Source: Helicobacter didelphidarum (lineage in GTDB: Bacteria > Campylobacterota > Campylobacteria > Campylobacterales > Helicobacteraceae). Taken from it: DNA of 64,000 nucleotides. A program made the translations under genes and the position numbers. Positions 1 to 64,000 of the stretch are shown here, piece after piece; positions within the stretch are counted from its first letter, which is position 1; each line of letters begins with the position of its first letter. Under the pieces are notes generated by a model, which made no database searches, had not been told where the DNA came from, and saw only the letters and a program-made list of their open reading frames with translations. Where the stretch lies: the NCBI RefSeq assembly GCF_003364195.1, contig NZ_NXLQ01000011.1, positions 1-64,000 of the forward strand, written 5' to 3'.

Positions 1-227
1 CCACCCACCCTAGCTAAGGCTATTTGGGTTATATTTGAGGCTGTGCTGGGATTTTGTGTATGCCAATAGTCTTGTAATATTTTGCTTGGTGTGGGAGTGC
101 TGATAGTATCTTGCATAAAAAAATCGGCGAATGACTTGCTTGTATCGACATTGATGATAATGCTATTGATGAGTGTTGCTGTGTATTTGATATAGTTATC
201 ATCGGCGTTAAATACGATGTGAAACAT
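1..227 (-). CDS. Glycosyltransferase family 8 protein, N-terminal part, cut by the window edge
   Basis: This frame opens with ATG at 227-225 and stays open to base 1, so only about 75 residues are seen. The start reads MFHIVFNADDNYIKYTATLI, the typical opening of GT8 galactosyl/glucosyltransferases (LgtC/RfaJ type), where the first strand and the nucleotide-sugar site lie at the very N-terminus. A Shine-Dalgarno-like AAAGGAAA sits about 10 bases upstream. The family builds lipopolysaccharide outer core in Gram-negative bacteria. It follows the small gene at 255-620 by 27 bases on the same strand, so the two may be co-transcribed. The donor and acceptor sugars cannot be inferred. Confidence 0.8.
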   Translation of the reverse strand, partial: MFHIVFNADDNYIKYTATLINSIIINVDTSKSFADFFMQDTISTPTPSKILQDYWHTQNPSTASNITQIALARVG

Positions 228-254
228 GATGTCTTATTTCCTTTCAAATACAAA

Positions 255-620
255 TTACAGATGATTAAGGCGATCACCAACTAAGTTTGTTAAGGCGGTT
301 TTAATATTAAAATAATCACTCGGTGATAATGTTTTTGTATCATGGACCAACATAGATTCTATATCTTTAGCAATCAACATTGTATGTAATTCATTATTTT
401 CATTAACAGCTGTTCGTAAAAGTTTAATTTTTTGTCGATAATCTGCAATACGTGACGGATAGCTTTGTGTAAGAGTAGTAATTTTTTGCTTGGATAATTT
501 CTCGTCCTTTTTTTTCTCATATATTGCCTCTCCCAAGTCTTTAGCCATGTCAGCTATGCAACTTGCAAGATATTTTGTATCTTTTAAATTAGATCTTGAG
601 TCTGTATCCACATTAACCAC
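255..620 (-). CDS. Hypothetical protein, 121 aa, helical
   Basis: I do not recognise this protein. It starts at GTG 620 with AAGG six bases upstream. It has no signal peptide or membrane segment. Residues about 25-75 are rich in Lys, Glu, Arg and Gln (KKKDEKLSKQKI, then RIADYRQKIKLLRTAVNENN) and look helical, possibly coiled. It lies downstream of flaB on the same strand but is separated from it by three inverted repeats, one of them terminator-like. It therefore probably has its own transcript, perhaps shared with the glycosyltransferase that follows 27 bases later. A flagellar chaperone-like role is possible from size and helicity, but nothing in the sequence proves it. Confidence 0.55.
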   Translation of the reverse strand: MVNVDTDSRSNLKDTKYLASCIADMAKDLGEAIYEKKKDEKLSKQKITTLTQSYPSRIADYRQKIKLLRTAVNENNELHTMLIAKDIESMLVHDTKTLSPSDYFNIKTALTNLVGDRLNHL

Positions 621-643
621 CTAAAACCTTAAATACTTCGTAT

Positions 644-674
644 TATATCTAAAAAAATACTTTTTTTAGATATA
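644..674. repeat. Perfect 14-bp inverted repeat, 3-nt loop
   Basis: TATATCTAAAAAAA and TTTTTTTAGATATA face each other across the trinucleotide TAC. It lies 24 bases upstream of the GTG of the 255-620 gene, so it could be an operator or an AT-rich hairpin in the leader of that gene. It is the third inverted repeat in the flaB-downstream spacer. Confidence 0.6.
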
Positions 675-749
675 AAATCACATATAGGACTAATATTAGA
701 TGTTAATGTTATTAAAAAAAATAATTTTGAAAAGCAAGAAAATAGAGAA

Positions 750-779
750 TCAAACACTCATTATAAAATCAGTGTTTGA
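750..779 (-). repeat. 9-bp inverted repeat downstream of flaB
   Basis: TCAAACACT and AGTGTTTGA are separated by 12 bases. It is a second hairpin behind the flaB terminator, perhaps a back-up terminator or an RNA 3'-end stabiliser. Confidence 0.5.
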
Positions 780-786
780 CTTTTGA

Positions 787-824
787 CAAATATCTTTTGT
801 TTTATGGAAAACAAAAGATATTTG
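787..824 (-). terminator. Probable flaB transcription terminator
   Basis: A perfect 17-bp inverted repeat (CAAATATCTTTTGTTTT paired with its complement) has a 4-nt loop. It begins 13 bases after the flaB stop codon, the usual place for a hairpin terminator. The stem is AT-rich, and the T-rich stretches lie within the stem rather than in a clear tail. The hairpin is seen; its terminator function is inferred. Confidence 0.7.
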
Positions 825-837
825 AGGAATTTTAAGA

Positions 838-2382
838 TTATTGTAATAATCTTAAAACATTTTGCTGCACAGCATTTGCTTGAGCCATAGCAAAGCTACC
901 TGATTGTGCTAGAATATTATGTTTCGAGAATGTTGCAGACTCTTGAGCAAAATCCACATCTCTAATTTGAGATTCAGCTGCTTTAACATTGACTTGTGTA
1001 ATAGAAATGTTATTAATCGTTGCAACAAGTTGCATTTGAACAGAACCCATATCGGCACGAATTTTATCAAGTTGCCTTGTAGCAGATTCTGCCATATCCA
1101 TAACAACCATAGCACCTCTTAGTGAAGTTACACCAGCACCAATACCATCGATATTTTGTTGTGCTTGAGCCGCATTTGCATTAGCACCAGAAGCACTTGC
1201 AATATTTCTATCCATATTACCACGCACAGAACGAAGATTTACGGTATATTGAGCGATGCCTTGTGCAGAATGGAATCCTACACTACTGAAATTCGTCCCA
1301 CTCACAATAATATCTCTAGCATCTGTTCTAACAAGGCTTAATCGTCCAATGATCGCATGATTCTTGCCATCTACACCATTAAAACTACCACCCCCTAAAA
1401 CAGCTCCTGTTTTACCTTCTGTATGTATAGAGATTGCTCGACCATCAAGGCTTCTTACATTTAATCTCCCTTCAATATCAACATACGCTTCAACACCTGT
1501 TCTTTCTTTAATTGAATTAAAAGCATTAATAAGCCTACCATCAGAATCATTCTTACGAACATCATTAATAGTTCCAATAGTAGTCCCATTTACAACCAAA
1601 CCATTTACGGTTCCAGATTGCACCGGTAACTCACCTGTTCCCAATACAGTTGCATACGCACGGACACCCAAAGTATCTGAAAACTTATTAATAGTATCAG
1701 CTAATAAGCCAATGCCTGTTCCTGCACTTGTGGAAATTACAGCTGTTTCTAACTTATAATTCTTTTTCCCATCAACTTGGCGGAATTTTAAGGCAACCTC
1801 TTTTAAATTTTTAGCACCAGCACTAGCAAGCATACCAATACCTGTTACAGAAGAACTTTCAAGTCTTACATGTCCAATTTTATCGGAGCTTGTTGGTCCT
1901 ATCGAAGCTTTTACTGTTGTATTAGAATATGCCCCAATTTGAAACTCTTTATTGGAAAAAGCACCAGACAACATTTGTTGTCCATTATAGCTTGTTGTAT
2001 TAGCAATATTGTCAAGCTCTTCTAAGAGTCGAACAATATCATTTTGCAACGCTCTTCTACTTTCAGTAGTTTGTCCATCTTGGGCAGCTTGAATTGCTTT
2101 TACCTTAACAGTATCAAGAATCTTTAATTGCTCATCCATAGCTTTATCAGCAATTTGTATCATACCAATAGCATCATTAGCATTTCCAATCGCTTGTCCC
2201 AATGAACTTGCTTGACTCCTTAAACTATCAGCTATTGACATACCAGAGGCGTCATCTGCTGCTTTGTTAATCCTTAAACCAGAACTTAGCTTCTCTAGCG
2301 AATTCGCTATGAATCTATTGTTTTGCACACCTATAGTATGCGAATTGAGTGCGGCGATATTTGTATTTATCCTAAAACTCAT
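838..2382 (-). CDS. flaB: Flagellin B (minor flagellin)
   Basis: FlaB is the less abundant flagellin of Helicobacter filaments and sits near the hook. The 514-residue length matches the family. The N-terminus [15 protein letters not shown] and the region [20 protein letters not shown] are the conserved D0/D1 helices. The C-terminal D1/D0 helices end in [26 protein letters not shown] and the internal HVGFHSAQG-like segment (residues about 362-375, [21 protein letters not shown]) separate it from the FlaA at 42 kb. The start has AAAGGATG eight bases upstream. A sigma54-type promoter lies at 2422-2440, as known for flaB in H. pylori. Export goes through the flagellar type III apparatus, so no signal peptide is expected. 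Confidence 0.96.
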
Positions 2383-2421
2383 CTTTGCATCCTTTGCGAA
2401 AAATTTGAATACGAAAAGATT

Positions 2422-2440
2422 AAAGCAAAGTGTGTTCCTA
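2422..2440 (-). promoter_or_regulatory. Sigma54 (RpoN) promoter of flaB
   Basis: On the minus strand the sequence AGGAACACACTTTGCTTTA contains the invariant GG-N10-GC spacing of -24/-12 promoters. It is about 40-60 bases upstream of the flaB start. RpoN control of flaB through FlgR/FlgS is established in H. pylori. Confidence 0.85.
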
Positions 2441-2681
2441 AATAAGAAAATTAAATATAAAATTATATGAAATCAAAAAAATTATATCCATTTAGTAAAA
2501 GATTCTATAAATATTAATACATGATAACTCATTTTCAAAGTATAGCAAAATGAGAATTGTAAGATTGAAAAATATTTCTTTGATTAGGCATATAAACAAA
2601 TAAATGTTTTCTTATAGAATCTAGATTTATGATTGTTTAATACAAACTAAGTAAATTGATTAAAAAAGTATGTCATTTATA

Positions 2682-6171
<3,490 letters not shown>

Positions 6172-6491
6172 ATTTTATCCTTCTGATTTGATTTTTATGT
6201 TTGGAGTATAATAAATAATTTAGTAGTGATAGTAGTATAAGTGAATAACGTGATTAAAAAAAATTGTTGTTTGAAAAGTTCGTTATTCACGTTATTTTCA
6301 ATATTTGGAAAGGAATTGATTTTATTCACGTTATTTTCACATCCATTCACAGTATTATTTTTTAAAAACGGTAAGTATAGCATATCTATTCTTTATAAAT
6401 TCTGAATATAATGTAAATATTGTTAAAATTTCGTTGTTTTAATGTGTTTTTAAGGTAAGATTATTGGTTGAAATTGTAGATATTTTAGATA
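6172..6491. other. Candidate oriC part 2: DnaA-box cluster and AT-rich region between dnaA and dnaN
   Basis: No gene lies here. Sites matching the Helicobacter DnaA box (reported consensus TCATTCAC) with at most one or two changes occur at 6241-6248 (GTGAATAA, reverse), 6283-6290 and 6322-6329 (TTATTCAC), 6333-6340 (ATTTTCAC) and 6343-6350 (CCATTCAC). GTGAATAACG at 6241 and CGTTATTCAC at 6281 form a perfect 10-bp inverted pair. The remainder is strongly AT-rich and could be the unwinding element. H. pylori is known to have a bipartite origin flanking dnaA, with unwinding in the downstream half. Assigning that role here is inference from position and motifs. Confidence 0.7.
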
Positions 6492-7850
6492 TTAAGGGTT
6501 TGATAATTTTAGCTTAGATATCATGTTTTCAATTTCCATTTTTAAATGTGGGTCTTGTTGTAGTTCATCTGTGATAGATTTAATTTGTTTGCTTACTGCA
6601 CTATGATCTTTAAGATTTAGTTCAGCTGCAATGCTAGGGAAAGTTGCGTGGATTTGGTTTCTTGCAATATAAGTAACAATTTTTCTTGCTTTTGCTGTGT
6701 TTTTCTTTCCGCGAACTTTTGTTTTTATTTCGCTTGGTTTTATATTATATTCAATTGCGACTATTTTTACTATATCATCGAAAGTTATTTCATGTTTTTC
6801 TATTTCTCTATCTTTTAAGACATGTTTTACTGTTTCTAGTGTGATTGGCATTTTTAAGATTGACATGTGTGCGTAGAGGTTTACAATTATACCTTCTATT
6901 TCGCGTATGTTATCGTGGATTTGTGTTGCAAGGAGATTGATAATTTCAGAATCTAGCATAATATCGTTTTGCTGACATTTCTGTTTTACTATGTTAATTT
7001 TTGTTTCAAGTTCTGGAGATTCTATTTTTGCTGTCATACCACCACTGAATCTTGATTTTAGTCTTTTTTCTAATTTTTCAATTAGTTTTGGTGGTTTATC
7101 GCTTGTCATAACAATTTGTCCATTAACATTAATAATTTCATTGAAAGTATTGAAAAACTCTTCTTGAAATTTTTCAGTTTTTGCTAAGAATTGGACATCA
7201 TCAATAAGGAGGTAATCACACTTTCTAAATCTTTCTCGAAATTGATCCATTGTTCTATTATGTAGTCTATGGCGATATTCATTAAACATTGTTTCAGCTG
7301 TAATATAAACGATCATAGCATTTGGATTTTTGCGATATACTGCATTACATATAGCGTTGAGTAAATGTGTTTTTCCTAATCCTGTGTTCCCATGTATAAG
7401 AAGTGGATTATATCTTGCACGATATTGAACAACCTCCCTTGCTGTTTCGTATGCAAAGCGATTACATTCCCCTACAATGAAATTATCAAAGCGACATTCA
7501 GTATTTGTCATAGATTGATTGTTTTTCATAATATATTTTTTTTGTGAATTATTTTTAGATTCTTCAGTTAAGTTGGATTCTGATTTAAGTCTAAAGATAA
7601 TTTCTACTTTAGAATCTTTCCCAAGAATATTTTGAATATTCTCTTTGTAATTTCGTTTTACCCAATTTAGTAAGAAAAGATTATCTGCTAAAAAGATGAT
7701 TTTAGATTCACTTGAATGTTGTTCATCAAAAGAAATTTTACTAAGATATTGATTATATTCTTGTGGTGAAATTTGATTTTTAAGGGTAGCAAGAATTTCA
7801 GTTCTATTAATCGTTTTATGTTCTTTTTGGTTGTCAAATAAGCTATCCAT
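6492..7850 (-). CDS. dnaA: Chromosomal replication initiator DnaA
   Basis: DnaA binds DnaA boxes at oriC, opens the duplex and recruits the DnaB helicase encoded at 25-26.7 kb. The 452 residues show an N-terminal interaction domain (about 1-90), a linker, and AAA+ domain III with Walker A GNTGLGKTHL and Walker B LLIDDVQFL. Domain IV carries the DNA-recognition helix region around LKDHSAVSKQIKSI (family form is R-D-H-T/S-x-V). The protein ends KLKLSNP. The gene is flanked upstream by eight 11-bp repeats and downstream by a DnaA-box cluster, which suggests autoregulation and a bipartite origin. Confidence 0.98.
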   Translation of the reverse strand: MDSLFDNQKEHKTINRTEILATLKNQISPQEYNQYLSKISFDEQHSSESKIIFLADNLFLLNWVKRNYKENIQNILGKDSKVEIIFRLKSESNLTEESKNNSQKKYIMKNNQSMTNTECRFDNFIVGECNRFAYETAREVVQYRARYNPLLIHGNTGLGKTHLLNAICNAVYRKNPNAMIVYITAETMFNEYRHRLHNRTMDQFRERFRKCDYLLIDDVQFLAKTEKFQEEFFNTFNEIINVNGQIVMTSDKPPKLIEKLEKRLKSRFSGGMTAKIESPELETKINIVKQKCQQNDIMLDSEIINLLATQIHDNIREIEGIIVNLYAHMSILKMPITLETVKHVLKDREIEKHEITFDDIVKIVAIEYNIKPSEIKTKVRGKKNTAKARKIVTYIARNQIHATFPSIAAELNLKDHSAVSKQIKSITDELQQDPHLKMEIENMISKLKLSNP

Positions 7851-8161
7851 TCAATAATACCTTTTTAATTCACATATTTTATAAAAGTATATCTTATTTT
7901 TAGTGAATTAAGAGTGAATTAAGAGTGAATTAAGAGTGAATTAAGAGTGAATTAAGAGTGAATTAAGAGTGAATTAAGAGTGAATTAAGAGTGAATGTGG
8001 ATTTTATTTTATTAAGGATAGTTTGTGTATATTTAAAGAATGCTAAAATGCCTTTATATTAATTAGAATGAACTTGAAACTTTTTTGATTGTATAGTATA
8101 ATTTTATTTTTTTATTCATTATAATCTAAAACTAAATTTAAATAAATGAAAGTCGGTGTAT
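7851..8161. other. Candidate oriC part 1: intergenic region upstream of dnaA
   Basis: This 311-base spacer separates the divergent dnaA and the glycosyltransferase at 8162. It holds a TAATTCAC site at 7866-7873, the 11-bp repeat array at 7903-7996 and then an AT-rich tract. The dnaA promoter should also lie here. Nothing in it codes for protein. Confidence 0.65.
7903..7996. repeat. Eight perfect 11-bp tandem repeats plus a partial ninth (origin iterons)
   Basis: The unit GTGAATTAAGA is repeated eight times without change (7903-7990), followed by GTGAAT. Read on the other strand each unit contains TTAATTCAC, one base from the Helicobacter DnaA box TCATTCAC. The 11-bp period puts all sites on nearly the same face of the helix. 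The array starts 53 bases upstream of dnaA. There are no spacers, so it is not a CRISPR. A DnaA-binding iteron role is inferred. Confidence 0.85.
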
Positions 8162-9187
8162 ATGTTAGAACACAGAGATAATATTATAGAAAAGGAATCA
8201 TATCAATGGGAGTTTGAACAAGGGGATATGATTTATGCACCAATTTGTATTATTGTTTATAATCGAGTTGATAAAATTCAAAAAGTCATTGAGTGTTTAA
8301 GTAGAAATACTTTGGCAAAAGATTCTGAGGTTTATATTTTTTCAGATGCACCAAAAAATGAGGGTGCTAAGCAAGGTGTGCAAGAGGTTCGTGATTATAT
8401 TTATTCTTTGCAACAGAAAAAACATGGTTTTAAATCTTTAGAGATTATAGAAGCACAACAGAATCTTGGGATTAAAAATTCTGTTGTGAAGCAAGGCAAT
8501 TTTATTTTTAAAGAAAAAGGATATGATAGATTTATTGGTTTGGAAGATGATATTGAAACACACAATTTTTTTTTACAATATATGAACGATGCTTTAACAT
8601 TCTATAAAGATAATCAACAAGTTATTGCTATTACTGCTTTTACACATCAAGAGGCAAATCTTAAGAGTAAAACACTAAAAAAATATCCTCATAAAGTTTT
8701 ATTTTCTTATGCTTTTCATAGTTGGGGTTGGGGAATGTGGGCTGATAGATGGGAGCATATTGATTGGGAAAAACCGGATATAAACTGGTTTTTATATAAT
8801 CCAAAACATTGGTTTTATGGAAACATACTTTCATGGTTACATTTATTAGCAATTAGAAATTCTCAAAAAGATAGGCAAGTAACAGAATTATGGGATATAT
8901 ATTTATCTTCTGTGGCTTATAAACAACAAAAGGTTTGTGTCTGGCCTAGCCAACTCTCATATACGCGTAATTTTGGCTTTGATGGAAGTGGTGTTCATAA
9001 GTTTAATTTTGATGAAAATATCGTTAATTTTGAGTTTGCAAATCCGCAAGAAAAATTAGAATTTACACATGATATAAATTTAAATATGTGGTTTCATTTT
9101 AAAATTGGATTGAGATATGGTTTGGAAGTATGGGTTTTTGGGTTCTTTAAAATGTTTAGAAACAAGATTCTGAGAATCAAGAAATGA
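8162..9187 (+). CDS. Glycosyltransferase, GT2-like (GT-A fold)
   Basis: The protein (341 residues from ATG 8162; GTG 8156 is an alternative) begins its domain with APICIIVYNRVDKIQKVIECL, the first strand of a GT-A Rossmann-like fold. GLEDDIETHNFFLQYMNDAL at about residues 125-145 supplies the DxD-like metal/nucleotide-sugar motif. A conserved aromatic segment SYAFHSWGWGMWADRW follows. Such proteins transfer sugars to lipid-linked or surface glycans. No signal peptide or clear transmembrane segment is seen apart from a hydrophobic, aromatic C-terminus (VWVFGFFKMF) that may touch the membrane. It is a single gene transcribed away from the origin. The sugar specificity is unknown. Confidence 0.8.
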   Translation: MLEHRDNIIEKESYQWEFEQGDMIYAPICIIVYNRVDKIQKVIECLSRNTLAKDSEVYIFSDAPKNEGAKQGVQEVRDYIYSLQQKKHGFKSLEIIEAQQNLGIKNSVVKQGNFIFKEKGYDRFIGLEDDIETHNFFLQYMNDALTFYKDNQQVIAITAFTHQEANLKSKTLKKYPHKVLFSYAFHSWGWGMWADRWEHIDWEKPDINWFLYNPKHWFYGNILSWLHLLAIRNSQKDRQVTELWDIYLSSVAYKQQKVCVWPSQLSYTRNFGFDGSGVHKFNFDENIVNFEFANPQEKLEFTHDINLNMWFHFKIGLRYGLEVWVFGFFKMFRNKILRIKK

Positions 9188-9321
9188 GATAAAACAATAT
9201 TATTAAGTTTTTTCATATAACTTTAATGGTTATAATATGTTGAAATAAATAATGTAAAAATTACACTATAAAGCTATATTAAAAGAACTAGAAATTTTTT
9301 AACGATAATAAGGTTTAAGTT

Positions 9322-10311
9322 ATGTTTTATAGAAAAATATTCTTGTTTTATTGTTTATTTTATCATTATTTACAAGCAGATTCTATTTATTTTCCGCAAG
9401 ATTTTTCAGCAATAAAAAAAGATAATTTTGAATCACAATTTCAAATAAATATAGATTCCTCTATTTATCAAACAAAAGCACAGCAAATAGGACCTACTAC
9501 CGTAGAATCAACAATACAAAAAGATATAAAAGATTCTGTTGTTACTACATCACAGATACCAATCATACCAAATGGAACAGTATTTATTGCTATTACAAAT
9601 GAGAAAAATCCAGAGAAATTACATATTGGTAAAAAAACTTTTGAATGGCTAAAACATCCAGTAGATTCTACAAAGAAGATTGCTTTTGTTGGAATTAATT
9701 ACTATGCAAAACCAAATGTGATTTTTTTGAATAATACAATACAGATTCGTATTATTCAAGGGAATTATCGTCGAGAAAAAATTACTATTAAAGATACAAG
9801 TAAAACAAAGCCAAACAAAGCAACGAGTGATAGGATTGCAAGTGAATTAAAAGAAGTAAATAGAATTTACACAACTTATGAAAAAAATAGATATTGGAAT
9901 AAGCCATTTGGATATCCATTAAAAAATATGAATATTACAAGTCCTTATGGTTCTGCACGAGTTTTTAATGATGAGGTAAAAAGTTATCATGGAGGAACTG
10001 ATTTGCGTGCGAGTATTGGCACTTCTATTTATGCAATCAATGATGGTGTTGTAGTGATTGCAAAGGATCGTTTTTTAGCTGGGAAATCAGTTGTAATCAG
10101 TCATGGACAAGGCATTTTTAGTATGTATTATCATTGTAGTGATATAAAAGTAAGAGTAGGACAAAAAGTAAAACAAGGGGAATTAATAGCACTAAGCGGG
10201 GATACAGGGCGTGTGAGTGCCCCACATTTACACTTTGGTATGCTTGTGAATGGAGTGCAAATTGATGCAATGAGGTTTATTAATGATATAAATAAACTTT
10301 TTGAGAAGTAG
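9322..10311 (+). CDS. M23 family metallopeptidase, secreted
   Basis: M23 enzymes are zinc endopeptidases that cut peptidoglycan cross-links. The 329-residue protein begins with a hydrophobic stretch (IFLFYCLFYHYLQA) that acts as a signal peptide or anchor. The catalytic domain covers about residues 205-320: SPYGSARVFN, HGGTDLRA (first H and D ligands) and PHLHFGMLVNG (HxH motif). A helical linker precedes it. It differs from the Csd3-like protein at 49.7 kb in lacking the long LytM-preceding domain and in having the SARVFN element. It may therefore be another cell-shape or remodelling peptidase. Its neighbours give no operon clue; the next gene converges on it. Confidence 0.88.
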   Translation: MFYRKIFLFYCLFYHYLQADSIYFPQDFSAIKKDNFESQFQINIDSSIYQTKAQQIGPTTVESTIQKDIKDSVVTTSQIPIIPNGTVFIAITNEKNPEKLHIGKKTFEWLKHPVDSTKKIAFVGINYYAKPNVIFLNNTIQIRIIQGNYRREKITIKDTSKTKPNKATSDRIASELKEVNRIYTTYEKNRYWNKPFGYPLKNMNITSPYGSARVFNDEVKSYHGGTDLRASIGTSIYAINDGVVVIAKDRFLAGKSVVISHGQGIFSMYYHCSDIKVRVGQKVKQGELIALSGDTGRVSAPHLHFGMLVNGVQIDAMRFINDINKLFEK

Positions 10312-10666
10312 AAATTCATCAAAACACTTTCCATATTTTATAGTATTCTTAGAGATTTAGATTTAACAATTCGCCGTAGAATTTTTATTTATTTTTAGAA
10401 TCTCATATAAATTCATATTATCTTTTATCCATCATAAATCTTATTCAATAAAGTATGTATAAATCTCCCTTCTCTTATTTTGTTGTTGAGTTACAAGCAG
10501 AAAATCCTATTCCTCACTGCAATAGAATCTATAAATATGCTTTTGTAGTGCGAAACTTTATACAAATATTTTATGTAAAAAGGCTATAAATAGGATAAAA
10601 GCCTACATGAGTGAAAAAGAATTGATAAAAATTTGAAGCCCAAATACGCAATAAACTCCTTCATTA
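10312..10666. other. Intergenic, 355 bp, between convergent genes
   Basis: AT-rich and non-coding. It contains two copies of the AGAATCT motif (near 10397 and 10526). I see no RNA gene and no strong hairpin. Confidence 0.5.
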
Positions 10667-11515
10667 TCACACAGTCTTTTCATACACATAAAAATCTGCA
10701 AATGAGGTGCTATTGAGCTTCTTAGGGTTGAATGGATATTTGTTTGGGATATGCTCCCTTAGTCGCCATTCACTCGCATTTGCCTCAATCCACGCACTAA
10801 ACTTCCTATGTCGCACATGCTCCGCGTGGATTTCATCTTTGTTTGACGCATAAATGATGACAAATTTCGCCGATGACGCAAAAAGATTTGCCATATATTC
10901 CTCAAACACCCTATTATCGATGAGATGATATATCACATCAAGCGAAATTGCCAAATCCACACTTTGATTGTGCAAACGAGCGAAACTCTCATTGATGTTA
11001 CCTCGCTCGTTTTTCTCCAAACATTTGTTATCAATCTCGCTTCGCTCGATACTATCGGGCTTCATATCACGATATAGAATCTCACTTTGCCCTTTAAGAT
11101 TCACAACAGGACTTCGCTTCGTATCGCAACACAGAATCTTAGAATCTCTATCACGCAAATATTCGCTCACAAGATAAAATTCTCTGCTCCCACAATCGCC
11201 CCGCTTATTATGAGTGAAGTCATTGCCAAATCTCTGTTTGAGGTTTGCTATTGTCGTGGCCGAGACATCAAGCCCGATATAATGCGGAAAAGTGAAGAGT
11301 GAAAGCTGATTACCATCGCCACAGCCCCACTCAAGCACGCAGTTTATGTGATTGTGAGCGACAAAATTATTTAGCACTTCAGCCTTAAAAACTGCTAGAT
11401 GATTATAGCTCCCTGCTCCGCTCGCACCGATATTATTTTGCTTTTTCCTTAAGGATTCCCCCCCCCCATTAGAATCTTGTTTTGTGTGTGTCGCATAGGG
11501 AATCTCAATACTCAT
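10667..11515 (-). CDS. SAM-dependent methyltransferase with poly-G tract and internal insertion
   Basis: A class I methyltransferase fold is shown by VLEWGCGDGNQLSLF (motif I, SAM-binding glycine loop, about residues 60-75), HYIGLDVSATTI (motif II acidic residue) and SVDLAISLDVIYHLI (motif IV region). Ten G residues in the coding strand (11458-11467) encode Gly-Gly-Gly at about residues 17-19 and keep the frame open as sequenced. Residues about 105-170 (between REFYLVSE and NQSVDLAIS) look like an in-frame insert rich in charged residues and flanked by repeat-like DNA. The gene overlaps the preceding glycosyltransferase by 11 bases, so the pair should be translationally coupled. It probably modifies a surface glycan; the substrate is unknown. 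Confidence 0.78.
   Translation of the reverse strand: MSIEIPYATHTKQDSNGGGESLRKKQNNIGASGAGSYNHLAVFKAEVLNNFVAHNHINCVLEWGCGDGNQLSLFTFPHYIGLDVSATTIANLKQRFGNDFTHNKRGDCGSREFYLVSEYLRDRDSKILCCDTKRSPVVNLKGQSEILYRDMKPDSIERSEIDNKCLEKNERGNINESFARLHNQSVDLAISLDVIYHLIDNRVFEEYMANLFASSAKFVIIYASNKDEIHAEHVRHRKFSAWIEANASEWRLREHIPNKYPFNPKKLNSTSFADFYVYEKTV
11458..11467. repeat. Homopolymer C10 (G10 in coding strand) in methyltransferase gene
   Basis: A run of ten identical C/G bases lies 48 bases into the methyltransferase. In Helicobacter and Campylobacter such runs change length by slipped-strand mispairing and switch genes on and off. As sequenced the gene is in frame (on). Confidence 0.85.
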
Positions 11516-12770
11516 TTGAGTTAAACTTCACCATTTCACGCAGTTTGGGATAATGTCTCAATACATTTTGGATTTGCACATCGTTTTGATTTTGTTCGAC
11601 ATTTATTTTCCATAGTGCATTCTCCTGACTGCCCTCATCTATGGTCTCTAAGTTCGCGTGATTATCATGCACAACATTGATTTTGCTCCCTTGCAGGAGC
11701 GCCATAGCCCAAAACCATATGTCATCATTACTTGGCGCAAGTCGCATAAATAGGCTAGAATCGCAAATATCTTTATAGAGTGAGTTTGGTGGATAGAGCA
11801 CCCCACCTAAGCCCGTAAAGAAATTCAAATATGAAGGCATAGTTTGTTTAGATTCTATCTCGCCCTGCCACGCATTATAGGGGAGAATCGCCCCCTTCTT
11901 ATCAAAGCAGATTCTATGGGCGCGATGAGCGTGGATATACTGCGGGGCTTGCAAATACGCTTCATAGAGCCTTTGTAACCAAAAGTATGGGTAGAACGCA
12001 TCATCATCGGCAGTAACGATAAGGGCATTGGGAAATGCTTGGAGGCTTGGGATAAGTTTTTTGTAGGATTTGAGATTTTCCTTACACCACGCGACTTGTA
12101 AGCCTTTGTCTTGGAATCCAAGCACACTTTGGGGCAAATCCACCTCTTTATGTGGGAATTCCTCTTCACTAAGCCATAGCACGATACGATGAGGACGCAA
12201 ACTTTGTGTGAAAAGTGAATAAAGCGTGTAGTGAATCTGCCCCATTCGTTTGGGGTAGCTGGTAAGCGAGATGATAAGCTCGGGCGAGGAGGATTGAGTG
12301 GGATTACTCGTTGTTTTGAGATTGTGAGATATTGTGAGTGATTCTATGGGATTATGGGTAGAGTTGTTAGAATCTGCGAGATACTTTGTAAAGTCATCGG
12401 TAATGTTTGTAGGTTTGAGGGGAGCTTTAGAATCTTGTTGTATTGTATTGGATTCTAGGTCTGTATTTTTTGATTCTAGTGTGGGATTTGCATTGCCTTG
12501 AGGGATTTGATTTGTGTCATGTGATTGTCTATTGATATGGGATAGATTTACCCCCCCCCCCCGTATTTGTGAGGCTTTTTGTGTATGAAGCTCATAGGAA
12601 TATAAGAAGCTTTCAATAAGTCTATCAAGGTGCTGTTGATTCTGTTCTCTGATGATAGCTATGACTTTGTGAGAGAATCTCTGCGCTCTTTTTTGTTTTT
12701 TTCGTTTTATAAAGTTTATTATAAAACGCGGAATAAGCTTTTTTAGTGTATTTTTGAGTTTTTTTGCCAT
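11505..12770 (-). CDS. Glycosyltransferase-like protein, phase-variable
   Basis: The C-terminal half (about residues 190-410) reads ELIISLTSYPKRMGQIHYTL, then ALIVTADDDAFYPYFWLQRL with a DxD-type Asp cluster, and SNDDIWFWAMALL, all typical of a GT-A type glycosyltransferase. ATG 12770 is chosen because GGAG lies seven bases upstream; an ATG at 12851 would add 27 residues but has no ribosome site. The N-terminus is very basic (KRKKQKRAQ). It is followed by a poorly conserved Ser/Thr/Asn-rich linker that holds the G12 tract at 12551-12562 (encoding RGGGV). The tract is in frame. It overlaps the methyltransferase by 11 bases. GC content of the pair looks higher than the surroundings, suggesting acquisition by transfer. 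Confidence 0.78.
   Translation of the reverse strand: MAKKLKNTLKKLIPRFIINFIKRKKQKRAQRFSHKVIAIIREQNQQHLDRLIESFLYSYELHTQKASQIRGGGVNLSHINRQSHDTNQIPQGNANPTLESKNTDLESNTIQQDSKAPLKPTNITDDFTKYLADSNNSTHNPIESLTISHNLKTTSNPTQSSSPELIISLTSYPKRMGQIHYTLYSLFTQSLRPHRIVLWLSEEEFPHKEVDLPQSVLGFQDKGLQVAWCKENLKSYKKLIPSLQAFPNALIVTADDDAFYPYFWLQRLYEAYLQAPQYIHAHRAHRICFDKKGAILPYNAWQGEIESKQTMPSYLNFFTGLGGVLYPPNSLYKDICDSSLFMRLAPSNDDIWFWAMALLQGSKINVVHDNHANLETIDEGSQENALWKINVEQNQNDVQIQNVLRHYPKLREMVKFNSNEY
12551..12562. repeat. Homopolymer C12 (G12 in coding strand) in glycosyltransferase gene
   Basis: Twelve identical bases lie in the linker-coding part of the glycosyltransferase. A change of one or two bases would truncate the protein before its catalytic domain. 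The present length is in frame. Confidence 0.88.
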
Positions 12771-13083
12771 TTTTAGCTCCATAATAGTTGAGTTTTTTAT
12801 GTAAGGAATCTTAACATTGAGAATATTTAGGGACAGATTCTCTAAATTCATTGATTGTGAAATATTTCAAAAACTTAAAGTTTTTAAAAATTTGGCATTA
12901 TTACATACTACAATTTTACTTATAATAGAAATTCTTGCTTGGTTACCCAAGAAATTTTTATATTCACAATATAGAATCTTAATTATTTTAGAATTAAAGA
13001 GTAATAAACGAATATAGTTATTGTGATTACATATAGCAACCTTAATTTCTAATTACTATATTTCAGTTACCAATATTATTATT

Positions 13084-14403
13084 TTATTGGGCTATCTTTT
13101 GACACTCAACATCTTTTTCTTTCAATAACTTTTCATTGCTTTCTGCAAGCATATTATCGATTTCACTTGCAATACCCCTTGCACAATCTTCAACACCTAT
13201 AATATTCTTATCAATAGAATCTTTTGTGATATTTTGTTGTTCTTTTAATGGAACTGCAATTGAATTTGCATGAGAGTGAACATTGGAGTGATATTTTTCT
13301 AAATTCCTATAGCCTTGAGTATCTCTGAAGTTTTTATATCCATCGCCTTCATAATACCATTTTCCAAGACGACAGTTTTTATGATCTATAATACCAAAAT
13401 CATTAATAATACCGAGTATAAAGGAGTAAAGATTATTTTTATATATAGTATGATCAATTTTTGCAAGAGAGCAAAATACTAAATTATTAATCATTTTTAA
13501 CATATATTTTGAATATATAGATGATGATGAAACACTATGTATCATTTCAACTATATTATTAACATTCTCTCGCATAGATTCTGTGACAACATTGATTTCT
13601 TCTGTATTGGCATGAATATCACCACTCTCTTGTTGCATTGCTTTAACTACAATAGCAATATCTTTTGTAGCTTTTTGAGTTTTTTCTGCGAGTTTTCTGA
13701 CTTCATCAGCAACAACAGCAAATCCTCTCCCATGTTCTCCTGCTCTTGCTGCCTCTATTGCTGCGTTCAACGCTAAGAGATTTGTTTGTTCTGCAATATC
13801 ATCAATTAAGGAAATAACACTTGTAATATCATTACTGCGACTACTTAAAGATTGTGCTAATTGCTGTGCATGTTGCACCTTCTCATAAAGTTCGCTAATA
13901 TCTTCAAGAGATTTTTCACTATCTTTTAATCCTTCATGCGAAGTTTTTGCAATATCTTCTGAGTTTTGTAGAATTTGCGTAAGATCGTTAAAGATTTTTT
14001 GAAAAGAATTTTGAGCAATGCTAAGCCCATTTCTTAATGTAGTATGATGGTAATTAATAATATCTATACCCCCTAAATTTTTATCACCAAAATGCGACAA
14101 GTTTAATATAAAAATATCAAGATTATCAATTTTTTTATGTTTTACTAAAAACATTTGAGCATTAATCTTAATTACATTATTACCACTGAAAAGCTGACTA
14201 GAAATTTTATTTATATTGTCTGCAAATATCTCTTTCGCACAACCATTACAAAAAAATATATCTTTGTTCTCAGAAAACACAATAATAATATCTTCAGATG
14301 AAAAGGCACATAATTGTTTGTAGAGATCAATTTCCTTTTGCATTTTTTGTATCTCCAACTCTTTTGCCTGCAGTTCTTGTTTAAGTGAATTTGATGCAAA
14401 CAT
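13084..14403 (-). CDS. tlpD: Cytosolic chemoreceptor TlpD (MCP with CZB domain)
   Basis: TlpD is a soluble methyl-accepting chemotaxis protein that signals to CheA/CheW and drives energy or oxidant taxis in Helicobacter. ATG 14403 ([12 protein letters not shown]) is used because AAAAAGG lies upstream; this gives 439 residues, near the H. pylori length. There is no transmembrane segment. An N-terminal coiled coil and a sensory region (about 1-120) are followed by the receptor signalling hairpin [37 protein letters not shown]. The C-terminal zinc-binding CZB domain shows [17 protein letters not shown] plus histidines at DHTIYKN and [10 protein letters not shown]. Standing alone on the minus strand, it is likely transcribed by itself. 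Confidence 0.93.
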
Positions 14404-14650
14404 TATAATCCTTTTTAAAAGTCTATAAAATATTATATCATTTTTACAACACAATTTAAAGAAAAATGTTAAAGACAATTAAGATTTTTCTGTTTCTAAG
14501 TAGCATAAATGATAATAAAAAGTAAAATATCAAAGTCATCTCTCTTTTTTAATTTATACTCGGTTTTTATTAAAAGCAAGAATCTCTCTTTTTTCATTAT
14601 TATTTTTGCAATATTTTGAGAAAATATCTAGTATTTTCATTTTTTTATGT

Positions 14651-14656
14651 TATAAT
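14651..14656 (+). promoter_or_regulatory. Probable sigma80 extended -10 box of fur
   Basis: TGTTATAAT ends here, 43 bases upstream of the fur ATG. The TATAAT with upstream TG is the usual Helicobacter housekeeping form. The flanking AATATAATA-rich sequence could carry Fur autoregulatory sites, but none stands out clearly. Confidence 0.6.
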
Positions 14657-14698
14657 ATAATAGTAGTTTTTATTTTAATAAACTTGCAAGGAGAATAT

Positions 14699-15172
14699 AT
14701 GGCTGTAGAAAAAACTATTACCAAACGACTTGAAACATTAGATTCTATTCTGGATAGGTTACGAGCTTCAATTAAGAAAAATGGATTAAAAAATTCCAAA
14801 CAGCGAGAAGAAATCATTGCTGTTTTATACAATAAAAGTGGTATGCACTTAAGTCCAGAAGAAATTGCAAATCAATTAAGAATGAAAGATAAAAATACAA
14901 GCATCTCATCTGTTTATAGAATTTTAAGCTTTTTAGAAAAAGAGAATTTTATAACTGCACTTGAAGCAGACAAAACGGGAAAAAGATATGAAATTGCTGC
15001 AAAAGCACACCATGATCATATTATATGTTTAAATTGTGGCACAATTATTGAATTTGTAGATTCAGATATTGAACGATTACAAATTGATATTGCAGAAAAA
15101 TTTGGTACACAGCTAATTAGCCATGATATGCGATTATTTGTGCTTTGTAGTAAATGTAAAACAAATTCTTAA
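14699..15172 (+). CDS. fur: Ferric uptake regulator Fur
   Basis: Fur is the iron-responsive repressor/activator of Helicobacter. ATG 14699 has AAGGAG eight bases upstream; 157 residues result. ETLDSILDRLRASIKKNGLKNSKQREEIIAVL matches the N-terminal extension and the first helices of Helicobacter Fur. The winged helix has SISSVYRILSFLEKENFI. The metal-binding half has HHDHIICLNCGTIIEF, HDMRLFVLCSKCK (the two CxxC zinc-structural pairs) and EKFGTQLISHDM. The C-terminus is shorter than usual after CSKCKTNS. A palindrome typical of a Fur target lies upstream of the TonB-dependent receptor at 56 kb, a likely regulon member. Confidence 0.97.
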   Translation: MAVEKTITKRLETLDSILDRLRASIKKNGLKNSKQREEIIAVLYNKSGMHLSPEEIANQLRMKDKNTSISSVYRILSFLEKENFITALEADKTGKRYEIAAKAHHDHIICLNCGTIIEFVDSDIERLQIDIAEKFGTQLISHDMRLFVLCSKCKTNS

Positions 15173-15249
15173 TTTTTGAAAATGATTTGTAATATAACAT
15201 TTTAGATATAAAAAATGCTGATGACTTTGATTCTTGAGAATCCTAGCAA

Positions 15250-15954
15250 ATGGGTTTAATTGATATAACTATTATTGGTGATATTTTGAACAGAATCTTT
15301 AATATCTTAACACAATATTTACTAAAAAAATCTCTTTTAGAACGTGTTATATTTTTAGGAATTTTTCTTTGTATTATTTACATTATTACAGATAATCTTA
15401 AACATGAAAGGGAAATAATAGTAAAGCAGTATGTTGGTAATATTGGTGAAATTCATAAAGATATTTTTAATTTGACTGAAAAGTATGAAATTCAAAATAG
15501 ATGTGCAAGATTGTTTTGTGCTTATGAGGAGTTTTTTCAAAATACAAATGATCAAGGATATGTAAGAAATTCATATAATAATATTATCCAAACAAACTTA
15601 CATCATAAAAATATCGAAAGCAAAAAACTTGATTCTATAAATAAATATTATATGTATGTTTCTTGCATAGGTATAGCATGTTATGAGTTTATTCGTGAGC
15701 TAGAGAATCTACCTCTTGTTTTTATTACAGAAATACATGGGTTTAATGTTGAGATACTTGACATAACGCATGCACAGCAACCTATAAATAAAGGAGATGA
15801 TTTAAGCAACCATATTCAAGAGCCAAATATGTTGCAACGATTACAAACAGCATTAAATACAATCGAGGTTGATAATACAAAAACAATGTCGCTTCCAATT
15901 AAATGGAGACAAGAATTAAAGGTTGTATTTGAAATAGAAAGAATAAAAATATAA
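15250..15954 (+). CDS. Hypothetical single-pass membrane protein, 234 aa
   Basis: I do not recognise this family. One transmembrane helix is predicted at about residues 32-48 (RVIFLGIFLCIIYIITDNL) after a short cytoplasmic segment. A helical region (about 50-80) and a mixed, probably periplasmic domain follow. This layout resembles the PilN/PilO inner-membrane proteins of type IV pilus and type II secretion systems. The next gene, 32 bases downstream, has a PilP/GspC-like layout, so the pair may be an alignment sub-complex. It starts at ATG 15250 without a strong ribosome site. The pilus link is inference from architecture only. Confidence 0.6.
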   Translation: MGLIDITIIGDILNRIFNILTQYLLKKSLLERVIFLGIFLCIIYIITDNLKHEREIIVKQYVGNIGEIHKDIFNLTEKYEIQNRCARLFCAYEEFFQNTNDQGYVRNSYNNIIQTNLHHKNIESKKLDSINKYYMYVSCIGIACYEFIRELENLPLVFITEIHGFNVEILDITHAQQPINKGDDLSNHIQEPNMLQRLQTALNTIEVDNTKTMSLPIKWRQELKVVFEIERIKI

Positions 15955-15986
15955 AAAATCTTAGTGAATGACTTAAAAGAGATTCG

Positions 15987-16475
15987 ATGAAAATCATTAA
16001 TGGATATATACTTTTGCTTTTAGCATTATTTATTCTAATTGGATTCTTTTTTATGTCTTTTTTTAAAATACCTCTTTATAATACAGAAGAAAAACTTTTA
16101 ATACTTTCTGAACCAAAACATATTGTATCAAAAGACTTTTACATACTTTTGGAATCTTTATTACCAAAAAGTGAAGAAAATGATGAAAATATTTCAATCA
16201 CATCAAAGCAATTGCCTACGGCTGCAATTAATAAGAAAGAAAAAGACCAACCGCAAGAAATACTCACTCTCCTAGCAATTCTCAATCAGAGTGTATTGAT
16301 TAATGAAAAATGGTATAATTTAAGTGATACAATATATTATAATAACCAGCAATTTATTATAAAAAAGATTCTAAAGAATGAAATTATTCTTCAGAATAAA
16401 AATAATTCATTATATACAATAGTGCTAGAAATTTTTCCTCAAGAGCAAGATTTAATTTTAGAAAAATTTAATTAA
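15987..16475 (+). CDS. Hypothetical anchored periplasmic protein, 162 aa
   Basis: An N-terminal hydrophobic helix (YILLLLALFILIGFFFMSFF, residues about 8-27) is followed by a low-complexity linker. A small C-terminal beta domain (about 95-160) reads VLINEKWYNLSDTIYYNNQQFIIKKILKNEIIL. The pattern of a short 'we need/keep in shape' strand pair after W-Y-x-x-G/S-D is reminiscent of the homology region of GspC/PilP, which joins inner and outer membrane parts of secretion machines. It follows the preceding gene on the same strand by 32 bases. No partner secretin gene is in the window. The assignment is tentative. Confidence 0.55.
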   Translation: MKIINGYILLLLALFILIGFFFMSFFKIPLYNTEEKLLILSEPKHIVSKDFYILLESLLPKSEENDENISITSKQLPTAAINKKEKDQPQEILTLLAILNQSVLINEKWYNLSDTIYYNNQQFIIKKILKNEIILQNKNNSLYTIVLEIFPQEQDLILEKFN

Positions 16476-16624
16476 ATATATCATAAAAGAAAATCTAAAT
16501 TAGATTTCAAAATAGATTTTATTATATAAAATACTTATCAAAAATTATATTTTGTTCCCCATAAAAAGCGTTGAGTATATTTTTAAAATATAATTTAGAA
16601 TTCTCTTTTACAATTATTTTCTGC

Positions 16625-16630
16625 TATAAT
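16625..16630 (+). promoter_or_regulatory. Extended -10 promoter of the Sel1 protein gene
   Basis: TGCTATAAT ends 31 bases upstream of the TTG start at 16661, a suitable distance for a short leader. Confidence 0.6.
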
Positions 16631-16660
16631 TGAATATATTTTGTTTTTCAAGGATTAGGA

Positions 16661-17389
16661 TTGAAAAAGATATTGCTTTATTGCACTGTTATTTGTGTAA
16701 TACATCTTGCTTATATGTATGCTCAAGATATAAATGCTCCGGTAGAAGTTATTCGAATAGGTCCAGATACCGAATCAAGCGGTGTAAATATAACAAACAA
16801 AAACAATAAAAAGAGTTGGGATACACTCGATGAGTTGAGCGTTGATGAAATAAAGGGAGTGCAAGAAACTTCAACAACTACAAGTGGAAGTTTTCAGATT
16901 AAAAAAAGTCAGCAACCAACATATGAGATTAATGATACATTTCAACAATTACTTACACAATGTAATGGTGGGAATAAAGGTGCATGTTCCCAAGCTCTCG
17001 CGTTTGCTGATAAAAATTCAAAACAATGCAATCTTAATAGCACAGAAGTGTGTCGTGCTTATGCAACGATTTTTCTTATCCATAATCAACGACAAAAAGC
17101 TCTTAATGCACGACAAATTGCATGTAATGGAGATAATGCAACAGCATGTTTTGAAGCATGGAATCTCTATGAAACCGGAAGAGGTATTAAGAAAAATCCA
17201 AAACAAGGTTTTTGGTTACTTGGACGTTCTTGTGATTTTAAAAATGCACAAGCATGCTATCAACTTGCAGGATATTATCGCACAGGTGTTGGTGCTGAGC
17301 TTAACCTAAAAAAGGCAAAAGAACTTTATAGTAAATCTTGTGATTTGGGTAATTCTGATGCATGCGATGCATATAATGAATTTCTGTAA
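16661..17389 (+). CDS. Sel1-like repeat, cysteine-rich exported protein (Hcp family)
   Basis: The gene starts at TTG 16661 (encoding MKKILLYCTVICVIHLAYMYAQ), with AGGATTAGGA just upstream. The N-terminus is a signal peptide ending near residue 21. A spacer of about 60 residues is followed by five units containing a C-x(7)-C pair: CNGGNKGAC, CNLNSTEVC, CNGDNATAC, CDFKNAQAC and CDLGNSDAC. In Helicobacter cysteine-rich proteins each pair forms a disulfide across two helices of an alpha/alpha repeat. These are secreted or periplasmic scaffolds, some beta-lactam binding or immunogenic. The function of this member is unknown. Confidence 0.85.
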   Translation: MKKILLYCTVICVIHLAYMYAQDINAPVEVIRIGPDTESSGVNITNKNNKKSWDTLDELSVDEIKGVQETSTTTSGSFQIKKSQQPTYEINDTFQQLLTQCNGGNKGACSQALAFADKNSKQCNLNSTEVCRAYATIFLIHNQRQKALNARQIACNGDNATACFEAWNLYETGRGIKKNPKQGFWLLGRSCDFKNAQACYQLAGYYRTGVGAELNLKKAKELYSKSCDLGNSDACDAYNEFL

Positions 17390-18159
17390 ATCAATTTTCT
17401 ATGCAATGTTTTTTCCTTTATAACAGCGTAACTCGAATTCTATCATAAGCAACAGTGTCTTGTTGTTTTTTAATATATTATTCTATAAAATTATTGATTT
17501 GGCGTAATACATAGTTTATATTATTTATAAAGAGATTCTGTAATATAAAAATATTATATATAATGGTTTGTATAAGCAACACATTATAGTTATGATATAC
17601 GCTTGTTAAATGCGGCTTATTTTGTAATTTTTAGGGGATTTTTAAACTTCTCGTATTGTTTGTTTTGATTCTCCTATGCTTTGGATAATTTTTAGAAAAA
17701 TATAAAAATATTTTAATTACTCACTTATACCACAAGTATATATTAGCTATGTTGTGAATTTTACTATAATAGATTATTGAGAAAGGTAATGGTAGATTCT
17801 TATGAGGGTTTAATGTTGTGTGCAACGGAATCCATCAATATAATATTTAATAGAATTTTATATTTGTGATATTTATGTCAGGTTTCTATCAAAACATATT
17901 CTTTATATAAAAAGTACATAAGAATATTATTTATATGGTAATATATAGTAAATAAATTTAAAAGAAATATAAATTAGGGAGCAATAAACAATATTTATTG
18001 TAGAATTCTTACAAAACTCTTAAGAAAGAATCAAACAGAATAATATATAAAAGATTAAGGAAGAAAATAAAAATAAGAATATGGTTAAAGCACTTATGCT
18101 CTAACCGCACTCTCTATAGTGTGTTGTAATTTAAAGCTCTAAGAAAGGAGAAAAGAGGT
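17390..18159. other. Intergenic, 770 bp, no gene seen
   Basis: Very AT-rich with stops in all frames at short intervals. It contains two AGATTCT copies (near 17531 and 17793). I see no conserved RNA. Its length and decay-like look would fit an eroded gene, but I cannot identify one. Confidence 0.45.
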
Positions 18160-18768
18160 TTATTTTGTTCCGCATTCAAATACATTGGCATGGATTCTAT
18201 AAGACAAAATTTTACCATTTTGAGGAATTTTTTCCCAAGCAGTGCAATCTTTCTCTTCATATTTACCATCATTTACTCTCATCTCACAAATCATAGCTTC
18301 TTTTGTTAATTTCACTAAGATTCTGCTATCCTCATTTACAAGCTCAGCTGCATGATTTCTTAAATCATTTGTTGCACCTTCACGAATATCTTCAAAAGAA
18401 GGAGGAACTTTACCATCAGAGTTATCTTTCCCTTCTACCTCACCAAGTAATTTACAAGTGTAAGGAACACTATATGCAACAGCTATTCCTCTTGCTTCTT
18501 CGTTCAATCTTTTTGGTTCATAAGCAGGTAATTGTGGAACTTTAATGTAAGGAGCAACCTTGGTTACTGTTATTTCTCTTGCAGCATCTACAGTTACTTC
18601 AACTTCCTTACTATAACTTACTTTACCCTTTGAATTACTATAATTGCCACCTTTACTTTGTTGTTTTTTTGGTTCTTTATTGCAAGCAACCAACAAAGGA
18701 ACAGCACCAACAACTATTGCTATTGTTGCTATGTTTTTAACTATATTTCCATTTAATATTTTTAACAT
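18160..18768 (-). CDS. Putative lipoprotein, paralogue 3 of a tandem triplet (DUF4156-like)
   Basis: The 202-residue protein has a signal sequence with lipobox LLVAC at residue about 29, so it is probably a lipidated envelope protein. A charged linker follows. The conserved domain starts around residue 80: LNEEARGIAVAYSVPYTCKLLGEVEGKD, EGATNDLRNHAAELV, then EAMICEMRVNDG. The cysteine pair and the G-A-x-N-D-L-R-N-x-A block resemble the DUF4156 lipoprotein family; this is pattern recognition, not a search. About half of the domain is identical in the two neighbours. AAGGTGG lies six bases before ATG. It is the last gene of a three-gene run with spacers of 51 and 45 bases. Confidence 0.8.
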   Translation of the reverse strand: MLKILNGNIVKNIATIAIVVGAVPLLVACNKEPKKQQSKGGNYSNSKGKVSYSKEVEVTVDAAREITVTKVAPYIKVPQLPAYEPKRLNEEARGIAVAYSVPYTCKLLGEVEGKDNSDGKVPPSFEDIREGATNDLRNHAAELVNEDSRILVKLTKEAMICEMRVNDGKYEEKDCTAWEKIPQNGKILSYRIHANVFECGTK

Positions 18769-18819
18769 TTTTCCACCTTCAACATAATATTATTATAAAA
18801 TAAATCTATTGTCTCTACT

Positions 18820-19425
18820 TTATCTTGCACCACAATCAAATACATTTGCATGGATTCTATAGAATAGAATCTTTCCATTGTTTGGTATTTGTGTCCATGT
18901 TGTGCAGTCTTTCTCGTCAAATTGATTATCTTCAGAGCGAAGTTCACAAGTCATAGCCTCTTTTACGGGAGTAAGTACAATTCTATCTCTTGAATCAACA
19001 AGATCCATAGTGCGATTTCTTAAATTATTTAATGCACCTTCTCTAATTTGTTCAAACGATGGAGCCGCCTTACCATCTGAATTATCCATACCTTCTGCTT
19101 CACCAAGTAGCTTACAATTTAATGGAATACCATTTAACACAGCAATTCCTTTAGCTTCTTCTATAAGTGGAATAGGAGTATATTGTGGTAATCTTGGTAA
19201 TTTATAAAGAGAATCCATGGCGGATTTTGTAATTACTAATTCACGAGCCACATCAATATTTTCATTTCTTTCCCTAAGAGACTTGTTATCTACGGTTTGA
19301 GCAGAATAAGATTGATCTTCTTCAACAGTAATCTCATCAGCAATAGCTGTGTGTAATAAGGCAAAAGAAGTAACTCCGGCAACTAAACTAACTTTTAAAA
19401 ACTTTGTAAAATTTTTACTTAACAT
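18820..19425 (-). CDS. Exported protein, paralogue 2 of the triplet (non-lipoprotein)
   Basis: The 201-residue protein shares the triplet's domain (IPLNCKLLGEAEGMDN, EGALNNLRNRTMDLV, EAMTCELRSEDNQF, GKILFYRIHANVFDCG). Unlike its neighbours it has a signal peptidase I type leader, SFALLHTAIADE, with no lipobox cysteine, so it should be soluble in the periplasm or secreted. This is a clear difference in fate after duplication. AAGGATG precedes the ATG by seven bases. The conserved C-terminal NGKIL-YRIHANVF-CG motif appears in all three and contains a cysteine likely to pair with another conserved one. Function unknown. Confidence 0.8.
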   Translation of the reverse strand: MLSKNFTKFLKVSLVAGVTSFALLHTAIADEITVEEDQSYSAQTVDNKSLRERNENIDVARELVITKSAMDSLYKLPRLPQYTPIPLIEEAKGIAVLNGIPLNCKLLGEAEGMDNSDGKAAPSFEQIREGALNNLRNRTMDLVDSRDRIVLTPVKEAMTCELRSEDNQFDEKDCTTWTQIPNNGKILFYRIHANVFDCGAR

Positions 19426-19470
19426 GATCCATCCTTAAATATATATTATTGTAATATTATTAAAATAAAA

Positions 19471-20031
19471 TTATTTTTCACCACACTCAAACACATTTGC
19501 ATGAATCCTGTAAGAAAGAATCTGTCCATTTGTAGGAAGTTTATCCCAAAGTGTGCAATCTTCTTCTTGATACTGATCTTTTTTGGTTCTCATTTGACAA
19601 ATCATTGCTTCTTTTGTAACAGATAACATTAATCTTTGTCCGCCTCTTACAAGATCCGCAGCTTGATTTCTTAAATCATTTGTTGCACCTTCTCTAATTT
19701 TTTCAAAAGTAGGTCCAGCTTTTCCTCCAGCTTCATCTTTCCCTTCTACTTCGCCTAAAACTTTGCAGTTATAAGGAACACTATACGCAACAGCAATCCC
19801 TCGTGCAGCTTCATTAAGAGTTTTTGGCTCATAAACAGGAAGTTGTGGATCAATAGCATATCCAACAGCTTTATATACAGCAAGTTGCCTTGCATTTGGT
19901 TCTAACTCTTCTGACATATACTTGCTGTTTTTATTCTTCTTTGGACCACCGCAAGCAACTAACATTAAAACGGAACCTGCCACTAAACCAATTTTTACTG
20001 ATTGATTTAAGACTTGTTTGTAGTTCAACAT
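19471..20031 (-). CDS. Putative lipoprotein, paralogue 1 of the triplet (DUF4156-like)
   Basis: This is the first gene of the three-gene operon. It encodes 186 residues with lipobox LMLVAC at residue about 27. The domain repeats the family features: LNEAARGIAVAYSVPYNCKVLGEVEGKDEAGGKAGP, EGATNDLRNQAADLV, EAMICQMRTKKDQ, DCTLWDKLPTNGQILSYRIHANVFECG. It is closest to the third paralogue (AAYSVPY-CK-LGEVEGKD shared), suggesting that paralogue 2 diverged. AAGGTG lies before the ATG. An array of 10-bp repeats lies 80-130 bases upstream in what should be the promoter, so expression may vary with copy number. Confidence 0.82.
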   Translation of the reverse strand: MLNYKQVLNQSVKIGLVAGSVLMLVACGGPKKNKNSKYMSEELEPNARQLAVYKAVGYAIDPQLPVYEPKTLNEAARGIAVAYSVPYNCKVLGEVEGKDEAGGKAGPTFEKIREGATNDLRNQAADLVRGGQRLMLSVTKEAMICQMRTKKDQYQEEDCTLWDKLPTNGQILSYRIHANVFECGEK

Positions 20032-20695
20032 CTTTTACACCTTACAATATAGAAATTAAAAACACTTTAGAGAATATACCCCTTAAGTTTTTTCTGTCGT
20101 TATGCTATCAAAAAAATCAAGAAAAATCAAGAAAAATCAAGAAAAATCAAGAAAAATCAAGAAAAGATACTTTACAAAAATACATTTTTAGAAAAAAATG
20201 ATAAATTTTTATAGATTAAAATCTCTGTAAGTTTCTCTAGAAAAATAAAGTTTTTTAAGTTTCATCTTTAAGAATTAAAAGGGTATTAAAAGCCTATGAT
20301 TTTTAGACATTTAGTGTATAAATATAAACTATAAAAAAATAATTCTAAGTTGTGTTCTTAATAGGTTTTAGAATTGTTTGCTGTTTTGTTGTGAAAGTGT
20401 GGTTGTATTGCAATAAACTAAGATATTAAGACTATGTTTAGCAATATTTGATTATATAAGGTAATTTATTAATGTTGATGCAATAATGTTTAGAATCTAT
20501 CAAAACTTCTTACTCTAAGTTATAGTATTTTATGGAGATAAAACTAAAAATAAAATACATTCAGGATTCTAAAATCTTTTTATATTTTTATAATGAAAAT
20601 GAAGTATAATTTGATTATGGCATTTATGTAGAATTTTTATATCTTTTATTTCTACATATCTTAGCTTTTGTGTTACAAAATAATAAGGATTTTAT
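20032..20695. other. Divergent intergenic region, 664 bp, with repeat array
   Basis: This region lies between the lipoprotein operon (minus) and marC (plus) and must hold both promoters. The 20111-20160 repeat array is closest to the lipoprotein gene. A TATAAT-like GTATAATTT lies near 20604 on the marC side. No further gene is visible. Confidence 0.5.
20111..20160. repeat. Five 10-bp tandem repeats (GAAAAATCAA)
   Basis: Four perfect copies and one with a single change lie head to tail. The period matches about one helical turn. They sit 80-130 bases upstream of the first lipoprotein gene. Copy-number change would alter promoter spacing, a known mode of phase variation, but that effect is inferred. 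Confidence 0.8.
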
Positions 20696-21334
20696 ATGTT
20701 TAGTGAGATAGAATCAGATATACACGCCCTTTTACTTGGGGCAATAGCTGTGATTGCTGTTCTTAATCCTTTTGGGAATCTCCCACAGTTTATAGCTATG
20801 ACAAATGGTGTAAAAATGCCATTCCGAAAAAAACTTTTTCGGAATATTGTCTTTACAGCTTTTTGTATAGTATTGGCATTTTTACTTTCTGGTTCTTTTA
20901 TTATGAAATATTTATTTCGTGTAAGTCTTGATGATATGCGTGTAGCAGGTGGATTAATACTCATTGTAATGAGTATGAAAAACCTTCTTTTTTCGTCAGC
21001 TTCGCAGGACTATTCAAACTATAAAAGCTTGAGATTTGAAGATTTATTTCGAAAAACAATTATTCCTATGGCATTTCCTATGCTTGTTGGACCAGGGACA
21101 CTCGCTACAGTTATTGTGATTACAGAAGATAAAAGCATGATGATAGCTATTGGTGCTGTTACACTTGCTTTTTTATTTATGTTTGCACTTTTTCATTATG
21201 CAGCAACGATTGAGATGATTTTAGGTAAGTTGGTGTTGTATATTTTTTCTCGTATCGCACTAGTTTTTATTATTGCTATGGGTACTCGTATGATAATTGG
21301 AGGATTGAAGGGTATGGGAATCTTGCAAACATAA
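20696..21334 (+). CDS. MarC family integral membrane protein
   Basis: The 212-residue protein has about six transmembrane helices. NPFGNLPQFIAMTNG at residues about 24-38 and IPMAFPMLVGPGTLATVIV at about 120-138 are the two conserved inverted-repeat loops of the MarC/UPF0056 family. The family is annotated as a putative transporter of neutral amino acids or similar solutes; its physiological role is poorly known, and it does not confer multiple antibiotic resistance as its name suggests. AAGGATTTT precedes the ATG. It is a single gene. Confidence 0.92.
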   Translation: MFSEIESDIHALLLGAIAVIAVLNPFGNLPQFIAMTNGVKMPFRKKLFRNIVFTAFCIVLAFLLSGSFIMKYLFRVSLDDMRVAGGLILIVMSMKNLLFSSASQDYSNYKSLRFEDLFRKTIIPMAFPMLVGPGTLATVIVITEDKSMMIAIGAVTLAFLFMFALFHYAATIEMILGKLVLYIFSRIALVFIIAMGTRMIIGGLKGMGILQT

Positions 21335-21711
21335 TAAAAAGAGAAATTAATAATTCTATTTTACGGTATATTTATGAGTGTCGTTTGGATTTGCAGTAGA
21401 TTTTAAGTTTGACAATTTTAGAATCTACGGATAAAAAACTTAATTATTAAGTCATTTATTTATTATTTTTTCTCTTGTATATAAATTTATTCTCTTTAAT
21501 GTATGGTGTTGTTTTTTATTATTTTAAACATATAGATAATAGATATTTATTAGAGTTATTGTTAAAAATCTTCTATCATTAAAAACTTATATTTCAATAA
21601 ATCATGAATTTTCGAGCATATTAACCATATAAGATTATGGGGAAAAATTGTAAAATTAATGTATAATTTTGTGTAAATTACTAAATCATTTAGAAAATAT
21701 AAGGATAAAAA
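21335..21711. other. Intergenic, 377 bp
   Basis: AT-rich. TGTATAAT at 21660-21667 is a likely -10 box for the SUFU-domain gene (GTG at 21712). Nothing else is recognised. Confidence 0.5.
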
Positions 21712-22389
21712 GTGGATTTAGAAGCATACAAAAAAAAGGCACAAGAACAAGAAGATTGGTCTCCTGGATGGGAAGCAATTGATAATGCTTTTAAGATTAT
21801 TTACCCTCATCAAAAACCACGACATTATGCTACAAATTTAAAAACACGTGCAAATTTAGGGGGAGATCAATATCTTGATGGTTATAGCATTTACATGTCA
21901 GAATATGGTTATCAACATGTCGTTACTTATGGTATGAGCGAGTTATATTGCAATGAAGAATCTTTTGGTGGTAAGTGGAGTGGATGGGGATATGAAATGA
22001 CATTTAAGCTTGTTGCTGAAAATTTGCAAAATTCTCTTTGGACACTTAATATGCTTGCAAATCTTGCTTTTTTTACAAATACTCAAGAGAGTTATTTGGA
22101 GAAATTACAATTTATTGTAGGTGATGGGAAATCTCTTGACCGCACAACAGAATCTGCAATCACTGGACTTATTGTTACTCATGACACCGAAATATCGGGT
22201 GTAGATACGCCACATGGCAGACTTGAATTTTTGCAATTAGTTGGGATAACACAGAAAGAACTTGAGTGGATTATGCAATATCAAGAAACAGAAGAAAATA
22301 CAAAAAAGATTCAAGAGCTTATTTATCGTATGCAAGATGATAACCCTTATCTTGCAACCGATATGAAACGAACAAAAAATTATGTATAG
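21712..22389 (+). CDS. Suppressor-of-fused (SUFU) domain protein
   Basis: Starts at GTG 21712 with AAGGAT eight bases before. The 225 residues carry the bacterial SUFU fold: DWSPGWEAIDNAFKIIYP at the start, HVVTYGMSELYC in the middle, GWGYEMTFKLV and, near the end, LEFLQLVGITQKELEWI. The fold is that of the animal Hedgehog regulator SUFU. In bacteria it recurs among immunity proteins that neutralise polymorphic or secreted toxins, but also as stand-alone proteins. No toxin gene is adjacent. The next gene is a phase-variable glycosyltransferase 48 bases downstream. It is probably a cytosolic protein; whether it is an immunity protein is open. Confidence 0.88.
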   Translation: MDLEAYKKKAQEQEDWSPGWEAIDNAFKIIYPHQKPRHYATNLKTRANLGGDQYLDGYSIYMSEYGYQHVVTYGMSELYCNEESFGGKWSGWGYEMTFKLVAENLQNSLWTLNMLANLAFFTNTQESYLEKLQFIVGDGKSLDRTTESAITGLIVTHDTEISGVDTPHGRLEFLQLVGITQKELEWIMQYQETEENTKKIQELIYRMQDDNPYLATDMKRTKNYV

Positions 22390-22436
22390 AAACTAAATTT
22401 TTCAATGATTTTATATAGTAGAATAAGGATATTAGT

Positions 22437-23515
22437 ATGGTTGTAGGATATGCACATTTTTATGCTGTTGGTGATAATATAAGAATTTTCAAATCTCTTT
22501 ATCTCTTAAAAACAATCTATCAATGTAAAGTCATTGTTTTTGGTAATACCCTCATGCACAATTTTTTGCAATATGTTGATTTTGTTGATGAGAGTGTAAT
22601 TATTGGAGATCTTGCAAATGATGGGGGGGGGGGGCGAAAGCGATTATCGATAAATATTGTTGTGATTATATTATCTTAACAAACCCAAGAAGAAAACCCA
22701 TTAAAGCTTTAGAATCTACAAACGCAAAGTGTATTATTACAGGCACTAAGATACCAAGTTTATTTTCAAAAAAATGTAAAACTGTTCCCATATATCTTTT
22801 ACCACATTATCGCAATCAAGATGGAGTAGAAAATTTATGTGCATTAGTGCGAAAGATTAATCCAAAGCTTTATGATTCTAAAATCAACACCATAGATCTA
22901 ACAAAGTCTCGTGTAAAAACAGGCAAAGAAAATAAGCGCATTATTTCAGATTTTTTTCAACATTATATAAAGGTATTGGAACAAAAAAGCGAAAATATTA
23001 ATTTGTCAAAATCTTATCTTATCATGGTTAATCCCTTTAGTCATTCTGCACAGCGATCCTTTAGAGCATTGGAGTGGTTAATGCTTATAAAGAAAATAAG
23101 CAATTTGCCCCAATGTCTTGTTTTAGTTGTAACTTATGGATCTGGGTATGATAATTTCATGTGTAATCTCAAAGAAGCAAAAATGGATTCAATACCAAAT
23201 TTACTTATTTTTCAAAACAACCATGATATTTTAAATCTTGTTGAAATAATTTCACGAGTGAGTTGTCTCATTAGTCCAAGCTCTGGTCCAATCCATATCG
23301 CTTCAAATTTATGTATTCCCACAATTGGTATTTATTCTGAACATGATACGAAAAAATGGGCAACATGGGATAGACGATATGTTGTTTTAAAGAAAATACA
23401 ACCTAGCATAGAGGAGACAGAAGAAGCAATACAAAAAACTATTGATTTGTTACAGGAATGTATAACAACAAAAACCATTCTTCCTAAAGATATTCATGCA
23501 CTTTGTGAAATATGA
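22437..23515 (+). pseudogene. Glycosyltransferase family 9 gene, out of frame at a G12 tract (phase-off)
   Basis: The first reading frame (ATG 22437, AAGGATATTAGT before it) runs through MVVGYAHFYAVGDNIRIFKS, the usual start of GT9/heptosyltransferase-like proteins, to the G tract at 22623-22634. It then stops at 22677-22679. The rest of the protein continues in another frame from the tract (AKAIIDKYCCDYIILTNPRR) to the stop at 23513-23515. It includes LIMVNPFSHSAQRSF and the conserved C-terminal nucleotide-sugar site LISPSSGPIHIASNLCIPTIGIY. Because 12 is the sequenced length, +1 or -2 G would restore a protein of about 359 residues. This is a contingency gene for surface glycan, off in this clone, not a decayed one. 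Confidence 0.88.
22623..22634 (+). repeat. Homopolymer G12, phase-variation switch of the GT9 gene
   Basis: Twelve G bases begin exactly on a codon boundary of the upstream frame. The downstream frame is in register when the number is 10 or 13. As given the switch is off. Confidence 0.9.
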
Positions 23516-23628
23516 AATTCTATAAGAAATAGAAAGGTTGTTTGAATGTATAAAATACAAATGATATTATTACAGAATCCTGCTTTATGTAACTTATCTT
23601 AAAACAGATTGTGTTAGATATGCATTAT

Positions 23629-25179
23629 TTATGATTTTATTGCCAAAAGTTTTTGAGCCTCATGTAATAGTTGGTTTTTTTCATTTTTACATTTATCATG
23701 AATAACACGCAATACAAGAATTTCTAGCATTTTTCCAATTTCTTCTCCCTTGAGTGTAACACCATTTTCTTTGCAAAGCATAAGCAAATCTTTACCATTA
23801 AGTAAAAGTGTATGTAAACAATAACACTCTTTTTTTTCAAGAATAACACTAATCCATTCATTTATAGATTCAAGCAGAAATAATTCATATTCTTCGTGGT
23901 GTTGCAAGAGAGATTCATCTAAATCTTTGTTGGCATAAAATAAAGCCATACGCAAGGCTAACCAGCTATTTATTGTATTTATACCATGATGAAAAAGTAA
24001 TGTTTTTAATTTAATTTTATTGTGCGGTAAGATATTTGGAACAGCAATAATGTCAAGAGTTTCTTTTATGGTTTTTTTGCTAAATCGTAATGTTTTTAAA
24101 TATATTTCACAAGTTTTATAATATTGTTTTACACTTTTATTATCTATAAAATTCTCTTTAAAAAAAGGATAAAGCAAAATTGCTAAACGAACACTTAGAA
24201 TCTTTGGTGCATATTGTAATGCTAAACTAACATGACAGAATCTTTGTTTATCAAAAGAATCAAAAAGAGGAAAAATATAATCAATAATTTTTCGATAATA
24301 TATCATTGTATGAAAGGCATACCTCCCAAGTATTAATCGCGAAAATTCCTCACAAATACGCTCCTTAGAAATATTTTTAAGGAACGGAGTAAGGGCAAAA
24401 AGAGCATTATACGTTTTTTTATGAATGGAGAATCCAAATGGAAGTGTTGAGTGAAAACGAATGCAACGCATAATTCTTAGAGCATCTTCTTGAAAACGTA
24501 TATATGGATTGCCAACACATGCAATAGTTTTATTTGCCAGATCTTCTATCCCACCAAAATAATCATGTAGGCACATTTCACATTCAACAAAGTTGATGTT
24601 CTTATATTTTTTATATATTTGTGTAGATTTCATAGTGTCAATATATCTTGAGTTTATAGATTCTATAAATTGGATAAGGCGTTGAGGACAAGAATGTGTT
24701 TGTTCTTCTTGTGTATTCTTCGGAAGTATGTATGTGTCGAGCGATTCTAATTTCTCTTTTTTTATTTTAGTATGTATAAGATTGCAAGCAAGAGCATTTA
24801 TACTAAAATCTCGTCGTGACACATCTATCTTAAGATTAGTTGCAAAAAAAATTTCATTTGGTCTCCTACAATCACTATATTTGCCATCGATTCTATAAGT
24901 TGTAATTTCAAATACAAGATGAGTGCCAATCTTTGAAAGTCCTAATGTGCCATGTTGTGGTGCAATTTCGTATATATAAAAATCTTTGTGTATAAAAATT
25001 TCTCTTATTTGAGATGGTGTTGCATTTGTGGTAATGTCCCAGTCTTTTGGTTCTAATCCCAAAAGGCTATCGCGTACACAACCTCCAATTATAAAGGCTT
25101 CAAATTTTTGTTGTTCCAATATCACCAAGATTTCTTTAAGAATCTCTGGTATTTTTAATGAAAGGACATAAGAGTGCAT
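23629..25179 (-). CDS. cca: CCA tRNA nucleotidyltransferase / poly(A) polymerase family
   Basis: This class II nucleotidyltransferase adds CCA to tRNA 3' ends. The polymerase-beta signature is at about residues 30-55: AFIIGGCVRDSLLGLEPKDWDITT, with the D-x-D metal residues. RRDFSINALACN and the KIDVSRRDF region are the next conserved block. The RNA-binding helical part has GNPYIRFQEDALRIMRCIRF and RICEEFSRLILG. At 516 residues it is longer than minimal enzymes, with a long C-terminal domain and an insert at about 145-205 (asparagine/serine-rich, NINFVECEMCLH). AAGGAATG precedes the ATG. It is 78 bases downstream of dnaB on the same strand. Confidence 0.93.
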   Translation of the reverse strand: MHSYVLSLKIPEILKEILVILEQQKFEAFIIGGCVRDSLLGLEPKDWDITTNATPSQIREIFIHKDFYIYEIAPQHGTLGLSKIGTHLVFEITTYRIDGKYSDCRRPNEIFFATNLKIDVSRRDFSINALACNLIHTKIKKEKLESLDTYILPKNTQEEQTHSCPQRLIQFIESINSRYIDTMKSTQIYKKYKNINFVECEMCLHDYFGGIEDLANKTIACVGNPYIRFQEDALRIMRCIRFHSTLPFGFSIHKKTYNALFALTPFLKNISKERICEEFSRLILGRYAFHTMIYYRKIIDYIFPLFDSFDKQRFCHVSLALQYAPKILSVRLAILLYPFFKENFIDNKSVKQYYKTCEIYLKTLRFSKKTIKETLDIIAVPNILPHNKIKLKTLLFHHGINTINSWLALRMALFYANKDLDESLLQHHEEYELFLLESINEWISVILEKKECYCLHTLLLNGKDLLMLCKENGVTLKGEEIGKMLEILVLRVIHDKCKNEKNQLLHEAQKLLAIKS

Positions 25180-25257
25180 TTCATTCCTTATAAAAATTTA
25201 ATTCTTTTTGATGAAGCTTAAAAGAGAATCTTTCATTCATATGAATTTTGGTGTAGT

Positions 25258-26700
25258 TTAAAGTGGCATACCGCTTATGTCAATTGTATCGCTAATAGTA
25301 TAGGTCGGAGCATTTTGCAAACTCATTTTTATTTCTCTTTCTTCTGTTTCGTCTTGGAATAGAGTGTATTTTTTATTATATTTTATTTTAATTGTGCGGG
25401 TTTCACCATTTCTATTTTTTGCGAGAATAATTTCAGCCTCTTCTATTGCTGGTGCCTTGTAAATTTCTTCTTGTATAGCTTCACCTTGTTTTTGTTTGCG
25501 TTTAGCTTCTTGTTTTGATTCTCTTTCTTTATATACTTCATCACGATATAGAAAAAGTATCATATCAGCATCTTGTTCAATTGAGCCACTTTCGCGAAGG
25601 TCTGACAAAATTGGTCTTTTATCGTCTCTTGCTTCAAGTGTGCGATTAAGTTGCGAAAGTGCAACAATGGGTATATTTAATTCGCGTGCAAGGTTTTTTA
25701 ACCCACGACTAATTTCTGCAATAATCTCATGTCGTGCATTTATACCTTTATTGGTAACACCACTCATGAGTTGTAAATAATCAATCATAACGATACTTAC
25801 ACTATCATCTTTTGTCTTAAGTTTGCGAAGTTTTGATCGAAGCCCTGCAAGTGTAAGGTCTGGATTGTCATCAATATAAAGCGATTTAGAGCATAATTCA
25901 TCAGCACATTGTGTCAATTTCTCCAATCCGTTATCATCTAAATCTCCTGAACGCAAAATTTGCAATGGAATAAGACTTCTTGCCGCAAACATTCTTAACA
26001 TAAGTTGTTCAGCTGGCATTTCAAGGCTAAAAAGTGCAACGCCCCTATCTCCACTTAGAATCTTGAGTGCCATACTTAAAGCCAATGCAGTTTTTCCCAT
26101 TGATGGTCTTGCTCCTACAATAATAAGTTCTCCGGGATTAAAACCTGTTGTTGCATTGTTGAGTTCTTTAAATCCCGTATCAATGCCTTTTAGTGCACCC
26201 TCCTTTGCTTTATTTTCTTTTATGAAGTGTAGGGTGGATAATACAATTTCTTTTGCATCCCTAAAATCACTTTGATAATCCTGTAAACTAAGAGAATAAA
26301 TTTTTTTTTCTACAAGCTCTAATGTCTCTTTTGCACTTGATCCATGTTTTAGGCTTTCATCTCGGATAAAGCTTGCTAGTGAAAATAATGCACGGTTAAT
26401 CGCAGCATTTTTTATTTGTTTTATATAAAAATCAATGTTTGCAATCGGAGATTCTGCTGCAATGATTGCAATATCATCAAGACTTACTTGCATGTGCTTG
26501 CCCATTTCCATACATAGACTTTCAACGGTAATTGGTATATTTGTTTTTATCATCGTTTCACATGCACGAAACATGCAAGCATGTAGAGGCAGGATAAAAT
26601 CACTATGTGTAAGAACATTGCACGCTTCATCGAATTTATCTGGGCTAAAAAGAATAGCCGATAAGACTACACGTTCAATTTGAATTATTACATTTTCCAT
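25258..26700 (-). CDS. dnaB: Replicative DNA helicase DnaB
   Basis: DnaB is the hexameric 5'-3' helicase loaded at oriC. The 480 residues show the N-terminal domain with RVVLSAILFSPDKFDEA and the RecA-like C-terminal domain with Walker A ARPSMGKTALALSMAL (about residues 190-205) and SIVMIDYLQLMSG (Walker B). ISRGLKNLARELNIPIVALSQLNRTLEAR and DLRESGSIEQDADMILFLYRDE are signature blocks. A short C-terminal extension, rich in Lys and Glu near residues 420-435 (KQEAKRKQKQGEAIQEE), lies between the last two strands and makes it slightly longer than average. It has AAAGGG upstream of ATG. Confidence 0.97.
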   Translation of the reverse strand: MENVIIQIERVVLSAILFSPDKFDEACNVLTHSDFILPLHACMFRACETMIKTNIPITVESLCMEMGKHMQVSLDDIAIIAAESPIANIDFYIKQIKNAAINRALFSLASFIRDESLKHGSSAKETLELVEKKIYSLSLQDYQSDFRDAKEIVLSTLHFIKENKAKEGALKGIDTGFKELNNATTGFNPGELIIVGARPSMGKTALALSMALKILSGDRGVALFSLEMPAEQLMLRMFAARSLIPLQILRSGDLDDNGLEKLTQCADELCSKSLYIDDNPDLTLAGLRSKLRKLKTKDDSVSIVMIDYLQLMSGVTNKGINARHEIIAEISRGLKNLARELNIPIVALSQLNRTLEARDDKRPILSDLRESGSIEQDADMILFLYRDEVYKERESKQEAKRKQKQGEAIQEEIYKAPAIEEAEIILAKNRNGETRTIKIKYNKKYTLFQDETEEREIKMSLQNAPTYTISDTIDISGMPL

Positions 26701-26870
26701 AATTTTTCCCTTTTATTGATTCATTTAATATTGCAAACTTGGAGATTCTCTGTTTGTGTTGTGTTTAAGAGATATTTTTAGAATAGAGGATCTCAAGAAG
26801 AATGTTTGAAGTCATATTAAGAAATGTTACAACGATAAAAATTTTGTGTGATTGTAAGCCATTTATGGGA

Positions 26871-28358
26871 TTATTTTCCTAGTTTTGCCTTTAGATTTTT
26901 ATAATTGTCGCAACCATTGTATAAGCCAGATTCACATGCCAAACTATACATCTCAAGTGCTTGTCCAGCATTTTGGGTAATCCCTTTCCCTTCTTCATAA
27001 AGAACTCCCAAATTGTTACAACTACTCGCAACACCTCCAATACAGGCTGTATTGAAGTATTGTGCCGCTAACCCATAATTGCGTGGTGCTCCTTCAGCTC
27101 CTTGTGCATAAATCCAACCAAGATTTGCACATCCAACAACATCTCCCGCATTACATGCAACAAAATTCAAATCAACAGGATTCATATCCGCAGTATTAAT
27201 TCCATATACATTTCCTGCATTATTGAGTAGTCCTAGATTATAACAACCAAGTTGACTACCGGCATCACAAGCAAAACGATAGTATTGCAGGGCTTTATTT
27301 AAATCTTTTGGGACACCAGATCCATTTGCATACGCCCAACCAACATTATTGCATGCATCAACATCACCACCTGCACAACCAGTCATATACATTTCTGCCG
27401 CTTTTTGTTTATTATTCCCCATATTTGGGGCCTCATCATAAATCATGCCAAGATTTGCACATGCAGTAGGATCACCACCTGCACAACCTTTTTGATAATA
27501 TTTTATTGCTTTCTGTGTATCGCTTTGCACTCCCGCCCCATACATAAACATGACACCAACACCAAAGCATCCCGCAGGATTACCCTGATCGCATGCTGTG
27601 TTAAACATACTGAGAGCTTGTTTATAGTCTCCTTTTCTCGCAGCCTCAACACCAGCATTAAGCGTTGCTCCAGAGCTTTTTGGGTCGGCAAGTGCATTTT
27701 CCGTCGGACTATTATCAGAACGCGGGAAATTGTAACTCGGAGGAATTACATTAACATTTGTCGGTGCATACGGCATAGGAGGTATCCTAGGTGCATAGCT
27801 GATGGCTACATCTTGTGGTGGCATTGGTGCTATTTGAATTTGTGATCTTCTATCATCATACCATTGGTTATAATCTGGCATTTGATTCTGATTTGGATGG
27901 TTTGCTCCTTGATTGTTGGGTGGTGGATTATATGCTGGTGGTTCATAACCTTGATTATAATTAGGTGCAACCTGTGGTCTAGGCTGATAATATCCACCTC
28001 CATAATAATACCGCTCATAATTTCGTGGATCATATGGATCGTAATATCTTTCATAATTTCGTGGATCATATGGATCATAGCGATAGGGTTGATATGGCAC
28101 ATAATAACTAGGTGGGACATTTTGATAATATCCACCACGATTCGGAACATAATAACGCGGATCTCTTACATCATATCCACCATTTGATGGGACATTGGTT
28201 ATAGGACCCCTAGCGATATTTCCAGCACCCTGTTGATTACTATTTTGACTTGCTTTTCCTTGAGGGCTTCCTTGATTTGTAGCAGTATCTTCATCTTCAG
28301 CCGCATGGAGTCCAAGCGACAATCCAAGAATGAGTATTGCAAATATCCTTTTTTTCAT
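26871..28358 (-). CDS. Sel1-repeat protein with Pro/Tyr-rich N-terminal region
   Basis: ATG 28358 (MKKRIFAILILGLSLGLHAAEDED) has AAGGAACAT upstream and starts a clear signal peptide. Residues about 45-200 are low-complexity, rich in Pro, Tyr, Asn and Gly, and contain a doubled 12-residue motif DPYDPRNYERYY. The C-terminal half holds seven C-x(7)-C units (CDQGNPAGC, CAGGDPTAC, CAGGDVDAC, CDAGSQLGC, CNAGDVVGC, CIGGVASSC, CESGLYNGC) of the Sel1/Hcp type. It is likely exported and disulfide-stabilised. The Tyr/Pro region may bind a surface or peptidoglycan partner, though nothing proves that. It is the second Sel1 protein in the window. Confidence 0.88.
   Translation of the reverse strand: MKKRIFAILILGLSLGLHAAEDEDTATNQGSPQGKASQNSNQQGAGNIARGPITNVPSNGGYDVRDPRYYVPNRGGYYQNVPPSYYVPYQPYRYDPYDPRNYERYYDPYDPRNYERYYYGGGYYQPRPQVAPNYNQGYEPPAYNPPPNNQGANHPNQNQMPDYNQWYDDRRSQIQIAPMPPQDVAISYAPRIPPMPYAPTNVNVIPPSYNFPRSDNSPTENALADPKSSGATLNAGVEAARKGDYKQALSMFNTACDQGNPAGCFGVGVMFMYGAGVQSDTQKAIKYYQKGCAGGDPTACANLGMIYDEAPNMGNNKQKAAEMYMTGCAGGDVDACNNVGWAYANGSGVPKDLNKALQYYRFACDAGSQLGCYNLGLLNNAGNVYGINTADMNPVDLNFVACNAGDVVGCANLGWIYAQGAEGAPRNYGLAAQYFNTACIGGVASSCNNLGVLYEEGKGITQNAGQALEMYSLACESGLYNGCDNYKNLKAKLGK
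28015..28076. repeat. 36-bp direct repeat in the Pro/Tyr-rich coding region
   Basis: TCATAATTTCGTGGATCATA and the following bases occur at 28015 and again at 28051, giving two copies of the DPYDPRNYERYY segment in the encoded protein. Period 36 bp keeps the frame, so copy number can vary without disrupting the gene. Confidence 0.75.
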
Positions 28359-28417
28359 ACTTATGTTCCTTGATAAAATTTCTATAAAAATCAAGCAAAA
28401 TACATGCCAAATAATTC

Positions 28418-29101
28418 TTATGTATTATACAATGTTTTCAGCATTTCTATACCGACAATATTTTCCATAGAATTATCTTGGGTTACGGTATTGATTGATT
28501 TAAAATTAGTTGCCCGTTCCGGGTGTGGCATAAGGGCAAAAATATTTTTTTCTTGGTTGCATATTCCTGCAATTTTATCTATACTACCATTTATATCATT
28601 TTTATATTTTAATAAAATTTGATTGTTTGTATAGAGTGACTCTAAACCTTTCTTATCTATTTGATAGTTGCCTTCAGCATGTGCTATTGGAATCTTAATA
28701 TGTTGATTATATGTATAGTTTTGTAGCATGACATTATCGGTGTTGATAATCTCGAGCGATGTATTTTTGGCAATAAATTTTAGATTTTTGTTTCTCATTA
28801 ATACACCTGGTAGTAATTTTGTTTCACAAAGTATTTGAAATCCATTGCAAATACCAAGCACACGACCACCATTTTGTGCATATTTTTTCAGTGCTCCCAT
28901 ACTCTTTGATTGTGCTGCGATAGCCCCACAACGCAAATAGTCTCCATAGCTGAAGCCACCAGCAATAATAGCTAATTTCGTGGATTCTGGCAATGTTGTT
29001 TGTGTATGCCATATAAATTGTGTTGTATAGCCCAATTTTTGATAAATATATGCTATATCTTCATGGCAGTTTGTGCCGGGAAAATAGAGTATTGAGACCA
29101 T
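28418..29101 (-). CDS. purQ: Phosphoribosylformylglycinamidine synthase, glutaminase subunit
   Basis: PurQ supplies ammonia from glutamine to PurL in step four of purine synthesis. The 227 residues are a class I glutamine amidotransferase: SILYFPGTNCHEDIAYIY at the start, GGFSYGDYLRCGAIAA, the nucleophile elbow GRVLGICNGFQIL (Cys about 84), and ALMPHPERA with the catalytic His and Glu. The start follows the purS stop by three bases, so translation is coupled. The presence of purS and purQ implies de novo purine synthesis, which H. pylori lacks. PurL is not in the window. Confidence 0.97.
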   Translation of the reverse strand: MVSILYFPGTNCHEDIAYIYQKLGYTTQFIWHTQTTLPESTKLAIIAGGFSYGDYLRCGAIAAQSKSMGALKKYAQNGGRVLGICNGFQILCETKLLPGVLMRNKNLKFIAKNTSLEIINTDNVMLQNYTYNQHIKIPIAHAEGNYQIDKKGLESLYTNNQILLKYKNDINGSIDKIAGICNQEKNIFALMPHPERATNFKSINTVTQDNSMENIVGIEMLKTLYNT

Positions 29102-29104
29102 ATA

Positions 29105-29467
29105 TTACCTTTTTTTATGTACTTTCTTTGCACGAGAGATTGTGGTATACGAGGCTTTATCTGATTGTGTTTTTTCATTTATCAATGTGCTTTTAGAATC
29201 TTGATGCAATGAATTAGACACTTGAGATTTTATGTGAATTGTATAATCTTGAATAATTGGATTTGCTAAAAAATCCTCACAAATTTTGTTAAGCACCTTT
29301 AAAGCATGATCTTTCGAATCAGATTCTAAAGTAAGGTAAAATTTTTTATTCATTGTGACGTCCAAAACTGCAAAATCATGCCCCCGTAATGCATGCAAAA
29401 TTGCTTTAGACTCAGGATTTAATACACCATTTCTTGTGCAAACTTCAATCTCTGCTTGATATAACAT
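29105..29467 (-). CDS. purS: Phosphoribosylformylglycinamidine synthase subunit PurS, with C-terminal tail
   Basis: PurS bridges PurQ and PurL in the small-subunit form of the enzyme. Residues 1-80 match PurS (YQAEIEVCTRNGVLNPESKAILHAL, then NKKFYLTLESDSKDHALKVL and ILANPIIQDYTI-like EDFLANPIIQDYTI). Typical PurS ends near residue 80-85. Here an additional 35-40 residues, rich in Ser, Lys and Thr and ending HKKR, follow. AAGGAC precedes the ATG. The tail looks disordered and basic; I see no motif in it. The gene is directly coupled to purQ. Confidence 0.92.
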   Translation of the reverse strand: MLYQAEIEVCTRNGVLNPESKAILHALRGHDFAVLDVTMNKKFYLTLESDSKDHALKVLNKICEDFLANPIIQDYTIHIKSQVSNSLHQDSKSTLINEKTQSDKASYTTISRAKKVHKKR

Positions 29468-29594
29468 TGTTGTCCTTAACTATTTGCTTTACGCAATTAT
29501 AGAATCTTTTTCTCAAAATATCGTTTATAAATTTAAAAAACTTAACCAAACATTGTTGGGTTTTTAATATAAAATTGAAATTTGAAATATATTC

Positions 29595-29622
29595 TAAAAA
29601 ATGAATGGTTTTTTGTCGATAT
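29595..29622 (+). promoter_or_regulatory. Sigma28 (FliA) promoter of flaG
   Basis: TAAA, 16 bases, then GTCGATAT. This spacing is identical to that of the flaA promoter (TAAA-N16-GCCGATTT), and the -10 core CGAT is conserved. It is about 65 bases upstream of the flaG start. Confidence 0.7.
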
Positions 29623-29688
29623 TTTGATTATTACCAAAAATTTTATTTTGGAGATTCAATAAAGTCTAGATTCTATAAGGAGGCTATG

Positions 29689-30078
29689 ATGGAAACACAA
29701 GGAAGTGCAATGTCATCATCATTGCAAAACCAACTCATGACACTAATCAATGCTTCGGGTTCTGGGGAGACACAGGCTCGATTGGCTGTACAATCTCAAG
29801 CTGCTGAAAATAGAGAAAATAATAAACAAGAACAACAATTAAATGATAGACAGATGCACGAGGAAATGATTGCATTGTCCCGGAAACTCCAAGCAGAAAT
29901 GGAAAAAGCAAGCACAAATATCCAATTTTCTTATAATGATGAGATTAAGGCATTGGTTGTAACAGTGCGTGAAGCAACGGGGCAACGGGTTATTCGTGAG
30001 ATTCCATCTCAAGAAGCAATAGAACTTATGCGTAAAATGCGAGATGTGGTTGGTAATATCTTAGATGAACATGTATAA
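29689..30078 (+). CDS. flaG: Flagellar protein FlaG
   Basis: FlaG proteins influence filament length and are exported with flagellin. ATG 29689 is five bases after AAGGAGG; the ATG directly before it (29686) is too close. The protein is about 129 residues. The N-terminal part is disordered and Gln/Asn/Glu-rich (NRENNKQEQQLNDRQ). The conserved FlaG domain lies at the C-terminus: IQFSYNDEIKALVVTVREATGQRVIREIPSQEAIELMRKM. A sigma28 promoter precedes it, making it a late flagellar gene. It stands apart from fliD and fliS, which are not in the window. Confidence 0.92.
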   Translation: METQGSAMSSSLQNQLMTLINASGSGETQARLAVQSQAAENRENNKQEQQLNDRQMHEEMIALSRKLQAEMEKASTNIQFSYNDEIKALVVTVREATGQRVIREIPSQEAIELMRKMRDVVGNILDEHV

Positions 30079-30366
30079 TAACAAATTCTTAGAGGGTTTA
30101 ATCGAAAATTAACCAAATGTCAAAAGAGATATTCGCAATATAAAGAAATAATGGTATTTTATTGTCAATTCTCATTTGTATTTGGTATGATTGCTGGTGT
30201 TCTTGTTGGCTGAACTCCGAAATTCTTAGTTGGCAAAAATATCCCTTAAGTATAAACCCAGGAAAAACTATAAATTAGGGATTAAGTGGATAAATATTTT
30301 TTTATTGATATTTATTATTTTATGCTATTATTCTCAGCCTACTTACTTAAAATTCAAGGAGTTTTT

Positions 30367-30564
30367 ATGCGTTTGATATTGGCTATTTTCATTCCATGGT
30401 TTGTGTTTTTTACTATCGGTAAGCCATTTCAAGGAATATTTTGTTTGATTTTGCAGCTTACATTGATAGGTTGGGTCCCTGCTGCTATATGGGCAGTGTA
30501 TGCTTTATCTAATTACAAAACCGACAAAAAGATTGAAGAAGCTTTACGAAATAGTCAAAATTAA
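30367..30564 (+). CDS. Pmp3/YqaE family small membrane protein
   Basis: ATG 30367 follows AAGGAG by five bases. The 65-residue protein has two transmembrane helices joined by a short loop: LILAIFIPWFVFFTIGKP and GIFCLILQLTLIGWVPAAIWAVYAL. This is the Pmp3/UPF0057 pattern, with the conserved I-P-P/W and P-A-x-I-W-A. Family members influence membrane potential and salt tolerance in yeast and plants; the bacterial role is unclear. An upstream open stretch to 30286 is ignored since it lacks a ribosome site. Single gene. Confidence 0.85.
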   Translation: MRLILAIFIPWFVFFTIGKPFQGIFCLILQLTLIGWVPAAIWAVYALSNYKTDKKIEEALRNSQN

Positions 30565-30709
30565 AAATATTGAGAACATATAGTCTTTATGGTGCTATAA
30601 AAGACAAGACTTGATAAATTTCTAGATGAAGAGATGTTGATTGTCAAGATATTTTACTAAATATAAAATTAATCTTATTTTGTATTATATTACATAAATA
30701 TTTTTTCTT

Positions 30710-31354
30710 TCATTTTTCATTTTTTTTCTTTGTGTTTTCATCAAAAATAAATACAGGCAGACTTAGTTTGTAATGAATGGCAACCATGCGGAATCCAAAG
30801 CCAAAAATAAGCGTAATAATTACGGAAATATCATTTGGCAGGGGCGTATAAAAGTAAAGGCAATAATATAATATACATGCAACAATAGATACGCTTGCAT
30901 AAAGTTCTTTTTGAAAAACAAGAGGAATTTTATTGCATAAAATATCACGCACTATTCCTCCAGATATCCCAGTAATTACACCAGATATTACACAGATGAT
31001 AAATCCAAATTCATGTTCAATATGTTCAATTGCCTTGTTTACTCCAATGATACTAAAAGCTATTAAGCCTAAGGCATCAAGCATTAAGAATAAACGATTA
31101 AGGCTCGCAAAAAAATATGGAATCTTCGTTGTAAGCATACTACAAAAACATAACATAATCACATACTCCGGGTGAGTTACCCAAGTCATTGGATGCATAT
31201 CAAGTATAATATCGCGTATCGTTCCGCCACCAATGGCTGTTACTAATGCAATTAGCAACACTCCAAATAAATCCATGCGATAGCGACCAGCAGCAAGTGT
31301 GCCTGTGATTGCTTCTGACACGATGGCAACAATATAGAGTATTTGTAATATCAT
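30710..31354 (-). CDS. TRIC (trimeric intracellular cation channel) family membrane protein
   Basis: The 214-residue protein has about seven hydrophobic helices in two repeats. The repeats carry the signature glycine-rich turns ALVTAIGGGTIRDIILD (about residues 36-52) and VISGVITGISGGIVRDILCNKIPLVF (about 122-147). These two G-G-x-x-R-D motifs define the TRIC/UPF0126 family (YicG in E. coli). Prokaryotic TRIC channels are homotrimeric potassium/cation channels by structure. It has AAAAAGG upstream and lies alone between divergent flagellar-associated genes. Function in this organism is inferred only from the family. Confidence 0.9.
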   Translation of the reverse strand: MILQILYIVAIVSEAITGTLAAGRYRMDLFGVLLIALVTAIGGGTIRDIILDMHPMTWVTHPEYVIMLCFCSMLTTKIPYFFASLNRLFLMLDALGLIAFSIIGVNKAIEHIEHEFGFIICVISGVITGISGGIVRDILCNKIPLVFQKELYASVSIVACILYYCLYFYTPLPNDISVIITLIFGFGFRMVAIHYKLSLPVFIFDENTKKKNEK

Positions 31355-31492
31355 ATTGTACCTTTTTTAATTTTTTTATAATTGCAGATTTTTAATATAT
31401 TATACCTAAAATTATTTTTACTACGCAATACTTCTAAATATTTACTTTAATTGAATAAAAAATAACTCATGAAATGTGTTGTAAAGGTATTT

Positions 31493-31511
31493 TTGGAATC
31501 ATATTTGCTTT
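31493..31511 (+). promoter_or_regulatory. Sigma54 promoter of flgE
   Basis: TTGGAATCATATTTGCTTTT shows GG-N10-GC, 35-55 bases upstream of the flgE start. RpoN-controlled flgE is known in H. pylori. Confidence 0.85.
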
Positions 31512-31546
31512 TACAGCTGTAAAATATTGTATTGTAAAGGATTTCT

Positions 31547-33703
31547 ATGCTACGCTCATTATGGTCAGGTGTAAGTGGGCTTCAAGCTCACCAAGTTGCA
31601 TTAGATGTTGAGAGTAATAACATTGCCAATGTTAATACTGTTGGTTTTAAATACTCGAGAGCTTCTTTTGTAGATATGCTTTCGCAAGTTAAGCAAATAG
31701 CAACTTCCCCATATAAAAATGGACTTGGGGGACAAAATGATTTTTCTGTTGGTATGGGGGTAGGCATTAATGCCACAACCAAGGTTTTTTCACAAGGAAA
31801 TACACAGAATACAGATGTAAAAACAGATTTGGCTATCGAGGGCGATGGGTTTTTTATCATTAGTCGCGATAGAGGTGAAACAAAAAACTATACAAGAGAT
31901 GGTGAATTTTTGTTTGATGCAAAAGGTAATCTTGTAACAAATGGAGGTTATGTTGTGCAGGGTTGGAATAGACCACCACTTGATCAGGGTTCTGGTTCTA
32001 TGATGACAGATAATGAGTTTTTCAAAGTTGATAATACAGGACCACTTGAAAGCATTCAAGTAGATCCTGGTATGGTTATGCCCGCTCGTCCAACAAGTAA
32101 GGTTACACTCCGTGCAAATCTTAGTGCGGGAAGACATGTTGATGATGTAGTAAATGTGTCGGCATTAGATTCTACAACTTATACTGCTGCTGATGGAGTG
32201 AATCCAAGATATGATTCTAAGGGAAATCTGACTCAAATGGCAGAAGATTTTGGAGCATTGTTTAATGCTGATGGCGACTCTTTTGCACTTAGCGAGAATC
32301 AAGGTTTTTGGATGAGCTATCGCACCGCCAAGCTTACTAACACCGTAGTAGCGACAAAAGAACCCAGTGTAGTATTTGTAAATGGAGAAAAAGTAAGTTT
32401 TACAAACGACTCTGGGTTATCAGGCACAAGCACACTCGCTGCAGCAGTCTCTGCTATTAATGCCGTTAGAGATAAAACAGGAATTGAAGCATATGTTGAT
32501 AATGGGCAATTAAGACTTGAAAATCGTAATGAAATGGATGGCGATGTAAATACAAAAAATATTGTTATTACAAAAAGTGGAACAGGAGCGTTCGCAAACT
32601 TTGTAGAAGGCGATAAAGATATTACTGCTTTCCGTTATCGATATACAAAATCAAACGATCCAGATTCTACGACAGGGCAATTTAAAACAACAGAAGATTT
32701 GCGTGCATTAATGCAATATGATGCAAATATGATTAAAAATCCAGGTAAAGAATATAAAGATAGCACAGCTAGTGTAAGCGTAACTCTCAATCGTTATGGT
32801 ATGTTTGAAATAGCGAATAAAGATGATGATGATGGTGTGGTGAATAATCTCCAAATTACTGCAAGTGCGTATGGGTCAGGACAAGTTACAACAAATATTC
32901 TCTTAAGAGATGCTATGCGTGCTTTAAATACTGCCTCATTGATTGAAGGTGGCTCAAGCACTGCAAGTGGTAAGCTTACCCATGCAAGACATGCAACAAG
33001 CATAGATTTGTTTGATAGCTTAGGCACTAAACATACCATTCGGTTTGAATTTACTAAGAGTGGTGGAAAAGAGTGGGTATTCCGTGCAATTGTTCCGGAA
33101 CCAGCACAATTTATTGGTGGAAGCCCCGATAATCCAAATATTTTTGAAGGAGGAAGGGTTTCATTCAATAATGATGGTAGCTTGGGTGGAATGAATCCTC
33201 CTATGTTGCAATTTGATCCAAAAAATGGATCAGAATCTCCACAACGATTAGAGTTAAATTTTGGTAAAAATAAAACTTTTGATGGATTAACAAGTGTTGA
33301 TAAACGTTCCGAAACCTATAATATTGCACAAAATGGTTATAATGCGGGTGATTTAATGGATGTGAGGTTTGATTCTAATGGTGCGTTATTGGGTGCATTT
33401 AGTAATGGAAAAACTCTTGCACTTGCTCAAGTTGGATTGGCGAACTTCGCTAATAGTGCGGGATTACAAGCAGAAGGGAACAATATTTTCTCTGAAACAG
33501 GAAATAGTGGTGAACCAATTGTTGGTGCTGCAAACACAGGACGAAGAGGCGGTGTAAGTGGCTCTAAGCTTGAGATGAGCAATGTGGATTTAAGTCGTGC
33601 TTTGACACAGCTTATTGTTGTGCAAAGAGGTTTCCAAGCAAACTCAAAAGCCATTACAACTTCAGATCAGATTCTCAACACTCTTTTGAGCTTGAAGCAG
33701 TAG
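31547..33703 (+). CDS. flgE: Flagellar hook protein FlgE
   Basis: FlgE assembles the curved universal joint between rod and filament. The 718 residues match the long Campylobacterota form. The rod/hook motif opens the protein: LRSLWSGVSGLQAHQVALDVESNNIANVNTVGFK. DLAIEGDGFFIISRD is the D1 block. The centre (about 180-480) contains domains typical of Helicobacter FlgE. SKLEMSNVDLSRALTQLIVVQRGFQANSKAITTSDQILNTLLSLKQ is the conserved C-terminus. AAAGGATTT precedes the ATG, with a sigma54 promoter upstream. The small gene that follows by 30 bases is probably in the same transcript. Confidence 0.97.
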   Translation: MLRSLWSGVSGLQAHQVALDVESNNIANVNTVGFKYSRASFVDMLSQVKQIATSPYKNGLGGQNDFSVGMGVGINATTKVFSQGNTQNTDVKTDLAIEGDGFFIISRDRGETKNYTRDGEFLFDAKGNLVTNGGYVVQGWNRPPLDQGSGSMMTDNEFFKVDNTGPLESIQVDPGMVMPARPTSKVTLRANLSAGRHVDDVVNVSALDSTTYTAADGVNPRYDSKGNLTQMAEDFGALFNADGDSFALSENQGFWMSYRTAKLTNTVVATKEPSVVFVNGEKVSFTNDSGLSGTSTLAAAVSAINAVRDKTGIEAYVDNGQLRLENRNEMDGDVNTKNIVITKSGTGAFANFVEGDKDITAFRYRYTKSNDPDSTTGQFKTTEDLRALMQYDANMIKNPGKEYKDSTASVSVTLNRYGMFEIANKDDDDGVVNNLQITASAYGSGQVTTNILLRDAMRALNTASLIEGGSSTASGKLTHARHATSIDLFDSLGTKHTIRFEFTKSGGKEWVFRAIVPEPAQFIGGSPDNPNIFEGGRVSFNNDGSLGGMNPPMLQFDPKNGSESPQRLELNFGKNKTFDGLTSVDKRSETYNIAQNGYNAGDLMDVRFDSNGALLGAFSNGKTLALAQVGLANFANSAGLQAEGNNIFSETGNSGEPIVGAANTGRRGGVSGSKLEMSNVDLSRALTQLIVVQRGFQANSKAITTSDQILNTLLSLKQ

Positions 33704-33733
33704 TTTGATATAGTTTAATTAAAGGAGTAATGT

Positions 33734-34123
33734 ATGGATATTATATTAGCAATGTTGGCAAGTAATGATGCACCAAAATTTGAAGAGAAAAAATGGGGAA
33801 AATTCCCATACAACATACAAAAAAACTTGGAAGTGAGTCAAAATATAAAAAATTTTGCACTTTATCGTTATCTTGTCAATAATTCCCTTCGTTATCCAAA
33901 GGAATGGATAGAAAATAAGGCTGGTGCAAGCGTTGTGGCAAGTGTGGCAATACATAGTCAAAACGCAATGTTACAAGATGTAAAGATTGTGAATAAAACA
34001 CAGGGATTAACAGATGATGTGATTGTTAGCGAAGTCCAAAAAACATTGCAACGTGCAAGTCATGACTTCCCAAATACAGAATCTAGCATAGTATTACGTT
34101 TACCACTAGAATGGAAAAGCTGA
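33734..34123 (+). CDS. Hypothetical 129-aa protein with TonB C-terminal-like fold
   Basis: I do not recognise this gene. AAAGGAG lies before its ATG, 30 bases after flgE, so it is probably co-transcribed. No signal peptide or transmembrane helix is obvious apart from a short hydrophobic start (IILAMLA). Residues about 50-125 (NSLRYPKEWIENKAGASVVASVAIHSQNAMLQDVKIV, then SIVLRLPLEWKS) have the strand-helix-strand pattern seen in TonB C-terminal/TonB-like domains, with a P-x-x-W after the N-x-x-x-Y-P. A real TonB would have an N-terminal anchor and a Pro-rich spacer, which this lacks. The link to flagella is positional only. Confidence 0.55.
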   Translation: MDIILAMLASNDAPKFEEKKWGKFPYNIQKNLEVSQNIKNFALYRYLVNNSLRYPKEWIENKAGASVVASVAIHSQNAMLQDVKIVNKTQGLTDDVIVSEVQKTLQRASHDFPNTESSIVLRLPLEWKS

Positions 34124-34455
34124 TAATATTTTATAAATAATTTTTGCAATATTTTTTGTGTAGATGTATAGATAAATTCTTCCGCCAGAGCTATATTATT
34201 ATATTGAATGTAGTTCCATATAATAACAAGTTTATACAATATTAATTTATTGTAACTTATTCTCGACAATTATCAAAATAGGTAATTATGTAGGCTTTAC
34301 TGCAGAATCTATAAAGAATTTCTCAAAAACTCTAATCCCCAAAGATACTATAATAGAGACTCCATAGATATTAATACAAAATCTGGAGACTCAAAAGTCG
34401 CAAATAAAGATTCCAAGAAATTACATTCATTATACTGCCTCTTAGGATAAGAAAA
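34124..34455. other. Intergenic, 332 bp
   Basis: AT-rich, with an AGAATCT copy near 34304 and another A-rich tract before the next gene. I see no RNA or terminator that I can support. Confidence 0.4.
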
Positions 34456-35631
34456 ATGAAATTATATAAATGCACTTACCAGTCAATAGAAAGGGAGGGG
34501 GTCAAATATCTCTTTGCTTCTAATACCAATGAAGCAGAAAAAAAATTACAAGCAAAAAATCTTTTGCCTGTAAGAGTGGAAGAAGTTAATATTTTTATGC
34601 GTTTAAATTACAGCAGAGATTATGAACTAATGAATATCTTTTGGCAACTTGGGTTTGGTTTTGGCTCGGGACTAAATATTCTCGTTATTTTAGAATCTAT
34701 TAAATCGGGATTGCATTATAAAGAGAATATTACGCTTCTTGATTCTATGCTTGTCGCACTTAATGGAGGAGATCCAATCTCTAAAGCATTAAAGCAACAT
34801 GCAAATCTTTGTGGAGATTTAATTGTTGCATTGTTTGAGATTGGGGAAAAAAGTGGGAAAATGCAAGAAATTTGTGAACTCTGCACAACAGAATTGCAAC
34901 AAAAAAATGATTTCACTCATACTATGAGAAAAGCATTGATATATCCAAGTATTTTGGGATTCGCACTACTTTGTGTGTTTGTTATCATTGCTGTATTTGT
35001 GATTCCAGAATTTGCACAAATTTACATGGAGCTTGACGCAGAACTTCCTCTAAGCACACAGGGTATTCTTATAATAAGTAGCTTCATTAATAATTATTAC
35101 ATCGAAATCTTTATATCAATTTTCATGATAACTTTTGTTATAAAAATGCTATTTGCTAAAAAAGCAATTCAAGATAAAATAATCCTTCAAATACCAATTC
35201 TTAATCAAATTGTTTTAGACTATGAACTTTATCGTTATTTTTTAGGATTGCATTATTTTTTACAAAGCCGTGTTCCATTTGATAAGAGTGTGGTATATTG
35301 TAATAATTTTATGGGAAATATGTATATAAAAGATAAATTTTCAAGCGTATTCCATATTCTCCACAATGGATACCCATTGAGTTATGCTTTGCAAGAAATT
35401 AATCTTAATATCGCCAATCTTGCCCTACTTAAAAGTGGCGAAAAGAGTGGCTCACTTGATAAGGCTCTCTTTATCAATGCAGAATTTTATAAAAAACGTT
35501 ATAAACAAACACTTCAAACTCTTAATATACTTGTAGAACCCATTGCTACAATTATTATGGGACTTTTTGTTTCATGGCTTGCTTTTAGCGTGGTAAGTCC
35601 CATGTGGAAATTGCTGGAAGTGGCAATATAG
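34456..35631 (+). CDS. Type II secretion/type IV pilus inner-membrane platform protein (GspF/PilC/CtsF family)
   Basis: The 391-residue protein has the GspF duplication. Two similar cytoplasmic helical domains (about 55-160 and 265-365) carry the G-E-K-S-G motifs FEIGEKSGKMQE and LKSGEKSGSLDKAL. Each is followed by membrane helices (ILGFALLCVFVIIAVFVIPEFAQIY and EPIATIIMGLFVSWLAF). The equivalent CtsF in Campylobacter jejuni is needed for natural transformation. The ATPase (GspE/CtsE), the secretin and the pilins are not adjacent. The two unknown proteins at 15-16.5 kb have PilN/PilP-like layouts, so the system may be dispersed. AGGATAAG precedes the ATG. The competence role is inferred. Confidence 0.88.
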   Translation: MKLYKCTYQSIEREGVKYLFASNTNEAEKKLQAKNLLPVRVEEVNIFMRLNYSRDYELMNIFWQLGFGFGSGLNILVILESIKSGLHYKENITLLDSMLVALNGGDPISKALKQHANLCGDLIVALFEIGEKSGKMQEICELCTTELQQKNDFTHTMRKALIYPSILGFALLCVFVIIAVFVIPEFAQIYMELDAELPLSTQGILIISSFINNYYIEIFISIFMITFVIKMLFAKKAIQDKIILQIPILNQIVLDYELYRYFLGLHYFLQSRVPFDKSVVYCNNFMGNMYIKDKFSSVFHILHNGYPLSYALQEINLNIANLALLKSGEKSGSLDKALFINAEFYKKRYKQTLQTLNILVEPIATIIMGLFVSWLAFSVVSPMWKLLEVAI

Positions 35632-36398
35632 GTAGTGAAGAGATTGTTGTGTAAATAAAATATTTTATTATTAAAAAATTGAAAGCAATATTTAAAGTTA
35701 CTGAGTCTAATTTTGAAACAACCTATCATTTGATAATACTTTGTATTTGTTCTATTAAACAAGAACTCTTTATTTTGTTGTAGAATCTTAGTTTTCTTGT
35801 ATGTATATTGCTCTAAAGAAAATCCAAGACTTTGCATGAATATACTATCTTTTAGAATCTAACACACATTAACAAAAGATTCTAAAAGATATAGACATAT
35901 TGAATGATAAAAATATGTCCATTAAAAGTAAGAGAGTGTCGAGGGCTATAAAAGAGATACAGAATCTTAATATGAGAATCAATCAAAATATTATTTATTT
36001 GTTTGCAGGGAAATAAGCTGAGGCAAAGAAAACAAGAACATTACTATAAGAAGTAATGTTGTTTTATCTATAAAGGATCTTTTGCTTATATCAATTAAAA
36101 AAACTTAGGGTTTTTATTAAATTTCTTTGAGCAGAATCCCTGTACTTTTAATTATTGATCATTTTTTCAATAAAAGTTTTATTGCTTATTTCTCTTTCAA
36201 GTTTCTTGTTAGTTTATATAAGCTTTTAATCTTATTGGTATGTTTTTATAACCAAAAAATGGAGGATTGTATAGATGTAGTTGAAGTTTTTTTAAAAAAG
36301 GGGTAAAAAAACTCTTGAAGTGATATAAGGGAATATTTTGTTGAGGTTGCATGTTAACTAGGAGAAGCATTGTGGCTTATAAATTAAAATCTTGCTCA
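35632..36398. other. Intergenic, 767 bp, between convergent genes
   Basis: The 15-bp inverted repeat at 35846-35891 is the clearest structure. A second 10-bp A/T inverted repeat with a 9-base loop is at 36285-36313 and may terminate ftsI (minus strand). No gene is seen. Confidence 0.5.
35846..35891. repeat. 15-bp perfect inverted repeat built from the AGATTCTA motif
   Basis: TATCTTTTAGAATCT and AGATTCTAAAAGATA face each other across 16 bases. The core is the over-represented AGATTCTA/TAGAATCT word. It could form a terminator for the GspF-like gene upstream. Inverted pairs of uptake sequences act as terminators in Neisseria, which makes the resemblance notable, but that is analogy only. Confidence 0.75.
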
Positions 36399-39026
36399 TT
36401 ATTCTGTGATTTTTCGTTCCAAATATCCTTCTTGGACAAGCAATTCTGTGATTCTTGCAAAGACTGGTGCGGCAGTTTGTGCTGCATAATAGTCCTCATT
36501 TGCCTGTGATCCATAAGTAACAACACCAATAGTATATGTTCTTTTTTTATCACTTGCATAGCCAAAGAACGATCCATTATAAATTGTTTCACCATTATTT
36601 CTTTCTCTTGCCGTGCCTGTTTTCCCACCAATAACTAACCCCGCTACATCAGCCCTTTTTGCTGTTCCTTCTTTCACAACGCGATGTAATAATCGTTTCA
36701 TATAATCCGCACTTTCTTTGCTTATGATTTGTTGTGGTTGTTCAAGGTTAGGGTAAAATATTTTTTCGTTTGGCGAAATAAGATTTTTCGTTACATGAGG
36801 AGTTACAAGAAAACCTCCATTATTAAATACGGCATAACTTCGCAAAAGTTGCATAAAAGTCATACGCAAACCATAGCCATAACTAGTGGTGCCTTTTTCT
36901 ACTTCACGATTAAGAATCGAAACCTTTGGTAAAAGCCCGGTTGCTTCGTTTGCAATATCTATACCAGTGTTTTCACCAACCCCAAATGTTTTAAAAAGAT
37001 CTCTCATCTGTGATCCTTGTAGTTTCCGTGTGAGTTTCGTCATACCTATATTACTTGATTTAATGAGAATCTGTTCAGGTGTGGCATTTTTCATTGGAGA
37101 GGAATCTCGTATTGTAAAAGTTCTCAACTTATAGATTCCATCATGCAAATCAATAACCTCTTGAAAATTTATCATTTTGCGATTAACAAGATATGAGAAC
37201 ACAAGCGGTTTAATGGTGCTACCAGGCTCAAAGGATCGTTCTGTTGCCACAACACGCATTTTATTGGTTATGTTCTTATCTCTTTTTCCAATATTTGGAT
37301 TAAACGAAGACGATGAAGCAAGTGCTAAAATCTCTCCTGTATTTGGATCCATTATACCCGCTATAATTTCTTGTGCTTTGTATTTTAAATTTGATTCTTC
37401 AAGAATTTTTTGAATTTTGGCTTGCAGGTTGAGAGGTATGGTAAGTTTAATATCAAAACCATTTTCTCTTTTGATGAGCTTGGAGTGTTTGTTTAAAATA
37501 ATGTTACCACTTCTATCTGCCTGTCCAATTGTCTTACCGTCACGTTTTGCGGATAATATTCCATCGCGATATTTTTCAACACCAGATTGTGCTACAAATT
37601 TCATTTTATCATCATAGATGACACCATCAATCATGCGTTTGCCATAATTTGTAAAGCCTAATAGCGGTTGCATAAGATTATCAAAAGGATAATTGCGTTC
37701 CACTTGATTTACCCCAATGTCTAAACCACGATCAATTTTTGTGCTTGCTTTATCTCGAACATCGGGATTATAAGTAAAAATTGGCGTATAACATTCTTTT
37801 GATAAATCAATTTCTTTGTTTTTATATTCAACTAATGCCATATTCATTTTTTCAAGAGCTTCAGATTCGGTGATTTTATTATTTTGTATGTCTTCAAGAA
37901 TTTGTAAAACATGTTTATCCCGCGTTGTTTGGCGTCCTTTCTCTGAAGTAATTTGTGCTCGTGCAATCATAGTTTTAAATTCCGAATCTTCCAAGTTCGT
38001 TTTATTTATATATGTGAAAACACATTTTTTATATACACCGAGTCGTGCTAATTTTTGGTTTAATAAAATGAGATTCGCAGCGTCAATCGCACTAACGCGT
38101 TCAGAGATTGCCACATTTCCCCCTCTTACAAATGCACTTTGTATATTTTGTTTGCTAAAATTTGCATAGAGGTGTAGGAGATTGAGAACAACTTCTCGTT
38201 TTTCTTCACGGATTGATGGAACATAGATTCCAATTTTATAAAGTTTTTTACTTGAAGCAAGCACATAATCATCACGACTTGTAATTTTTCCACGCAATGC
38301 AATATCCACATCAACTTTTTGAGACCATGGATAGTTTCGCGACTTTTTGTTGTATGGATCCATATTTGGTGGCTTTACAATAATTTTTGCATATACAGCA
38401 AGCATTAAAATAATAAAGCATATAGCAAAAATGGTTAATATAACAAAAAGTCGCCATGCTCGATTTTTTTTTGCCTCCTCACTTACCATTTCATTCTCTT
38501 CTTGGGTAACCTTTACTTGATGAATATTTTGTTGTTCACTATATAGTTGTCTTTTTTTGTTCTCTAGCCTAGAAAATGGTCTAATAATAAAGTTCTCATC
38601 TGTTCCTTCCGAATAGAATATTTTACCCTCATTGGCATTATCAAGCATAATGGAGTCAATAGAATTTAAGGTTTTAGAATCTTCTTTTATCGTCTGTTTT
38701 ACATTATTGCGATTATCTGATGTTTTCAGACGAATATGTGATGATACATCATCGGCGAGATTATCATCTTTGTCATCTAAGTGAAAGAGGTATGGACCAT
38801 TTGAGTTATTGAGGAGATTTTGAGATGTTTTATGCTGTGATTGCTTTTGGCTTTGTGTATTTATATACGAAGATTCTGTATGATTATATGAGTGGGTGTT
38901 GTTGAGTATGGACACAGAATCTTCGTGTTGACTTTTTTGTTCTGATCCATTATCTCCATTGGTATATTCTTGTGTTTGGTTGTATCGCGTAAAATCTTCT
39001 TGAAAGCTTTTTTTATTTCCTTGCAT
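36399..39026 (-). CDS. ftsI: Peptidoglycan transpeptidase FtsI/PBP (septal), with long cytoplasmic N-terminal extension
   Basis: Class B penicillin-binding protein for septal cross-linking. The cluster ftsI-fliE-flgC-flgB is the same as in H. pylori. The active-site motifs are SxxK in FEPGSTIKPLVFS, SxN in LIKSSNIGM and KTG in GGKTGTARE. The pedestal domain precedes them (about 230-500). The single transmembrane helix is AWRLFVILTIFAICFIILML, at about residues 190-212. About 185 residues precede it, low-complexity and rich in Ser, Asn, Gln and His, where the related H. pylori protein has only a few. ATG 39026 lacks a strong ribosome site; M180 (VSEEAKKNRAW) is an alternative. The tail continues beyond the last motif with the EDYYAAQTAAPVFARI region. 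Confidence 0.93.
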   Translation of the reverse strand: MQGNKKSFQEDFTRYNQTQEYTNGDNGSEQKSQHEDSVSILNNTHSYNHTESSYINTQSQKQSQHKTSQNLLNNSNGPYLFHLDDKDDNLADDVSSHIRLKTSDNRNNVKQTIKEDSKTLNSIDSIMLDNANEGKIFYSEGTDENFIIRPFSRLENKKRQLYSEQQNIHQVKVTQEENEMVSEEAKKNRAWRLFVILTIFAICFIILMLAVYAKIIVKPPNMDPYNKKSRNYPWSQKVDVDIALRGKITSRDDYVLASSKKLYKIGIYVPSIREEKREVVLNLLHLYANFSKQNIQSAFVRGGNVAISERVSAIDAANLILLNQKLARLGVYKKCVFTYINKTNLEDSEFKTMIARAQITSEKGRQTTRDKHVLQILEDIQNNKITESEALEKMNMALVEYKNKEIDLSKECYTPIFTYNPDVRDKASTKIDRGLDIGVNQVERNYPFDNLMQPLLGFTNYGKRMIDGVIYDDKMKFVAQSGVEKYRDGILSAKRDGKTIGQADRSGNIILNKHSKLIKRENGFDIKLTIPLNLQAKIQKILEESNLKYKAQEIIAGIMDPNTGEILALASSSSFNPNIGKRDKNITNKMRVVATERSFEPGSTIKPLVFSYLVNRKMINFQEVIDLHDGIYKLRTFTIRDSSPMKNATPEQILIKSSNIGMTKLTRKLQGSQMRDLFKTFGVGENTGIDIANEATGLLPKVSILNREVEKGTTSYGYGLRMTFMQLLRSYAVFNNGGFLVTPHVTKNLISPNEKIFYPNLEQPQQIISKESADYMKRLLHRVVKEGTAKRADVAGLVIGGKTGTARERNNGETIYNGSFFGYASDKKRTYTIGVVTYGSQANEDYYAAQTAAPVFARITELLVQEGYLERKITE

Positions 39027-39077
39027 AAAATGACATTATCCAATAAACCCAAACACAAGTCTAATATTTTTCTTGGA

Positions 39078-39380
39078 TTAGACTTGTGTCCTTAAGATTT
39101 CTTTATACGCACTAATTGCCTTGTTGCGTACTTCTAGCATGAGTTTCATGCTGGTCTCTGCTTTACCAATAGTAATGGCAGCTTGATGTAAATCTTTTAC
39201 TTGTCCGCTTGCCATATCTGCTAAAGCTCTATCTGATACTTCTTGAGATGCATTAAGCTCTGCCAAAGATTGTTTCAGCAATGAAGAAAAATCGCCTTGT
39301 TTTCCCCTAACTTCACTATTTATATCTGTTAGAGAAATATCTGTAAGGCCAGGTGCTGAAATATGTGTAACTTGTGCCAT
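39078..39380 (-). CDS. fliE: Flagellar hook-basal body complex protein FliE
   Basis: FliE joins the MS ring to the rod and is the first protein secreted in rod assembly. The 100 residues are mostly helical. The C-terminal half DLHQAAITIGKAETSMKLMLEVRNKAISAYKEILRTQV is the typical FliE block. AAGGAG lies 7-8 bases before the ATG. It lies 20 bases after flgC and 51 before ftsI, so all belong to one transcript from the flgB promoter. Confidence 0.96.
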   Translation of the reverse strand: MAQVTHISAPGLTDISLTDINSEVRGKQGDFSSLLKQSLAELNASQEVSDRALADMASGQVKDLHQAAITIGKAETSMKLMLEVRNKAISAYKEILRTQV

Positions 39381-39400
39381 ATTATTTCTCCTTAATTAAA

Positions 39401-39892
39401 CTATGCTTGGAACATGGTAATTGCATTGCTCGCCATATTCTTTGCACTTTGAAATGCAGCTACATTTGCTTGGTAAGCTCTTGTGGCTTCTACTAAATCG
39501 GCCATTTCGACAACAGGATTAACATTTGGGTATGCAACATACCCCTGAGCATTTGCATCCGGATGAGTTGGATCGTATTTCATCAAAGGTTTATTGTCAT
39601 CTCTCACGATTTTGTCAATATATACCCCCATTATTGAAGGAACAGGCTTTTTACCATAATCACCCTCATCAATAGGATCTTTATACTCTATAAGGTTATT
39701 GTCTTTTGCAAGTTTTTTGTTTAACTCCTTATTAAAGTCAAATGCACGAAAGACAACTTCCTGTCGTCTATATGGACCACCTTCATCGGTTCTTGTTGTG
39801 TTTGCATTTGCGATATTTGCTGACACAACATTCACACGAACTCGTTGTGCTGATAAGCCATAACCGCTAATATCAAAAGTGCTTAAAAACAT
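39401..39892 (-). CDS. flgC: Flagellar basal-body rod protein FlgC
   Basis: FlgC is a proximal rod component. The N-terminal motif FDISGYGLSAQRVRVNVVSANIANANTTRTDEGGPYRRQ and the C-terminal motif NPVVEMADLVEATRAYQANVAAFQSAKNMASNAI are conserved in rod and hook proteins. The protein has 163 residues, normal for the family. A good ribosome site (AAGGAT) precedes it, and it follows flgB by 35 bases. Confidence 0.97.
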   Translation of the reverse strand: MFLSTFDISGYGLSAQRVRVNVVSANIANANTTRTDEGGPYRRQEVVFRAFDFNKELNKKLAKDNNLIEYKDPIDEGDYGKKPVPSIMGVYIDKIVRDDNKPLMKYDPTHPDANAQGYVAYPNVNPVVEMADLVEATRAYQANVAAFQSAKNMASNAITMFQA

Positions 39893-39927
39893 TTTGTATC
39901 CTTATGTAAATATTTTAAATATTGCTA

Positions 39928-40386
39928 TTATAAGTTTTTACCAGAATCTAAAGCATAGGCAAAAATACCCTTGTGCTTTTTCAAAGCAGATGTAAGAGCT
40001 TGATACATAACCGAATTCTTACCCATTTCACTTGTTTCTACATCCAAATCTACGCTGTTTCCATCATTCCTAGCTAGATGTCCATCTCTAAAGAACAATG
40101 ATCCTGTAAGCCTATCTGGTTGTAGTCCGGGTAAATGTTGTGGCAATACCTGTGCTAATTTTAATACTTTGCTTTTTGACTTACCATCGAAAACTTGAGC
40201 GGTTTTTTCAGCAAGCATATCTTCAAAATGAACATCTTTAGGGCGATAAGATGGTGTATCCACATTCGCCATATTACTTGCGATAATGTCCTGTCGCAAG
40301 GAACGATAATCTAAAGCACTATAAACAAGATTATAGGCTTTTGAGGTTTCAAACGAAGTTCCCAATGTCTTTGAAAGATTTTCCAT
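39928..40386 (-). CDS. flgB: Flagellar basal-body rod protein FlgB
   Basis: FlgB is the rod component next to FliE. ATG 40386 (MENLSKTLG) has GGGAG six bases upstream; a longer start would lie over the promoter region. The 152 residues contain the rod motif YRSLRQDIIASNMANVDTPSYRPKDVHFEDML, typical of FlgB. The C-terminus is LTSALKKHKGIFAYAL. It is the first gene of the flgB-flgC-fliE-ftsI operon, controlled by the sigma54 promoter at 40427-40445. A division enzyme is thus carried on a flagellar transcript. Confidence 0.96.
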   Translation of the reverse strand: MENLSKTLGTSFETSKAYNLVYSALDYRSLRQDIIASNMANVDTPSYRPKDVHFEDMLAEKTAQVFDGKSKSKVLKLAQVLPQHLPGLQPDRLTGSLFFRDGHLARNDGNSVDLDVETSEMGKNSVMYQALTSALKKHKGIFAYALDSGKNL

Positions 40387-40426
40387 AGTATTCTCCCTAA
40401 TATCCATAGATTTTACATACAAAAGT

Positions 40427-40445
40427 TAAGCAAAATCGATTCCAA
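40427..40445 (-). promoter_or_regulatory. Sigma54 promoter of the flgB-flgC-fliE-ftsI operon
   Basis: On the minus strand TTTGGAATCGATTTTGCTTA contains GG-N10-GC, 44-56 bases upstream of the flgB start. It is nearly identical to the flgE and flaB sites. Confidence 0.85.
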
Positions 40446-40624
40446 AGTCATGCTTACAATGAAAAACATTTTAATTATACATACATTTTGTAAATATAGC
40501 AACTTTTTATTGATATATAATGCCGAATTCTCAGATGGGCAATAATCCCACTTTTATTTGGGATATCTTTTAAAATTTCTTTCTTGTTTCAAGAAAGCTC
40601 GTGTTTGAATCAAAAAACATTTTG

Positions 40625-41425
40625 TTATGGTTGTGGATAATTTATGTATTGTGTTTGGTTGTTTGGAGGAAATGTATAATTTGTATAGAGTGAATTATGT
40701 TGTGGTCTCTCTTTGAGATATGTCTGCTCTTCGATATTTGCAATTAGCCCAAAAAGTGTACGCATAACTTCCAAATTATGCTGAAATATTTGTCCATTAA
40801 TGGAAATATAGCTTATTGGACTATCAAATTCCCCGAGTTCAATTGTCATAATTGGCATTTGTGTTTGTGAAACTCTATAATAAATTATTGCATGAATATT
40901 CATTGGTGCATTAAAATTTCGTGGCATTAATCGCACTTCTTTAAGTGGGGTAAGGACACCCCAATATTGGTAGGGCTGCAATACAAAAAAGCTCAAACCA
41001 ATATCATTGCGATAACAACCATCCAAGAGTTCTTCTTGTGTTGCATAAGAATACACAACAGTGCCTGTTATAGCACAAACTTCCATAAGCACGGGTGTAT
41101 TTGGTAAAAATGGATTTGGAGTTTCTTTAAGATTTGGATTAGGATAATATTCCCACGCATCTGGTAATTCTACCCCATAAACTTGTGGCAATGGCGGTGG
41201 CTCAAACATCATTTGTGTCGAAAGTGTAAAGTCCGGGTTGTAGGGCTTTCCCGCATATAAAACATAAGGGAAAAATAAAGTAAAAAATAGGAGTATATAT
41301 TTTGCTAACTGGTTTTGTGTAAGATGTGTTAATTGAGGATAAAATAGAATCTTTTTGCTTAAACTCCCCGAAGAGATTCTCTTATATAAAATCCCATATT
41401 TATTGTTTTTATAGAGTTGCTTCAT
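40625..41425 (-). CDS. Hypothetical exported protein, 266 aa
   Basis: I do not recognise this protein. AAGAGG precedes the ATG. A hydrophobic segment YILLFFTLFFPYVLYAG at residues about 43-59 looks like a signal peptide or anchor, after an unusually long, basic N-terminal part of about 42 residues. An internal start closer to the hydrophobic region is possible. The remainder is rich in Pro, Tyr and Asn (PPPLPQVYGVELPDAWEYYPNPNL) with two cysteines (EVCAITGT, DGCYRND) that may pair. It ends in a Tyr/Asn/Pro-rich tail. It lies between the flgB promoter region and flaA but shows no flagellar motif. Confidence 0.6.
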   Translation of the reverse strand: MKQLYKNNKYGILYKRISSGSLSKKILFYPQLTHLTQNQLAKYILLFFTLFFPYVLYAGKPYNPDFTLSTQMMFEPPPLPQVYGVELPDAWEYYPNPNLKETPNPFLPNTPVLMEVCAITGTVVYSYATQEELLDGCYRNDIGLSFFVLQPYQYWGVLTPLKEVRLMPRNFNAPMNIHAIIYYRVSQTQMPIMTIELGEFDSPISYISINGQIFQHNLEVMRTLFGLIANIEEQTYLKERPQHNSLYTNYTFPPNNQTQYINYPQP

Positions 41426-42061
41426 CTTTAACCTCTTAGAATATAACTAGCATTCTTTACTTTGTAATTAGTCTTATTATGTTTAGAATAATAATCGGCG
41501 AAATTGATAAGAAGTTTAAATTCTTAATAAATTATTCTACAATATGAATTTGCGAATAAGAAACTTATCTTTTTGTTTTAAAAAGTCTTAAATGTGTGGT
41601 AAATAGAGAATCGTAGCATGATTAATAAATTTAGATAGCATATCGATATACAAACGAAAAATATTTCTATATGTATGTAATGTTATTAATAAACTTGAAC
41701 ATTAAGAAATTTTATATTATTCAAAGTGTTTAAGGTTATTTAAGATCAATTAATAGCTTTAACAATTTAATATGAAATTGTTTTACAGGTATCACAACAT
41801 TTTGCATCTAAACATAAACCATATAAAGTCAACAAATAGTCTTTTCTTGCATCTGTGGAATTCAGTCCCCATTATATTATCCCAATATCCCAACCTATGT
41901 CTTGTTATTATGTTGGAAGATATTAAGACATGGATTTTTAAGCCCCTATTCAAAAAAATGTGAAAAAATAAAAAATTTTTAAAGCATTCAAATAAAATTG
42001 CCGATTTAGTTTTCAACAAGACAAGAAAACTTAGAGACAACAAAATTTAAAGGAGCGTAAG
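41426..42061. other. Divergent intergenic region, 636 bp, upstream of flaA
   Basis: AT-rich. The only well-supported element is the flaA sigma28 promoter at 41980-42007. Short open frames here have no ribosome site or recognisable content. Confidence 0.5.
41980..42007 (+). promoter_or_regulatory. Sigma28 (FliA) promoter of flaA
   Basis: TAAAG, 15 further bases and then GCCGATTT form a classical sigma28 -35/-10 pair about 55 bases before the flaA start. FliA-driven flaA is established in Helicobacter. Confidence 0.88.
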
Positions 42062-43612
42062 ATGGCTTTCCAAGCAAATACTAACATAAATGCGTTAAAT
42101 GCACATGTGAATTCAGTTGTTACCCAAAGAGGTCTTAAAGATTCTTTGGAAAAGTTAAGTTCAGGTTTGAGAATCAACAAAGCAGCAGATGATGCTTCAG
42201 GTATGATTATCGCAGATAGTTTGAGAAGTCAAGCAAGTGCGTTGGGTCAAGCTATTAGCAACACAAATGATGCTATGGGGATTATTCAAATTGCTGATAA
42301 AGCAATGGATGAACAACTTAAAATTCTTGATACGGTAAAAGTTAAGGCGGTTCAAGCAGCTCAAGATGGGCAGACTTCAGAATCAAGAAGAGCTATTCAA
42401 TCAGACATTACAAGACTTATTCAAGGTCTTGATATGATTGGTAACACAACTTCATTCAATGGTCAAAAGTTGCTTTCAGGTGCATTTACAAACAAAGAGT
42501 TCCAAGTTGGTGCGTATTCAAATGAATCTATTAAAGCTTCAATTGGTTCTACTACAAGCGATAAAATCGGACAGGTTCGCATTGCAACAGGTGGTATGAT
42601 TACAGCGGCAAATACAGTGGCAATAACATTTAAAAATGTTGATGGTATTAATGATGTTCATTTACAATCTGTAAAAATTTCTACAACAGTAGGAACAGGC
42701 CTTGGCGTTTTAGCTGAAGTTATCAACAAGAGTTCAGATAAAACAGGTATTCGTGCGGTAGCAAATGTTATCTCAACTTCTGATAAGGCTATCAAGTCTG
42801 GTTCAATGGCAAATGTTGTTATCAATGGTTTAACATTGGGTGATATTAATGACGTTAAAGCTGGTGATTCTGATGGGCGTTTAGTGCAAGCTTTCAATGC
42901 TGTTACAAATCAAACAGGTGTTGAAGCTTATACTGATGAAAGAGGGAGATTAAACCTAAGAAGCGTGGATGGTCGTGGTATCAAAATTTCTGCTGGTAAA
43001 AATGAAAAAGGTCAAAATGGCAAAGTGCCTGCAGTCGCAGTAGAATCAATGAATGGTGGTCAAAAGCTAGAAGGTAAAGGTTCTGAAAACTATGGACGTT
43101 TATCACTCAATAGATTAGATGCACGCGATATTGTAGTAATGTCTGGAGCAAACGCAAAAGGGCTTTATAAAGAATTAGGTTTCACAAATGACAAAGTTGC
43201 AAAAACAGTTGTGAATTTGCGTGATACTATGGGAGCATTCAATAAGGATGTAAAATCTGCTTCTGGTGCAAACTTTAATGCAGTTGTGGCAAGTGGTGGA
43301 GCGGATTTGGGTGCGGGTGTTATGACACTAAGAGGTGCTATGGTAGTTATGGATATTGCTGAATCTGCAACAAAGATTCTTGATAGAATTCGTGCAGACT
43401 TAGGTTCTGTTCAAGGACAAATGATTTCAACTGTAAATAACATTTCTGTAACTCAAGTCAATGTGAAAGCAGCTGAATCTCAAATTCGTGAAGTGGATTT
43501 TGCTCAAGAATCAGCAAACTTTAACAAGCTTAACATCTTGGCACAATCTGGTAGCTTTGCTATGAGTCAAGCAAATGCTGTGCAACAACATATCATTAGA
43601 TTGCTTCAATAG
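42062..43612 (+). CDS. flaA: Flagellin A (major flagellin)
   Basis: FlaA forms the bulk of the filament. The 516 residues begin [20 protein letters not shown], the FlaA-type start (FlaB starts [12 protein letters not shown]). [13 protein letters not shown] and the C-terminal [32 protein letters not shown] are the conserved D0/D1 helices. [25 protein letters not shown] is a typical FlaA internal segment. The sigma28 promoter upstream and good AAAGGAG before ATG suggest strong late expression. It is a single gene. Confidence 0.97.
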
Positions 43613-43968
43613 TTTATAGTCTATCTTTCACCGATATGGGTGATGTTACTTTAGGTTTGCCTCTTACTTCCTTAATATTTTCTCTCTTTATAAATTGAGA
43701 GAGAAACAAATATCTAGAGTGCAACTTTCCCATATTTTTGTTATGTTTTAACCCCCACCATTCTTCATAGAATCCTTTTTCAAAAATATTGTATTCAAAC
43801 ACAAACAACCATCTTTTGACAAAATTTTTCAGATTTCATAATAATCAAATAATTCTTTTTTTGCTCTATAACACCGAAATAATATTTCTCTATTTCATTT
43901 CCTTAAGAGCAATATTTTTTTATGCTATAATGCCTTGTTTTTCATATTTTTATTTATAAAGGAACAAC
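43613..43968. other. Intergenic, 356 bp, flaA downstream and trpB upstream
   Basis: TTTCTCTCT at 43679-43687 and AGAGAGAAA at 43698-43706 form a 9-bp hairpin with a 10-base loop, a possible flaA terminator, although no T tract follows. The trpB promoter TGCTATAAT is at 43923-43931. Confidence 0.5.
43926..43931 (+). promoter_or_regulatory. Extended -10 box of trpB
   Basis: TATAAT with TGC before it lies 38 bases upstream of the trpB ATG. Confidence 0.65.
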
Positions 43969-45180
43969 ATGAATACAAATAAGCTCCCATATCTTAAAGA
44001 GTTTCCAAACTCTCAAGGATATTTTGGTAAATTTGGCGGTAGTTTTGTGCCTGAAGAGATTGCGAAACAAATGCAAGAAATTAATGAAGCATATAATCTT
44101 ATTGCACAAAATAGCGATTTCATTGCAGAGTTACGGAAAATTCGTAAGCATTTTCAAGGACGTCCAACACCAATTTATTTTGCACATAATCTTACACAAA
44201 AATATAAGGGGGCTGGAATCTATCTTAAACGCGAGGATTTAAATCATACTGGAGCTCATAAACTTAATCATTGTATGGGGGAAGGTTTACTTGCTAAATT
44301 TATGGGAAAGAAAAAGCTTATTGCTGAAACAGGTGCGGGACAGCATGGAGTTGCATTGGCAACAGCCGCAGCATATTTTGGTTTAGAGTGTGAGATTCAC
44401 ATGGGTGAAGTCGATATTGCAAAAGAGCATCCAAATGTTGTGCGGATGAAACTTTTAGGGGCAAAAGTTATCCCAGTAAGTTTTGGAGCAAAGACACTAA
44501 AAGAGGCGGTAGATTCTGCTTTTGAGGCTTACCTTAAAGATCCAATAAATTCTATGTATGCTATTGGCAGTGTTGTTGGACCTCATCCGTTTCCAAAAAT
44601 GGTGCGTGACTTTCAGGCAATTGTGGGAATAGAATCTCACGAACAATTTTTAGAAATGACAGGAGAGCTTCCCGATATTGTGTGTGCATGTGTAGGTGGC
44701 GGGAGTAATGCGATGGGAATCTTTAGTGGTTTTATTGATGATTGTGTTAAGCTTGTTGGTGTTGAACCTCTCGGAAGAGGTAGTAAGCTTGGCGAACATG
44801 CAGCAAGTCTTACCTATGGAAGTGAGGGCATTATACATGGTTTTAACTCAATAATGTTAAAAGATTCTAAAGGAGAGCCAGCTAGTGTGCATAGTGTTGC
44901 AAGTGGACTTGATTATCCAAGTGTGGGTCCTGAACATGCATTTTTACATTCTATCTCTCGCACAGATGTTACTACAATTAGCGATAAAGAAGCGATTCGT
45001 GCCTTTTTTGAGCTTAGTCGTATTGAGGGAATTATTCCAGCTATTGAATCAAGTCATGCACTTGCTTATGCACTAAAAATCGCTCCGGATTTAAAAGGCA
45101 AAAAAATTCTAGTGAATCTTAGTGGGAGGGGTGACAAAGATATTGATTTTGTGGTAGAAAATTATGGCTATGGGGAATAA
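43969..45180 (+). CDS. trpB: Tryptophan synthase beta chain (orphan)
   Basis: TrpB joins indole and serine to give tryptophan using PLP. The 403 residues show the PLP lysine in [20 protein letters not shown] (about residue 94), [17 protein letters not shown] and the phosphate loop [22 protein letters not shown] precedes the ATG. No trpA or other trp gene is beside it; it has its own promoter. A lone TrpB of the classical type can act as an indole salvage enzyme, useful in the gut where indole is abundant. Whether trpA exists elsewhere in the genome cannot be seen. Confidence 0.96.
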
Positions 45181-45488
45181 TACTTTGTGATATTTGTAGG
45201 GTTATATTAAGCAAAGAATATGGTAATGAGCTTTGTTGGGCTTAAGATGTCTAGTATTTAATTTATTATACAAAAAAGCTTTCTATTTCTTTATATGATT
45301 TTATTGTTCAAAGATATTTTATTGAGCAGAAATTTACCATTTTTGTCAATAGCTTAGCTATAAAATTTGTATTAAAAATAAAGCACAAATATATAATCCT
45401 ATAATATGATATAATTATCTTCACAAAATAATATGGAATTTTGGGTAAAGATTATTGCTATTGCTTAGCTATTTTGATTAGGACGACA
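45181..45488. other. Intergenic, 308 bp
   Basis: AT-rich spacer. TATAAT-like sequences near 45409-45414 may be the promoter of the acyltransferase gene. Nothing else is seen. Confidence 0.4.
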
Positions 45489-46148
45489 ATGGGTTCAGTG
45501 TTTGATAAATTTTTAGATAGGAACAAACAAAAAGAGATTAGAATCAAGTATGGAGATAATGTCATGCATATTATTGCAGCTTTAGCATATTATACTTGTT
45601 GTAACAAATTTCATATTTCAGAACACGCGAAACAAAATCCATTTATCGCGTGCCTATGGCATGGAAATTTTCTTATGATGCCCTATTTATATCGTAAAAT
45701 AAGAAATATTCCTAATATGAGCCTTGTAACTTCAGCACATGAAGATGGAATTATTGTAGAAAGGTATTTCGCAAAATTTGGTTTAACAAGTATTCGTGGA
45801 AGCACAGGCATACATAAAGGTGGAGCGAAAGCACTTATTCAAGCAATTAGAGAGCTTAGGATGGGAAAAGACATTGCTGTAACTCCAGATGGACCAAAAG
45901 GACCATATAAAAGCATCGCAAGTGGAATCTTGTCTATGGCAATGAAAAGTGGTGTGGCAATTTGTGGGTGTCGAGTTAAGCCAAAAGATTTTTGGGAACT
46001 GAAAACATGGGATAGATTCTGTATTCCTAAACCCTTTAGTCGTATTGATTATTATATCGCAGAACCTTTGATATTATCGCAAAATATGGAAATTGAGGAA
46101 GCTAGAGAGAAGCTCATGCGATATATGCAAGAAATTGATTCATTATAA
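45489..46148 (+). CDS. Lysophospholipid acyltransferase-family protein (DUF374-like)
   Basis: ATG 45489 follows TAGGACG. The protein has 219 residues. The acyltransferase H-x4-D type motif is present in an altered form: CLWHGNFLMMPY at about residues 56-67 and TSAHEDGIIVERYF at 77-90. GSTGIHKGGAKALIQAIRELRMGKDIAVTPDGPKGPYKSIASGIL is the long conserved block of the DUF374 branch, with P-D-G-P-K-G-P as its hallmark. The branch is thought to transfer acyl chains to lipids, possibly lipid A or Kdo-linked substrates. No transmembrane helix is clear. It is convergent with a glycosyltransferase gene, with a hairpin between. Confidence 0.9.
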   Translation: MGSVFDKFLDRNKQKEIRIKYGDNVMHIIAALAYYTCCNKFHISEHAKQNPFIACLWHGNFLMMPYLYRKIRNIPNMSLVTSAHEDGIIVERYFAKFGLTSIRGSTGIHKGGAKALIQAIRELRMGKDIAVTPDGPKGPYKSIASGILSMAMKSGVAICGCRVKPKDFWELKTWDRFCIPKPFSRIDYYIAEPLILSQNMEIEEAREKLMRYMQEIDSL

Positions 46149-46160
46149 TATAGCATAATA

Positions 46161-46187
46161 AGAGCATTAATTTTTTATTAATGCTTT
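46161..46187. terminator. Bidirectional hairpin terminator between convergent genes
   Basis: AGCATTAAT and ATTAATGCT are perfectly paired across a 5-T loop, with a T-rich continuation (TTTC). It lies 15 bases after the acyltransferase stop. It would serve both the acyltransferase and the GT25 gene that ends 50 bases further on. Confidence 0.65.
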
Positions 46188-46239
46188 CACAAGATTTAAT
46201 CAGATTGTTTTTGTATGTAGAGATACTGCATACAAAATC

Positions 46240-47025
46240 TTATGGCATTTTTGGGGGAGTATAAAAAAGTTTAAAAATTGCTCGTTGCATTTGAACATAA
46301 AAGCGATAAAATGGTCTTGCAATTTTATATTTTAGGGTGATGTAAGAGTTGTTGCCAGTGTTGAGTGTTGTAAGTCTTTCGCTTGTTATTGTTGAGCTAC
46401 TCGCAGTAGAATCTTCCCCTATACAAAATGGGCAATAAATTATGTTATCTACCTTATGTCTCGCAACAAACTCCATTTGAATATCCACAGGACTATCCCA
46501 TTTTTGTGCTAAGAATTTACTTGCTGTGTGTGGAGTAATGTAATATCCTTGTATGCCATTTGTGTTTTTTAGTGTCCAATAAAAATGTGTATTTCTGATT
46601 TGATAGGTATATTTTGCACGTCTCTTGTCTAAATAATATAGTCGCACAAATCCAATTTTAGATTCTCTTATTTCATCAAGTACACTAAAAAAATTATCCT
46701 CAAAATAAATGTCATCTTCTAGCACGATGATTGGTTCATTTAACTTCACACATTCTTCCCAAAGTCTAAAGTGTGAGGCATAACAGGCAATTTCGCTATT
46801 AGCAAGAATCCTGCCGTGCAATAAGTAGCAAAGCATTGGTTTAAAATGTTTTTTATACTTTTCTAATTCTTCATTTTTAGAATCTGTGGCTTTAAAGAAT
46901 ATAAATTCATAATTTTTAGATTGCTGACATTGACTGAGGGGGGGGGGGGTAAGTTTTTGTATTTTTTCTTGCATACGACGCCTTCTGTCACGCGATCGCT
47001 CTAGATTAATAATAAAAATTTTCAT
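46240..47025 (-). CDS. Glycosyltransferase family 25 protein, phase-variable
   Basis: The 261-residue protein has the GT25 start MKIFIINLERSRDRRRRMQ and the hallmark NEPIIVLEDDIYFEDNF (about residues 95-111), with the acidic pair for metal and nucleotide-sugar binding. GYYITPHTASKFLA is another family block. GT25 enzymes such as LgtB, LgtE and Helicobacter LPS galactosyltransferases add galactose or related sugars. A run of 12 C in the coding strand (12 G at 46938-46949 on plus) near codon 27 encodes TPPPL and is in frame (on). The C-terminus is basic and aromatic (ARPFYRFYVQMQRAIFKLFY), suiting membrane contact. Confidence 0.9.
   Translation of the reverse strand: MKIFIINLERSRDRRRRMQEKIQKLTPPPLSQCQQSKNYEFIFFKATDSKNEELEKYKKHFKPMLCYLLHGRILANSEIACYASHFRLWEECVKLNEPIIVLEDDIYFEDNFFSVLDEIRESKIGFVRLYYLDKRRAKYTYQIRNTHFYWTLKNTNGIQGYYITPHTASKFLAQKWDSPVDIQMEFVARHKVDNIIYCPFCIGEDSTASSSTITSERLTTLNTGNNSYITLKYKIARPFYRFYVQMQRAIFKLFYTPPKMP
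46938..46949. repeat. Homopolymer G12, phase-variation tract of the GT25 gene
   Basis: Twelve identical bases lie close to the start of the GT25 gene. A length change by one or two would terminate translation soon after residue 27. As sequenced it is in frame. Confidence 0.88.
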
Positions 47026-47088
47026 ATTTCTGCCTTAATATATTATGTAACAAGAAATTATAAATATAAGATTCTAAAGTCTTTATAT

Positions 47089-47634
47089 TTATAAAATCAC
47101 TTTGTTGATTTTTTCTAACCCCACTTTTTGTAATGAAAAAATAGCACTTATATACATAATGAGTGATGGAAAAATCATAAATCCAACAACAAATGCAACA
47201 ATAACGCGTTTCTCGATAAAATTGCTGTATTTTAGAAGTATAATTCCAAGAATGATGCACACCACTAAAGTATAGAAGCTACGAATAAATAAAATCTGCC
47301 CACTTATACGTGTAAAAATCTGTAAATAGCGAAAGAGGAGAAAAAAGAAAAAAAATACTATAAATAAAATTAGTAGTGTATTTTGACTACTTTTTGGAAT
47401 CATATAAAGTAATATACAAATGCAAGTCATTGTAGCGTAATATCCAGACAAAAAACTCTTTGTTTTTCTGTCAAGTAAAAATAATCCAGCAAGAAAAATA
47501 AATTGACCAACCAATGATAAAAAGAAAAATGCTCTCCCCACAGAATGACCAGCAAAAACCAATTCAATACTTGAGGCAACAATAGACCATATAGTGCCAA
47601 TGAGTAATATCATCTTGATTGTCGGAAAAGACAT
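47089..47634 (-). CDS. Hypothetical multi-pass membrane protein
   Basis: I do not recognise this family. ATG 47634 has GGAG nine bases upstream; a TTG at 47649 is an alternative start but overlaps that ribosome site. The protein has about 181 residues and five or six hydrophobic helices, including MILLIGTIWSIVASSIELVFA, TLLILFIVFFFFFLLFRYLQI and VIVAFVVGFMIFPSLIMYISAIF. There are no obvious catalytic residues. It lies between GT25 and clpP on the minus strand, 48 bases after clpP, so it may be read through from clpP. Confidence 0.6.
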   Translation of the reverse strand: MSFPTIKMILLIGTIWSIVASSIELVFAGHSVGRAFFFLSLVGQFIFLAGLFLLDRKTKSFLSGYYATMTCICILLYMIPKSSQNTLLILFIVFFFFFLLFRYLQIFTRISGQILFIRSFYTLVVCIILGIILLKYSNFIEKRVIVAFVVGFMIFPSLIMYISAIFSLQKVGLEKINKVIL

Positions 47635-47697
47635 GTAGCTTTGCTCCAAAAATTATCACAATTTATAATTTAAAGTATTTCTAAACTTTTGCAGGAT

Positions 47698-48303
47698 TTA
47701 GCTCTTGGTGTGTGTTGTCTCTATGGACCTTATCATAACACTATCAATAAGTCCATAATTTTTTGCCTCATCTGCACTCATATAAAAATCTCGCTCACAA
47801 TCTTGTATAATTTTTTTCATATTTTGTCCAGTGTTTTTTGCTAAAATTTCATTTATGATATTTTTTAATCGTAAAATTTCTTTTGCCTGAATCTCAATAT
47901 CGGTTGCTTGTCCTCTCGCACCGCCTAAAGGCTGGTGAATCATAATCCGAGAATTTGGTAAGGCATACCTTTTTCCTTTTGTGCCACAACTTAACAAAAA
48001 AGCCCCCATTGAAGCTGCTTGTCCTACACAAATCGTGCAAATATCAGGCTTAATATAATTCATGGTATCATAGATACTAAAACCACTCGTAACACTTCCA
48101 CCTGGAGAATTAATGTATAAAAATACATCTTTTTGTGGGTCCTCTGCTTCAAGAAATAGTAATTGTGCAACAATTGAACTTGATACAGAATCATCAATTT
48201 CTCCGCTTAGCATAATAATTCTATCTTTTAAAAGCCGCGAATAAATGTCATAACTCCGCTCACCACGACCTGTTTTCTCGATGACATAGGGAATATAATT
48301 CAT
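47698..48303 (-). CDS. clpP: ATP-dependent Clp protease proteolytic subunit
   Basis: ClpP forms the proteolytic barrel used with ClpA/ClpX. The 201 residues carry [19 protein letters not shown], the catalytic Ser in [14 protein letters not shown], the His in [19 protein letters not shown] and the Asp in [18 protein letters not shown]. The N-terminus has the short propeptide-like [35 protein letters not shown] precedes the ATG. The following spacer with the unknown membrane gene suggests a possible shared transcript. Confidence 0.97.
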
Positions 48304-48453
48304 TTTTTACCTTTCAGTTAAAATACCATAATGAATGATTATATCAAAAACTCATTAAGATTTTATTGCAAAGTTAGTGAATTATATGCAAACAAATAAC
48401 TTTCACTAAAATTGGAGTTATAGAAAATATTGCAATTAATATTTTACAAGAAT

Positions 48454-48894
48454 TTATGCTTGCACTCTCAAAAGTTGACTCTGTTCTACACGACTTTTGT
48501 AATCCGCTTTTTCTCGCGGAATGAGCTTATCTGCCATAGAAGTATAAAATTCACTTACAGCAAATACGATACGTGCATAATGTGTGTTAGATGATTTTAA
48601 TTCTTCAAGCATAGAACGCATATCTCCCAAAAGCACATTTGCTTTTTCATCAAGGATTTCTGCTAATTTTAAATGAGGGTGTTTTTGTGTTAGACTAAGA
48701 ATCTCTTGGTCAATCATACCTTTTGCAAGTTCAAATTCTTTAATGGCAGAAGTTTTTAATATACTGCGATGAAATACTGCTTCATGTTTTGCTTGTTTTA
48801 TATCCTCTATATCGTCTTTAGTAAAGGTAATTAATGATTGCAGTTTGTTTATGGCATCTTGTAGATAAGTATGCAGTAATTCTGTATTAATCAT
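48454..48894 (-). CDS. flgN: Flagellar export chaperone FlgN-like
   Basis: FlgN proteins keep the hook-filament junction proteins FlgK and FlgL unfolded for export. The 146 residues are entirely helical: TYLQDAINKLQSLITFTKDDIEDIKQAKHEAVFHRSILKTSAIKEFELAK, the typical FlgN start, then a long C-terminal helix. The sequence alone is weakly conserved, but the gene lies 202 bases downstream of flgM on the same strand, the usual flgM-flgN order. AGAGAGG precedes the ATG. The chaperone clients are not in the window. Confidence 0.75.
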   Translation of the reverse strand: MINTELLHTYLQDAINKLQSLITFTKDDIEDIKQAKHEAVFHRSILKTSAIKEFELAKGMIDQEILSLTQKHPHLKLAEILDEKANVLLGDMRSMLEELKSSNTHYARIVFAVSEFYTSMADKLIPREKADYKSRVEQSQLLRVQA

Positions 48895-49096
48895 GCTTAA
48901 ACCTCTCTATATTATGTTGTCACATAAAAATAGACAGATCAAGCATTTAGTCATTTTTTAAGAAAGTTCAAGTTATTTGACTTATGTTTTCTTTGCATTA
49001 TTCTAAGATTACACCATAATTATAGAATATTAAGCTAAAGTAACAAAAAAGTGCAACTATAAATCCTAAAGAAACAATAATGAAGTCTGTCTTTTG

Positions 49097-49333
49097 TTAA
49101 ACATTAAGCAAACTTTGTGCCATTTTATCAGAAGTAGCCATTAAATCAATTTTATATGTTCCACTTCTTATTTCTTCTTTAATCCTTGCAACTCTATCAG
49201 CATGTGATTTATCAGAAAACATATTGAATATATCTTTTTCTTGTAATCTTTTTTCATCGTTTCGATTTATATCATTTCTTTCTCTTGTTTGAGCTTGTTG
49301 TATAGAAGCTGTTACACTACTTGCAATTCTCAT
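49097..49333 (-). CDS. flgM: Anti-sigma28 factor FlgM
   Basis: FlgM holds the flagellar sigma factor FliA inactive until the hook is complete. The 78-residue length is short, as in Helicobacter and Campylobacter. The C-terminal block HADRVARIKEEIRSGTYKIDLMATSDKMAQSLL matches the sigma28-binding helices of FlgM. AAGGAG precedes the ATG. A sigma28 promoter directly upstream implies that FliA drives its own inhibitor, which caps expression of flaA, flaG and other late genes. Export of FlgM itself in Helicobacter is debated. Confidence 0.88.
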   Translation of the reverse strand: MRIASSVTASIQQAQTRERNDINRNDEKRLQEKDIFNMFSDKSHADRVARIKEEIRSGTYKIDLMATSDKMAQSLLNV

Positions 49334-49364
49334 AATGTCTCCTTACATTTTGATACCTTTAAAG

Positions 49365-49391
49365 AAATCGGCTATATTAGAAAATAATTTA
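49365..49391 (-). promoter_or_regulatory. Sigma28 promoter of flgM
   Basis: On the minus strand TAAA, 15 bases and GCCGATTT lie 32 bases upstream of the flgM start. This is the same -10 as in flaA. The motif starts just after the stop codon of the small membrane-protein gene. Confidence 0.78.
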
Positions 49392-49395
49392 GGAC

Positions 49396-49566
49396 TTATT
49401 TTATTTTCTTATTTAATTCAGATTGAAAATTCTCTATGCTTGTTGTTCCGCCCTTAACCTTTGCACCACCATAGGAACTTTGCCCTTTATAAGTATAAAA
49501 GAGAATAAATGCCATGGCGTATAAAAAAATGACAAAAACCACACTCGGATAAATCCAATCTCGCAT
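49396..49566 (-). CDS. Small single-pass membrane protein, 56 aa
   Basis: A frame too short for usual gene finders starts at ATG 49566 (MRDWIYPSVVFVIFLYAMAF) with AGAGG seven bases before. One transmembrane helix covers residues about 7-25. A basic, Ser/Gly-rich tail (YKGQSSYGGAKVKGGTTSI) and a helical C-terminus follow. It stops five bases before the flgM sigma28 -35 element. I do not recognise it. The position next to flgM, and the clean ribosome site, support it being real. A role in flagellar or envelope function is a guess. Confidence 0.6.
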   Translation of the reverse strand: MRDWIYPSVVFVIFLYAMAFILFYTYKGQSSYGGAKVKGGTTSIENFQSELNKKIK

Positions 49567-49735
49567 AATTTAGCCTCTATTCTTTAAGAAATTAAGAATT
49601 TTTATATCAAAAAAAGATATAATTATTTCTTTAATTCCAATTTAATACCACAATCCTTTTGTTAAAAGGTATTACATTGCATAGCAATTTTAATTCCAAT
49701 ATTCTACCATATTTTATACAAGGAATCCAAATATT

Positions 49736-51142
49736 ATGAAGCTTTTTTCTCATATTTTATTTTGTTTTTTTTGCTCAAATGTTTTTATATATACTTTATT
49801 TGCATCTATCCAGCAAGATTCAAAACAAATACAAGGGAGCAAAAAAAAATTGGATATACACTTGCAAAAGGAAATAACCGATGATACACCACATCAAAGC
49901 ACTATATCAGATAATAACACAGAAGAAAAACAATCGTTGATAACTACCTCTTCTAAAGACCCCAAAATGCCACCAACGCCACAAAAAAAAGGGAAATTTT
50001 TTGCTACTTATGCAGAACAATATAAATGGGAATATGGTTCAACCTTTTTAGGGTTTTTAGCAAAAAATAATATTCCCGAGAAAACTTACTATAACATTTC
50101 AGCAGAGGACAAGGAGTTGGTGGCTGATGTAAAAACAGATTCAAATATTTATATTTTGCGAGATTCCCAAGGTGCATTGTTGCAAGCATTTTTGCCTCTC
50201 AATGCAGAGACACAGGTAAGAGTATATTATGACTTTATAAAAGAACAATATGCACTTGAAATTATCCCAATCATCTCATTGCAATTTAAACAAAAAGTTG
50301 TAGCAAAGGTTCAAGATGGTGGTGGTCCTTCAAGCGCCTTGTATAGTGCAACACAAGATTCTCGGTTGAATCAAGAATTTATTATGGCATACAAACTCAA
50401 GCACATTATGCACAAAGGTGATAGGGTGGCAATTATATATTCACGAAAATATCGCTTAGGAATACCTATTGGGATTCCTAATGTTCAGTCAATAGCGATA
50501 GAATCTAATAAAAAATTCTATTATCTCTTTGGATATAAAAACCGCTATTATGATAGTGATGGTAAAGAAATGGCAAATTTCTTTCTGATTACCCCAGTAA
50601 AATATCGTCGCATTAGCTCTAAATTCTCAAGTGGGCGTAGGCATCCAGTTTTGGGTTATGTTAGACCACATTATGGTGTAGATTTTGCTGCTTTTACAGG
50701 TACACCAGTGTATGCGGCAGGTGAGGGAAAAATCACATTCGCAGGAGTTAAAGGTGGCTATGGTAAGGTGATTGAGATTAATCACTCAAGCGGTATCCGC
50801 ACACTTTACGCACATCTTAGCAAAATTGGTCGTGGTTCAAGAGTTGGTTCGTATGTGCGACAAGGAACTTATATTGGTAATGTTGGAAGCACGGGACTTA
50901 GCACAGGACCACATTTGCATTTTGGTGTATACAAGAATAATACACCCATTAATCCGCTCGGGCAAATACGAACCACAAGAAATGAATTAAGTGGTAAAGA
51001 GAAAGAGGCGTTTAAAGATTTCGTTAAGATTGCTCTTAACGAAATGGAAGGATTTCTCGCAAATACAAATTTGAATAGTAGCTCCTATATGATGATTAAG
51101 GAATCACTTTCTAATCAAACAGAGAGTCATGATGATGAATGA
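49736..51142 (+). CDS. csd3: M23 metallopeptidase, Csd3/HdpA-like cell-shape enzyme
   Basis: In H. pylori Csd3 is a D,D-carboxypeptidase/endopeptidase that trims peptidoglycan to keep the helical shape. The 468-residue protein has a signal peptide (LFSHILFCFFCSNVFIYTLF), a Ser/Lys/Gln-rich disordered stretch (about 25-90) and the two-part N-terminal domain characteristic of Csd3 (YAEQYKWEYGSTFLGFLAKNNIP through YRLGIPIGIPNVQSI). The M23 domain follows: RISSKFSSGRRHPVLGYVRPHYGVDFAAFTGTPVYA with the H and D ligands, and GPHLHFGVYK with the H-x-H. It is slightly longer than the H. pylori form. AAGGAATCC precedes the ATG. Confidence 0.87.
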   Translation: MKLFSHILFCFFCSNVFIYTLFASIQQDSKQIQGSKKKLDIHLQKEITDDTPHQSTISDNNTEEKQSLITTSSKDPKMPPTPQKKGKFFATYAEQYKWEYGSTFLGFLAKNNIPEKTYYNISAEDKELVADVKTDSNIYILRDSQGALLQAFLPLNAETQVRVYYDFIKEQYALEIIPIISLQFKQKVVAKVQDGGGPSSALYSATQDSRLNQEFIMAYKLKHIMHKGDRVAIIYSRKYRLGIPIGIPNVQSIAIESNKKFYYLFGYKNRYYDSDGKEMANFFLITPVKYRRISSKFSSGRRHPVLGYVRPHYGVDFAAFTGTPVYAAGEGKITFAGVKGGYGKVIEINHSSGIRTLYAHLSKIGRGSRVGSYVRQGTYIGNVGSTGLSTGPHLHFGVYKNNTPINPLGQIRTTRNELSGKEKEAFKDFVKIALNEMEGFLANTNLNSSSYMMIKESLSNQTESHDDE

Positions 51143-51322
51143 TATAGAGATAGGCACAAAAAGTATATAATAACCTCTCTGTAATTGCGATAAAATAAAA
51201 AACAGAATCTACACAAGAATAATGTGTTTGAGATTCAAGTTTTAGGCATTTTATAATTTATCATAAATATAATATTCCTCAATAATAAAATTTTCTGTAT
51301 ATAACTTTCAGCGATAATCTTG

Positions 51323-51331
51323 TGTTATAAT
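51323..51331 (+). promoter_or_regulatory. Extended -10 promoter of pldA
   Basis: TGTTATAAT lies 75 bases upstream of the pldA ATG. Confidence 0.55.
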
Positions 51332-51405
51332 CGGCACTTGAATTTTTATAAGATTTTTTAAAATTTTACCTTATATTTTAAATAAGATAAAAATCAAGGA
51401 ATAAT

Positions 51406-52542
51406 ATGAAAAAAACCCTATTATTATTATGTTTTTGGACATATATTGCTTATCCAGATATGCAGTCTATTGCCGATAATACCAGTCAAGATTCTATGGA
51501 ATCTATAAAGCCAAAAGATGATAAAATCTCCGCAGAGCAGACACAAACAATGCCAATTGGAGCGGCGATCAACACTAATCAAGAAAATTTTAAGGATACC
51601 AAAAGAAAGAAAAAGTTTCCCAAAAAATTACCACAATTTATGGAAATTGATGAGGAAACACAGAAAGAATATGACAATATAAAACTTCCTCCAACTGCAT
51701 CAAAAAATCTAGACAAAAAAGCTCTACCAATGAGCTTTAGATTTTATGAGCCATGGTATTTTATGCCTGCATATTATAGTTTTAGCCCAATGTATGATGA
51801 TGGACATTTAACTCGAGTGGAAATTAAAAGTCAAGTGAGTTCGCGATTAGATTTATTAAGTGATGTTATATGTCAATACTGCACTTTTAGTTTTGATTTA
51901 ACATTTAAGATTTATTTGCAAAGTTATAATGGTAAAGAAAGTTCCCCTTTAAGAGATTTTGATTTATCTCCTGCCCTAAGTTTTTATTATAAGAGACCAT
52001 TAGCTATTGCTGGTGGAAAGGGAGGATACATTACTTGGCTAGGGATTGGCTACATACATGTCAGCAATGGAGAGAAGGAAAATATTAATGAGTTTGATAT
52101 ACGAAATAACACAGCACAATGGCAAGAAAAGAAAAATAGGGTGCGTAGTAAATCTTATGATAGAATCTTCATTGAAACAAATTATAGATATAAAGATTTT
52201 AATGCGAGGCTTCGTGCATGGGTGACTCCCCCGATTGTTGCATTTGATGGTGTGGAAACAAATGGGGATATTTGGAAATATATGGGATATGGGGATTTAC
52301 GATTGTCTTATGTCTATAAAAACAATCTTTTTGAACTTTATATAAACAATATTTTTAATAATTATTTTACAAAAGATTATTGGACACAGTGGAAAGGACA
52401 AGTAGAATTAGGATATAGCTATGGTATTACAAAACAACTTGCCATTTATTTGCAATATCTCTATGGACATGGTGATAGTCTCTATGAATATAGTTTGCCT
52501 GTCAATCGTATAGGGATTGGACTGCGTTTGAGGGATTTTTAA
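51406..52542 (+). CDS. pldA: Outer membrane phospholipase A
   Basis: OMPLA hydrolyses acyl chains of phospholipids in the outer membrane and is linked to haemolysis and colonisation. The 378-residue protein has a signal peptide and a Lys/Gln-rich spacer (about 20-110). A beta-barrel with alternating strands follows. The catalytic His-Ser segment GIGYIHVSNGEKENINEF (about residues 210-227) matches the H-x-S-N-G motif. The downstream block SKSYDRIFIETNYRY corresponds to S-R-S-W-N-R-x-Y of E. coli, but the position of the third triad residue (N156) reads Asp here. YGHGDSLYEYS matches the Ca-site region. AAGGAATAAT precedes the ATG. Confidence 0.93.
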   Translation: MKKTLLLLCFWTYIAYPDMQSIADNTSQDSMESIKPKDDKISAEQTQTMPIGAAINTNQENFKDTKRKKKFPKKLPQFMEIDEETQKEYDNIKLPPTASKNLDKKALPMSFRFYEPWYFMPAYYSFSPMYDDGHLTRVEIKSQVSSRLDLLSDVICQYCTFSFDLTFKIYLQSYNGKESSPLRDFDLSPALSFYYKRPLAIAGGKGGYITWLGIGYIHVSNGEKENINEFDIRNNTAQWQEKKNRVRSKSYDRIFIETNYRYKDFNARLRAWVTPPIVAFDGVETNGDIWKYMGYGDLRLSYVYKNNLFELYINNIFNNYFTKDYWTQWKGQVELGYSYGITKQLAIYLQYLYGHGDSLYEYSLPVNRIGIGLRLRDF

Positions 52543-52623
52543 TCTGCGTTAAAGCAGGAATGTTTAGGGTAATTTTGATTCCAACGAAAGTTAAAATATA
52601 AAAATATTTATGCAAAAAAAATT

Positions 52624-52701
52624 ATGGTAGTCCGACTTATGGGTGGGTTAGGGAATCAAACATTTCATGTTTTTGCTCAAGTATTGCAACAGGTATGTTA
52701 A
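52624..52701 (+). pseudogene. Relic of an alpha-1,2-fucosyltransferase (GT11) gene, 5' end only
   Basis: ATG 52624 opens MVVRLMGGLGNQTFHVFAQV, the diagnostic N-terminus of GT11 alpha-1,2-fucosyltransferases (normally I-V-R-L-x-G-G-L-G-N-Q-M/L-F-Q/H), followed by a stop after 25 codons. No further pieces of the enzyme can be read downstream in any plus frame up to the next gene. FutC makes Lewis Y and H antigens on H. pylori LPS. This is a deleted or recombined copy, not a phase switch, because no homopolymer tract is present. Confidence 0.75.
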
Positions 52702-52771
52702 GTTTGTTGCACTTTAGTTTCTTATGGTTCTTGTGTTTTGCGACTTAAACAAAAGAAGCTCTTGGATACTA

Positions 52772-53392
52772 TCAAAAATAGAATCTATATCCAAGCAATA
52801 CTCTCGTAAATCCGCCCAAAATGCCTGAAGCTCCCTTTTGTGTCAAAGAAGCATATCCGCCGCCAAATTCAAAAAATATTGAATGTCCATTTGCAGTCAT
52901 AAAATCATGTCCTATGCCTGCAACAACTTCATAATAATAAGGTGCCGAACCAAAGCTCATCGCATTTTTTGCATTATTTAATAATCCAAAGCCTCCGCCA
53001 ATAAATAAATATGGGTGAAAATATGAAAACCCAGCATGAGAGCCAAGAGAACTCCCCGACAAAACGCCAAAAGTCATCTTTTCGCTAAAAAGTAAAAAAT
53101 TTGTATCCATATCGCTATCAGCATTGAGTTTCAAAGCCCCGCCACCAACGCTAAGATAATTCCTCCACTGAAACAATCCTTTCTTTAATAACGGAAATCC
53201 AAATTCGACATTAGCTCCCATTGTCGAGCCTGTAATGAGATTCACACCCACAGAGAGAGCATTGATTGCCATTAAATCTTTTGATTTTTTTTGTTGTGCT
53301 TGAGGTTGGCTTGATTCTATATTATGAATAGAATCTGCTTCATTTGCCCATATAGCATTTATCAAACATAATCCAAGTAGTATCCTTTTCAT
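52772..53392 (-). CDS. Putative outer membrane beta-barrel protein, 206 aa
   Basis: ATG 53392 follows AAAGG. The N-terminus MKRILLGLCLINAIWANEAD is a signal peptide. From residue about 45 the sequence alternates hydrophobic and polar residues with many Gly, Phe and Tyr (SVGVNLITGSTMGANVEFGFPLL, HPYLFIGGGFGLLN) and ends in GGFTRVLLGYRFYF. The terminal Phe after alternating aromatics is the beta-barrel assembly signal. This indicates a small outer membrane barrel of perhaps eight strands. It does not carry the Hop/Hor C-terminal pattern strongly enough to assign a family. It is convergent with pldA, the fucosyltransferase relic lying between. Confidence 0.75.
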   Translation of the reverse strand: MKRILLGLCLINAIWANEADSIHNIESSQPQAQQKKSKDLMAINALSVGVNLITGSTMGANVEFGFPLLKKGLFQWRNYLSVGGGALKLNADSDMDTNFLLFSEKMTFGVLSGSSLGSHAGFSYFHPYLFIGGGFGLLNNAKNAMSFGSAPYYYEVVAGIGHDFMTANGHSIFFEFGGGYASLTQKGASGILGGFTRVLLGYRFYF

Positions 53393-54057
53393 ATATTTTC
53401 CTTTTTGTTTGAAAATAAAATATATTATAACATTTTCATTTGTATTTTTATAGCTTTTGATAAAATATATTATGGCATTGCTAATCATATAGATACCACA
53501 GGGACAATATGGATGTATCTGGAAATTCATGGAATAGTGAATTATCTTATATCATATTGTTGGAGATTCTAGTTTTGTTTGGAAAGAGATTGAGGGACAA
53601 TCTTTTGTTATTGGAATCTGTTAAATTTGTTTGTAAAATATACTAATTTCTTTGACAAAGATTAAGATAAATAAGAATAGTAATGTTAGAATGAATTGCG
53701 GAATATACTAAACTTGAAGCTATAAAATGGAGCTTGGAATCTAGTGCTTTCCTAAACTAGATTCACAAGGAGAAAATACTAACATAAATTTTTGGTTACG
53801 AAGCGATTGTATGCAAAAGCCAAAATGCAAATACGCTCGTTCTTACCAAGACAACTAACAAGGAACAACAAAGGCACATAAGAAGCAAGTTAATGCAACT
53901 TACATTTCATACAAAGCAATATATATTCCATTTTTAAGCAAATAATAAAAGTTTTGGAATATTTGTAAATTTTTATGCTGATTTTATATCATATTTTTAT
54001 TCTTAAATTTTTTGTTATAAATTTTAAATAAAATATATTTTTAGTGGTAAATATTGC
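53393..54057. other. Intergenic, 665 bp
   Basis: AT-rich with short protein-like scraps on the plus strand (for example VGDSSFVWKEIEGQSFVIGI near 53565-53625, and a 50-codon open stretch near 53798-53940). I cannot name either. They could be remnants of the same recombination that truncated the fucosyltransferase. Confidence 0.45.
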
Positions 54058-56256
54058 TTATTTTCCAAACTTATATCGTGTTTGTAAATAAAAACTTGCT
54101 CCCGCAACTTGGTAGAAATCATAGTAGCGGTTGTTTGTCATATTCAAAAAACTTACAGATATATCAAGGTTGTTTTTAAAAATATAGCCTAATTTTGCAT
54201 TGAGACTAAATTGTGCATCATAATAACCAAATGTTCTTGCTAGAACAGGGGAATTAATATCATCGTTGAAAAATGCCGAAGTAAAATATGCCCATAACGA
54301 TGCATAGAATCCAAAATCTTCTCCATAACTTAAACTTACATTTCCCATGTGTTCTGGTGTATCAATGAGCTGTTTGCCAATGGATTCTGGACGAGCATTA
54401 TTTTCTAGCACTTTTGCCATAGTAAACGTGTAGTTCCCTTCAATGCGTAGAGACTGCCAAATTGGTAAAATAAGACTAAACTCTATCCCATTTACTCGCC
54501 CTTTCCCAGCATTGGCATACATAAACGGACTGTTTTTATTTCCTGCCCCTTGTCTATATATCATATCAAAAAGTTCTGTATGAAAATAATATAATTTTGC
54601 TTGCAGGTAATTAAGATTAAATTCTGTTCCTACCTCAAAGCTAATGCCTGTTTCAGGTTTGAGATTTGAATTTGAATCCCATACGGTATTACCATGTGGG
54701 GATTGATATTTTTCTCGCATTGTTGGTGTTCTAAATCCAGAACCAATACTCGTTTTGAGAATCCACCATGAAAATGGTTGATAGTTTAAAGATACTTTTG
54801 GACTAACCTGTGAAGTATGTTGATTTTTTAGGCTAAGATTTGCAACATCTCCAAACACATAACCATTAAAATTTAACCAATAATCATATCGAATTCCTAT
54901 TGCACTTGAGAGGCTATCAAGCCATTGTGCTTCCCAATTTATAAAAGCAGAAGCTACAAAAGCCATGCCACCATATCCCTTGTATGCACCATCTATTACA
55001 CTTGTTTTATCACGCCAGTTTGTGACATTTCTATTAAGATTATCAAAATTTAAATAGCGAAATTGCATAGAAGTAGTTAGATTGTGTTTATCACCCAAAT
55101 GAGCATGGTATATTATATCAAGATAATTATTTGAGGTATTAATATCCTGTGTCCATCCTGCTCCACCTGCTTGTGTGGCTTCTTTTTGCACAGCATCAAT
55201 CCAACGACTAAAGAGATTGACACTTGAGATTTGGAATCTTAATTCAGAATCTTCAAAGAAATGAGTGTAGGAAACATTTCCCAAGAAGTGTGTATAAGAG
55301 CCATAACCAGCATAACTTGAACCTATAAAGGGGTCATACATTGTATTGGTGGGGGTGGAAGTTGGAATAAGAAAAGTCGGATTCCCAGCAGGATCTTTGA
55401 GCAAGGTTGTGGGATTTACAAATTCATAATTATGATTTGAGAGGCTAAACATACTAGAGATTGTGTCAGAATCTGAAATATTATATTCAAGTTTTAAGCG
55501 AGTATCCCATATTTGATATTCTCTCCTGCCTTCATCGCCTATAATATATTTGCCTTCCTTATCATAGTATCCACCATTTATATCACCTGTTGGAGCTACA
55601 TCTAAATATGCTGGGTGGCTCACATATCCTTGAGAATTTGTCATTCCTGCACTAAATTTAACTTTAAGATTTTTCTCAAAAAATGCGTTGCCTATACTAA
55701 AGTAGAGTTTTGTAAGATTTTTTTCTGCATTATTTTGCACGATTTCATTACCATATCCAGTAAGAGATTCAATCTCAAAGTTTGTTGGCATAGAAGTAAT
55801 AAAATTTACAACACCACCAATTGCACTTGTTCCATAGAGGCTAGAGAATGCACCGCGTGCAACTTCTACTCTTTTAACATCATAAAGTGAAATTTGATTA
55901 AGCAATCGATTTTCACCTTCTAAATCACTTAGAATCACATTATCAAGCATAATAAGTGTTCCATAATTAATTCCACGAATCTTAATTTTTGGACGCGGAT
56001 TGAATCCAACATCATTATCGATTCTAATACTTGGGAGTTTTTTTATAATGTCTGTGATTTTACTATTTGTATATTTGTGAATAGTTTTTTCACTAACAAC
56101 ATCAAGGTTGCCAGGAATCTTTGCAACTGCCGTTTCAAGAGTGCTACCTGTTGAAATTACAGAATCTAATTTGTGAATTTTATTGTTTGCGGATAGATGT
56201 GTGCTATAAAATGAAACTATTAAAAGAACAAGAATTTTATTTTTTAAAAATTTCAC
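54058..56256 (-). CDS. TonB-dependent outer membrane receptor
   Basis: The receptor imports iron-siderophore, haem or another large substrate through energy from TonB. GTG 56256 is preceded by the strong ribosome site AAGGAGGT. A signal peptide (KILVLLIVSFYSTHLSANN) precedes the plug domain (about residues 35-160): LDSVISTGSTLETAVAKIPGNLDVV, IKIRGINYGTLIMLDNVILSD, VKRVEVARGAFSSLYGTSAIGGVVNF. The rest is a 22-strand barrel with IGSGFRTPTMREKYQSPHG and, near the end, SVSFLNMTNNRYYDFYQVAG. Two palindromes upstream at 56295-56370 resemble Fur sites, so it is probably iron-repressed. The substrate cannot be read from the sequence. Confidence 0.92.
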   Translation of the reverse strand: MKFLKNKILVLLIVSFYSTHLSANNKIHKLDSVISTGSTLETAVAKIPGNLDVVSEKTIHKYTNSKITDIIKKLPSIRIDNDVGFNPRPKIKIRGINYGTLIMLDNVILSDLEGENRLLNQISLYDVKRVEVARGAFSSLYGTSAIGGVVNFITSMPTNFEIESLTGYGNEIVQNNAEKNLTKLYFSIGNAFFEKNLKVKFSAGMTNSQGYVSHPAYLDVAPTGDINGGYYDKEGKYIIGDEGRREYQIWDTRLKLEYNISDSDTISSMFSLSNHNYEFVNPTTLLKDPAGNPTFLIPTSTPTNTMYDPFIGSSYAGYGSYTHFLGNVSYTHFFEDSELRFQISSVNLFSRWIDAVQKEATQAGGAGWTQDINTSNNYLDIIYHAHLGDKHNLTTSMQFRYLNFDNLNRNVTNWRDKTSVIDGAYKGYGGMAFVASAFINWEAQWLDSLSSAIGIRYDYWLNFNGYVFGDVANLSLKNQHTSQVSPKVSLNYQPFSWWILKTSIGSGFRTPTMREKYQSPHGNTVWDSNSNLKPETGISFEVGTEFNLNYLQAKLYYFHTELFDMIYRQGAGNKNSPFMYANAGKGRVNGIEFSLILPIWQSLRIEGNYTFTMAKVLENNARPESIGKQLIDTPEHMGNVSLSYGEDFGFYASLWAYFTSAFFNDDINSPVLARTFGYYDAQFSLNAKLGYIFKNNLDISVSFLNMTNNRYYDFYQVAGASFYLQTRYKFGK

Positions 56257-56294
56257 AGACCACCTCCTTGATATATTTTAAGTTTCAAAATCTT

Positions 56295-56332
56295 AAAATG
56301 ATATAATAATTATATTAATTTCATATCATTTT
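56295..56332. promoter_or_regulatory. Candidate Fur-binding palindrome 1
   Basis: AAAATGATAT and ATATCATTTT are perfect inverted arms separated by 18 AT-only or nearly AT-only bases (including TAATAATTATATTAAT). The A/T-rich NAT-triplet pattern is what Helicobacter Fur recognises. It lies 39-76 bases before the receptor start. Confidence 0.6.
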
Positions 56333-56347
56333 GTTGCAATATTCAAT

Positions 56348-56371
56348 TATTATTATTTCTCAATAATAATA
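56348..56371. promoter_or_regulatory. Candidate Fur-binding palindrome 2
   Basis: TATTATTATT and AATAATAATA are perfect 10-bp inverted arms separated by TCTC. It is close to the reported TAATAATnATTATTA Fur box in composition and symmetry, and adjacent to palindrome 1. Confidence 0.55.
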
Positions 56372-57371
56372 TAGCAATGATGCAAAGTCCTATGTTATAT
56401 TGTTGATAACTACAAGCATTTGTTGCAATATTGTTCTAATTTAGATTACATCATGCCATAACTTTTTCTTTAGATGTGAATAAATGTTTGTCTTTCAAAT
56501 ATGTATTGTCATTGTCTGTTTTACTGAAAAATACCCCCTAAAAACATTATAACCACATATTCCCTCAATATTTTTTAGAATTTTCCTAAATATTATAAAT
56601 CATTAAGCTTAATTTAAGGTTAAATAGTTTATAATTCTGTTTCTCAAGTTTTGTAATCTTTTTAGAAATAGAGTTGAGATAATAAAATTTTAATTTATCA
56701 TAATTTAAAGTTTAAGGTTTTATTCTATAAACTTAATATCTTTAATATATATATTAATCATTCCTACATTGATGTAGATTGTTCAATGAGTATTCTTTTT
56801 ATTTTTACTAAATTTAGATTTAGCAAGTAAAAAGTAAATATTATATTATAGCTAAAACATATTTTATATGGTAGATTTGTGTTATGAATTAAAGTAGCTA
56901 GTGCTTGTGTGCTAAATATTTTACGAAAATTATATTTTCATATGATTTAAGTGTTTATATATTTTTACTTTATTAAGATAGCTTTAGAATTATCTCTGAT
57001 ATTTTATTCTTTATTTTTAGATATTATTATTGAACTTGTGTTATTTGACTTTGAATTTATACTTTTTTTGGATATATTTAAAGCAAAATGATCTTTGAAA
57101 TCTAAGCAAGATAGTTTTGAATAATTATTTAAGTTTTTATAAAATTTATAATAAATTTTTTATTCTATAAAAACCCTATTATAAAACTATCTTTAATTGT
57201 TTATATCTATAACAACTCGACTATAACTTTAAGTTTGTATTGTGAATACTTATATTTAAATATAAAGTTATTTTTTTGTTTTTATTATTGAAGACATTTA
57301 GAGACTAGGATAATTTTCCAAATTATTAATGGAGTTTTATCAGATGTATTTTCTGTTAAAACTTCTTATTT

Positions 57372-58868
<1,497 letters not shown>

Positions 58869-59234
58869 CTAGAGAATGTTAAGATATTCATTTATCTTAA
58901 TAAATAATTATAGAATTTGTATGAGTTATGAAGTTTTATAGAAATGAAAGAATGTTCAAGCTCTTGCTTAGTTTTCAGAGATTATTTTGTTTTTTATATT
59001 TAAAGGGAATTCTTTATCAATTTTATATTTGATTGAGAGTATTTTTCTTTACTGATTAATTTTTATTTTATAATGTGAGGTAAGTTCTTTTACTGAATTA
59101 TTAGATTTTTCTTTTAAAAGAATTCGATTTAATGTTGTAGAGATATAATTTTCTTATTTCTGTTTTTAAATGAAAGGTAAAATCAGAGAATATTTAGAAA
59201 TTAATCAAGGATAATCACATATAAAAGTGCTTAG
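58869..59234 (+). other. 16S-tRNA-Ile spacer, 366 bp
   Basis: AT-rich transcribed spacer. It should contain the RNase III processing arm that pairs with sequence upstream of the 16S. I see no gene. Confidence 0.55.
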
Positions 59235-59311
<77 letters not shown>

Positions 59312-59398
59312 TCTTTTATCACTTAGCTTTTAAGACTTTAAATATGGGTTTCCATACGAGAGTGTATTAAGAGTGTAGAAAGAAAATAAAAGAATAAA

Positions 59399-59474
59399 GG
59401 GGAATTAGCTCAGCTGGGAGAGCGCCTGCTTTGCACGCAGGAGGTCAGCGGTTCGATCCCGCTATTCTCCACCA
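59399..59474 (+). tRNA. tRNA-Ala (TGC)
   Basis: 76 bases. Acceptor GGGGAAT pairs with ATTCTCC (one G-U). The anticodon loop is CTTTGCACG with TGC. The T arm is GCGGTTCGATCCCGC. CCA is encoded. It follows tRNA-Ile by 87 bases. Confidence 0.98.
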
Positions 59475-60014
59475 CTCTTAAGTCATAAAGAAGTATTCTT
59501 GCTTTTAGAGAAATAAGAGTTCGAAAGCTCCTTAAAAGTTTAAAGTTTTTTAAAGTTTAATGTAAGGATTTAGAGAGAGAAGCAATACTCCTAAAAAGAG
59601 ATTCTCTCAAATAGAAAAACTTTGAAAGCCATGTTTTGAAAGTCATGTATAGAATCTTCATTCTATACATACTTAATATATAAAAAAGGCTTGAAAGAGT
59701 GATAGAAAGAAATCTTTTCATTAGACTTTATAGTTCTAATGTTATTTGAAATGTTATTGTTAATAGCCTAAATAGTAATTAACTACAATTACGCGACATA
59801 CTGCTTATTGTTGTATGAAGCTGAAGTGAGGTTCTATAGTAATAGAGAGTTTCATAAAGCTATGGCGAAGTTTTTTTGATAATTTTAGGGGTTGTAGAGT
59901 TTTGAGTAAGGAGATAGATGGAAGTATCTATCGACAAAGCAAAAAACAAACCCCCCTAAAAGCGTCAAAGAGAATGAGCAAGATACACTCAATAAGGCAG
60001 TATCCTTATATACA
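59475..60014 (+). other. tRNA-Ala to 23S spacer, 540 bp
   Basis: Transcribed spacer with several short stem-loops, for example GATAGAT/ATCTATC near 59913-59932. An open frame at 59902-60114 runs into the 23S gene and is not credible as a protein. Confidence 0.5.
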
Positions 60015-62891
<2,877 letters not shown>

Positions 62892-63503
62892 TTATAAGGA
62901 TTACTGCCTTATTGAGTGTATCCATTCAATAAGTTATGTTATGGGAATTGAGATTCTTATTATTTTATCTGTATTCTAAGATTCTAAGAATATGACGATA
63001 AGATGAAGGAATAAAGAATAAAGTTTCCATACAAGTATGTCTTATAATAGTGATAATGTATCATCTATTATAGAAAGTGTAATTGTAGATAAAGAATGTT
63101 TAGGGTGATAGGATAGAGAATCTCTAAGATGAATTGTAATTCTCTTTAGATTGTCTTTGTATCTCTCTATTCAACATTCTTTATGAAAAGTTCATTACAT
63201 GAAGGCTTTAACAATTTCTCTGAAACTTTAGACTTTAGAGATAAAGGATTAAGGAGAGATTCTATAAATCATAGAATCTCTATGAGTATTTCTTATCTCT
63301 CTATACCGAAGAGGAATTATAGAATCTGTATATCCTCATATCAATAAGAGTATCAATAGATTCTCTACCTTGATATATCTTTATATCTTTGAGTAGAGAT
63401 AGAGAGATGAAGTCAAAGAAGTGAGAAAAAAGAAATGTTATGTTATAATACACTGAAGTAAAAATGGAAATAAAAGCAAATAGTCTTTGCTTTTATTTCC
63501 CTT
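62892..63503 (+). other. 23S-5S spacer, 612 bp
   Basis: Unusually long and AT-rich. It contains several AGATTCT/AGAATCT copies, including an 11-bp inverted pair at 63255-63281, which could be an RNA-processing hairpin. No tRNA is seen. Confidence 0.6.
63255..63281. repeat. 11-bp inverted repeat built from AGATTCTA, in the 23S-5S spacer
   Basis: AGAGATTCTAT and ATAGAATCTCT are separated by five bases. It is the second hairpin in the window made from a head-to-head pair of the over-represented word. Confidence 0.7.
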
Positions 63504-63622
63504 TTTCTTGTGTTTATGTGATGGGAGGAAACACCTAGCTCCATTCCGAACCTAGCAGTTAAGCTTCCATCAGCCGATGATACTGCACTTTGCAAGTGTG
63601 GGAATGTAGGTCGATGCAAGGA
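63504..63622 (+). rRNA. rrf: 5S ribosomal RNA
   Basis: About 119 bases. TGATGGGAGGAAACACCTAG, CTCCATTCCGAACCTAGCAG and AGTTAAGCTTCCATCAGCC follow the 5S consensus. The 5' CTTGTG pairs with 3' GCAAG, and CCCTTTTT/AAGGG outside it extends the processing stem. Exact ends are uncertain by a few bases. Confidence 0.88.
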
Positions 63623-64000
63623 TAAGGGAAAACTTTCTTTCTGCCAAAACACACAATCAACAACTAATCATATTAATTGAAATTATGAATCACTACTTTT
63701 ATAAATAATCTGATATAAAGTATATGCTTACGAACTATATTGCCTGAAAGAGAATCTAAGAAATGAAAAAAATGTAAAGTCTGTTCTTATCATATTTTAC
63801 ATTTTTTTGCTCTGTAAACCTTAGGGGGAGAGAATAGAGAAAGGTATGAGAAAAAAGAACTTAAGTAAGGAATATAGACAAAGCACAGAAATATATTAAA
63901 GCTATGAGAAAGCAAATAAATATCAAAACTTATGAGAAATGCAAAAAAGAAATAAAATGAGATTCTAAAACTTGTATGTATATTTCATCGCTACATATCA
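63623..64000. other. Downstream of the rRNA operon
   Basis: After the 5S gene the region is AT-rich and runs to the window edge with no gene visible. It contains the hairpin at 63766-63808. Confidence 0.5.
63766..63808 (+). terminator. Probable terminator of the rRNA operon
   Basis: AAAAAAATGTAAA and TTTACATTTTTTT form a perfect 13-bp hairpin with a 17-base loop. The 3' arm itself ends in seven T. It lies about 145 bases after the 5S gene and would work in both directions. Confidence 0.65.

Follow-up and report, generated by a model that had tools for sequence, protein, structure and literature searches.

In Helicobacter didelphidarum, a tandem array of DnaA boxes ahead of dnaA very probably combines oriC1, i.e., the upstream part of a two-part chromosome origin that depends on DnaA, with the dnaA promoter. 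The array lies in a 64-kb stretch of DNA (the window, i.e., the whole stretch analyzed) and begins 52 bases upstream of dnaA. On the forward strand it comprises eight letter-identical 11-bp units (GTGAATTAAGA; 7903-7990), exactly as a preliminary description of this DNA had claimed, followed by GTGAAT (7991-7996), a partial ninth unit, and then GTGG. Tandem Repeats Finder placed the array at 7902-7996 (period 11, 8.6 copies, 100% matches, score 190), and its score ranks first among the 15 tandem-repeat arrays of the window. A genome-wide search found the doubled unit at a single locus in the 2.59-Mb genome, and the reversed control had no matches. Read on the dnaA strand, the array is a repetition of TCTTAATTCAC, in which each 9-mer box plus 2 bp gives the exact 11-bp period. 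Nine DnaA boxes in the same orientation are predicted on the minus strand (7902-7998), eight of the sequence TAATTCACT and a distal one of the sequence ACATTCACT; all nine contain TTCAC, the core of the DnaA box in Campylobacterota (PMC5043019). The near match to the Helicobacter DnaA box noted earlier also holds, because TAATTCAC differs from TCATTCAC by one base, with the TTCAC core intact. Both in relatives and in the oriC2 half, TTATTCAC is favored over TAATTCAC, and the affinity of DnaA for the array may therefore be modest. The units had further been described as facing the same helical side; however, an 11-bp unit does not stay strictly on one face, and at 10.5 bp per turn the sites drift by ~17 degrees per unit and ~137 degrees over eight steps.

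Pfam searches confirmed that the gene behind the array is dnaA (6492-7850, minus strand; 452 aa including a domain IV helix-turn-helix; DnaA_N, Bac_DnaA and Bac_DnaA_C, PF11638, PF00308 and PF08299), followed by dnaN (5062-6171, minus strand; PF00712 and PF02767); gyrB, dnaN and dnaA are all on the minus strand in the window. In Campylobacterota origins, DnaA boxes are clustered on both sides of dnaA, as oriC1 upstream and as oriC2 downstream (PMC5043019). The dnaA-dnaN gap, corresponding to oriC2, contains five predicted TTCAC-core boxes, three of them TTATTCAC: TTATTCACT (6240-6248, minus strand) and, on the plus strand, TTATTCACG (6283-6291 and 6322-6330), ATTTTCACA (6333-6341) and CCATTCACA (6343-6351). 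At the end of the gap facing dnaN, a signature search identified a DUE-proximal box with a DnaA-trio (TTCAC-TTATA-CTACTATCACTACTA; 6221-6245, minus strand), the predicted unwinding signature of oriC2 and the only match in the whole genome; box and trio together are known as an unwinding signature from H. pylori and B. subtilis (PMC8235120). Because of this companion oriC2, we read the array as the oriC1 of a bipartite Campylobacterota origin; unwinding would be expected in oriC2, while the array occupies the oriC1 position. The GC skew, proposed earlier as a check on the origin, places it only roughly: the third-position skew changes sign at the dnaN/gyrB boundary, ~1.1 kb from the trio. GC skew was rejected as a precise map of the origin, being ~1.1 kb off locally and noisy in the complete relative G013, in which the minimum of the 200 kb examined lies 43 kb away. 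A skew switch between dnaN and gyrB, not at the trio, was seen in most genus members tested (L192, L194, L196, L197 and G013).

The oriC1 of H. pylori consists of five boxes (c2-c3, c-ATP, c4-c5) spaced 2 bp apart (PMC8235120). The array resembles it in lying directly upstream of dnaA, in the TTCAC core, in the single orientation of boxes separated by 2 bp, and in having an oriC2 partner with a trio downstream (PMC8235120, PMC5043019). It differs in that the five boxes of H. pylori are of mixed sequence and include an ATP-DnaA-specific one, whereas here there are nine, eight of them in identical units. The H. pylori ATP-DnaA box TYATTCCWT was found in neither the oriC1 nor the oriC2 half with one mismatch allowed on the dnaA strand, the sole near match (8112-8120, one mismatch) being off-strand; this box was not taken as defining the class, because the literature examined reports it for H. 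pylori only. The H. pylori HP1021-site pattern did not occur in the array. The unwinding signature here is located in the dnaA-dnaN gap, whereas the two genes are not neighbors in H. pylori. The low-affinity arrays of the E. coli oriC (R5M/tau2/I1/I2 and C3/C2/I3/C1) likewise consist of 9-mers, all facing the same way with 2 bp between them, that support cooperative growth of a DnaA filament (PMC6727663); unlike the units studied here, these sites are weak, are not alike in sequence and distinguish ATP-DnaA from ADP-DnaA, and they belong to a continuous origin that is not at the dnaA promoter. In B. subtilis (incAB/incC), DnaA-box clusters also flank dnaA on both sides, with the trio in the downstream half and looping between them (PMC8235120), which may occur here as well; its upstream cluster, however, has 13 boxes over 620 bp, and no perfect 11-bp repeat is described for it in the literature examined.

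The preliminary description regarded perfect arrays of this kind as typical of plasmid origins and unusual at a chromosomal oriC. Only the letter-perfect identity is unusual: arrays of 9 + 2 bp have been published for H. pylori oriC1 (PMC8235120) and E. coli (PMC6727663), and they recur upstream of dnaA across the Helicobacteraceae. That the units are plasmid-type iterons left by an integrated replicon is extremely improbable, even though perfect head-to-tail repeats near an initiator gene are what iteron plasmid origins display, because the initiator is DnaA, each unit consists of a 9-mer DnaA box and two further base pairs, dnaN and gyrB follow, and the related arrays are chromosomal. A plasmid origin was also rejected on the basis of a database search, the adjacent initiator being DnaA rather than a plasmid Rep: none of 72,556 plasmids matched the array (the low-complexity filter may hide short repeats), and the single plasmid match (50 bp, E=6e-3) was outside it. 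The array was also unmatched in a search of viral contigs.

The comparison covered the genus of the window (14 genomes), the family Helicobacteraceae (121 genomes) and the order (399 genomes). Relatives have 3-6 boxes in the same 11-bp register but with differing units: L003 has six TTCAY boxes over seven successive registers, in L002 each of five successive registers holds a box, the units being unlike one another in both, and genus mates reach at most seven registers versus nine in the species of the window. Two adjacent TTAATTCAC units at the same spacing were found in none of the 120 other Helicobacteraceae genomes (121 searched). This absence, together with the 100% identity of the units, which implies a recent origin, might suggest a neutral minisatellite in which slippage amplified one box into functionless extra copies. 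Such an explanation is very unlikely, because the relatives keep 3-6 boxes in register although their units differ, and the phasing is thus maintained without recent duplication. In 77 non-redundant dnaA upstream regions of the order (the window's own excluded), 105 of 175 same-strand TTCAC pairs were spaced at 11, 22, 33 or 44 bp (shuffle mean 0.19), 50 pairs at exactly 11 bp (shuffle mean 0.07), and TTCAC was oriented along the dnaA strand versus its reverse at 207:68. Period-11 runs of at least three occurred in 12/14 genomes of the genus, 18/81 other Helicobacteraceae and 6/17 from other families, runs of at least three at periods 8-10 and 12-14 were almost absent overall and did not occur within the genus, and the 11-bp peak was lacking on the dnaA-dnaN side.

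Four TTCAC at an 11-bp pitch were present in 10 of the 399 genomes of the order (reversed control, 0). Eight of these arrays are upstream of dnaA (including one at the end of a contig with dnaA at its other end, the contig being assumed circular), one is just downstream, and one is beside a relocated trio at ~300 bp. The three-fold pattern was found in 17 of the 121 family genomes versus 2 for the control, and 16 of the 17 matches are, in our judgment, at dnaA or beside a trio. Given these placements, the phased array comes close to being a marker for replication origins in the order. In L144 (G348), a four-box 11-bp array (1501-1538) directly follows dnaA on the oriC2 side and precedes the trio, so that the phased array can sit in either half.

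A further probable role of the array is that of dnaA operator. A -10-like TATACT, the presumed dnaA promoter, was read from the sequence at 7886-7891 (minus strand), 11 bp past the proximal TTCAC core, and is at the same position in L002, L003, L005, L009 and others; the sigma-70 consensus scan listed no site at this element because a recognizable -35 is lacking. An inverted DnaA box (TAATTCACA; 7866-7874, plus strand) in the dnaA leader is conserved in position in most relatives, with 29 bp between its core and the proximal core in the window. Most members of the genus show the same pattern of a proximal TTCAC, 9-11 bp, a TATACT/TATAAT-like -10 and then an inverted GTGAA, and the core-to-core gap is 28-30 bp in 10/14 genomes. 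DnaA boxes therefore overlap or flank the predicted dnaA promoter in a conserved arrangement, and with the proximal box at about -24 to -32 and the inverted box just downstream of the -10, a DnaA filament should limit the access of RNA polymerase. The array might even be an operator only, repressing dnaA and titrating DnaA while origin assembly needs oriC2 alone: the sandwich of box, -10 and inverted box is conserved across the genus, the unwinding signature is confined to oriC2, and several bacteria are known to autoregulate dnaA (PMC8203912). However, the H. pylori origin is reported to need each of its subregions for oriC function, and its two halves loop together (PMC8235120); phased arrays are also found at origins that have moved away from dnaA, where they cannot be there to control it. 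We therefore consider an operator-only role unlikely. The earlier suggestion of a role in initiation and/or dnaA control is in keeping with a plausible double role.

For an array acting as both oriC1 and operator, we infer the following sequence of events. DnaA monomers would bind the nine same-facing boxes, and the 9 + 2-bp pitch would allow head-to-tail stacking of adjacent AAA+ domains. The resulting filament would contact DnaA bound at oriC2, in the dnaA-dnaN gap, with dnaA looped out, and unwinding would follow at the oriC2 DnaA-trio. The same filament should limit the access of RNA polymerase and thereby hold down transcription of dnaA.

A divergent glycosyltransferase gene (8156-9187) is located on the other side of the array, and its strong promoter-like element (TTGAAA-17-TATAAT, 11/12; 8074-8102) is 76 bp from it, which could indicate a contingency repeat controlling this gene as in phase-variable surface genes. 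This is highly improbable, because the arrays of relatives occur without a glycosyltransferase neighbor (those checked had no such gene close to dnaA), changes of 11 bp ahead of a -35 are unlike known spacer-length switches, and the unit is a DnaA box.

We regard the array as a real, functional-looking oriC1/dnaA operator of a known kind that is unusually homogenized. Its letter-perfect identity probably arose when slippage recently homogenized or expanded, in this lineage, an ancestral array that was imperfect but equally phased, and slippage or unequal exchange spreading one unit through the array would be the simplest account. As a consequence, the array lacks both the TTCAT variants that are scattered among the boxes of relatives and the ATP-type box known from H. 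pylori. A more far-reaching possibility, which we put forward tentatively and think rather doubtful, is a self-homogenizing origin module: the perfect repeat would gain or lose boxes through slippage, always in full units of 11 bp, and a strain-variable copy number would set the cooperative filament of DnaA, the repression of dnaA and the threshold for initiation, without the mixed-affinity, ATP-gated boxes of other origins. The 9 + 2 geometry is already known, since the sites of H. pylori oriC1 and E. coli were published as 2 bp apart; the letter-perfect homogenization and the order-wide phasing are new. We found no chromosomal origin with letter-identical tandem box units in the literature, which is weak evidence because the search covered open-licence papers only. 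A class-wide study reported no conserved DnaA-box pattern in the origins of Epsilonproteobacteria/Campylobacterota (PMC5043019), whereas we observed that a large proportion of the genomes have an 11-bp pitch in common upstream of dnaA. Because eight boxes are identical, the effect of box number could be tested without confounding differences in sequence, making the species a natural experiment on how box number affects the growth of the filament, the control of dnaA and the timing of initiation.

Candidate origins away from dnaA were encountered in other genera. In a Helicobacteraceae genus (g6) that seems, judging from the boxes on either side of dnaA, to include H. pylori, many genomes (G061, G062, G067, G068, G071, G073, G087, G089, G090 and G091; loci L113, L118, L121, L123-L129 and L137) lack dnaA-strand TTCAC boxes upstream of dnaA and carry the box and trio signature elsewhere, so that the origin appears to be separated from dnaA; several of these relocated signatures adjoin a common neighbor that in our judgment resembles acpS. 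Two species of g6 (G069 and G070) each have two origin-like elements of ~350 bp with DnaA boxes and a DnaA-trio far from dnaA (L228-L231; G069 C1:486800-490800 and 160800-164800; G070 C1:982200-986200 and 1488000-1492000). The two loci are common to both species, and identity between the copies is 98.9% in G070 and 83.5% in G069; it is possible that they are duplicated chromosomal origins. In another genus of Helicobacteraceae, box and trio are ~8-85 kb from dnaA (G097 C22:218104, G101 C1:1059297 and G103 C1:1886968). In the window itself, Tandem Repeats Finder also detected a 10-bp repeat (ATCAAGAAAA) in six copies with 98% matches at 20107-20165.
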